Of a stretch of 35,399 bases of DNA, positions 1-35,399 are shown piece by piece. The stretch is from Dehalococcoidia bacterium (GTDB taxonomy: Bacteria > Chloroflexota > Dehalococcoidia > JAUSIH01). The stretch is taken from positions 1 through 35,399 of the forward strand of contig JAUSIH010000050.1 in assembly GCA_030648205.1 (NCBI GenBank), given 5' to 3'. Position 1 is the first letter of the stretch; every line of letters begins with the position of its first letter. A program made the translations under genes and the position numbers. A model generated the notes under the pieces. That model was not told the DNA's origin, did no database searches, and worked only from the letters and a program-made list of their open reading frames with translations.

Positions 1-532
1 CCAGGCGCAGGACGCCCGCCGCCGCGACGATGATGGCGTCGTACTCGTCCGTGAGCGCCTTGCGCAGGCGGGTGTCCACGTTGCCGCGCAGAGGCCGCAC
101 TACTACGTCAGGCCTGGCGGCCAGCGCCTGCGCGGCGCGCCGCACACTGCTCGTGCCAATCCTGGCGCCGAGCGGCAGGCGCTCAAAAGGCAGGCCGTGG
201 CGGGAGACCAGGGCGTCGCGCGGGTCGTCCCGCACGGGGTACGCGGCGACGGCGAGGCCGGGCGTCGGCTCCGTGGGCAGGTCCTTCAGGCTGTGGACAG
301 CCATGTCTATCTTGTCGCCAAGGAGCGCCGCCTCGATTTCCTTCACGAACACGCCCCTGCCCAGGCTTTCGAGGGAGGCGGTCCGCCGAATGTCGCCCCT
401 GGTCGTAATGCCGACCACATCCCACCGGACGCCGGGATGTCGCGCGGAGAGCAGGTCAATGACGGCCTGCGTCTGACGCATCGCGAGGGGGCTGGTGCGT
501 GTCCCGACGCGGACGGTGCGAGCGCGAGTCAC
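1..532 (-). CDS. hemC: Porphobilinogen deaminase (hydroxymethylbilane synthase), C-terminus cut off by window edge
   Basis: It polymerises four porphobilinogen molecules into hydroxymethylbilane in tetrapyrrole synthesis, in the cytoplasm. About 177 N-terminal residues are visible. Family motifs are clear: VGTRTSPLAMRQ near the start, GVFVKEIE, then AVHSLKDLPT (substrate/cofactor binding), IGTSSVRR, and LRGNVDTRL. The cofactor-bearing cysteine lies in the missing part. The start is taken as GTG at 532, seven bases after the hemA stop; no better start is available without entering hemA. It is the last visible gene of the heme operon, so hemD/hemB may follow outside the window. Confidence 0.93.
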   Translation of the reverse strand, partial: MTRARTVRVGTRTSPLAMRQTQAVIDLLSARHPGVRWDVVGITTRGDIRRTASLESLGRGVFVKEIEAALLGDKIDMAVHSLKDLPTEPTPGLAVAAYPVRDDPRDALVSRHGLPFERLPLGARIGTSSVRRAAQALAARPDVVVRPLRGNVDTRLRKALTDEYDAIIVAAAGVLRL

Positions 533-539
533 GACAGTC

Positions 540-1802
540 TCAGGGAACGGGAGGCTCGTCCAGCTTGAAGAGCGCGCGGGCGGTCCGCGCGTAGCCGTCC
601 TGCTGCCCCTGCTCCTTGAGCGTGGCGATGGGGTCGTGCAGCAGCTTGCTCACGATGGCCCGCGTCATGGCCTCCACCTGGGCCTGCTCCTGGGGGCCGA
701 GCGCGGGCAGGCGCTTCAGCGTCCGCTGAAGCTCGCGCTCGCGGATGGCGTCGGCCTTCGCCTGGATGGCGGAGATGACGGGGACAAGCTCCTGGGAGCG
801 CCACCAGCGGAGGAACCGGTCCGTTTCCTGCTCCACGATGGTCTCCACCTTCTGGATTTCGTCCTCCCGCCCGCGGAGGTTGGCCTCGGCCACCGTGCGG
901 AGGTCGTCTATGTTGTACAGATGCACGCCCGGAAGCGAGCCGGCGCGGGGGTCAATGTCACGCGGCATGGCGATGTCCACGAGAAGCAGCGGGCGTTCCG
1001 CCCGCCGGGCCATGGCCTCGGCCACCGCCTCCTCCGTGAGCACGTAGCCGTGCGCGCCCGTGGAACTGATGACGATGTCCGCCTCAATGAGCGCCTGGGG
1101 CACGCTTTCCCAGGACACCGCCTGGCCGTCCAGCTCCTGGGCCAGCTCCACCGCCTTCTCCGGCGTGCGGTTGGCGACGATGAGCCGGGCCGCGCCCAGG
1201 TCGCGCAGCGTTCGGGCCGTTATCTTTCCCGCGCCGCCCGCGGACAGGACCAGCACGACGCGTGAGTCAAGGCTGCCCCAGATGCGCCGCGCCATTTCCA
1301 CCGCTGCAAAGCTCACCGACGTCGCGTTCCTGCCGATGGCGGTCTCCTCCCGCGCGCGGCGTCCCACGCGGAGGGCATGGTGAAACAGGCGCGAGATGGG
1401 CTGGGACACCATGTGGGCGTCGCCGGAGACCTCCAGCGCGCGACGGACCTGCCCCAGCACCTGCGCCTCGCCCACGATCAGCGAGTCAACTCCCGCCGCC
1501 ACGCGGGACAGGTGCATCACGGTCTCCTCGTCCTCGTAGGAGTAGAGGTAGTGCGCGAACTCCGCGGCGGGCAGCCGGTGGTGCTCGGCCAGGTATTTGA
1601 CCAGTGTCCGCGAGGTATTCTCGGAGCTGTCGCCGACGGCATAGACCTCGGTGCGGTTGCAGGTGGAGAGGATGGCGCCCGCGCGGACGTAGCGGCCCAG
1701 GAACGCCAGGGCGTCCTTGAGGCTCTCCCCGGGGACGGCGAGTCGCTCCCGGACGTCCACCGGAGCGCTCTTGTGGCTAATCCCGACAACGACCAGTTTC
1801 AC
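540..1802 (-). CDS. hemA: Glutamyl-tRNA reductase
   Basis: It reduces glutamyl-tRNA(Glu) with NADPH to glutamate-1-semialdehyde, the first committed step of C5-pathway tetrapyrrole synthesis. With the GTG start at 1802 the protein has 420 residues, normal for the family. STCNRTE places the catalytic cysteine at residue 48, a position well known for this family. GVDSLIVGEAQVLGQV and GRNATSVSFAAVE follow, then a Rossmann segment with AGGAGKITA in place of the commoner GAGEMG form, and VDIAMPRDIDP. The frame is open further upstream, but that part overlaps the previous gene and has no family match. The GTG overlaps the upstream stop as GTGA, a sign of translational coupling. Confidence 0.95.
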   Translation of the reverse strand: MKLVVVGISHKSAPVDVRERLAVPGESLKDALAFLGRYVRAGAILSTCNRTEVYAVGDSSENTSRTLVKYLAEHHRLPAAEFAHYLYSYEDEETVMHLSRVAAGVDSLIVGEAQVLGQVRRALEVSGDAHMVSQPISRLFHHALRVGRRAREETAIGRNATSVSFAAVEMARRIWGSLDSRVVLVLSAGGAGKITARTLRDLGAARLIVANRTPEKAVELAQELDGQAVSWESVPQALIEADIVISSTGAHGYVLTEEAVAEAMARRAERPLLLVDIAMPRDIDPRAGSLPGVHLYNIDDLRTVAEANLRGREDEIQKVETIVEQETDRFLRWWRSQELVPVISAIQAKADAIRERELQRTLKRLPALGPQEQAQVEAMTRAIVSKLLHDPIATLKEQGQQDGYARTARALFKLDEPPVP

Positions 1803-2485
1803 GGCGTATCTCCAATCGGGCCGGGCCGCGCGGAGGTCACCAGACGCCTCCGTTCCCCTTCCCGAAGCAAGTCTTGCAGCAAGTGGTCTCTGGCCTCGTC
1901 CAGCCTCTTCTGGCGCACAAGCTCCAGAAGACTGTCGTTGAGGCACTCCCGCCATCGCTCCGGCGACGCCCGCCTGCCCCGCGCACGAAGCGCCTTGCGC
2001 GCGTCAGCCACCACGTGGGCCAGGCTGGCGTACTCAGGCCCCACGACGCGCTCCAGCTTCTCCCGTATATGACGCGCCAGGGCGGGGCCAACGCCGCCCG
2101 TGGATATGGCCAGCGTAATCTCGCCGCGACGCACGATGGACGGCGCAATGAACGAGCACAGGGGGGAAACGTCAACCACGTTCACGAAGATACCGCGCTC
2201 CTCCGCCTCACGCTGGACGGCCTGGTTGACCACGGTGTCGTCCGTGGCGGCGATCGCCAGCCATGCCCCCGCCAGGTCGCCCGCCTGGTAGGCGCGGCGC
2301 CGGAGTTCCAGCGATAGCTCAACAGCAAGGCGTTGGAGCGTGGGCGTCACGGCAGGGCTGATGAGCGTGAGCCGCGCGCCGCACTCCCTGAGGGCGAGCA
2401 CTTTTCGCTCCGCGATGTCGCCTCCGCCGATGACGACGCACCGGCGGTCCTGCAGGTTCAGAAAGACGGGGTAGTAGCTTGGCAT
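1799..2485 (-). CDS. Precorrin-2 dehydrogenase / sirohydrochlorin ferrochelatase (Met8 or CysG N-terminal type)
   Basis: This 228-residue protein matches the N-terminal half of CysG and yeast Met8, which oxidise precorrin-2 with NAD+ to sirohydrochlorin and can insert iron to make siroheme. The NAD-binding loop GGGDIAERK is at residues 20-28. NVVDVSPLCSFIAPSI at about 102-117 carries the conserved Asp (residue 105, equal to Asp104 of CysG). AISTGGVGPALAR follows at about 126-138. The CysG methyltransferase half is absent, so a separate uroporphyrinogen methyltransferase is expected elsewhere. It lies 24 bases after the decarboxylase gene and overlaps hemA by 4 bases. Whether it has chelatase activity cannot be read from sequence. 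Confidence 0.9.
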   Translation of the reverse strand: MPSYYPVFLNLQDRRCVVIGGGDIAERKVLALRECGARLTLISPAVTPTLQRLAVELSLELRRRAYQAGDLAGAWLAIAATDDTVVNQAVQREAEERGIFVNVVDVSPLCSFIAPSIVRRGEITLAISTGGVGPALARHIREKLERVVGPEYASLAHVVADARKALRARGRRASPERWRECLNDSLLELVRQKRLDEARDHLLQDLLREGERRRLVTSARPGPIGDTP

Positions 2486-2509
2486 GTCTGGCCCGCGACC
2501 TCTCCCACG

Positions 2510-3511
2510 CTACATGAAGTACTTGACGCGAGTCTTCTTCCACTCGCGCACGCTGAACAGCATGGCGTAGTCCGTGATGCCGGTCTTCTGGCTGATATGC
2601 AAGGCTATCTCCTCGCAGCGCTGCCTGGTCACGGCGTGGACCATGGTGAAGTGCGAGTAGAGCCAGTCCGGGTACGTGGGACGCTGGTAGCAGTGGCTGA
2701 CCTGGGGGAAGGAGGCCATGATCTTGCCGATCTCCTCGCCCTTCTCCTTCGGCACCTTCCAGACCACCATCACGTTGGCCTTGAATCCGGCGCGCCGATG
2801 GTGCAGCACCGCGCTGAAGCGCCGCATAATCTTCCGGTCTATGAGCTCCCGCGCCTTCGCCAGCAGTTGGGCCTCGGTGACGCCCAGGCGCTCGGCCATG
2901 CCCTTGAAGGGCCGGTGCTCCGCGGGAAGGTCGCCCTGCAGCTCGCGTATGCAGGCGATGTCGAAGTCGGTCAGAGGAAGGGGGGACTGCCAGCCCTCGA
3001 CGGCGCTGGGGCTGTAGTCGAAAGCGGATGTCTCCTCCGCCATCATGTCGAAGTTGACGCCCACCTTGAAGAAATGGATGGTGGGCAGGATGCGGTAGGC
3101 CTCGGCGCCCGACTTGCGGGCCAGTTCCTCCACTGCCTGCTCGATTGTCTCGGCGGGCGGCACGGCGAGGGTGAACCAGAGGTTGTACTCATGCGTCCGC
3201 TCGTAGTTGTGGCTGACGCCCGGGTGCGCGTTGATGACGCGGGCGCCTTCCGGCAGCCGCTCCGGGCGGAAGCGCATGGCCACCAGGGAGCTTTTGTAGC
3301 CCAGGCGACGGGTGTCGAAGATGGCGCTCATCTGCCGGAGCACATGCTTGCTCCGCAGGTCAGTGAGGCGCTTGAGCACCTCTTCTTCGGAGGCGCCCGC
3401 CTGCTCGGCGATTGCCATGTAGGGGGTCTCTATCAGGGGGATGGACGTCTGGACGACGTTCAGGATCTTCCGGTCAAGCAGGTCTATGTCCGCAGCGGTA
3501 TCCGTAGTCAC
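2510..3511 (-). CDS. Siroheme decarboxylase, fused AhbA-AhbB (NirDL-like, Lrp/AsnC fold)
   Basis: The 333-residue protein has two homologous halves, each an Lrp/AsnC-type winged helix plus a ligand-binding alpha/beta domain. The first half carries HPGVSHNYER at 96-105 followed by YNLWFTL. The second carries FPQVSHCYQR at 268-277 followed by DWLYSHFTMVH. These His/Tyr/Arg motifs are the active-site signature of siroheme decarboxylases, which convert siroheme to 12,18-didecarboxysiroheme. AhbA and AhbB are usually separate; here they are one chain. The same fold serves heme d1 synthesis (NirD/L/G/H), but no other d1 gene is visible, while hemA and hemC are adjacent, so the siroheme-dependent heme route is favoured. 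Confidence 0.87.
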   Translation of the reverse strand: MTTDTAADIDLLDRKILNVVQTSIPLIETPYMAIAEQAGASEEEVLKRLTDLRSKHVLRQMSAIFDTRRLGYKSSLVAMRFRPERLPEGARVINAHPGVSHNYERTHEYNLWFTLAVPPAETIEQAVEELARKSGAEAYRILPTIHFFKVGVNFDMMAEETSAFDYSPSAVEGWQSPLPLTDFDIACIRELQGDLPAEHRPFKGMAERLGVTEAQLLAKARELIDRKIMRRFSAVLHHRRAGFKANVMVVWKVPKEKGEEIGKIMASFPQVSHCYQRPTYPDWLYSHFTMVHAVTRQRCEEIALHISQKTGITDYAMLFSVREWKKTRVKYFM

Positions 3512-3533
3512 GCACGCACCTCGTAGCTGACTG

Positions 3534-4190
3534 TTACTTGTTGACTGGCTGGAGTTGGGGGCGCAGGACTTTCTCGTAGGACTCCGCCACGGCGAGGAGC
3601 ACTATGTCCGCCAGGCCGTAGATGTCGCGCCATGCCTCCGCCACCTCATCCGGCGAGTGGTGGTTCCCCGTGGCCTGCAGGGTAGCGTCGGTCAGGGAGC
3701 GGCGGAAAAAGAGGAAGGCCTCCATGACCTCTTTGAGGGAGAGGCCACGCCGGGCCAACTCCGTACCGTACTCCTGGCCGATGAACCGGGCCTCCTCCTG
3801 CAATTGGGGGCGCCGCTTCTTCTGCGCCATGTACTCCGTCGCGATGCCCAGGAGTTGGCGGCCAAGCAGGCGCATCCGCAGACGTCCCTCCTCATCGAAG
3901 GCGCCGTGCCAGCGGCCCGGCTCCTGCCGCAGCCGTCGGCGGAGCCGTCGCAGCGCCACATCCTCCCCGTCTGGCGCGCCGGCGCCCGCATGGGGCGCGG
4001 ACGTCCTATCGACCAGGCCGGTCACGTCGTCGTGGGAGAAGCGCCGGTGGCCGCCGACCGTGCGGAAGACGCGGACACGCCCGGCGTCGGCCCAGTGGCG
4101 CAGCGTGGCGGGATTGACGTTCAGGATATGGCAGGCCTGGCCCAGCGTGAGCCAGCGGCTTTCTTTGGTGGGGACCTTTTTCTCTAGCAT
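3534..4190 (-). CDS. MerR/excisionase-type HTH regulator with helical sensor-like domain, first gene of heme operon
   Basis: Residues 13-56 form a MerR/excisionase-type winged helix: LTLGQACHILNVNPATLRHW, then TVGGHRRFSHDDV. A low-complexity, Arg-rich linker (65-92) follows. Residues 100-210 are all-helical, containing YMAQKKRRPQLQEEARFIG and FFRRSLTDATL, and resemble the helical N-terminal domain of RsbRD-like proteins; that match is from memory and is tentative. The gene is 22 bases upstream of the siroheme decarboxylase and downstream of the operon promoter, so it probably regulates heme synthesis and perhaps itself. The helical domain could bind heme or an intermediate, but no proof is visible. 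The start codon has no good Shine-Dalgarno; a 10-bp tandem repeat sits just before it. Confidence 0.75.
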   Translation of the reverse strand: MLEKKVPTKESRWLTLGQACHILNVNPATLRHWADAGRVRVFRTVGGHRRFSHDDVTGLVDRTSAPHAGAGAPDGEDVALRRLRRRLRQEPGRWHGAFDEEGRLRMRLLGRQLLGIATEYMAQKKRRPQLQEEARFIGQEYGTELARRGLSLKEVMEAFLFFRRSLTDATLQATGNHHSPDEVAEAWRDIYGLADIVLLAVAESYEKVLRPQLQPVNK

Positions 4191-4210
4191 GAAATCTGTA
4201 GAAATCTGCT
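4191..4210. repeat. 10-bp tandem repeat touching the regulator start codon
   Basis: Two copies, GAAATCTGTA and GAAATCTGCT, occupy 4191-4200 and 4201-4210, directly upstream of the regulator's ATG (4190, minus strand). The 10-bp period is one helical turn. It replaces the place where a ribosome binding site would be, so it may be a protein-binding site or translational control element. Confidence 0.6.
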
Positions 4211-4241
4211 AAATACTTATTTTCCGTTTCCTAGTCCACGT

Positions 4242-4270
4242 AGAATAGCATACGTTTGTGTGACAGTCAA
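4242..4270 (-). promoter_or_regulatory. Sigma-70-type promoter of the heme operon
   Basis: On the minus strand TTGACT (4270-4265), 17-bp spacer, TATTCT (4247-4242). Predicted transcription start near 4235, giving a leader of about 45 bases before the regulator gene. No other strong promoter is visible between the operon genes. Confidence 0.65.
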
Positions 4271-4292
4271 CACAATGAGGTGTAAATGTCAC
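4260..4292. promoter_or_regulatory. Imperfect inverted repeat over the -35 box, likely operator
   Basis: Left arm GTGACA-N4-ACAC (4260-4273), 6-bp centre, right arm GTGT-N3-TGTCAC (4280-4292). It covers the -35 box of the heme operon promoter and lies in the divergent region shared with pcm. Its position suits a repressor or MerR-type activator site, plausibly for the adjacent regulator. Confidence 0.5.
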
Positions 4293-4309
4293 CGAAGGAG
4301 CGCGCCGTA

Positions 4310-4338
4310 TTGCCGCGGGCTGATGGCCGTGATAGAGT
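4310..4338 (+). promoter_or_regulatory. Possible pcm promoter, near-leaderless
   Basis: TTGCCG (4310-4315), 17-bp spacer, TAGAGT (4333-4338). The ATG at 4348 lies nine bases after the -10 box, so the transcript would have almost no leader. The -10 is a 4/6 match only. Confidence 0.4.
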
Positions 4339-4347
4339 GAGCGTGTT

Positions 4348-5025
4348 ATGTGGGCTGGCATGTTCAACCTGGAGGAGGACAAGCGGCGGCTCGTCCAGAG
4401 CCTGCGCCGCGAGGTCACCGACGAGCGTGTGCTTCGGGCGATGGAGCGTGTGCCGCGGGAGCTTTTCGTTCCCGCGCTCAGCAGGCACCTGACCTACGAG
4501 GACATCCCCCTGCCCATTGGCGAGGGGCAGACCATCTCGCAGCCGCTCATCGTCGCGCTGATGAGCCAGGCCCTCCTGCTGAAAGGCCCGGAGCGCGTGC
4601 TGGAGATCGGTACGGGCAGCGGGTATCAGACCGCCATTCTGGCCGAGCTTGTCCGGGAAGTGGTGTCCGTCGAGCGGCACGCGTCTCTGGCGGACGAGGC
4701 CCGTCGGCGGCTGGGCCAGTGCAGCTACACGAACGTGCAGGTGCTCCAGGCGCTGCCCGACAAGCTGGGCTGGCCCGAAGGCTCCCCCTACGACGCCATC
4801 CTCGTGACGGCGGGCGCTCCCCACATCCCGCTGGACCTGCTGCACCAGTTGGGAACGGGCGGACGGCTGGTCATCCCCGTCGGCTCGCGCTACGAGCAGA
4901 CCCTCACTCGCGTCATCAAGAGCGACCACGGCCTGACCGTCCACAATCTGGGCGGGTGCCGCTTCGTGCCGCTGGTGGGGCCGGGCGCGTGGCCTGAGCA
5001 CCAGTACGAGGGCGAAGAGGCGTAG
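4348..5025 (+). CDS. pcm: Protein-L-isoaspartate O-methyltransferase
   Basis: It uses SAM to methylate L-isoaspartyl residues in damaged proteins, starting their repair. The 225-residue protein shows the family signature PIGEGQTISQP, the SAM-binding motif VLEIGTGSGYQTAILAEL, PYDAILVTAGAPHIP and GGRLVIPVG. The C-terminal RFVPLVG is also typical. The ATG at 4348 is used because it fits family length; an internal ATG at 4360 is possible. It is divergent from the heme operon and has no visible functional link to it. Confidence 0.95.
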   Translation: MWAGMFNLEEDKRRLVQSLRREVTDERVLRAMERVPRELFVPALSRHLTYEDIPLPIGEGQTISQPLIVALMSQALLLKGPERVLEIGTGSGYQTAILAELVREVVSVERHASLADEARRRLGQCSYTNVQVLQALPDKLGWPEGSPYDAILVTAGAPHIPLDLLHQLGTGGRLVIPVGSRYEQTLTRVIKSDHGLTVHNLGGCRFVPLVGPGAWPEHQYEGEEA

Positions 5026-5040
5026 GGGTGGAAATTGTAT

Positions 5041-5175
5041 CTGGGGAACACCCCCAGCCCCCCCCGTTCCTTCGACTTCGCTCAGGACAGGCCTGTCGAA
5101 GGGTGAACCGCTCATGGTGAGCCCGTCGAACCATGAGCGGCTTTTCAAACCGTGCGTTTTCGCAACTAAATACTA
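5041..5175. repeat. Composite intergenic palindromic repeat, copy 1
   Basis: It contains a CTGGGG/CCCCCAG hairpin, then CTTCGACTTCGCTCAGGACA, then a CTCATGGTGAGC...CCATGAG palindrome, ending CGCAACTAAATACTAG. The same start and end modules occur at 32498-32643. The terminal CTA is the complement of the TAG stop codon of the minus-strand gene at 5173. It fills the gap between convergent genes. Confidence 0.75.
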
Positions 5176-5745
5176 GGATGAGACGGCCCGCGCCTCGCCG
5201 CGCAGCTTGTCTATAAGACGAGACGCCTCGGACCTGGACAGCTCCTCAGGCGCCCTGCCGAACAACCCCTTGCTGCGCTCCCTGGCCTGGGCTTCGCCCA
5301 GGTTCAGCGTTGTCCGCGCGATGGTGTAGATGGCCTTGACCTGCGCCGCCGTCGCGGGAGGCTCCACCTTCGCGGCGGGCCTCTCGGCGGGTCGTGCGAC
5401 GGGCGCGTCCACCACGCTTCCGCCCGACTCGAACTCCTCGCAGAACTGGGTCCCGTATCCCAGCGCGGCCAGGGCGCGGCCCAGCGCCTTCGTCTCCGCC
5501 TTCTCCACGTAGTCGCCGAAGTCCTCTTTCGTCTCCATGCCCCAGCCCGTGGCCTCGCCGCCGCCGGGGATGACGACCCGCGCCTTGAACAGGGCCATGG
5601 TCCCCTCCTGGCGAGCCAGCTCCGTTTGCACAATGGCCTCCGGATGCTCGGTGCGGAGCCACAGGAGGCGCCACTTCACCTCCAGGTAGTCGCGCCCGTT
5701 GAGGCGCGTCAGGTGCCTGCTGGGGTCAAACGGTCGGTCAGCCAT
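5173..5745 (-). CDS. Rad52/ERF-like putative single-strand annealing protein
   Basis: The 190-residue protein has an N-terminal domain (about 8-95) with DYLEVKWRLLWLRTEHPEA and KAETKALGRALAALGYGTQF. The latter pattern is common in Rad52/ERF-like annealing proteins of phages and bacteria. After a Pro/Ala linker (110-130), the C-terminal 55 residues (TAAQVKAIYTIART ... EELSRSEASRLIDKL) match a small helical module often attached to such proteins. It could bind or anneal ssDNA, but this is inferred from pattern memory. The ATG follows a strong GAGGAGGAG Shine-Dalgarno. It stands alone, without phage genes nearby. Confidence 0.6.
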   Translation of the reverse strand: MADRPFDPSRHLTRLNGRDYLEVKWRLLWLRTEHPEAIVQTELARQEGTMALFKARVVIPGGGEATGWGMETKEDFGDYVEKAETKALGRALAALGYGTQFCEEFESGGSVVDAPVARPAERPAAKVEPPATAAQVKAIYTIARTTLNLGEAQARERSKGLFGRAPEELSRSEASRLIDKLRGEARAVSS

Positions 5746-5795
5746 CGCACACTCCTCCTCGCTTTGAAACTAGGACAGATGTTCCAATAATGCCC

Positions 5796-5824
5796 ATTGT
5801 AGCATGGGCGGCAGGCAGCGGCAA
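5796..5824 (-). promoter_or_regulatory. Promoter of the Rad52/ERF-like gene
   Basis: Minus strand TTGCCG (5824-5819), 17-bp spacer, TACAAT (5801-5796). It lies about 50 bases upstream of the ATG at 5745 and its Shine-Dalgarno. Confidence 0.65.
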
Positions 5825-5923
5825 CCGGAAGGGCGGATGATGCGCCAAGCCGACGGGAGACGGCGGCGACCGGAGCATGCGCGTGTGCGGGCCGACTTGT
5901 CCGCGCGCCGTACAGGTCTTCAG

Positions 5924-8101
5924 TTACCCAGGACGACAGATGACAACCTGCTGCACTCTGGACTCGTTGTAGTTGCGTTCTCTGTAAGTGACCGTGGCGG
6001 TCACCCGCTCGGTATCGTTGCTGTAATAGGTGCTCCACCAGACGATTTGACTGCTCCAGGAAGCCGACGAAGGGTCATTGGGGCCACGGCCAAAACCGCC
6101 GTAGTCCGACTTAGGCCACGATGATGTGAAGCTGGAACTCCTGATGACTCGAACGTACTGAGTAGATAGCCCTACTCCGAAATTTGCGTACACTGGCCCC
6201 GAGACGGTGCCCGAAGCCGTCACCGTGAACCGCCAACGGGCCCCTCCAGATTGGTACGTTTCCTCAAGCGCGCCAGTGCAGGTTAGGGACTGGATGGTAG
6301 CGCCTAGCGGCACCGCCACAGGCGTTGGTGTGGGCGTGGGTGTCGGCGTTGGCGTCGGCGTGGGCGTGCCGGTGACGGTGAGCGACACGTCGCGGCAGAC
6401 GAAGTCCGCCTTCAGGTCCACGGCGCAGACGGTGAAGCGGTAGGTCTTGCCCGCCGTCGCCGCGTGTGGCGTGCCGGTGAGCTGCCCGTCCTTCCCGAGC
6501 GCCATCCCGAACGGCGGGAAGCCGCCCATCGCGCCGTACTGGAAGTGGTAGGGCGGGCTGCCGCCGGACGGGTTTCTAGCAGCGGAACCCGGCGGCGGGC
6601 ATGGCATGGTGAATTTAACAGTCGGCGGATCGCAGAACGAGAAGGGCTGGCCGTTCGGAAGATACTGCTTGCCAGCGTCCGCCGGGGTCAGCACGAGCGG
6701 CGCGGTGAACTGGAACTTGGGTGTGCCGGTGGTGAGGGTCATGGCCGGGCCGGGCGGCGCGACCTGGTCAATGAGGGCGAGATGCCACTCAGCGAGCTGC
6801 GCGAGAGTCTCCAGAGCCTCGGCATCCGTCGGGTGGGGCACCGACAACACGATAGTTGTCTTCACCATAATCCCGACGTTGCGCGTTCCGGTGTACAGGA
6901 ACAGGTACACGAAATCCTTGTCCGCAACGCGGCAGGCCGCTGCAAAATCGCCGACGGAACGCACCGGAATCTCTGAGCCAATCGTATTGGCGTCAAAGCG
7001 AATATCAGCGCATGTCTGGCCCTGGTCCGATGACTTGGCGCTCTTGTCAGGGGAGAGCACGGCAATAACGAGCTGATGGCCGCCGTACCCGCCGCTCTTG
7101 ATGCTGGTCTCCACGTTAAAGTTACGCACGAACGCCGACCCGCCCTCGCCTTGGAGAGTCTCGTCTCGTGTGCTCGTTGCGAGGTAGCCCGGCAGCGGGA
7201 ACTGATTGAACGTCATGACGAGGTCCTTCGGATTCGCCGTGACGGGCTTTGGCGTGGGTATGGGGGTCGGTGTGGGCGTAGGTGTCCGCGTGGGTGTCAA
7301 CGTCGGCGCAGGCGTCCGCGTGGACGTGGGCGTAGCGGTTGGCGCTGGCGCAGGCGTCCGCGTGGGCGTGGGAGCAGGCGTCGGCGTAATCGTCGGCTTG
7401 GGCGCAGGTGCAGGCGTAGGCGTTGCCGTCGCGTTAGGAGCAAGGTTTGGGACAAGTCGCGCGAGCCGGTCTCTTTCAAGGCGAGGCACATTTGCCTCTT
7501 GTTGCGATGCGGGCTGCACGGTGCACTCGAGGTTGGCTTGCGCCAGCACCATGAAAGTCGAAGAGCCTGGTTCGAATTTTCTTACCAGCACATCTACATG
7601 GAGCGAAGAAATTTTCGCCTCCGCCACTCTTTCCCAGATGCCCACCCATTTCGTCGCGTCAACATCCTTCTCTCCGCGCAGCAGGGGTCTGCCGGGCGGC
7701 GACCCGGTGACATTCAAAGTGGGGAGCCATGAAGTCGCCACGACGTTATCAAATGCAAAGTCGTCTCCACCACCGTTGAATGCGAAATAGATGTTGACTC
7801 CCTGCCCCGCGGGCGCGGAGGCAGTCCCTCCCGCCGCAACCCTGATGCGCGTGGAGCCATCGCTTTCGTAGATCAGCACGCAAGCAGCGTCCGAAGGCTT
7901 GATCGCGGCTTCATGTGGGGTGGGATGCAAGATGATAACTGGAGCTTTATCAGGTGTGGTAGCTTGAAGGGCGGCTGCCGCTTGTGGGGCATTCGCCGCC
8001 GGAGATGGGGACGTCGCGGGCGTCACGGCGGGCTGCGTGCAGGCGGCGAGGAGCGCCACAGCGCTGAGGATAAGACCGACGCTCCGCACCATGATACTCA
8101 T
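5924..8101 (-). CDS. Large secreted lipoprotein with Pro/Thr linkers and a putative Ig-like domain
   Basis: About 725 residues from the ATG at 8101. A signal peptide ends in a lipobox (LLAAC, Cys21), so it should be lipid-anchored outside the membrane. Order: Ala/Pro/Ser stretch (22-55); a beta-rich domain (about 58-220); a Pro/Thr/Ala linker rich in TPTP and APTP; a second globular domain starting PKDLVMTFNQFPLPGYL; an Ig-like domain with GGSPPYHFQYG and LTGTPHAATAGKTYRFTVCAVD, typical of putative-Ig repeats; a second TP-repeat linker; and a C-terminal domain ending VVICRPG. The frame is open upstream of 8101, but the AAGGA ribosome site and signal peptide favour this start. The function is unknown; an adhesion or matrix-binding role is a guess. 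Confidence 0.8.
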   Translation of the reverse strand: MSIMVRSVGLILSAVALLAACTQPAVTPATSPSPAANAPQAAAALQATTPDKAPVIILHPTPHEAAIKPSDAACVLIYESDGSTRIRVAAGGTASAPAGQGVNIYFAFNGGGDDFAFDNVVATSWLPTLNVTGSPPGRPLLRGEKDVDATKWVGIWERVAEAKISSLHVDVLVRKFEPGSSTFMVLAQANLECTVQPASQQEANVPRLERDRLARLVPNLAPNATATPTPAPAPKPTITPTPAPTPTRTPAPAPTATPTSTRTPAPTLTPTRTPTPTPTPIPTPKPVTANPKDLVMTFNQFPLPGYLATSTRDETLQGEGGSAFVRNFNVETSIKSGGYGGHQLVIAVLSPDKSAKSSDQGQTCADIRFDANTIGSEIPVRSVGDFAAACRVADKDFVYLFLYTGTRNVGIMVKTTIVLSVPHPTDAEALETLAQLAEWHLALIDQVAPPGPAMTLTTGTPKFQFTAPLVLTPADAGKQYLPNGQPFSFCDPPTVKFTMPCPPPGSAARNPSGGSPPYHFQYGAMGGFPPFGMALGKDGQLTGTPHAATAGKTYRFTVCAVDLKADFVCRDVSLTVTGTPTPTPTPTPTPTPTPVAVPLGATIQSLTCTGALEETYQSGGARWRFTVTASGTVSGPVYANFGVGLSTQYVRVIRSSSFTSSWPKSDYGGFGRGPNDPSSASWSSQIVWWSTYYSNDTERVTATVTYRERNYNESRVQQVVICRPG
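6321..6369. repeat. Short tandem repeat encoding the second Thr-Pro linker
   Basis: Repeats of GGCGTN on the plus strand encode a run of alternating Thr-Pro on the minus strand, just before the C-terminal domain of the lipoprotein. Such hexanucleotide runs are prone to length change. Confidence 0.8.
7251..7432. repeat. Degenerate hexanucleotide repeat encoding the first Pro/Thr/Ala linker
   Basis: About 180 bases of degenerate GGCGTN/GGTGTN units encode the long TPTP/APAP linker of the lipoprotein. On the other strand it produces a Val/Gly-rich open frame that is only a shadow. Confidence 0.8.
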
Positions 8102-8180
8102 AATGGGCGCATCCTTTCCCTTCTGCATTGAGAGAAAGACCCAAGGTCCCGGCACGCGAGCGAAGCTCCGAAGTGGCCTC

Positions 8181-8210
8181 ATTGTACACCATGCCGTCAA
8201 CACGTCTCAA
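8181..8210 (-). promoter_or_regulatory. Promoter of the lipoprotein gene
   Basis: Minus strand TTGAGA (8210-8205), 18-bp spacer, TACAAT (8186-8181), about 80 bases upstream of the chosen ATG at 8101. Confidence 0.5.
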
Positions 8211-8319
8211 CAACGGTGACAGAACACGTAGGGCAATCGCGTCTTAGTGCGAGCGTTCATTCCCGTCCGTCCCGTGCGTCTTTGAAGAAATGCTTAAAGA
8301 AGCCCGCCGGTTCACCACC

Positions 8320-8414
8320 GTCATTCCGGCGAAAAGCTTGCCCCGTACCTGATACGGGGCCGGAATCCAGCGTTCCCCGATACTTCTCTGGATACCGGCT
8401 TCCGCCGGTATGAC
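8320..8414. repeat. Palindromic intergenic repeat (GTCATTCCGGCG type)
   Basis: The ends are imperfect inverted repeats: GTCATTCCGGCG...CCGGAATCCAG on the left and CTGGATACCGGC...GCCGGTATGAC on the right. An inner CCCCGTACCTGATACGGGG hairpin is present. This looks like the widespread non-coding palindromic elements of many genomes. It lies between the divergent lipoprotein and gatB genes; the rest of 8215-8520 holds nothing I recognise. Confidence 0.7.
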
Positions 8415-8521
8415 ATGGCATAGGGAACGTATTTCCGAAGAAGGACGCCCCCTTTGCGGTTTGCCATGTCCATGAGTAGGAAGGAATTAGACGCGATTGC
8501 TTTGAGAGAACACGCAGTTTC

Positions 8522-8550
8522 TTTACGCCCTCCATGCCCTTTGCTATACT
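8522..8550 (+). promoter_or_regulatory. Promoter of gatB
   Basis: TTTACG (8522-8527), 17-bp spacer, TATACT (8545-8550). Transcription would start near 8557, giving a leader of about 45 bases that contains the palindrome at 8575-8592. Confidence 0.6.
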
Positions 8551-8574
8551 GAGCGCTGTGCCTGGCCTCATGGA

Positions 8575-8592
8575 CCCTTCCACGGAAGGGCG
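8575..8592. promoter_or_regulatory. 18-nt palindrome in the gatB leader
   Basis: CCCTTCCACGGAAGGGCG, a 7-bp-arm hairpin (CCCTTCC/GGAAGGG) between the promoter and the gatB ATG (8602). Its reverse complement is identical over 18 bases to 15813-15830 in the aspS leader, and nearly so to 34352-34369. Confidence 0.6.
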
Positions 8593-8601
8593 TAAAGAAG
8601 T

Positions 8602-10092
8602 ATGGACTACGAAATCGTCATCGGGCTGGAAGTCCACGCCCAGCTTCTCACCAGGAGCAAGATGTTCTGTGGGTGCAGCGCCGCCTACCAGACCGCGCTG
8701 CCGAACAGCCACGTCTGCCCCGTCTGCCTGGCGTTGCCCGGCGTCCTGCCCGTGGTCAACCGCCAGGCCGTCGAGTACACCATCATGACGGGCCTCGCCC
8801 TCAATTGCACTATCCCGGACCACAGCAAGTTCGACAGGAAGAACTACCCCTACCCTGACCTGATGAAGGGCTACCAGATATCCCAGTTCGACATGCCCCT
8901 CTGCAAGGGCGGCCACCTGGAGGTTGACGTGGAGGGCGAGCGCAAGCGGGTGCGCATCAACCGCGTGCACCTGGAGGAGGATACCGCCAAGCTGTTCCAC
9001 CGCGTCGGCGACGACGGCGTCCGCTGCAGCCTGGTTGACGTCAACCGCTCCGGCGTGCCGCTCATGGAGATCGTCAGCGAGCCGGACATGCGCTCGGCGG
9101 AGGAGGCCCGGCAGTACCTGATGAAGCTCCGCAACATCCTCCAGTACCTGGGCGTGTCCTCGGGCAACATGGAGGAGGGGAGCTTCCGCTGCGACGCCAA
9201 CGTCAGCCTCCGGCCCAGGGGCGCCCAGGAGCTGGGGTCCAAGGTGGAAGTCAAGAACATGAACAGTTTCCGCTCCGTGTACCGGGCGCTTCAGTTCGAG
9301 GCGGAGCGCCAGCGGAAGGCGCTGGATGCGGGCGTGCGCATTGTCCAAGAAACGCGCGGCTGGGTGGAGGAGAGGGGCGTGACGGTCTCGCAGCGCTCCA
9401 AGGAACAGGCCCATGACTACCGCTATTTTCCCGAGCCTGACCTTACGCCCCTGGCGATGAGCCGGGGGTGGGTTGAGGGCGTCAAGGCGAAGCTGCCGGA
9501 GCTGCCGGACGCCCGCCGCGACCGTTTTGCGGCTGAGTACGGCCTGCCCGTCTACGACGCATCTCAGCTATCCGGCAGCAAAGCAATGGCGAACTACTTC
9601 GAGGCGGCGGTGGCCGAGTGGTCGCGTCTGCGCGAGAAGAAGCCGGCGGAGGCGCGCGCGGCTCTCGCCAAGCCCATCGCCAACTGGATGCTGGGTGAGT
9701 TCACCCGCCTCCTGAACGCCGCCAACATGGAAGTCGGACAGGCCAGGCTTACGCCCGCGCTGCTGGTCGAGCTTGTGGACATGGTGGACAAGGGGACTAT
9801 CAACCAGACCGGGGCCAAAGCCGTGCTGGAGGAGGCGTTTCAGACCGGCAAGAGTCCAGCCGGCCTGGTGCGGGAGAAAGGCCTGACCCAGATTGGGGAC
9901 ACAAGCGAGCTTGCCTCCGTCTGCGAGCAGGTGATTGCGGCCAGCCCGCAGGCCGTCGCGGATTACGCGGCGGGCAAGGAGCAGGCGCTGAAGTTTCTTG
10001 TGGGACAGATGATGAAGGCGACCAAAGGCAGGGCGAACCCGAATGTGGCCGCCGCCCTTCTGAAAGAGAAGCTGGACGCCCGGAAGGCATAG
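8602..10092 (+). CDS. gatB: Aspartyl/glutamyl-tRNA(Asn/Gln) amidotransferase subunit B
   Basis: It is the tRNA-binding kinase subunit of GatCAB, which converts misacylated Asp-tRNA(Asn) and/or Glu-tRNA(Gln) to the amide forms. The 496-residue protein begins [15 protein letters not shown] and has the zinc cysteines (FCGC at 22-25 and CPVC at 39-42). The GatB signature [14 protein letters not shown] is at about 144-157, with [12 protein letters not shown] and the C-terminal YqeY-like helical domain also present. Length is normal. gatA and gatC are not in the window. The downstream yvcK-like gene follows after about 30 bases. Confidence 0.97.
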
Positions 10093-10122
10093 GATGACGA
10101 CGCCACCGCTCGCGCGGCCACA

Positions 10123-11445
10123 ATGGAAGTCGCCCGCGGACCTGCTCAGATCTCGATGAAGCTTGTCAGGTTTCTTTACCCCGGTTTGCACATCAAGCGC
10201 TATCTGGCGCTGAGCGTCCTTGGCATGCTCGCGATAGGCGCGGGGCTGGCGTACCTCTTCATCTATGTCTATGTCCTCAGCGGGAACGTGCCCCATGTGC
10301 TCCCCAACCGGGCTATGGAAGTCGCCCTGTTCCTTATCACGGGCGTGGGACTGGTGGCGGCGGGCCTCTGGGGGATCATCCGGGCGCTGACGCCGCTGTG
10401 GAATCCCTCTGTCCGCGGGGGGAACTTCGCCGACATCATCCTGCGGCACCAGCATCGAGGAAGCGGCCCCCGGATTGTGGCCATCGGAGGCGGGACGGGT
10501 CTCTCCACCTTGCTCCGCGGCCTCAAAGAGCATACCTCCAACATCACCGCCGTGGTGACCGTGTCGGACGACGGCGGCAGCTCAGGGCGTCTGCGCCGGG
10601 ACATGGGCGTCCTCCCGCCCGGCGATTTTCGCAACTGCCTGGTCGCGCTGGCGGACGCGGAGCCGCTGGTGACCAAGCTGTTCCAGTACCGGTTCAGCAA
10701 AGGCTCCGACCTGGAGGGTCACAGCTTCGGCAACCTGTTCATCGTCGCCATGTCCGGCGTGACGGGCAGCTTTGAAGAGGCCATCTACGAGTCCAGCCGC
10801 GTCCTGGCCATACGGGGGCGCGTGCTGCCCTCCACCATCGCCAACGTCACGCTGTACGCGCAGATGGAGAGCGGCTCCATGGTCTATGGCGAGTCCAGCA
10901 TTACCGGCTCCGGCCAGTGCGTGCGGCGGGTTTTCATTGAGCCCGCCAAGGTGGAGGCCTATCCGGAGGCGGCGCAGGCCATCGCCGAGGCGCAGATGAT
11001 TATCATCGGCCCTGGCAGCCTGTACACCAGCATCCTGCCGAACCTGCTCGTCGAGGGCATCCGTCAGGCGGTGGCGGGCTCCCGCGCGCCCAAGGTCTAC
11101 GTCTGCAACGTGTCCACGCAGCCGGGCGAGACCGACGGCTACTCCGTGGCCGACCACGTGGAGGCCCTGCGGCAGCACGGGGCAGGGCTCTTCGACCGCA
11201 TCATCGTGAACTCCAACGTGGCCGAGCTCCCGCGCGAGTGGGGGAACAAGGTCCTGCGTCCGCCCTCGGGTCCTCTGGATGGCATCCAGGTCATTGCGGC
11301 GGACGTGGTGAACCCTCAGTATCGCCTGCGGCACGACCCCGGGAAGCTGGCGGACGTGCTGATGACCCTGTACAATACTGAGAAGGGTAAGAGCCGGGCG
11401 CCCAAGTACTCTACGGTGGAGCCGACCGCGGCTCCAGGAGCTTAG
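10123..11445 (+). CDS. YvcK/GlmR-type (CofD-fold) protein with N-terminal membrane anchor
   Basis: The C-terminal part (about 116-420) is a YvcK/GlmR domain: VAIGGGTGLSTLLRGLK at 119-135, VTVSDDGGSSGRLRRD at 145-160, PPGDFRNCL at 165-173, GPGSLYTSILPNLL and CNVSTQPGET. YvcK binds UDP-GlcNAc and steers carbon to cell wall precursors in Bacillus. Two transmembrane helices (about 28-51 and 64-88) precede it, so the protein should be anchored with the domain inside. Starts at 10123 or 10156 are both possible and neither has a strong ribosome site. The stop is three bases before secG. Confidence 0.85.
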   Translation: MEVARGPAQISMKLVRFLYPGLHIKRYLALSVLGMLAIGAGLAYLFIYVYVLSGNVPHVLPNRAMEVALFLITGVGLVAAGLWGIIRALTPLWNPSVRGGNFADIILRHQHRGSGPRIVAIGGGTGLSTLLRGLKEHTSNITAVVTVSDDGGSSGRLRRDMGVLPPGDFRNCLVALADAEPLVTKLFQYRFSKGSDLEGHSFGNLFIVAMSGVTGSFEEAIYESSRVLAIRGRVLPSTIANVTLYAQMESGSMVYGESSITGSGQCVRRVFIEPAKVEAYPEAAQAIAEAQMIIIGPGSLYTSILPNLLVEGIRQAVAGSRAPKVYVCNVSTQPGETDGYSVADHVEALRQHGAGLFDRIIVNSNVAELPREWGNKVLRPPSGPLDGIQVIAADVVNPQYRLRHDPGKLADVLMTLYNTEKGKSRAPKYSTVEPTAAPGA

Positions 11446-11448
11446 AAA

Positions 11449-11670
11449 ATGGGACCCTATCTGAACATCGCGGAAATCCTTATCTCCGTTATTCTCATCT
11501 TGGTGCTTGTCTTGCAATTGAAGGGCAGCGGCGCGGGCTTTGTCTCTGGCTCAGTCTCGCCTTTCCAGACTCGCCGGGGACTGGAGAAGACGCTGTTCCA
11601 GATCACCATCGTCCTCGCCGTCCTCTTCATCGTCATATCCGCGCTGAGCGTCCGTCTGGCGCGCCTCTAG
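11449..11670 (+). CDS. secG: Preprotein translocase subunit SecG
   Basis: The small (73-residue) auxiliary subunit of the SecYEG channel. Two hydrophobic helices (about 4-24 and 50-70) flank a cytoplasmic loop with KGSGAGFVSGSVSPFQTRRG, close to the GSGLGG-type loop of SecG. AGGAG lies eight bases before the ATG, and the gene is tightly linked to the YvcK-like gene. Confidence 0.93.
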   Translation: MGPYLNIAEILISVILILVLVLQLKGSGAGFVSGSVSPFQTRRGLEKTLFQITIVLAVLFIVISALSVRLARL

Positions 11671-11720
11671 AGTAGCGCGGCCCCTTTCTGAATCGCCGCA
11701 CGCCGCTGCGCGAGGGCACG

Positions 11721-12551
11721 GTGCGTGTCATCACCCTCCTGACCGACTTCGGCACGCGTGACGCCTACGTGGGCGCCATGAAGGGCGCTATCCTCAACGT
11801 CAGCCCCTCGGTGGCTATCGTAGACATCTGCCACGACGTCCCTCCGCGGGATATCCTGGCGGGTGCTTTCCTGCTCGGCGGCGCCTATGCGTCCTTCCCG
11901 CCGGAGACCGTTCACGTGGCGGTCGTTGACCCCGGCGTGGGCACGCGGCGACGGGCCGTCCTGCTGGTCACGCCCTCGGCGTTCTTCCTGGCGCCGGACA
12001 ACGGCCTGCTCAGCTTCGTCCTGGGCGACATCAGGGGCCGCCCGCTCCGGACCCGGGCCGCCTTCGGATCGCCTCGACGTGTCATCGTCCCGCGCGGCTG
12101 CGCGGCCTACGCCCTGACCGAGCCGCGCTACTGGCGACATCCGGTCAGCAGCACCTTCCACGGGCGGGACATCTTCGCTCCCGTGGCCGGCCACCTGTCG
12201 CAAGGGATGCAGCCGGACGCCTTCGGCCATCCCGTCTCGACTCTGGCCTGTCTGTCGTTCCCTCCGCTGGGGAGACAGCCGGACGGCGCAATTCAGGGGC
12301 ACGTCCTGTACGTTGACCGGTTCGGCAACCTGGTGACCGACCTCCGGCCGTCGGACCTGCCGGGCAGGGACGTCACCGTGGACGTGGCGGGCAGGCGCAT
12401 CCGAGGGGTCAGGCGGACGTATGCGGAGGCGACGGGCCTGGTGGCGATAGCGGGAAGCGCGGGCTACCTGGAGGTGGCGCTGCGGGACGGCGACGCCGCG
12501 CGAACACTGGGCGCTCACGTCGGCGACCTCGTGACCGTGCGGAGGGCGTGA
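11721..12551 (+). CDS. SAM hydrolase (S-adenosyl-L-methionine hydroxide adenosyltransferase, DUF62 family)
   Basis: The family hydrolyses SAM to adenosine and methionine using an Asp-Arg-His arrangement; related enzymes are fluorinase and chlorinase. The 276-residue protein shows ITLLTDFGTRDAYVGAMKG at the N-terminus, VVDPGVGTRRR with Asp70 and Arg77, APDNGLL at 91-97, and STFHGRDIFAPVAGHL with His147. The C-terminal VDRFGNLVTDL begins the beta-barrel. With the water-activating triad present and the ordinary family context, hydrolase is favoured over halogenase. The start is GTG at 11721, behind GAGGG; it lies 50 bases after secG. Confidence 0.88.
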   Translation: MRVITLLTDFGTRDAYVGAMKGAILNVSPSVAIVDICHDVPPRDILAGAFLLGGAYASFPPETVHVAVVDPGVGTRRRAVLLVTPSAFFLAPDNGLLSFVLGDIRGRPLRTRAAFGSPRRVIVPRGCAAYALTEPRYWRHPVSSTFHGRDIFAPVAGHLSQGMQPDAFGHPVSTLACLSFPPLGRQPDGAIQGHVLYVDRFGNLVTDLRPSDLPGRDVTVDVAGRRIRGVRRTYAEATGLVAIAGSAGYLEVALRDGDAARTLGAHVGDLVTVRRA

Positions 12552-12730
12552 GCCAGGGCCTCTTCGACCGCCGCGCGGGGGGAGAGCGGCAACGCCCGCT
12601 TTTCCGTCGCGGGCGGGTCCGCTACACCTGTAGCAGAGAGGCCCCATAGGGATTCGTCTGGTTGTGGCCGCCCGTGGACCAGTCCTCCAAGGGCGGCGGC
12701 CTTGCCAGAGTAAGTCGGGCGAGGGCCTTA
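12552..12730. other. Structured gap between convergent genes
   Basis: No gene recognised. Several inverted repeats are present: GCCCGC/GCGGGC (about 12595-12615), GCTAC/GTAGC (about 12620-12633), a GGCCGCCC/GGGCGGC stem (about 12667-12700) and AGTAAG/CTTACT just past the minus-strand stop. They probably act as a bidirectional terminator region, but no long T-run follows any stem. Confidence 0.35.
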
Positions 12731-13045
12731 CTAAACGCGGGCGCGCGTCGGGCGGGCCGCTGCGTCGGGCCCGATGGGGGTCACAACCACCTGGTCACGA
12801 GCATCCGCTTCGTCAGCCGCCCTGTCGTTCGCGCCCATGGAGCGGAAGCGGGACCGGCCTGACACCTTCTCGCGGATGGCCGCGGTCAGCAGCAGCGCCA
12901 TGCCCACAATCACCAGGGGGAAGACGACCTTGATGACCACGGGGACCGTTGCGTTGTTGAAGAAGTCGGATAATGCGAAATAGATTGAATAAACCACCAG
13001 CACCGTGATTCCCACTGTTGACAGCACGACCCCGATGAACTTCAT
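12731..13045 (-). CDS. Small two-helix membrane protein of unknown function
   Basis: 104 residues from the ATG at 13045, chosen because AAAAGGAGGG lies at the right distance upstream; an earlier ATG in frame has no such site. Two transmembrane helices (about 3-27 and 39-62) are separated by a short loop, followed by a charged, disordered C-terminal tail of about 40 residues. I do not recognise the family. It is transcribed alone towards the SAM hydrolase gene. Confidence 0.65.
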   Translation of the reverse strand: MKFIGVVLSTVGITVLVVYSIYFALSDFFNNATVPVVIKVVFPLVIVGMALLLTAAIREKVSGRSRFRSMGANDRAADEADARDQVVVTPIGPDAAARPTRARV

Positions 13046-13148
13046 GAGATGCCCTCCTTTTGGCACTTTTCCCGCACCGCGGACCGAGCCCGGGAGAGGC
13101 GCCCGCGAACCGGCAACGAGCCGCTCGGCGCGTCCCCGCTTGCGCGCT

Positions 13149-13177
13149 ATTATGCAGTTTTAAAACCGTTTTGGCAA
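13149..13177 (-). promoter_or_regulatory. Promoter of the small membrane protein gene
   Basis: Minus strand TTGCCA (13177-13172), 17-bp spacer, CATAAT (13154-13149), leaving a leader of about 95 bases before the ATG at 13045. The spacer includes an A/T-rich TTTTAAAA core. Confidence 0.55.
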
Positions 13178-13335
13178 GTGGGTCTTAGACCAATTTTAGA
13201 GAAAGTTGCTCGGACAGAAGGGCGCGGAGGCCGGACGCCAAGCGCGGCCCGCCGGGAGAGAGGCGGACGAAGGAGAGCCCCCCCCGCTCTCGAGCGTGAG
13301 CGCTGGTGTCCCGTTTCTGACATACGCTTACGATT

Positions 13336-13442
13336 TGTCCTTGCGAGGACTCCGGCTTGCCGGAGGACGAAGCAATCTGGAGGAAGGGTGCGCCCCGCAG
13401 CCAGATTGCCACGGCCCTCCTTCGGCGGGCCTCGCAAGGACA
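13336..13442. repeat. MITE-like palindromic repeat with perfect 13-bp terminal inverted repeats
   Basis: TGTCCTTGCGAGG (13336-13348) is the exact reverse complement of CCTCGCAAGGACA (13430-13442). Inner arms CAATCTGG (13373-13380) and CCAGATTG (13401-13408) pair as well. It resembles the common TTGCGAGGA...GCAATCTGG intergenic element. The stretch 13180-13335 upstream holds nothing I recognise. Confidence 0.75.
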
Positions 13443-13471
13443 GCGACGGCGAATTTCGGGAACACCACACG

Positions 13472-13585
13472 AGAAGTCATTTCAAAATGCCTTGCTCACC
13501 CTGAGCTTGTCGAAGGGTGAGCGGTGGTTTTTCCGTTCATGGTGAGCTTGTCGAACCATGAAGCCGATTTTCGGAATAGCTTCTA
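13472..13585. repeat. Composite intergenic palindromic repeat, copy 2
   Basis: It starts AGAAGTCATTTCAAAATGCC, contains GCTTGTCGAAGGGTGAGCGG and TTCATGGTGAGCTTGTCGAA, and ends TTTTCGGAATAGCTTCTA. The two ends are imperfect inverted repeats. The body matches 24966-25115. Its right end coincides with the TAG stop of the minus-strand sulfurtransferase gene. Confidence 0.75.
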
Positions 13586-14416
13586 CGTCTGCGGCGACTC
13601 AATGGGGAGGTCGTCCCGGTTGCCCCACTCCTGCCAGGAGCCGTCATACATGCGGACGTGGGGATAGCCCAGCAGCTTGAGCGTGAAGAAAGCGTGCGCC
13701 GCACGCACTCCGGCCTGTCAGTACGTGACGATCTTTTTATCCGGCGTGACGCCGTGCTCCTGAAGCATGCGCCGTATATCCGCGGCGGGCTTCATGGTGG
13801 GTACATTGGTGTCCCTGAGGGTGGTGAGCCACTCCAGGTGCGTGGCGCTCGGTATGCGCCCGCCGTGGCGCGCGCGGACCGTGCTCCCGTCCCACTCGCC
13901 GTCGCTGCGTACGTCCCAGATGAGCGAGCCCTGCTTGCCGATAGCGTCCGCGACGGCGTGCGCGTCGGCGAAGATGCTCGCGTCGCGCCGGGGCGTGAAG
14001 GTGGCGCGAGTGACCCGCGGCGCGTCCAGCGAAATGGGCCGCCCTTCGGCCATCCACTTCTGCCAGCCGCCGTTAAGCACTTTGGCGCGTGTATGGCCGT
14101 AGTACGCCAGCGTCCACCATACGCGCACTCCGTGCCGCATGAGGCCCTCGCCGTCGTACACGATGACGAGCGTGTCCTTCCCGACGCCCGCCTGCGCCAT
14201 CAGCTCCGTGAACTGCTCCGGGGTCGCCACGCGCCAGGGATTGCCGGGGTCCTTGGTGCTTTCCCACGGGACGTTGACGGCGCCGGGGATATGGGCGCGC
14301 TGGTAGGCCGCGGAAGGCTCTGCGTCAATGATGCGGACATGAGGGTCTTGCGCGTGCGCGGCGAGCCAGTCGGTCTCCACGAGCAACTCGGGATGGGCGT
14401 ACCCGTAACTTGACAT
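13583..14416 (-). CDS. Two-domain thiosulfate sulfurtransferase (rhodanese) with in-frame TGA at the catalytic cysteine, candidate selenoprotein
   Basis: Rhodaneses move a sulfane sulfur from thiosulfate or mercaptopyruvate to a thiophile through a cysteine persulfide. The N-terminal, inactive rhodanese domain is at about 10-128 ([11 protein letters not shown], ending NGGWQKW). The catalytic domain starts near 145 ([27 protein letters not shown]). The next codon, 233, is TGA where the family has the catalytic Cys. The same frame continues [18 protein letters not shown] and [11 protein letters not shown], textbook family sequence, to a TAG at 13585. Total 277 residues, normal length. So either TGA is read as selenocysteine or the gene has a single nonsense change (TGC to TGA). 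Intact sequence on both sides favours recoding. Confidence 0.8.
13692..13720 (-). promoter_or_regulatory. SECIS-like hairpin following the in-frame TGA
   Basis: TGA is at 13720-13718 (minus). Seventeen bases later comes a 3-base apical loop GGC (13700-13698), closed by a perfect 6-bp stem GCGTGC/GCACGC (13706-13701 with 13697-13692). The stem can be extended past a U-U mismatch by weaker pairs. Bacterial SECIS elements lie in the coding region just after UGA, with the apical loop about 16-37 bases away and a G in its first two positions. This hairpin fits, though GC-rich coding sequence can make such stems by chance. Confidence 0.45.
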
Positions 14417-14462
14417 ATCCGTTCTCTTTCAGCGTGACCTGCCAGGGTGCAACTTAGCGTCC

Positions 14463-14498
14463 ATTATACGGCACATGTCTGCTGATGCGCCGTATAAT
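14463..14498. promoter_or_regulatory. Mirror-image divergent promoter with 10-bp inverted repeat
   Basis: ATTATACGGC (14463-14472) and GCCGTATAAT (14489-14498) are exact reverse complements. Each contains a perfect TATAAT -10 box, one reading towards the sulfurtransferase (minus) and one towards the ligase-like gene (plus). The -35 regions overlap the opposite half and are poor. The ligase ATG (14510) is 11 bases after its -10, so its leader is very short. Confidence 0.6.
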
Positions 14499-14509
14499 GT
14501 GCTGGACAC

Positions 14510-15535
14510 ATGACGCACACGACGAACGCCCCGGCTCCCCGGCCGGACGGAGCGCTGCCGGACGTGGTCTCGCCGATGCTGGCGGTGCCCGTCGCCGAGC
14601 CGTTCGATTCCCCCGACCACATCTTCGAACCCGCGTGGGACGGAATGCGCGCCCTCGCGTTCATCGAAGGAGGCAGGCTGCGCCTCCAGGGCCGCAATTT
14701 GGCGGCGCCGACGGGCGAGTGGCCCGAGATGGAGGCGCTTCCCAAACTCGTGAGCGGCGACGGCGTGGTGCTGGACGGCGAGATCGTGGCGCTGGACGCG
14801 CTGGGCAGGTCGAGCTTCACCCGCCTTCAGGACCGCCTGCGCCGCCAGACGCGCGAGGGCCCGGAGCGGGCCGCCCGGCGCATTCCCGCAACGTACATGG
14901 CGTTCGACATCCTGTACTGGGCGCACAGGTCGCTGCTCACCGAGCCGCTGATGCGGCGCAGGGACGTGCTGCAGCAGGTCGCGCGGACGGAGGGGCCTCT
15001 GCGCGTGGCGGAGTTCGTCGAGTCCGCGGGCGTCAGCTTCTTCCAGGTGGTGGAGCAGCTTGGGCTGGAGGGGATGGTCGCCAAGCACAAGGATGGTATC
15101 TATCTGCCGGGCAGGCGCAGCCCGTACTGGCTGAGGGTCAGGGTCGCGCGGAGCGGGATATTCGTCATCGGCGGGTACACGTTCGGCGGAGGGAACCGTC
15201 GCCAGCCGTTCCTGTCGCTGCTGCTCGGCCTGTACGACGGCGACCGCCTGGTGTACGCGGGCAGCGTCAGCGGCGGCTTCTCGGACGCGGCCCGAAAGGA
15301 GACGTATGAGAGGCTCGTGCCCCTGCACACGGACGTCTGCCCTTTCGCCAGTCCGCCCGTCTCGATTCACCAGTTCATCTACTGGTGCGGGCCGGAGCTG
15401 GTCTGCCAGGTCAAGTACGGCGAGATGGCCCCGGACAAGCGCGTGCGCTTTCCCCTGTTCGTGGCGCTGCGCCCGGACATATCCCCTCACGACTGCGCGC
15501 CTGAGGATGTGACGGCGCCGCCGCTGGAGGGGTGA
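14510..15535 (+). CDS. ATP-dependent DNA ligase-like protein (LigD ligase-domain family) lacking the catalytic lysine
   Basis: The 341-residue protein has the adenylation and OB-fold domains of the LigD/ATP-dependent ligase family. VLDGEIVALD (87-96), YMAFDILYW (129-137), LEGMVAK (186-192) and the OB-fold with FVIGGYTFGGGNRR (218-231) are all present. In motif I, however, the nucleotidyl-accepting Lys of KxDG is Ala42 (PAWDGMR), and motif V reads WLRVRV where family members have lysines. It should therefore not form the ligase-AMP intermediate in the usual way. It may be a non-catalytic DNA end-binding relative or use another residue. It is transcribed divergently from the sulfurtransferase. 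Confidence 0.8.
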   Translation: MTHTTNAPAPRPDGALPDVVSPMLAVPVAEPFDSPDHIFEPAWDGMRALAFIEGGRLRLQGRNLAAPTGEWPEMEALPKLVSGDGVVLDGEIVALDALGRSSFTRLQDRLRRQTREGPERAARRIPATYMAFDILYWAHRSLLTEPLMRRRDVLQQVARTEGPLRVAEFVESAGVSFFQVVEQLGLEGMVAKHKDGIYLPGRRSPYWLRVRVARSGIFVIGGYTFGGGNRRQPFLSLLLGLYDGDRLVYAGSVSGGFSDAARKETYERLVPLHTDVCPFASPPVSIHQFIYWCGPELVCQVKYGEMAPDKRVRFPLFVALRPDISPHDCAPEDVTAPPLEG

Positions 15536-15550
15536 CCCGTCCCCCCTGTG

Positions 15551-15612
15551 TCCCCCTTCCCACTGGGAAGGGGGAGAGAAGAAAAGGAAGTGTGGGAGGA
15601 CACCTCCCACAC
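15551..15612. repeat. Two strong hairpins after the ligase-like gene
   Basis: Arms TCCCCCTTCCC (15551-15561) and GGGAAGGGGGA (15565-15575) pair perfectly, as do GTGTGGGAGG (15590-15599) and CCTCCCACAC (15603-15612). A smaller GGGGC/GCCCC hairpin follows near 15625. No T-run follows, so they look like a repeat cluster that may stabilise or terminate the upstream mRNA. The rest of the gap up to 15750 shows nothing I recognise. Confidence 0.6.
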
Positions 15613-15753
15613 CCTCCGGCAAGGGGCATGGCCCCTCTGCACGCCCCTGCGGAGAATGCAAAGCCTTCTGGCAGCGTCATAGACTGCTCCTCCGTGTGTT
15701 CCCGGGGTAGAGACCGTTGTAGCGTCGCGCTGTCGCTGGACGGGGTCTTCGCC

Positions 15754-15782
15754 TTGCCGCTCCGCCAGCCTTCACCTATAAT
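15754..15782 (+). promoter_or_regulatory. Promoter of aspS
   Basis: TTGCCG (15754-15759), 17-bp spacer, TATAAT (15777-15782). The leader of about 57 bases contains the palindrome at 15813-15830 and the AAGGAGG ribosome site at 15833-15839. Confidence 0.75.
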
Positions 15783-15812
15783 CTGGATGTTACTGTACGA
15801 ATTTCGAGACGG

Positions 15813-15830
15813 CGCCCTTCCGTGGAAGGG
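15813..15830. promoter_or_regulatory. 18-nt palindrome in the aspS leader
   Basis: CGCCCTTCCGTGGAAGGG ends two bases before the Shine-Dalgarno of aspS. It equals the reverse complement of the gatB leader element at 8575-8592 over all 18 bases. A hairpin here could affect ribosome access. Confidence 0.6.
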
Positions 15831-15845
15831 CCAAGGAGGCCCCTC

Positions 15846-17657
15846 GTGCTGAAGTCCCACGCCTGTGGTGAGCTGCGGAGCAGCCACATAGGCCAGTCGG
15901 TGAAGCTGGCAGGGTGGGTCCACCGCCGCCGCGACCACGGCGGCCTCATTTTTATTGACATCCGCGACAGGAGCGGCGTCGCGCAGGTCGTCTTCAATCC
16001 GGCCACGTCGCAGGACGCGCACAAGGTCGCCGACCAGTTCCGCAACGAGTGGTGCGTCCTTCTGGAGGGCGAGGTGGCGCGCAGGCCCGCGGGCACCGAG
16101 AACAAGCACCTGCCTACGGGCGAGATCGAGGTCATCGCGCGGCGGGCCGAGGTGCTGAACCCGTCCAAAGTCCCGCCCTTCTACATCAACGAGAACCAGG
16201 AGACCGACGAGTTCCTGCGCCTGAAGTACCGCTACCTGGACATCCGCCGCCCCGCCATGCGGGAGAAGCTGGTGCTGCGCCATCGCATCGTCAAGCACAT
16301 GCGGGACTACCTGGACACGCAGGGCTTCATCGAGGTGGAGACGCCCATCCTCACCAAGAGCACGCCGGAGGGCGCGCGCGACTATCTGGTGCCCAGCCGG
16401 GTGCAGCCGGGCAAGTTCTACGCCCTGCCGCAGTCGCCGCAGCAGATGAAGCAGCTCCTGATGGTGGCGGGCATGGAGCGCTACTTCCAGATAGCCCGTT
16501 GCTTCCGCGACGAGGACCTGCGCGCCGACAGGCAGCCGGAGTTCACGCAGGTGGACATCGAGATGAGCTTCGTGGAGGTGGAGGACATTCTGCGCCTCAT
16601 GGAAGCGATGTACACCTCCATGCTGGAGACTGTCACACCCGACTGGAAGCTGGTCAAGCCGTTCCCGCGCTATACCTACCAGGATGTCATGGACCGCTTC
16701 GGCAGCGACAAGCCCGACCTGCGCTTCGGCATGGAGCTGCGGGACGTGAGCGACATCATGGCCCAGACGACGTTCCAGGTCTTCCGAGGAGCCATCGAGG
16801 CGGGCGGCGTGGTGAAGGGCCTGGCTGCGCCGGGCTGCGCGGGCTACACGCGCAAGCAGGTGGACGAGCTGGTGGAGCTCGCGAAGGCGCGCGGCGCGAA
16901 GGGCATGGTCACCGCCGCCATCGCGCAGGAGGCCAGCCTTGACGGGCTGACGATGGAGCAGGTGCGCTCGCCGTCGTCGCGGTACGTGACGGTCGAGCAG
17001 TGGAAGGCTCTCGCCGCGCGGCTGGGCGCACGGCCCGGCGACATGATGATGTTCGTGGGCGGGCCAGCGCACATGGCGACCACCGTCCTGGGAGCGCTCC
17101 GGTCGGAGATGGGCAAGCGCCTGAAGCTGGCCGATCCCAACCTCATGTCATTCGCCTTCGTGGTGGACTTCCCGCTCCTGGAGTGGAACGAGGAGGAGAA
17201 GCGTTGGGACGCCGCGCATCACCCGTTCACCGCGCCCCTGGACTCGGACGTCGCTCTGCTGGAAAGCCAGCCGGGCAAGGTGCGCGCCAAGAGCTACGAC
17301 CTCGTGTGCAACGGGTACGAGCTTGCCAGCGGCAGCATCCGCATCCACCGGCGCGAGCTGCAGCAGCGGGTCTTCCGCGCCCTCAGCTATACGGACGAGG
17401 AGACGCAGGCCAAGTTCGGGCATCTGCTTGAGGCCTTCGAGTACGGCGCGCCGCCGCACGGGGGCATCGCCGCGGGCATAGACCGGACGGTCATGCTGCT
17501 GGCGCGCGCCGAGACCATCCGCGACGTCATCGCCTTCCCCAAGACGCAGACGGCGTGGGACCCGTTGTTCGATGCGCCGTCCGTCGCGTCGGAGCGGCAG
17601 CTCCGCGAGCTGCACCTGCGCATCGTCGAGGACGAGAAGCCGCAGGGGGCCGCGTAG
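15846..17657 (+). CDS. aspS: Aspartyl-tRNA synthetase, non-discriminating type predicted
   Basis: It charges tRNA(Asp) and, in non-discriminating forms, also tRNA(Asn) with aspartate. The GTG at 15846 is six bases after AAGGAGG; an earlier GTG at 15822 lies inside the leader palindrome and is not used here. 603 residues: anticodon-binding OB domain (1-105), class II motif 2 (FRDEDLRADRQPEFTQVD, 220-237), the bacterial insertion domain, and motif 3 (GGIAAGIDRTVML). His31 and Gly83 match the residues reported to mark non-discriminating AspRS in Pseudomonas aeruginosa. With GatB in the same window, this predicts Asn-tRNA formation by amidation. Confidence 0.95.
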   Translation: MLKSHACGELRSSHIGQSVKLAGWVHRRRDHGGLIFIDIRDRSGVAQVVFNPATSQDAHKVADQFRNEWCVLLEGEVARRPAGTENKHLPTGEIEVIARRAEVLNPSKVPPFYINENQETDEFLRLKYRYLDIRRPAMREKLVLRHRIVKHMRDYLDTQGFIEVETPILTKSTPEGARDYLVPSRVQPGKFYALPQSPQQMKQLLMVAGMERYFQIARCFRDEDLRADRQPEFTQVDIEMSFVEVEDILRLMEAMYTSMLETVTPDWKLVKPFPRYTYQDVMDRFGSDKPDLRFGMELRDVSDIMAQTTFQVFRGAIEAGGVVKGLAAPGCAGYTRKQVDELVELAKARGAKGMVTAAIAQEASLDGLTMEQVRSPSSRYVTVEQWKALAARLGARPGDMMMFVGGPAHMATTVLGALRSEMGKRLKLADPNLMSFAFVVDFPLLEWNEEEKRWDAAHHPFTAPLDSDVALLESQPGKVRAKSYDLVCNGYELASGSIRIHRRELQQRVFRALSYTDEETQAKFGHLLEAFEYGAPPHGGIAAGIDRTVMLLARAETIRDVIAFPKTQTAWDPLFDAPSVASERQLRELHLRIVEDEKPQGAA

Positions 17658-17748
17658 CCCGCAATTCACGGGGAACACGCGCCGCCTTCATCATCTCTTC
17701 ACATATCGCCTCTACACTGAGAGACAAAGCTCGCAAGGAGGAAAAGAG

Positions 17749-18393
17749 ATGAAACGCGATACAGCGTTGCTCGTGGGCGGACTTCTGGCGCTGGCCCTGA
17801 GCCTGGGCGGCGCGGTTGCGTGGGCGTACCCGCAGACGGCGAGCGCGGCGCAGCGGAGCACGGTCGCGGCCCCGGCCCAGAGCGCGACCACCGTTATCAT
17901 GGAGGGGCTGGTCTTCAAGCCCGCGACGCTGACGGTCCCCGTCGGCGCGACGGTCACATGGGTCAACCGCGACGCGGCCCCTCACAACGTCGTGGCGCAG
18001 AACAAGGCGTTCGCCAGCAGCGTCCTGGGCCGTGACGCGGCGTGGAGCCGGACGTTCACCCAGCCCGGCGCGTACAGCTACGTCTGCACGCTGCACCCGG
18101 GCATGGTCGCGCGGGTCACGGTAACGGACAGCGAAGGGAACGTCCCGACGCCGCCGACCGTTGACGCGCCGCCCGCGCCCGGGCAGGGCAACCACTGTGG
18201 CGGGCTGACCGACGACGAGATGCGCAAGCAGATGGACTCCATGCACGGCCAGGGCAGCTACGACCAGATGCACCAGGGCGCGAACGGTGCGATGGGCCCG
18301 GGCGCGCATGACGCGCACCACGGCGCGAGCGGGACCGGCGCTGGCAACATGATGGGCGGCAGCGGTGGCATGGGCGGCATGATGGGACGGTAA
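17749..18393 (+). CDS. Secreted cupredoxin (plastocyanin-like) with Met/His-rich tail
   Basis: 214 residues from the ATG at 17749 behind AAGGAGG. A signal peptide (about 1-33, ending near ASA) directs export. The cupredoxin domain (about 45-125) has type 1 copper ligands: His in APHNVV, then Cys, His and Met in CTLHPGM. From about 145 the tail is disordered and rich in Met and His (MDSMHGQG, DQMHQG, HDAHHG, NMMGGSGGMGGMMGR), a further likely copper-binding region. Electron carrier or copper buffer are the two natural roles. It is probably cotranscribed with the SHOCT protein 19 bases downstream, and the two-component system with a similar Met/His-rich loop is 1.3 kb away. Confidence 0.88.
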   Translation: MKRDTALLVGGLLALALSLGGAVAWAYPQTASAAQRSTVAAPAQSATTVIMEGLVFKPATLTVPVGATVTWVNRDAAPHNVVAQNKAFASSVLGRDAAWSRTFTQPGAYSYVCTLHPGMVARVTVTDSEGNVPTPPTVDAPPAPGQGNHCGGLTDDEMRKQMDSMHGQGSYDQMHQGANGAMGPGAHDAHHGASGTGAGNMMGGSGGMGGMMGR

Positions 18394-18412
18394 GACCACC
18401 GGGAGGCATACG

Positions 18413-18688
18413 ATGGATTGTGGAGGGATGGCAAACATGATGGGCGGAATGTTCGGAACGGGGTTCGGCGGCTGGGGGATGGGGTGGCTCATCAGCGCGC
18501 TGTGGATGGTGCTCTTCTGGGGTGGGATCATCGCGCTGGTGGTGTGGGCGGTGCGGCGCCTGACGGATGGCCGCGGCGCGGTGGGCGCGGCGCAGGCGAA
18601 CCCGCTGGACGTGGCGAAGATGCGGCTGGCCCGCGGCGAGATTACCTCGGAGCAGTTCGGCCAGCTAAAGAAGGACCTGGGCGGGTAG
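18413..18688 (+). CDS. SHOCT-domain small membrane protein
   Basis: 91 residues: a Met/Gly-rich N-terminus (MANMMGGMFGTGFGGWGMG), one transmembrane helix (about 26-48), and a C-terminal SHOCT motif (NPLDVAKMRLARGEITSEQFGQLKKDL, a short helical domain found in many membrane and oligomerising proteins). The Met-rich N-terminus echoes the cupredoxin tail and suggests a shared metal-related role. GGGAGG precedes the ATG. Immediately followed by a terminator-like hairpin. Confidence 0.85.
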   Translation: MDCGGMANMMGGMFGTGFGGWGMGWLISALWMVLFWGGIIALVVWAVRRLTDGRGAVGAAQANPLDVAKMRLARGEITSEQFGQLKKDLGG

Positions 18689-18744
18689 GCGGCACTGCCG
18701 CTTTTGCAGGAGGGGACGCGCAAGGTCTGGGCCTTGCGCGTCCC
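18689..18744 (+). terminator. Terminator region of the cupredoxin-SHOCT operon
   Basis: A GCGGC-ACT-GCCGC hairpin begins at the base after the stop codon and is followed by TTTT (18702-18705). A second, perfect 13-bp stem (GGGACGCGCAAGG at 18713-18725, CCTTGCGCGTCCC at 18732-18744) follows without a T-run and could serve the convergent gene as well. Confidence 0.65.
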
Positions 18745-18763
18745 TAGTGAGGGGAACAGCGGG

Positions 18764-19579
18764 TCAACGATTGGGAGAATGCATACCTGTCCAAGAAACG
18801 GAGGGATAAGGGACATCTTCTCCCCCCCATCGCTCCTCGTCAGGGAAAAGCCGTGCTCGGATGAATGTGGGCTTCAATTGAGTAGCCTCTGACCCGACTT
18901 GGATAATAACCTCATATGAGATAGGGCCACAGATTGGGAAATTAGTTTGCTTAGCCGAAATCCTTCCCTCATGGAAAATGACGCCCACGGTTTTCCAGAC
19001 TACCTCATATTTTCCGCGCACAAGAATGTCGAGATAATCATGACTCCTGGCGGGAATAGTTCGAGACAGTTCAATGCCTCCACCGTGCTCTTGCCAAGGA
19101 TACCTGTGCCCATCCTGCGGTAGCGGCAACGGTTCCCCGCCTACGACATTTGCGCACGGAGTACCGTCTGACAACATACCGCGCATCTCACACAGTCTTC
19201 CATAGCATCCAGGGATTGGCTTCTCCGTAGGGTTGCGAACTTTCAAGCGAAGCCAGATATCGCCAGAATCTGCGCTTGTTGCTTTGTCAGTAGTTACTAC
19301 TAAGCGAAGCGTTTCGGCCTGCTGAATACGGAACGCGAGGCGGTAGCCTGCAATCACAAAAAGTAGCAGGAGAAGCGCGAGACCGGCAATCAAACGAGAT
19401 TGCCACGGCGAAGCATCTACTATTTTCCCAAGCTCTGGAGCGAATATCCCCACGAAGGACAGACCGAGTACGCTGGTGAGAAACATCTGAACAATCTCCC
19501 ACCAATCTCGGATGTCAGGTGACCTGCTGAGAGGTCGCACAGCCAGCGCAAGAAATGCTGCCAATGCACGGATTTTCAT
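18764..19579 (-). CDS. Orphan membrane protein with two N-terminal helices
   Basis: 271 residues with no family I recognise. Helices at about 31-50 and 61-82 (RLIAGLALLLLLFVIAGYRL) are followed by a soluble domain of about 190 residues containing IWLRLKVRNPTEKPIPGCYGR, LCEM and PICGPISYEVIIQVG, which reads as a beta-rich fold. Base composition is visibly less GC-rich and codon choice differs from its neighbours, suggesting recent acquisition. The ATG at 19579 lies six bases from a -10 box, so translation would be leaderless. Confidence 0.65.
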   Translation of the reverse strand: MKIRALAAFLALAVRPLSRSPDIRDWWEIVQMFLTSVLGLSFVGIFAPELGKIVDASPWQSRLIAGLALLLLLFVIAGYRLAFRIQQAETLRLVVTTDKATSADSGDIWLRLKVRNPTEKPIPGCYGRLCEMRGMLSDGTPCANVVGGEPLPLPQDGHRYPWQEHGGGIELSRTIPARSHDYLDILVRGKYEVVWKTVGVIFHEGRISAKQTNFPICGPISYEVIIQVGSEATQLKPTFIRARLFPDEERWGGEDVPYPSVSWTGMHSPNR

Positions 19580-19585
19580 GTAGTC

Positions 19586-19615
19586 ATCTTAGAGATTCTC
19601 TTTACGCTGCGTCAA
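19586..19615 (-). promoter_or_regulatory. Leaderless promoter of the orphan membrane protein
   Basis: Minus strand TTGACG (19615-19610), 18-bp spacer, TAAGAT (19591-19586). Transcription is expected to start at or beside the ATG (19579). No Shine-Dalgarno is present. Confidence 0.6.
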
Positions 19616-19649
19616 ATTAGCCAATATCTCAGAAAGCAGGCCGCCGTGC

Positions 19650-19655
19650 TACAAT
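19650..19655 (+). promoter_or_regulatory. -10 box of the two-component operon, near-leaderless
   Basis: TACAAT at 19650-19655, eight bases before the ATG at 19664. No convincing -35 is visible. The short distance and missing Shine-Dalgarno suggest a leaderless transcript. Confidence 0.5.
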
Positions 19656-19663
19656 CGCAGCGT

Positions 19664-20362
19664 ATGGCTGAGGGAACGGTCCTCGTCGCGGACGACGAGG
19701 CGAAGATCGTGGACGTGGTGCGCGCCTACCTGGAGCGCGAGGGATACCGCGCGCTCACGGCCCGCGACGGGCGCGAGGCGCTCGACGTGTTCCGCCGCGA
19801 GCGGCCCGACCTCATCATCCTCGACCTGATGATGCCGGAGATGGACGGACTCGAAGTGTGCCGCGCCGTCCGCAAGGAGTCGGCGACGCCCATCATCATG
19901 CTCACCGCCCGCAGCGAGGACGCGGACAAGCTCGTCGGCCTGGAGCTTGGCGCGGACGACTACGTGACGAAGCCCTTCAGCCCGCGCGAGCTGGTGGCGC
20001 GCGTGCGCGCCGTGCTGCGCCGCACCAGCGGGGCCATGACGGCGTCGGAGCGCATCACGCGCGGCGGCATCACCCTCGACGCGGCCAGCCACGAGGTCGC
20101 CGTGCAGGGCAGGCCCGTGAACCTGACGGCCACGGAGTTCAAGCTGCTGCTGACGCTGATGCAGCGCCCCGGGCAGGTGTTCACCCGCGCCCAGCTTCTC
20201 GACGTGGCGCGCGGCGAGCTGGCGGACGCCTTCGAGCGGACGGTTGACGCGCATGTCAAGAACCTGCGGCGCAAGCTGGGGATGCCCGCCGAGGGCGGCC
20301 CCGCTGGCATCGTGACCGTGCACGGCGTGGGGTACAGGTTCCAGGAGTCGAGTCGTGCCTAG
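19664..20362 (+). CDS. OmpR/PhoB-family response regulator
   Basis: 232 residues from the ATG at 19664; a GTG 18 bases upstream overlaps the -10 box and is rejected. Receiver domain (5-120) with acidic pair Asp10-Asp11, phosphoacceptor Asp54 (LIILDLMMPEMDG) and Lys103 (VTKPFSPREL). The DNA-binding winged helix (about 135-230) has LTATEFKLLLTLMQRPGQVFTR and VDAHVKNLRRKL. It overlaps the kinase gene by eight bases. Likely targets are metal-handling genes such as the nearby cupredoxin, by association only. Confidence 0.93.
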   Translation: MAEGTVLVADDEAKIVDVVRAYLEREGYRALTARDGREALDVFRRERPDLIILDLMMPEMDGLEVCRAVRKESATPIIMLTARSEDADKLVGLELGADDYVTKPFSPRELVARVRAVLRRTSGAMTASERITRGGITLDAASHEVAVQGRPVNLTATEFKLLLTLMQRPGQVFTRAQLLDVARGELADAFERTVDAHVKNLRRKLGMPAEGGPAGIVTVHGVGYRFQESSRA

Positions 20363-21497
20363 GATGGGACTCGCGGTCAAGCTGACGCTGGCGTTCGCCG
20401 CCGTGGCGGTCGCCGCCGTGGCCCTGACGGCATTCCTCATCTCGCGCGCCACGGACTCCGCCTTCGGCGTGTACGTGACGCACATCCGAGGCATGGGCAC
20501 GATGATGGGTGGCATGATGCACGAGATGATGGGCGCTCCAGAGGGGGAGTTCCTGACCACCGTGAACCAGTCGCTCTGGCTCGCGGGAGGGATCGCCGTT
20601 CTGGCCGCGGTAGGACTTGGCCTGCTGCTGGCGCGGCAGATGGCGATGCCCCTGCGCGGCCTCACCGTCGCCGCGCGGCGCATCGCCGGGGGCGCGCTCG
20701 ACGAACGCGTGCCCGTGGCGACGCGCGACGAAATCGGCGAACTGGCCGCGTCCTTCAATGCGATGGCCGAAGCGCTCGCCCGCAACGAGACGCTGCGCCG
20801 CAACATGATCGCGGACATCGCCCACGAGCTGCGCACGCCGCTCTCCGTGCTACAGGGCAAGCTCGAGGCCATTCAGGACGGCGTGGCGCAGCCGACCCCC
20901 CGGGAGGTCGCGTCGCTGCACGAGGAGGTCATGCTGCTCGCGCGGCTTGTCGCGGACCTGCGGACGCTCTCCCTGGCCGACGCGGGCCAGTTGGAACTGC
21001 GTCGGGAGCCGGTTGACCTGGCGGCGGTGGCGCAGCGCGTCGTCCGGGCGATGCGCGCCCAGTCCGAGGGCAAGGGCGTGGCGCTCACGCTGGACTTGCA
21101 GTCAGGCGGGCTGTCCGCGCTCGCGGACCCCGACCGCGTCGTGCAGGTGATGGAGAACCTGCTGAGCAACGCCATTCGGCACACGCCGACCGGCGGCAGG
21201 GTGGATGTACGGGTGAGCGCACGCGACGGTCAGGTGCGCCTCACAGTGGCGGACTCCGGTCCGGGCATCCCGTCGGATGACCTGCCGCACGTATTCGAGC
21301 GCTTCTATCGCGCGGACCGCTCCCGATCGCGCGCCAGCGGCGGCTCCGGCCTGGGGCTCGCCATCGTCCGGCATCTCATGGAGGCGATGGGCGGACGCGT
21401 GGACGTGGAGAGCCAGCCGGGACGCGGCGCGACGTTCCACTGCACCTTCAATACGGGCCAGGGGCCGCCCGTCGCATCCGCCGACGCGAGGGCCTAA
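20355..21497 (+). CDS. Membrane histidine kinase with Met/His-rich extracytoplasmic loop
   Basis: 380 residues from GTG 20355, which has AGGAG seven bases upstream; ATG 20364 is an alternative. Helix 1 (about 8-30), a short outside loop (31-72) containing HIRGMGTMMGGMMHEMMG, helix 2 (about 75-93), HAMP (94-146), HisKA with His157 (IAHELRTPLSVLQ), and HATPase with the N box NLLSNAIRHTP, G1 DSGPGIP and G2 GGSGLGLAI. The dense Met/His loop resembles copper- or silver-binding sequences, so the ligand may be a soft metal. It is coupled to the response regulator by an eight-base overlap. Confidence 0.92.
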   Translation: MPRMGLAVKLTLAFAAVAVAAVALTAFLISRATDSAFGVYVTHIRGMGTMMGGMMHEMMGAPEGEFLTTVNQSLWLAGGIAVLAAVGLGLLLARQMAMPLRGLTVAARRIAGGALDERVPVATRDEIGELAASFNAMAEALARNETLRRNMIADIAHELRTPLSVLQGKLEAIQDGVAQPTPREVASLHEEVMLLARLVADLRTLSLADAGQLELRREPVDLAAVAQRVVRAMRAQSEGKGVALTLDLQSGGLSALADPDRVVQVMENLLSNAIRHTPTGGRVDVRVSARDGQVRLTVADSGPGIPSDDLPHVFERFYRADRSRSRASGGSGLGLAIVRHLMEAMGGRVDVESQPGRGATFHCTFNTGQGPPVASADARA

Positions 21498-21524
21498 CGG
21501 CGCAAACGCTGGGCCCTTCGCGCG

Positions 21525-21553
21525 TGGACGCGCCTGCCACTTCATGCTACAAT
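21525..21553 (+). promoter_or_regulatory. Promoter of tig
   Basis: TGGACG (21525-21530), 17-bp spacer, TACAAT (21548-21553), about 68 bases upstream of the GTG start at 21621. Confidence 0.6.
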
Positions 21554-21620
21554 CGTATGTTAGATAGCCATTGTGTTTGTCACGTACCTTCCCGTAATCC
21601 GTACCCTCTAGGAGATTTGC

Positions 21621-22949
21621 GTGAAAGTCGCTACCGAGCGTACCACTGAGAACCAGGCCGTCCTCAACGTGGAGCTGGAGCCTGAAGAGATGGAGCAATG
21701 GCTGGACAAAGCGTACAAGCGGCTGGTCCAGCGCGTCGTCGTTCCGGGCTTCCGCAAGGGCAAGGCCCCCCGGCCAATCCTGGAGGTCCAGGTGGGCCGG
21801 GAAAGGCTCGTGGAGGAGGCCATCCAGATACTCGTCCCGGAGACGACGGAAAAGCTCATCAAGGAGCAGTCCCTGGAGGCTTTCGCCGAGCCTAAGTTCG
21901 AAGTGGAGAAGACCAATCCGGTCACCTTCAAGGCGACCATCCCTCTGAAGCCCGATGTGGACCTGGGCGACTATGCGTCCATCCGCGTCGCGACGGAGCC
22001 CGTCCTTATTACGGACGATCAGGTGACCAAGGTCATTGACGAGATCCGCTGGGAGCAGGCCCCGTGGGTGCCCGTCGAGCGGCCCGTCCAGATGGGCGAC
22101 ATGCTCATTCTGGACATAGACTCCAAAGTGGATGGCCGCCCGTTCATGAGCCAGAAGGGCGCCACGCACCGGCCCATCGCGGAGGTCCCGGACCCGGTGC
22201 CCGGCTTTAACGAGAAGCTGGCGGGCATGGCGAAGGGCGAGACCCGCGAGTTCACCATCGCCTTCGCCGCCGACCATCCGGCGCGTCAGTGGGCAGGCCG
22301 GAGCTATGCGTTCAAGGTCACCATTCACGAGGTCAAGGAGAAGAAGCTCCCGGAGTTGAACGACGAGTTCGCCAAGGGCGTCGGCGACGGCTTCGAGGGT
22401 CTGGAGAAGCTGACGGAGCGGGTGCGGGAGAACCTTCGCGCCAGCGCCGAGGCCGAGGCCCGCAAGAGGTACGAAGAGCAGGCTCTGGACGCATTGGTGC
22501 AGCAGGCCAAAATCACGTTCCCGCCCGTGCTGACGGAGCGCGAGGTGGAGCACATCCTGTCCGACCAGGAGCGCGAGCTGCGCGCCAGCAACATCACGTG
22601 GGATGACTACCTCCGGAGGACCGGCAAGACGCTGGAACAGCTCCAGGAGGAGGTCACGCCCGTCGCCGCCAAGCGTGTGGTCCGGTCGCTGGCCCTCAGC
22701 ATACTGGCCGAAAAAGAACGCATCCAGGTTGCCCCGGCGGAGGTGGACGCGGAGATGGAGTCCATCGTCAAAGGCTCAGGCGAGAACGCCGACCGCATCC
22801 GCCAGGCCCTGTCCACCAAGGCCGGGCGGGACAGCGTGGCGCGGTCGCTTCTGACACGCAAGACCGTCGAGCGCCTGGTCGCCACCGCGCGCGGAGAGCA
22901 GCCAATCGCCCCGCCAGCGGAGACGCCGGCCATCGGCAAGACTACATAA
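21621..22949 (+). CDS. tig: Trigger factor
   Basis: A ribosome-associated chaperone and peptidyl-prolyl isomerase that meets nascent chains. 442 residues, normal size. The ribosome-binding loop VPGFRKGKAPRPILE is at about 39-53. The FKBP-type domain follows (about 155-245), and the C-terminal helical cradle completes the protein (KLTERVRENLRASAEAEARKR onward). The start is GTG at 21621, behind AGGAG. It leads the tig-clpP-clpX cluster, a common bacterial arrangement. Confidence 0.95.
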   Translation: MKVATERTTENQAVLNVELEPEEMEQWLDKAYKRLVQRVVVPGFRKGKAPRPILEVQVGRERLVEEAIQILVPETTEKLIKEQSLEAFAEPKFEVEKTNPVTFKATIPLKPDVDLGDYASIRVATEPVLITDDQVTKVIDEIRWEQAPWVPVERPVQMGDMLILDIDSKVDGRPFMSQKGATHRPIAEVPDPVPGFNEKLAGMAKGETREFTIAFAADHPARQWAGRSYAFKVTIHEVKEKKLPELNDEFAKGVGDGFEGLEKLTERVRENLRASAEAEARKRYEEQALDALVQQAKITFPPVLTEREVEHILSDQERELRASNITWDDYLRRTGKTLEQLQEEVTPVAAKRVVRSLALSILAEKERIQVAPAEVDAEMESIVKGSGENADRIRQALSTKAGRDSVARSLLTRKTVERLVATARGEQPIAPPAETPAIGKTT

Positions 22950-22974
22950 CGGCTAGTAGGGAGGAGGAGTACCC

Positions 22975-23607
22975 ATGATGCAATCGCCTCAGAGCATTAT
23001 CCCCATGGTCATCGAGAGCAGCCCCCGCGGAGAGAGGGCCTTCGACATCTACTCTCTGCTTCTCAAGGAGCGCATCGTCTTCCTGGGCATGCCCATCAAC
23101 GACCAGGTGGCGAACGTGATCATCGCCCAGCTCCTGTTCCTGGAGCGGGAGGACCCGGAGAAGGACATCAATTTGTATATCCACTGTCCTGGCGGCATCG
23201 TCACCGCCGGGCTCGCCATTTACGACACCATCCAGCTTCTCCGGCCGGACGTGGCCACCATCTGCGTGGGCATGGCGGCCAGCATGGCCACGGTGCTCCT
23301 GACATCAGGCACCAAGGGCAAGCGCTACGCCCTGCCCAACTCCACCATCCACATGCACCAGCCGCTGGGCGGCGCTCAGGGCCAGGCCTCGGACATCGCC
23401 ATCGCCGCGCAGGAGATCCTGCGTATCCAGCGGAAGTTGAACGAAATCCTGACGCGCCACACGGGCCAGCCCATTGAGCGCATCACACGGGACACGGACC
23501 GCGACTTCTACATGACCGCGCAGGAGGCCAAGGAATACGGCCTCGTGGACGAGGTGCTCCAGAAGGCGACGGTGGACGGCAAGCCCAAGACGAAGGCCCC
23601 GGCCTAG
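22975..23607 (+). CDS. clpP: ATP-dependent Clp protease proteolytic subunit
   Basis: The serine peptidase that forms the 14-subunit chamber of ClpXP. 210 residues. The nucleophile Ser103 is in [11 protein letters not shown], His128 in [11 protein letters not shown], and the catalytic Asp in RDTDRDFYM; the spacing matches E. coli ClpP. GMAAS replaces the usual GQAAS. The N-terminus [31 protein letters not shown] is typical. GGGAGGAGGAG precedes the ATG. It lies 25 bases after tig and 75 bases before clpX. Confidence 0.96.
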
Positions 23608-23620
23608 AGCGTGGGCGGGC

Positions 23621-23648
23621 TTTACCGCGGCTTGATCGGCGCTATACC
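23621..23648 (+). promoter_or_regulatory. Possible internal promoter of clpX
   Basis: TTTACC (23621-23626), 16-bp spacer, TATACC (23643-23648), 35 bases upstream of the clpX ATG. It could give extra clpX transcription besides read-through from tig-clpP. Confidence 0.4.
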
Positions 23649-23682
23649 AGGGGCTGTCAAGAATTGAGGGAGGAGACTCCCA

Positions 23683-24969
23683 ATGGCAACCACTCGTGGC
23701 GGGCGAGTCCAATACCAATGCTCCTTTTGCGGCAAGAGCCAGGACCAGGTCCGGCGCCTGGTGGCCGGGCCGAACCGCATTTACATCTGCGACGAGTGCG
23801 TCGGCCTCTGCTTGCAGATCATTAACGAGGAGTCGCCCGCGGCCGCCACGCCCAAGTCCAGCCCCGCAAAGACTCCGACTCCCAAAGCCATCTACGACCA
23901 GCTCAGCGAGTACGTCATCAGCCAGGAGAGGGCCAAGAAGGTCCTCTCGGTGGCCGTGTACAACCACTACAAGCGCATCTCCCAGCCTCCGCGCTCCAGC
24001 GACGTCGAGCTCTCCAAGTCCAACATCCTGCTCATCGGGCCGACGGGCAGCGGCAAGACCCTTCTGGCCCAGACTCTGGCGCGCATCCTGGACGTCCCCT
24101 TCACCATCGCGGACGCCACTTCGCTCACCGAGGCGGGCTATGTGGGCGAGGACGTGGAGAACATCCTCCTCCGTCTGCTGCAGTCCTCCGACTACGACGT
24201 GGCGCGCGCGGAGAAGGGCATCGTCTATGTGGACGAGATTGACAAAATCGCCCGCAAAGGCCCTAACCCATCCATCACGCGGGACGTCTCCGGCGAGGGC
24301 GTGCAGCAGGGCCTGCTCAAAATCCTCGAAGGCACGGTCGCCAACGTGCCTCCCCAGGGCGGACGCAAGCATCCGCACCAGGAGTTCATTCAGGTCAACA
24401 CCGCCAACATCCTGTTCGTGTGCGGGGGCGCCTTTGAGGGGCTGGACAGGATAGTGGAAAAGCGCCTGGGATGGGGGAAGCGCACCATGGGCTTCAAGTC
24501 TCCCGCCCTGAAGGACGACCAGAAGGTCAGCGACGAGCTGCTGCGCCACACCACGCCCGACGACCTGCTGCAGTTCGGCCTGATACCGGAGTTCATCGGC
24601 CGGCTGCCCATCGTCTCCAGCCTGGAGGCGCTGGACAAGCCTGCCCTGCTGCGCATCCTGACCGAGCCGAAGAACGCTGTCGTCCGCCAGTTCCAGCGCA
24701 TGTTCACGCTGGACAAGGTGGAACTGGTCTTCACGCCCGAGGCGCTGGACACCAGCGCGGAGGAGGCGCTGAAGCGTAAGACAGGCGCCCGGGGCCTGCG
24801 CACCATCATCGAAGAAGTTTTGCTGGACGTGATGTACGACATTCCCTCGCGGCCTGATGTCCGCAAGTGCATCATCAACGCGGACACCATCCGAGAGCGC
24901 AAGCGCCCGCTTCTGCTCACCGCGTCCGGCGTGCCCGTGGAGGAGCACGCCACGGGCAAGACCGCCTAG
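23683..24969 (+). CDS. clpX: ATP-dependent Clp protease ATP-binding subunit ClpX
   Basis: The hexameric AAA+ unfoldase that feeds ClpP. 428 residues. An N-terminal zinc-binding domain has CSFC and CDEC cysteine pairs (about 12-45), followed by a short Pro/Ala linker. The AAA+ core has Walker [12 protein letters not shown], Walker [12 protein letters not shown], and [15 protein letters not shown]; the pore GYVG motif appears in [12 protein letters not shown]. The IGF-type loop for ClpP contact is not obvious in standard form. GGGAGGAG precedes the ATG. The TAG stop forms the edge of the repeat at 24966-25115. Confidence 0.96.
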
Positions 24970-25115
24970 GAGTCATTCCAGAATGCCCGCTTACCCTTCG
25001 ACAGGCTCAGGGTGAGCGGTGGTTTTTCCGTTCATGGTGAGCCCTTCGTCCTTCCAGGGAAGGATCAGGGCAGGCTGTGTCGAACCATGAAGCCGAATTT
25101 TGGAACGGGTTCTAG
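24966..25115. repeat. Composite intergenic repeat, copy 3, MITE-like with imperfect terminal inverted repeats
   Basis: The left end CTAGGAGTCATTCCAGAATG and the reverse complement of the right end, CTAGAACCCGTTCCAAAATT, agree at about 14 of 20 positions. The body (CTTCGACAGGCTCAGGGTGA, GCGGTGGTTTTTCCGTTCAT, CGAACCATGAAGCC) matches 13472-13585. An extra CCTTCCAGGGAAGG palindrome (25050-25063) is inserted. The left end includes the clpX stop codon TAG. Confidence 0.75.
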
Positions 25116-25162
25116 CAAGTCCTCGTTTCAACACACCCCATGTTCTTTGGAGGTGAAGCGCC

Positions 25163-25951
<789 letters not shown>

Positions 25952-26018
25952 GCGGGCGACAAAAGAGCTATGTGCACGTGGTCACGCGACGTTTGTGCAG
26001 TGGTAGGGGAGGCTATCT

Positions 26019-26225
26019 ATGAAGTTCCGAGTGGTGCTGGAATATGACCGGAAGACGAGAAGCTATGCCGCCTATTGCCCCGAGTTGCCTGGCTGCGCTA
26101 GCGCGGGAGACACAGAGCAAGAAGCTTTAGACAACGTGAAGGAAGCCATCGCTCTCTACCTGGAGCCTGCGCCTGTCAAGATGCAAGCGAACGGGAAGGT
26201 TGTTGAAGTGGAAGTGGCGGCCTAG
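26019..26225 (+). CDS. HicB-like antitoxin domain protein
   Basis: 68 residues with the HicB partial RNase H fold: KFRVVLEYDRKTRSYAAYCPELPGCASAGDTEQEALDNVKEAI. The C-terminal DNA-binding domain of long HicBs is absent, as in the short type encoded before a HicA toxin. GGGGAGG precedes the ATG. The gene that follows, overlapping by one base, is a truncated hicA, so the antitoxin has lost its toxin. Confidence 0.8.
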   Translation: MKFRVVLEYDRKTRSYAAYCPELPGCASAGDTEQEALDNVKEAIALYLEPAPVKMQANGKVVEVEVAA

Positions 26226-26332
26226 TGGTACGAAGGCTTTCTGGACTAACAGCTTCACAAGCTGTTCAGGTTCTCCAGCGCCACAGTCTGGTCCTTACAT
26301 CACAACGGGGCGACTTGTTCGCTGCCGAGTAA
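26225..26332 (+). pseudogene. Truncated hicA toxin remnant
   Basis: A GTG overlapping the hicB stop (TAGTG) opens a frame of 35 codons: VRRLSGLTASQAVQVLQRH, then SLVLTSQRGDLFAAE and TAA. This matches the N-terminal half of HicA (RLPGLT...VIRALERAGFVLVRQRGSH). It diverges exactly where the catalytic GSH motif should stand (GDL here). The rest of the toxin is missing, replaced by the 3' end of the convergent DUF2442-HTH gene. It looks like a toxin inactivated by a rearrangement junction near 26310. Confidence 0.65.
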
Positions 26333-26809
26333 TTCCGCCACCGGTCGGCCTAGCGCTCTGGAGAGCGCGATCAGGGTTTCAATTCGTGGCGACTGCTCGC
26401 CATTTTCGATTCGGACAAGCGTGACTCGCCCAATTCGTGTGGCAGCAGCAAGAGCACCCTGCGTCATGCCCGCCGACTTTCGTAGAGTTCTGATCCTCCC
26501 GCCCAGTTTCTGTCTTCCTGCTTTGCCGATGGCCTCTATGCGCGATCTGTAGGAAACGTCGCAGTAATGCCGGGCAAAATCCCAGGGCAATTCCGCAGAT
26601 TCGCCTCGGTTGCTGCGAAGCACAACAGCATATGGATTCGGCAGCTCAATGGCGGCAAGATTAGACAAGTCGCCGATTTCGGGGATCTCGGCAAACGGAA
26701 CAACGCCCCGGCAGCCGTCGGCGAACTCCACCTCGACGCCATTGGAGACAGCACATACCTGGGTTATCATCCGGTCTGCGTTCCTGACACGCACAGTAAG
26801 CGTGCTCAT
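26300..26809 (-). CDS. DUF2442-like domain fused to XRE-type HTH
   Basis: 169 residues. The N-terminal 85 match DUF2442 style: VEVEFADGCRGVVPFAEIPEI, LPNPYAVVLRSNRGESAELPWDF. An XRE helix-turn-helix (about 100-160) follows: GGRIRTLRKSAGMTQGALAA, RIENGEQSPRIETLIALSRAL. DUF2442 proteins are often encoded beside DUF4160 proteins in a toxin-antitoxin-like arrangement, as here. The HTH makes it the likely autorepressor and antitoxin. AGGAGG precedes the ATG, six bases after the DUF4160 stop. Its 3' end overlaps the hicA remnant. Confidence 0.8.
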   Translation of the reverse strand: MSTLTVRVRNADRMITQVCAVSNGVEVEFADGCRGVVPFAEIPEIGDLSNLAAIELPNPYAVVLRSNRGESAELPWDFARHYCDVSYRSRIEAIGKAGRQKLGGRIRTLRKSAGMTQGALAAATRIGRVTLVRIENGEQSPRIETLIALSRALGRPVAELLGSEQVAPL

Positions 26810-26815
26810 TTCTAT

Positions 26816-27052
26816 CTACCTCCTGTGAGTCTGATCCCACACCCTGCGGATAGTTTCAGCGCGCCTGCGAAATGCATCGAGGATGTCATGATGCATACCC
26901 GGCGGGGGTTCCTCCATGAATGCCCCTGCGTTGAGCTCTATGCGGCATATGTCTTCGTTCCCGACCCAGACGTGAACGTGCGGTGGCTCGAATGCGTTCT
27001 CGCGAGTGTTTACGACGAAGCGGAACTGGCCTTCTGTCGCGACGGTCGGCAT
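26816..27052 (-). CDS. DUF4160 family protein
   Basis: 78 residues with the DUF4160 pattern: FRFVVNTRENAFEPPHVHVWVG (the PPHVHV motif is diagnostic), DICRIELNAGAF, then a helical C-terminus. It is encoded first in a two-gene unit with a DUF2442-HTH protein, the layout of a predicted toxin-antitoxin pair, with DUF4160 the possible effector; no activity is proven. AGGAG lies six bases before the ATG. Its promoter overlaps a palindromic operator. Confidence 0.82.
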   Translation of the reverse strand: MPTVATEGQFRFVVNTRENAFEPPHVHVWVGNEDICRIELNAGAFMEEPPPGMHHDILDAFRRRAETIRRVWDQTHRR

Positions 27053-27102
27053 CTATGACTCCTGCCATGGAACCACCCCCGCCGCCTCGTTTCTCTCATG
27101 TT

Positions 27103-27130
27103 AATGTATCATATCCGATACAATTGTCAA
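27103..27130 (-). promoter_or_regulatory. Promoter and palindromic operator of the DUF4160/DUF2442 unit
   Basis: Minus strand TTGACA (27130-27125), 16-bp spacer, TACATT (27108-27103). Between the boxes lies TGTATC-N6-GATACA (27105-27122), a perfect inverted repeat ideally placed for repression by the HTH protein. Confidence 0.7.
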
Positions 27131-27131
27131 G

Positions 27132-27160
27132 TTGCGCAGAGCGGAATCTTGTGCTATAAC
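27132..27160 (+). promoter_or_regulatory. Promoter of the HNH gene
   Basis: TTGCGC (27132-27137), 17-bp spacer, TATAAC (27155-27160). The -35 is back-to-back with that of the divergent DUF4160 unit, one base apart, so a protein on the operator could affect both. Confidence 0.55.
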
Positions 27161-27200
27161 GGTCTCGGTGCGACAGGGAGTCCGAAGCGGAGGTTACGCG

Positions 27201-27776
27201 ATGGGCTTTGACGACATAGACTTAGGGACTTTTGACGACGAACGCAGCGCTAAGCGAGCCTTGGGAGAACGCGACAGAAAGATTCTGTATCGAAACGCCA
27301 ACAAGAAATGTCAGAACCCCGGCTGTCGCAAAAAGAACTCAGAGATCGAATATGACGAAATGCAAGTAGGGCACAAGACCGCCTACTCAAAAGGTGGTAA
27401 GACCACCCTCAAAAACAGCGTTTGTCTCTGTTGGACTTGCAATAACTTACAAGGGGATTACAGTTGGGCGACTTTTCTAAAGAAACAGGGTTTTGAAGTT
27501 CCGAAGATCCCGAAGACGCCGGAACAGTCGATGAAAGAGGCTCTGGAGACTTTGACTGTCAAACAACTGAAGCACCTTGCGGAACAACACCACATAAAGG
27601 TGCAGGGGCGACTTGAAGAGGACTTCCTTGATTCCCATAGAGTAGCTCCGACAAAAAGGCAATACATCAACAAACTTTCGGGAATAGTAACCAATGCAGA
27701 ATTGACCTCCATGCCCAAAGAGACCCCCAAGAAGGCCAAGGCAAAGAAAAGAAGAAATTCGGATAGTTTTTGGTAA
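27201..27776 (+). CDS. HNH endonuclease with C-terminal SAP-like domain
   Basis: 191 residues from the ATG at 27201, behind GGAGG. The HNH domain (about 25-95) has zinc cysteine pairs C37/C42 and C77/C80, GHKTAYSKGGKTTLKNSV (His58, Asn72) and CNN. After a linker, LTVKQLKHLAEQHHIKVQGR ... YINKLSGIVTNAEL (118-170) looks like a SAP-type DNA-binding helix pair. The Lys/Arg-rich tail (177-185) would add DNA affinity. The gene is clearly more AT-rich than its neighbours, suggesting acquisition. No methyltransferase is adjacent. Plausible roles are restriction of foreign DNA or a solitary homing-like nuclease. Confidence 0.82.
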   Translation: MGFDDIDLGTFDDERSAKRALGERDRKILYRNANKKCQNPGCRKKNSEIEYDEMQVGHKTAYSKGGKTTLKNSVCLCWTCNNLQGDYSWATFLKKQGFEVPKIPKTPEQSMKEALETLTVKQLKHLAEQHHIKVQGRLEEDFLDSHRVAPTKRQYINKLSGIVTNAELTSMPKETPKKAKAKKRRNSDSFW

Positions 27777-27803
27777 GCGTAGCCTTCGCGTTGCCTACGT
27801 CAG

Positions 27804-27920
27804 CTACATCCGCGCCAGCGTCCGCTCCACGAACTCCGTGAGGTCGTGCCCCGCCGCGGGTTTGCCAGCGCCGTCCACCACCTGCCGCCCGGCGATGCGC
27901 GCGTGACCCTCGGCGGACCG
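27804..27920 (-). pseudogene. Duplicated 3' fragment of a formyltransferase gene
   Basis: About 32 C-terminal codons and a stop: ARIAGRQVVDGAGKPAAG, HDLTEFVERTLARM. The intact gene at 28950-29780 ends ARIAGGQVVDAAGHPAAG, HDLTAFVERKLARV. The two DNA segments (about 27800-27905 and 28945-29050) are in the same orientation and roughly 80-85 percent identical by eye. No start or upstream homology is present, so it is a remnant of a second copy. Confidence 0.75.
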
Positions 27921-27922
27921 GA

Positions 27923-28168
27923 CTAGACCGCCGCCTTCGTCTTCCGCCGCAGTCGCTCCAGTATCCACATGCGGGCGAGCGTCGTCGGGCCGACGCCAAG
28001 CTCGCGGGCCTGTCCGCGCAGGGCCTCCCACACGTCCGCGGACAGCCGCACGGGGATCACCTTGTCCAGCGGTTTCCTCACCTGGACAGTGACGACCTCG
28101 TCCGTCTCGTCCCAGGCGTCGCCGCGCTCGATGCGCTCGATAGCTTTCTTAGCGTCTTTCATGCCCAT
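27923..28168 (-). CDS. CopG/ribbon-helix-helix antitoxin-like protein
   Basis: 81 residues. VRKPLDKVIPVRLSADVWEALRGQARELGV with TLARMWILERLRR is a ribbon-helix-helix of the CopG-antitoxin type (similar to BrnA-like proteins). The N-terminal acidic segment DAWDETDEVV is usual for these. No BrnT-like toxin is adjacent; the nearest candidate partner is the PIN protein 107 bases upstream. ATG 28168 or 28162 may be the start, neither with a Shine-Dalgarno; a repeat copy lies directly upstream. Confidence 0.75.
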   Translation of the reverse strand: MGMKDAKKAIERIERGDAWDETDEVVTVQVRKPLDKVIPVRLSADVWEALRGQARELGVGPTTLARMWILERLRRKTKAAV

Positions 28169-28173
28169 ATGAT

Positions 28174-28206
28174 ACGCTCATGGTGAGCTTGTGGAACGAT
28201 GAAGCA
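28174..28206. repeat. Partial copy of the composite intergenic repeat
   Basis: CGCTCATGGTGAGCTTGTGG followed by AACGATGAAGC matches the central module of the copies at 13472 and 24966. It sits immediately upstream of the CopG gene. Confidence 0.6.
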
Positions 28207-28275
28207 GCCAATGCCCACGGGATTCCCAAGAGTAGTGTGGTGAACGCCACGAAAGTTGCACTTTACGCGCACCCG

Positions 28276-28734
28276 CTACGGCCCGTGGTAAGTCGTTAGC
28301 CGAGTCAACATCTCTGCATACGTCCACACTGTGAGACCGTGGCTCTGTGCGCGCTTTTTAAGCACTTTATCCTCGGTGACAAGAATACCTCCTTCGTAGG
28401 CGGCAGTGGCGGCGATGAGAGCATCTTTGGTGTGCTTCGAGTTGCCCTTACGGATGGCCTCAACCGTCTCGCCCGTGCCGAGCCGTGCCATGTCCAGCCT
28501 CGAAAAGTCCAGTACGAAGTCGCTGGTCGGAATCCACTGGCACAGGTGTAGGATGGAGGCCACCCTTTCCCGCTTTTCCAGGTCTGGGATTCGGGCCAAT
28601 TCGTCTTCCTGCACATGTGTTGTGAGAAGAATAAGCTGCCCCGCTTGGACGGATTCCTGCAGTGTGCAGAGATCAGAATGGGCCGCCGCGAGTCGGTCGT
28701 AGATATGGGTGTCAAGCATCACGACTAAGGGCAT
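28276..28734 (-). CDS. PIN-domain protein (putative ribonuclease toxin)
   Basis: 152 residues from the ATG at 28734, chosen for GGAGG seven bases upstream; the open frame extends further up without a start signal. PIN acidic residues are in place: Asp8 (VVMLDTHIYDRL), Glu43/Glu45 (QEDELARIP), Asp104 (HTKDALIAATA) and Asp122 (ILVTEDKVLKKRA). PIN toxins cleave RNA and are held by an antitoxin usually encoded upstream; none is seen there. The CopG gene downstream on the same strand is a possible but unusually placed partner. Confidence 0.8.
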   Translation of the reverse strand: MPLVVMLDTHIYDRLAAAHSDLCTLQESVQAGQLILLTTHVQEDELARIPDLEKRERVASILHLCQWIPTSDFVLDFSRLDMARLGTGETVEAIRKGNSKHTKDALIAATAAYEGGILVTEDKVLKKRAQSHGLTVWTYAEMLTRLTTYHGP

Positions 28735-28910
28735 GAATAACCTCCGTCTAGAGTTCCCCAAAGGCCGAATCCTGTTGTCGCTACGACACAAATTTGGGTA
28801 GACAGCTTACAGTATATCCCGCTCAACGGGATGGTTGGAGTCCTCGTGGATTCCGATACCTGAAAGGCTGTGAGGATGAGCGTCACAAATCTGAACGGTA
28901 TGCCGAGCTT

Positions 28911-28932
28911 GAGAAACCATGCGCGGTTTGTC
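28911..28932 (-). terminator. Possible hairpin terminator after the formyltransferase gene
   Basis: AAACC-N6-GGTTT, extendable to GA/TC over a mismatch, 20 bases past the minus-strand stop at 28950. No T-run follows. The remaining gap, 28735-28910, holds a small CCCGCTCAACGGG hairpin and no gene I recognise. Confidence 0.3.
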
Positions 28933-28949
28933 AGACGAGCAGTAAGCGC

Positions 28950-29780
28950 CTACACCCGCGCCAGCTTTCGCTCCACGAACGCCGTGAGGTCATGCCCCGC
29001 GGCGGGATGGCCAGCGGCGTCCACCACCTGCCCCCCGGCTATGCGCGCGCCCCGCAAGGCGGGGAACGCTCGCAGCGTCTCCACGATCAGCGGCGTCTCC
29101 CGCCGCATCCCGTGCTGGCGGATGAGCTTGAACAGCGGCAGCTCCTCGCCCTCTTTCGCCTTCATGTCCGCGACGCTCCGCCCCTCGACGGCGCGCCACA
29201 GCGGGTCGAACGCGCCGCCGCGGATGGGGTAGGTGCAGTAGGTGACGGTCGGCCCGGCGTCCACCTCCGGCGTGCACAGGAAGATGGTGATGCCGCTGCG
29301 CGGGGCCTTCTGCTCAATGAGATGCCAGATGACCTCCTGCCAGATGCCCTTCGGGCCGCCGGGCGCCGCCGGGTGCAGGTTGACGAAGCTGTGCTGGCGC
29401 ACAAGCTCCGGCCCCAGGATGAGCAGGTAGCCCGCCAGGATGCACAGATCCACGCGATGGGGCGCGATGAGGCGCGAGACCTCGCGGTCGTACGCGACGC
29501 GCCAGGCGTCCGGCGCGCCCGTCCACGCGCGGCGGAACGCGCGGAACGACGTCGTGGCGAGGGGCAGCCCGTAGGACTTCACGAGTTGAATGAAGGCGTC
29601 GGAGCCGTCGGCCTCGCCCTGCTCACGGTTCATGAAGACGAACTCGATGCGGGCGCGCAGGTCACCCGCGCGGATGGACTCCTGGACGGCCCGCAGCAGG
29701 TTGCGCGAGCCTTCCCCACGTCCCGTGGAGAACCAGCCGAGGCGCAGTCCTTCCCTGGAAGGAGTCGAGGATGTGGTCAT
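28950..29780 (-). CDS. Formyltransferase-fold (PurN/GART-like) protein
   Basis: 276 residues from the ATG at 29780, which overlaps the PHP stop as ATGA. The formyltransferase fold has Asn134 and His136 in SFVNLHPAAPGGPKGIW and Asp174 in PEVDAGPTVTY, matching the Asn-His-Asp triad of PurN and Fmt. The N-terminal WFSTGRGEGSRNLL takes the place of the PurN SGxGSN loop. It is longer than PurN at the C-terminus, and no purine genes are nearby, so the substrate may not be GAR. A duplicated fragment of its 3' end lies at 27804. Confidence 0.8.
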   Translation of the reverse strand: MTTSSTPSREGLRLGWFSTGRGEGSRNLLRAVQESIRAGDLRARIEFVFMNREQGEADGSDAFIQLVKSYGLPLATTSFRAFRRAWTGAPDAWRVAYDREVSRLIAPHRVDLCILAGYLLILGPELVRQHSFVNLHPAAPGGPKGIWQEVIWHLIEQKAPRSGITIFLCTPEVDAGPTVTYCTYPIRGGAFDPLWRAVEGRSVADMKAKEGEELPLFKLIRQHGMRRETPLIVETLRAFPALRGARIAGGQVVDAAGHPAAGHDLTAFVERKLARV

Positions 29781-30457
29781 AGCGTCGTCTCCGGGTGTCG
29801 GGGCAGCAGCCCCAGCTTCTTGCCCCACTTGGCGTACTTGCTGGCGACGTGGACAAATGGGCTGGCGAGGTGGCCCGTGATCGTGGCGTGGCGCATCGCC
29901 TCCTTGAAGCCCTGGGGCGTGCCGTCGAAGTCGGGGAACTCGATGCGGACGCCGCCCAGCTCGCAGGTGGTATGGGCGTCGCTGCCGCCGGACATGATGA
30001 GCCGATGCTCCTCCGCGAACGCCCGGCAGCGCGCCACGTCGGACGCGAGCGTGGTGCGGGCGTTGAACACCTCCACGAGGTCAATGTCCGGCAGGATGTC
30101 CTTGAGCACCGCGTGGGTCATCGGCGAGCGGCGTATGCGGTCGAAGGGGTGCGGGATGGAGACGAGGCCGCCCTGCTCCTTGACGCGGCGCACCGCCTCG
30201 CGCGGCGGAAGGCCCTTCGGCACCGGCTCCGTCAGGAACAGGCCGGTGATTTCGCCGTCGGGGGTGCCGATCTCCTCCGCGATGATGACGCGGAAGGGCG
30301 CTATGCGCTGGGCGGCCTGCGCCCCCGCGATGCTGTTGTGGTCCGTGACGGCGATGCACGTCAGTCCCACCTGTTGCGCCCGGCGCACGAGGTCCTCCGG
30401 GCGGACGTTGCAGTCCTTGGAGTAGTACGTGTGCATGTGGAAGTCGCCGAGGAGCAT
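29777..30457 (-). CDS. PHP-domain metal-dependent phosphoesterase
   Basis: 226 residues from the ATG at 30457, which shares a base with the xseB stop (TGATG). PHP motifs are complete: DFHMHTYYSKD (His7, His9, Asp15), VTDHN (Asp39, His40), Glu61/62, IPHPFD (His103) and GGSDAH (Asp160, His162). These bind two or three metal ions. The family includes nucleoside 3',5'-bisphosphate phosphatases and RNase AM-type enzymes. Tight coupling to xseB and the formyltransferase suggests one transcript; a nucleic-acid-related role is plausible but unproven. Confidence 0.88.
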   Translation of the reverse strand: MLLGDFHMHTYYSKDCNVRPEDLVRRAQQVGLTCIAVTDHNSIAGAQAAQRIAPFRVIIAEEIGTPDGEITGLFLTEPVPKGLPPREAVRRVKEQGGLVSIPHPFDRIRRSPMTHAVLKDILPDIDLVEVFNARTTLASDVARCRAFAEEHRLIMSGGSDAHTTCELGGVRIEFPDFDGTPQGFKEAMRHATITGHLASPFVHVASKYAKWGKKLGLLPRHPETTL

Positions 30458-30747
30458 CACGATGTCTTCGGCCTGTCGTGAGCGGCGTCGGCGGGCTTCT
30501 CCCCGAACAGGCTTATCTGCTCCGCCAGCCGCGTCTGGACCTGGGTCAGGCGCAGCTCGGTGACGTCCAGCCGCTCGTTGCACGCGCGGGCCAGGCGCAT
30601 GCCCTCCTCGAACAGGCGCGCCGTCTCCTCCAGCGTCAGTCCGCCCTGCTCCAGGGTCTGGACGGTCTTCTCAAGCCGGGTGTAGGCCTCTTCAAACGTC
30701 AGGGCTTCATCCTTGGGCGTGCCTGACTTCTGCTTGTTAGCGGTCAT
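30457..30747 (-). CDS. xseB: Exodeoxyribonuclease VII small subunit
   Basis: 96 residues. The family pattern is clear: LTFEEAYTRLEKTVQTLEQG, GLTLEETARLFEEGMRLARA, CNERLDVTELRL. Several small subunits wrap each XseA and regulate its single-strand exonuclease activity. It overlaps the upstream membrane protein gene by 11 bases and the PHP gene by one base, so all are probably cotranscribed from xseA. Confidence 0.94.
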   Translation of the reverse strand: MTANKQKSGTPKDEALTFEEAYTRLEKTVQTLEQGGLTLEETARLFEEGMRLARACNERLDVTELRLTQVQTRLAEQISLFGEKPADAAHDRPKTS

Positions 30748-31072
30748 CGCGCCGCACCACCTCCCCTTCTATCACATGCTCGCTCTCTTGTTCCTGCGCC
30801 GGGGTCTCGCCGCGCTTGCGCCGGACGAACGTCCGGAGCGCCCACGTCACGACGGCGCCGACGAGCGCCAGCGCCACGAGCGCAGCGACGAACGCGGCGA
30901 AGGCCAGCGCCAGCACGAGCGCCAGACCCGCCATCGCCAGCCCCGCGAGTCCCGCGGCCACCGGCAGCAGGATGCGACGACGCCACCGTACGGTCCTCGT
31001 CGCCGTCGGCTGCTCGGCGGGCGTATGCCCGTGTGCGTTGGCGTCGTGCTCCATGTTTAGAGGACTGACCAT
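30737..31072 (-). CDS. Membrane protein of unknown function between xseA and xseB
   Basis: About 111 residues. A hydrophilic N-terminus with HDANAHGHTPAEQ is followed by a long Ala/Leu/Val hydrophobic region (about 37-78) that can form two close transmembrane helices, then a charged tail ending IEGEVVRRDDR. Start 31072 or 31054; neither has a clear ribosome site. Four bases after the xseA stop, it separates the usually adjacent exonuclease VII genes. No family recognised. Confidence 0.6.
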   Translation of the reverse strand: MVSPLNMEHDANAHGHTPAEQPTATRTVRWRRRILLPVAAGLAGLAMAGLALVLALAFAAFVAALVALALVGAVVTWALRTFVRRKRGETPAQEQESEHVIEGEVVRRDDR

Positions 31073-31076
31073 AGGC

Positions 31077-32249
31077 CTACCGCACCACGCCGCCGAAGCG
31101 GCCATCGCTGACATGCACCAGAATGGCGTCGCCGGGCTGCACCTGGGCCACGCTCACGACGGGCGAGCCGCCGGCTCGCTCCACGACCGCGTACCCACGC
31201 GACAGCGTGCGTGCCGGGCTGAGCGAGGCGATCTGAAGCGCCAGCCCGCGCACCCGCTCGCGGCGCAGGGCCAGCGTGGCGCGAACGTGCGCCGTCGCGG
31301 AGCGCATCATCTCGTCCACGCGCTGGCGGCGCTGGGCCACGTCCGGCACGCGCGCGGCCATGCGGCCCGCGGCATGATGCACCTGCTGTCGCCGCTGGGC
31401 TATCGCGTCCGCCAGGGCGGCTACGAGGCGCTTCTCGCTGGTGGTGATCGTGGCGCGCAGCTCCAGCCTGTCGGGCACGACCATCTCGGCGGCGGCTGAC
31501 GGCGTGGGTGCGCGGCGGTCCGCCACGAAGTCCACCAGCGTCACGTCCGTCTCGTGCCCCACGGCGCTCACCACCGGCGCACGGCTGCCGTACACCGCGC
31601 GGGCGACCGCCTCCGCGTTGAAGGCGGAGAGGTCTTCAGCAGAGCCGCCCCCGCGCGCCACGATCACCACGTCAATGTCAGTCAGGGCGTTCAGGGACTC
31701 CAGCGCGGCCACAATCTCCTCCGCAGCGCCGTCGCCCTGGACGCGCGTGGGCGCGATCACCAGCTCGACGGCGGGGTAGCGCCGGCCCACCACGCTGATG
31801 ATGTCGTGCAGCACGGCGCCCTGCGGCGACGTGACCACGCCGATGCGTTGCGGGAATCGGGGCAGCGGGCGCTTGCGCGCCTCGTCGAACAGGCCCTCCG
31901 CCTGAAGTTTGGCCTTGAGCCGCTCAAACTCGAGTTGCTGCAGGCCCAGCCCTTCGGGCTGGACCATGTCCACGTAGAGCTGCACGTCGCCGCGGGCCTC
32001 GTACAGGGAGATGTGGCCGTGAGCGACCACGGCCTCGCCGTCCTGGGGCAGCCGCGCGGGAACGGCGTTCCGGAACATGACGCTGCGCAACTGGCTCTCC
32101 CTGTCCTTGAGGGTGAAGTAGCAGTGGCCCGCGCCGGAGCGGAAGACGTTGGAGACTTCGCCGTTGACCCACAGGTCCGAGAGCAGGGAGTCCCTTTCGA
32201 GGCTCTCCCGCATGTAGCGGGCCACCTGGGCCACCGTGTAGACGGGCAT
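31077..32249 (-). CDS. xseA: Exodeoxyribonuclease VII large subunit
   Basis: The catalytic subunit that degrades single-stranded DNA from both ends. 390 residues. The OB-fold N-terminal domain carries LLSDLWVNGEVSNVFRSGAGHCYFTLKD. The catalytic domain has GVVTSPQGAVLHDI, VVIVARGGGSAEDLSAFN and SAVGHETDVTLVDFVADRRAPTPSAAAE, all highly conserved in XseA. A coiled-coil follows, then LSRGYAVV near the end. GGGAG precedes the ATG. A -10-like TACACT lies at 32272-32267 with no good -35. Confidence 0.96.
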   Translation of the reverse strand: MPVYTVAQVARYMRESLERDSLLSDLWVNGEVSNVFRSGAGHCYFTLKDRESQLRSVMFRNAVPARLPQDGEAVVAHGHISLYEARGDVQLYVDMVQPEGLGLQQLEFERLKAKLQAEGLFDEARKRPLPRFPQRIGVVTSPQGAVLHDIISVVGRRYPAVELVIAPTRVQGDGAAEEIVAALESLNALTDIDVVIVARGGGSAEDLSAFNAEAVARAVYGSRAPVVSAVGHETDVTLVDFVADRRAPTPSAAAEMVVPDRLELRATITTSEKRLVAALADAIAQRRQQVHHAAGRMAARVPDVAQRRQRVDEMMRSATAHVRATLALRRERVRGLALQIASLSPARTLSRGYAVVERAGGSPVVSVAQVQPGDAILVHVSDGRFGGVVR

Positions 32250-32324
32250 GCGCGCTCCCGTGGTCTAGTGTAGTGCTTTCGAAATCTCGTTACCTGCGAG
32301 ACATTGCAACGTTGTGGGGGTCTA

Positions 32325-32403
32325 CCTCACCCGCTCGGTCTCTCTCCGCCATGCAGCGAGGGAGAGGATGGGGTATCCGGCGGGCGGACACACAGGTCCG
32401 CCC
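32325..32403. repeat. Intergenic repeat with two hairpins
   Basis: CCTCACCCGCTCGGTCTCTC with GAGGGAGAGG forms one imperfect stem; GGGCGGAC (32382-32389) and GTCCGCCC (32396-32403) form a perfect 8-bp stem. The first module is related to that at 33311-33349. It lies between xseA and efp; the gap 32250-32640 contains no gene I recognise. Confidence 0.6.
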
Positions 32404-32497
32404 CTACAGGGCCGCAACGTTGATCGCCTTTGCATGGTTCCTGGTCTTTCACCCAGGGAACCATCCCCTTCCAGGAAAGGAAGGGGAATGAGAGATA

Positions 32498-32643
32498 CTG
32501 GGGGTCACCCCCAGTGCCCCCGTTCCTTCGACTTCGCTCAGGACAGGCTTTGTCGAACCATGAGCGGCTCGCCCTTCGACAAGCTCAGGGTGAGCGGGGC
32601 TGGGTTCGGCTGTGTGTACGCTGATTTACGCAACTAGGTACTA
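32498..32643. repeat. Composite intergenic palindromic repeat, copy 5
   Basis: The start CTGGGGGTCACCCCCAG and CCGTTCCTTCGACTTCGCTC match 5041-5175. The middle has CTTCGACAAGCTCAGGGTGA, and the end reads CGCAACTAGGTACTAG. As at 5175, the final CTA is the complement of the TAG stop of the adjacent minus-strand gene, here efp. Confidence 0.75.
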
Positions 32644-33201
32644 GGTTACCCGCTCCACGTACAGGCCGGTGCGGGTGTCCACGCGGATGGTGTCGCCTTC
32701 GTTCACAAAGAGGGGCACGTTCACCGAGAGGCCCGTGTCCATCCTGGCGGGCTTGGTGCCCGAGGTGGCGGTGTCGCCCTTGTAGCCGGGCGCCGTCTCG
32801 ACCACCTTGAGGTCCACCGTGATGGGCAGCTCCACGCCGATGGGCTGTCCCTTGTACGACAGTATCTGGACGGAGACGCCCTCCATCATGTAGTTTGCGC
32901 CGTCGCCCAAAACCTCCGCGCTCAGAGGGAACTGCTCGAAGGATTCTGTGTCCATAAAGAAGTGCAGGTCGTCGTCCTTGTACATGAACTGGCCTGTCCT
33001 GTGGTCCACCGCCGCGGGGGTCAGCTTTGTCCCGGCGGGAAAGCTTTTCTCAACCACCTTGCCCGTTTTCATATCGCGCAGCCGGATTCGCATGATGGGC
33101 TGGCGCTGCTGCATCTTCTGGACCGAGTATTCAAGGACTTGCAGGAGCTGTCCCTCAATCTCCAGAGTTATGCCCTTCTTCATGTCGCTGAAACTGACCA
33201 T
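32641..33201 (-). CDS. efp: Elongation factor P
   Basis: It helps ribosomes stalled at polyproline. 186 residues from the ATG at 33201, seven bases after AAGGAGA; an upstream in-frame ATG lacks such a site. Three beta-barrel domains: KKGITLEIEGQLLQVLEYS, the central LTPAAVDHRTGQFMYKDD, and the C-terminal signature SVNVPLFVNEGDTIRVDTRTGLYVERV. The loop that carries the modified Lys34 in E. coli reads KMQQRQPIM, with Gln at the aligned tip. The M24 peptidase gene upstream on the same strand is a common neighbour of efp. Confidence 0.94.
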   Translation of the reverse strand: MVSFSDMKKGITLEIEGQLLQVLEYSVQKMQQRQPIMRIRLRDMKTGKVVEKSFPAGTKLTPAAVDHRTGQFMYKDDDLHFFMDTESFEQFPLSAEVLGDGANYMMEGVSVQILSYKGQPIGVELPITVDLKVVETAPGYKGDTATSGTKPARMDTGLSVNVPLFVNEGDTIRVDTRTGLYVERVT

Positions 33202-33310
33202 GCGCGCGTCTCCTTCAATAAGCATCATAGAATAACGTCGAGGGCGCCTACCAGGTCCGTGGGCGGCGACTTGTCTGCGTTACCTTGATGCCGCCAGCAA
33301 GCCTCGGCGC

Positions 33311-33349
33311 CTCACCCCCTCGGTCCCCCTCTCGTCAAGGAGAGGGGGA
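33311..33349. repeat. Hairpin repeat upstream of efp
   Basis: CTCACCCCCTCGG followed by TCCCCCTCTC (33324-33333), a 6-base loop, and GAGAGGGGGA (33340-33349), a perfect 10-bp stem. Related to the module at 32325. Outside this and the hairpin at 33478, the stretch 33202-33539 shows nothing I recognise. Confidence 0.6.
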
Positions 33350-33477
33350 GGCAGCGGTGCAACTCCACTCGCCCGTGCGATACCCAACACAGCCTGCCGT
33401 CAAGCATCGTCGTGACTGGCATTGATGTATGGGTGCGGCGGCTGGCTAAGGTAGCCTAGCCTGCGGCAGCTAGGAGC

Positions 33478-33526
33478 ACCAAAAGGGGCGTCCCGATACT
33501 AGATTGGGGTGCCTCTACTTTTTGGT
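33478..33526 (-). terminator. Likely terminator of the coiled-coil protein gene
   Basis: ACCAAAA (33478-33484) pairs with TTTTGGT (33520-33526), and GGGGC/GTCCC pairs imperfectly with GGGGTGCC inside. On the minus strand the descending arm ends CCCCTTTTGGT, giving a T-run just after the stem. It starts 14 bases past the stop at 33540. Confidence 0.45.
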
Positions 33527-33539
33527 CTCTCCGTAGCGA

Positions 33540-34238
33540 TTACCTTTTGTAAACCACATATCGGAGGTTGTACTGGACAATATACTCAGGGAATTGGCAA
33601 TTGCCTTGGCAATTGTTTTGTATCACCAGGCTGTATCTTCCCGCAGACTCGGCAGTAAATTTGAAATTGCTCTGCCTTATCGTCCCGAAGTCACGCACCA
33701 TCGCGCCGGCGGGGTCTTGAATGTAGACCTTCATGTCGTTGCCACCGTTGGTTTGGATAATTTCACCCTGAACCTGTTCGAAACGGTTGAGGTCCAACGG
33801 AATCGAGATCAGTTTTCCTGGATTCAACGTACCTGAACTGGAAACAGGCTGGCCTGCTGTTAGTGGTGGAGACCGGAGGTCTGCTATCTCAGCCGTCATT
33901 CTTGCGATGGACTGGTTCGCCCGTTCCAGTGTTACTTTGACGGAGCTCAGGTCTTGCTGTGCTGTTGTCAATTTCGACGCGAGATCAGTTATCTGGGACT
34001 GTTGGCTCGATACCGTCCTCTTCGCATCAGTAAGGTCCTGCTGCGTCGATAGCAGCTGATTTCGAGCCGTCGTCAACTGCTGCTGGGTAGATGCCAACTC
34101 GCCGAGGGTGGTAGACAGTTGCTGTGATGCTCTCAGCCACAGTACGTTCATCCAAATCGACGCGCCTGCGAAGACCACCGCGGCCGCCATTAATATCCAT
34201 TGGAGTGCCGATATCATCCCAGAGTGCAGCCTAGACAT
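33540..34238 (-). CDS. Membrane-anchored coiled-coil protein of unknown function
   Basis: 232 residues. One transmembrane helix (about 12-35), then a long coiled coil (about 38-122) rich in Gln, Ser and Thr with repeating LTTAQQDL-like heptads. A C-terminal beta-sandwich-like domain (140-232) follows: GKLISIPLDLNRFEQVQGEI, MKVYIQDPAGAMVRDFG, GRYSLVIQNNC. The last domain resembles GOLD/PPC-type modules in pattern only. AAAGGGGGTG precedes the ATG. It is less GC-rich than its neighbours and separates the M24 peptidase from efp, which are often adjacent, so it may be an insertion. Confidence 0.7.
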   Translation of the reverse strand: MSRLHSGMISALQWILMAAAVVFAGASIWMNVLWLRASQQLSTTLGELASTQQQLTTARNQLLSTQQDLTDAKRTVSSQQSQITDLASKLTTAQQDLSSVKVTLERANQSIARMTAEIADLRSPPLTAGQPVSSSGTLNPGKLISIPLDLNRFEQVQGEIIQTNGGNDMKVYIQDPAGAMVRDFGTIRQSNFKFTAESAGRYSLVIQNNCQGNCQFPEYIVQYNLRYVVYKR

Positions 34239-34256
34239 CGCGTCACCCCCTTTCAG

Positions 34257-34265
34257 AGTATATCA
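34257..34265 (-). promoter_or_regulatory. Extended -10 promoter of the coiled-coil protein gene
   Basis: Minus strand TGATATACT (34265-34257), an extended -10 (TGN-TATACT), 18 bases upstream of the ATG. No good -35 is visible. Confidence 0.45.
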
Positions 34266-34351
34266 GATTGAATTGGTGTCTTGTGGGAGGCCGTGGTAGG
34301 TAGGTAATACCAAGCATCTGCGTAGAACTCCAGATTGAAGTCCTTTTAGAG

Positions 34352-34369
34352 CGCCCTTCCGTGGAAGGA
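34352..34369. repeat. Third copy of the 18-nt palindrome
   Basis: CGCCCTTCCGTGGAAGGA differs from the aspS leader copy only in the last base. Here it lies 22 bases past the stop of the M24 peptidase gene, not in an obvious leader. Confidence 0.6.
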
Positions 34370-34391
34370 CTGCGCCCCGGATACACTTTAG

Positions 34392-35399
34392 CTACAGCTC
34401 TGCCGCCGCGCCCTTGGGCGCACGGGTCACGCCGCGCGCCCGGCCCTTCTCCATCGTCACGATGTCCTCAATGCGCACGCCGCCCCAGCCGGGGATGTAG
34501 ATGCCCGGCTCTATCGTAAACACCATGCCGTCGGTCAGGACGTCCTTGGAGTTGCGGCCCACGCGGGGGTTTTCGTGGACGGCCAGGCCGACCCCGTGGC
34601 CCAGGCCGTGCCCGAAGGCTTCGCCGAATCCGGCCTTCTCGATGACCGAGCGCGCCAGGGCGTCGCCGTCGTGGCCGGTCATGCCCGCCTGCACCGTCTC
34701 CGCCGCCGTCATCTGCGCGCCCAGCACGATGTCATAGACCTTCTTGAACTGCTTGTCCGCCTTCCCCAGTATCACCGTGCGCGTCATGTCCGAGCAGTAC
34801 CCGTCCGCGCGCGCGCCCATGTCAATGACGACAGGCTCGCCCTTCTGGATGCGCCGCTCCGACGGGTGGTGGTGCGGCATGGCCCCGTTCGGCCCGGCGG
34901 CGACAATGGTGTCAAAGGACACGCTCTCCGCGCCGTGCTCCCGCATATGTTGCTCCAGCTTCCAGGCGACCTCCTGCTCGGTCATGCCCGGCCGGAGCTG
35001 CGCGGCCACCGCGGTGAACGCGTCGTCGGCGCACCGGACCGCCCGCTCGATGGCGGCGTATTCACCGGCGTCCTTGAGGGTGCGCAGCTCCTCCACCAGG
35101 TCCTGGGTCGGCGTGAACTCCGGCCTCTGCGGACTCTCCATTTTCTTGATGGTCTCCACGACCAGGTTGTAGAGCGCCATCGTCATGTTGGCCGCCTCGT
35201 ACGCGACGCGCCGCGCTCCCGTGTCGCCGAGGGCTTGCGGGAGCCACGTCTCAAGGCCGCCGAGCACCTTGACCAGCTCAAAGTCAGGCGCTTGCTGCTG
35301 CGCCTGCTCCCAGTAGCGAAAGTCGGTCGCCAGCACCGCCCTCTTGGCCGAGACGAGCAGGTGGCCCGCCGATCCGGTGAACCCCGACAGGTAGCGGCG
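34392..35399 (-). CDS. M24-family metallopeptidase (Xaa-Pro aminopeptidase type), N-terminus cut off by window edge
   Basis: 336 codons are visible. The reading continues to the window edge as RRYLSGFTGSAGHLLVSAK, the conserved creatinase-type N-terminal domain, so the start is outside. The pita-bread catalytic domain has metal ligands in VIDMGARADGYCSDMTRT (two Asp), GHGLGHGVGLAVHENPR (His), FTIEPGIYIPGWGGVRIED (two Glu), and HHHPSERRIQKGEP. It removes N-terminal residues preceding proline. Its position upstream of efp, with one gene between, recalls the common pepP/pepQ-efp linkage. Confidence 0.93.
   Translation of the reverse strand, partial: RRYLSGFTGSAGHLLVSAKRAVLATDFRYWEQAQQQAPDFELVKVLGGLETWLPQALGDTGARRVAYEAANMTMALYNLVVETIKKMESPQRPEFTPTQDLVEELRTLKDAGEYAAIERAVRCADDAFTAVAAQLRPGMTEQEVAWKLEQHMREHGAESVSFDTIVAAGPNGAMPHHHPSERRIQKGEPVVIDMGARADGYCSDMTRTVILGKADKQFKKVYDIVLGAQMTAAETVQAGMTGHDGDALARSVIEKAGFGEAFGHGLGHGVGLAVHENPRVGRNSKDVLTDGMVFTIEPGIYIPGWGGVRIEDIVTMEKGRARGVTRAPKGAAAEL

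Follow-up and report, generated by a model that had tools for sequence, protein, structure and literature searches.

A stand-alone LigD-type ligase-domain protein of a Dehalococcoidia bacterium lacks its catalytic lysines and belongs to a repeatedly degenerate, often Ku-linked group

The window analysed here, a complete contig of 35,399 bases from a 2.69 Mb draft genome of a Dehalococcoidia bacterium (95% complete, 120 contigs), encodes a small protein with the domains of a DNA ligase and without its catalytic lysines. Comparison with its relatives shows that the catalytic lysines are lost in this protein, referred to below as the pseudo-ligase, and that the clade around it lost its active sites repeatedly and through different residues, while the residues of the fold stayed. 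Purifying selection is shown by comparison to persist in the sampled relatives. In our reading, the protein probably originated as an active stand-alone ATP-dependent ligase in a Ku operon and now serves as a non-catalytic factor that binds nicks or ends. The features discussed are collected in Table 1.

Table 1. Features of the pseudo-ligase gene and its surroundings in the window
Feature	Position	Strand	Basis or remark
Stand-alone LigD-type ligase-domain protein, 341 aa, catalytically degenerate (pseudo-ligase)	14510..15535	+	ORF, translation, Pfam/NCBIfam, PDB homology
Nucleotidyltransferase (adenylation) domain PF01068, residues 22-210	14573..15139	+	Pfam match
OB-fold C-terminal domain PF04679, residues 231-323	15200..15478	+	Pfam match
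Codon GCG, Ala42, replacing the nucleotidylated motif I Lys (M. tuberculosis LigD Lys481)	14633..14635	+	Alignment
Motif V R-V-R (Arg209, Arg211), replacing K-x-K (M. tuberculosis Lys635, Lys637)	15134..15142	+	Alignment
Ser254, replacing the OB-fold Gly	15269..15271	+	Column comparison
Rhodanese-domain sulfurtransferase, divergent upstream neighbour	13718..14416	-	Most relatives have Ku upstream instead
Aspartyl-tRNA synthetase-type protein (tRNA-synt_2, GAD domain), downstream neighbour	15822..17657	+	
Inverted repeat, 15-nt arms, 93% complementary, between the divergent rhodanese and pseudo-ligase genes	14462..14499	.	

The frame of the pseudo-ligase is open over its whole length, and by profile the protein qualifies for the LigD family across both domains. 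The nucleotidyltransferase (NTase) domain was matched with an E-value of 2.5e-27 (96.3 bits against a cut-off of 26.2) and the OB-fold domain with an E-value of 2.9e-22 (79.3 bits against 27.5). The alignment with the M. tuberculosis LigD ligase domain (PDB 1vs0/6nhz, E 8.5e-43) spans the full length of the protein, and the single-module ORF is free of any fused polymerase or phosphoesterase domain. The NCBIfam model TIGR02779, "NHEJ DNA ligase", gave 231.9 bits, which is above the curated cut-off of 227.75, so automatic annotation would miss the lesion and call an active NHEJ ligase. A structure prediction from an alignment of three rows was rejected at a mean pLDDT of 32.

Motif I of the pseudo-ligase reads FEPAWDGMR and motif V reads WLRVRV. 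An earlier note on this DNA had claimed that alanine occupies the site of the nucleotidylated lysine and that arginines replace the lysines of motif V. Both claims were confirmed by the alignment to M. tuberculosis LigD (1vs0), in which Ala42, Arg209 and Arg211 land on Lys481, Lys635 and Lys637. The active comparison set consisted of 65 sequences (51 LigD-type domains and 14 intact stand-alone ligases), and every one of the 65 has Lys at all three sites, which places the lesions far beyond chance. The codon of Ala42 is two base changes away from any Lys codon, and both arginines are encoded by AGG (15134-15136 and 15140-15142). Because two defining features of an active ATP-dependent DNA ligase, the motif I Lys (KxDG) and the K-x-K of motif V, were tested for and are both missing, the protein is not classed as an active DNA ligase.

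Columns conserved in at least 95% of the 65 active sequences were taken as near-invariant, and there are 34 of them. The pseudo-ligase retains 30 and has lost K42, K209, K211 and G254, the last being 95% conserved in active enzymes and gone from most of the degenerate group. The earlier view that the remaining motifs and the OB-fold are well kept stands for most of the near-invariant positions and needs small corrections at G254 and at the motif VI Lys (RxDK), which is replaced by Ile. The latter absence is not diagnostic, since many intact LigDs of the same phylum also lack this lysine (RPDV). Asp44, Gly45, Arg47, Arg62, Glu91, Phe132, Glu187 and Lys192 are retained, and only six lysines are left in the whole protein, at 79, 192, 194, 263, 302 and 310. 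Over 37 degenerate proteins, the nine catalytic positions were changed in 160 of 333 cells and the other 25 near-invariant positions in 68 of 925; Gly45, Arg47, Gly90, Asp133, Gly188 and Trp207 were never altered in the degenerate members of the class. Judged from these alignments, the chemistry is lost and the fold is retained in the degenerate proteins. The pseudo-ligase itself has what distinguishes a pseudoenzyme: its catalytic residues are gone, and its fold residues and reading frame are retained.

The searches took in 60 relatives, 393 members of the class and 400 of the phylum. Their matches fell mainly into two kinds, namely ligase domains within PE-Lig-Pol LigDs of about 900 aa and stand-alone proteins of about 330-400 aa, and the best matches to the pseudo-ligase were stand-alone proteins at 43-50% identity. 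A separate search of genome contigs returned two distant archaeal LigDs only. A tree was built with the columns of motifs I and V left out, by a quick search in which deep branches are unsure, with a distinct subfamily of intact ligases of about 350-380 aa (L028, L029 and L030) as the outgroup. These proteins occur in the class genomes G016, G050 and G030, respectively, as a third, intact ligase beside LigD and a pseudo-ligase. The pseudo-ligase fell in a 32-row clade of stand-alone proteins of the class (SH-aLRT 98), separate from LigD, in which 30 members are degenerate with varied replacements and only two (G034 and G056) are intact, both keeping 34 of the 34 near-invariant positions. Together with the families f113 and f116 and one long-branched protein, this clade forms a 55-row group (SH-aLRT 88) outside the LigD ligase domains. 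Three further residues agree with the placement among the stand-alone members: V284, F314 and P322, all carried by the pseudo-ligase, are found in 100, 98 and 93% of these members as against 0, 0 and 14% of LigD domains.

The replacements at the active site differ widely within the group. KWDG is present at motif I in G034, G056 and G077, and other class members have MWGG, LWGG, KWGG, RWGG, LRGG, LWDG, IWDG, KWEG, LWEG or QWEG; most have E, A, S, Q, T or R at the first position of motif V. The minimum number of changes on the tree is six between the intact and degenerate states and nine for the motif I Lys alone. Family f113 (L146, L147 and L151-L155) is degenerate, with AWDG, SWDG or AWQG at motif I and LIE, LVQ and similar sequences without lysines at motif V. 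In family f116, 12 of 15 members are intact and three (L138-L140, from G547, G616 and G736) are degenerate (RWDG/LQIE, KWEG/LQVK). On this evidence the sister families add independent losses of the active site. Another degenerate stand-alone ligase, L157 (G404:C60), has ETRWNG and WLAVGR, lies on a long branch and has no Ku nearby. The suggestion that Ala42 might define a clade was rejected; its neighbours have L, M, I, Q or R, or K with other lesions, and Ala arose independently in f113. Orthologues with Lys at this site had been held to imply a sequencing error or a strain mutation. Such orthologues do exist in G034 and G056, with the full active site, and the pattern is one of repeated losses instead.

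Selection was estimated as dN/dS by the Nei-Gojobori method on close pairs. Degenerate pairs of the class gave values of 0.05-0.31, including pairs from genomes without Ku or LigD; the Ku-less pair G104/G057 has a dN/dS of 0.16, and for the Ku-less pair G135/G068, in which dS is saturated, pN/pS is 0.18. Intact stand-alone pairs gave 0.02-0.07, the degenerate genes being mostly faster. These values come from relatives. For the window gene, whose closest relative found is about 48% identical, the case for selection is made by the intact frame and by which positions it has retained. The proposal that the protein is under selection and does not form the AMP adduct is well supported by the degeneracy across the clade, the dN/dS below 1 in relatives, the concentration of losses at catalytic sites and the published mutants considered below.

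The connection with Ku comes from the relatives. Of the 29 other degenerate class members, 17 lie directly next to a Ku gene of the same strand (15 with Ku upstream; G190 and G157 with Ku downstream). In three further members, Ku is part of the same LigD cluster and is read from the opposite strand. Ku lies directly upstream in seven of seven cases in family f113. It is also directly upstream in all seven intact f116 members examined and not adjacent to the three degenerate ones, whose Ku genes are elsewhere in the genome. Family f116 runs counter to a simple rule that a dead ligase is a Ku partner, its intact ligases being the ones that follow Ku. Most Ku-positive class genomes with a degenerate copy also carry a full intact LigD, and the Ku-positive genomes without LigD (G221, G281 and G224) are incomplete or have close relatives that bear LigD. 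No other ATP-ligase domain was found in the genomes of G034 and G056, the sole intact class members. A simple rule that a separate LigD goes with a dead stand-alone copy holds within the class and was rejected, as it fails in f116, where intact stand-alone and intact LigD-type ligases coexist. That evolution has kept a family of dead ligases, usually next to Ku, in bacteria that are probably Chloroflexota suggests that their part in DNA repair is structural and not chemical.

Seven genomes, the window's included, have a degenerate copy and no detected Ku or LigD (G000, G057, G104, G089, G068, G135 and G211), and completeness is 96-98% for three of them (G057, G068 and G135). In several lineages the dead protein has therefore persisted after the pathway was gone, and a strictly Ku- or LigD-dependent role cannot apply there. 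A search for a conserved non-Ku neighbourhood of these orphan copies found none. In the window genome, the pseudo-ligase is the sole ATP-ligase domain, no LigD polymerase or phosphoesterase domain was found, and no Ku was detected either by the Pfam profile or with a relative's Ku as query at E-values up to 1. The genome does contain an intact second ligase, which the earlier note had advised looking for, in the form of the NAD-dependent LigA. With no Ku, no LigD and only LigA, the pseudo-ligase is an orphan, as in at least three other lineages; its neighbours are the rhodanese gene, the aspartyl-tRNA synthetase gene and others without relation to it, and it is a member of the group by phylogeny, not by context.

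The inverted repeat upstream of the gene comes with a TATAAT on each strand, and the ATG lies 11 nt past the TATAAT of the plus strand. The region possibly holds divergent promoters or an operator, and a leaderless start is suggested. No further copy of the palindrome was found across the genome, and its reading as a genome-wide operator was rejected for this reason. Just 3' of the pseudo-ligase, the intergenic sequence at 15542-15650 belongs to a dispersed repeat with 31 matches over the contigs of the genome, mostly 71-84% identical.

Could the gene simply be a decaying remnant, functionless since its lineage lost Ku and LigD and now being lost itself? The absence of both partners from the window genome, the absence of a conserved gene neighbourhood and the fairly long terminal branch of the pseudo-ligase (0.65) are in line with such decay. 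However, the 341-codon ORF is intact with a GC content by codon position of 0.70/0.48/0.91, three of the only four near-invariant positions lost are the catalytic lysines, and purifying selection is seen in two other Ku-less lineages, G068/G135 and G057/G104. We consider decay unlikely.

Mutants of active ligases bear on what the lesions would do. In M. tuberculosis LigD, nick sealing is absent in K637A and E613A (PMC8656161), and in yeast Dnl4 auto-adenylation is lost or nearly so in K282R, D284A and K466A (PMC3694833). These mutants indicate that such proteins cannot adenylate, and we strongly infer that the pseudo-ligase would be unable to self-adenylate or to seal nicks from ATP. It is improbable that the protein is instead an ATP-independent ligase, which would perform step 3 only and seal adenylated nicks (AppDNA), or would strip AMP from abortive intermediates. 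The K97A mutant of the archaeal RNA ligase MthRnl, a Lys-to-Ala change in motif I, still seals pre-adenylated donors (PMC3514331), and the eight retained residues listed above would be available for such chemistry. Yet MthRnl mutated in motif I and motif V together carries out none of the steps (PMC3514331), the pseudo-ligase is altered in both motifs, and the motif III or IV Glu is also lost in many clade members, which argues against retained chemistry for the family.

A somewhat smaller chance still attaches to a nucleotide-binding regulator, in which the pocket would bind ATP or a related ligand and the protein would be a sensor, or else a partner that regulates LigA or LigD. The M. tuberculosis LigD mutant K481M was designed to prevent adenylation and its ligase domain crystallised with ATP bound (PMC8656161), and the pseudo-ligase has retained its pocket residues apart from the lysines; on the other hand, the motif V Lys that helps to align the ATP phosphates is gone and several pocket residues are altered in other clade members. 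An active ligase with a migrated nucleophile is very improbable: a review allows that residues may have migrated in some presumed pseudoenzymes (PMC10211241), and Lys192 is kept, but it is the ordinary motif IV lysine of all active enzymes among only six lysines left, and with both motif V lysines gone a block at step 1 would still be expected. A sequencing or assembly artefact, conceivable in a draft of 120 contigs, is dismissed by at least four independent base changes exactly at catalytic codons in an open frame and by parallel losses in about 40 other genomes, and the clade-wide degeneracy rules out an error or a private mutation.

We return to a non-catalytic DNA nick- or end-binding factor for synapsis or recruitment, which we infer by analogy with dead Ligase IV. 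The Dnl4 mutants named above still gather at breaks and support joining by another ligase (PMC3694833), inactive Lig4 aids repair via another ligase, both in cell culture and, together with Lig3, in the mouse (PMC9638927, PMC11754673), and the short-range synaptic complex needs Lig4 bound to the ends (PMC10858965). In the proposed course of events, the ancestor would have been an ATP-dependent ligase, active and standing alone, whose gene shared an operon with Ku. In the relatives, the dead ligase would act with Ku while a separate intact LigD seals; in the window genome, which has lost both Ku and LigD, it would operate without Ku and leave the sealing to LigA, its own role at ends or nicks being architectural. 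The operon linkage with Ku seen in the relatives makes end-binding factor a plausible term, the window genome itself having no Ku, and the loss of OB-fold Gly254 is a point against it.

Several known systems resemble the pseudo-ligase in part. It has the NTase-OB architecture and length of the bacterial LigD ligase domain (M. tuberculosis, 1vs0/6nhz, TIGR02779), from which it differs in lacking the catalytic and motif V lysines, in standing alone and in branching apart from those domains on the tree. Ku-linked ligases of the stand-alone kind are already known, for example in Archaeoglobus fulgidus (PMC1378119); these NHEJ ligases are one-domain proteins like the pseudo-ligase, whose relatives also adjoin Ku. 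They are described as ligase components, whereas 30 of the 32 members of the class clade are degenerate and the window copy has no Ku linkage. The dead forms of Ligase IV (yeast Dnl4 K282R/D284A/K466A; mouse and human Lig4 K273) are hit at the same sites, the motif I Lys or Asp and the motif V Lys, and a dead ligase at breaks with another ligase sealing would be the working parallel. Those mutants are laboratory-made, eukaryotic and have their own partner proteins, whereas the dead state of the pseudo-ligase is natural, bacterial and repeated in evolution. The trypanosome prozyme (PMC5201418), a pseudoenzyme that regulates its active partner, is likewise a dead paralogue beside an active enzyme, as in many of the genomes here, the likeness of the pseudo-ligase being one of gene co-occurrence.

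The open-access literature searched yielded no description of an inactive or degenerate LigD paralogue or of a DNA "pseudoligase", and a natural, repeatedly evolved dead version of the known Ku-linked stand-alone ligases was not found there. More tentatively, and at somewhat less than even likelihood, the phylum may have evolved several times a dedicated non-catalytic end-joining subunit, encoded with Ku, which would hold or protect the ends while LigD seals, as a natural counterpart of dead Ligase IV; in Ku-less lineages it would bind breaks or nicks independently of Ku. Since TIGR02779 gives a catalytically dead protein the name of an NHEJ ligase, lists of the ligases in these genomes are wrong wherever the motif goes unchecked. 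Bacterial NHEJ is described as primarily a two-protein system of Ku and an active LigD (PMC8656161). If our reading is true, a conserved family of dead ligases from Ku operons would bring to it a third component, structural in kind, and would offer a natural system in which to test how large the architectural share of a ligase's work in end joining is.
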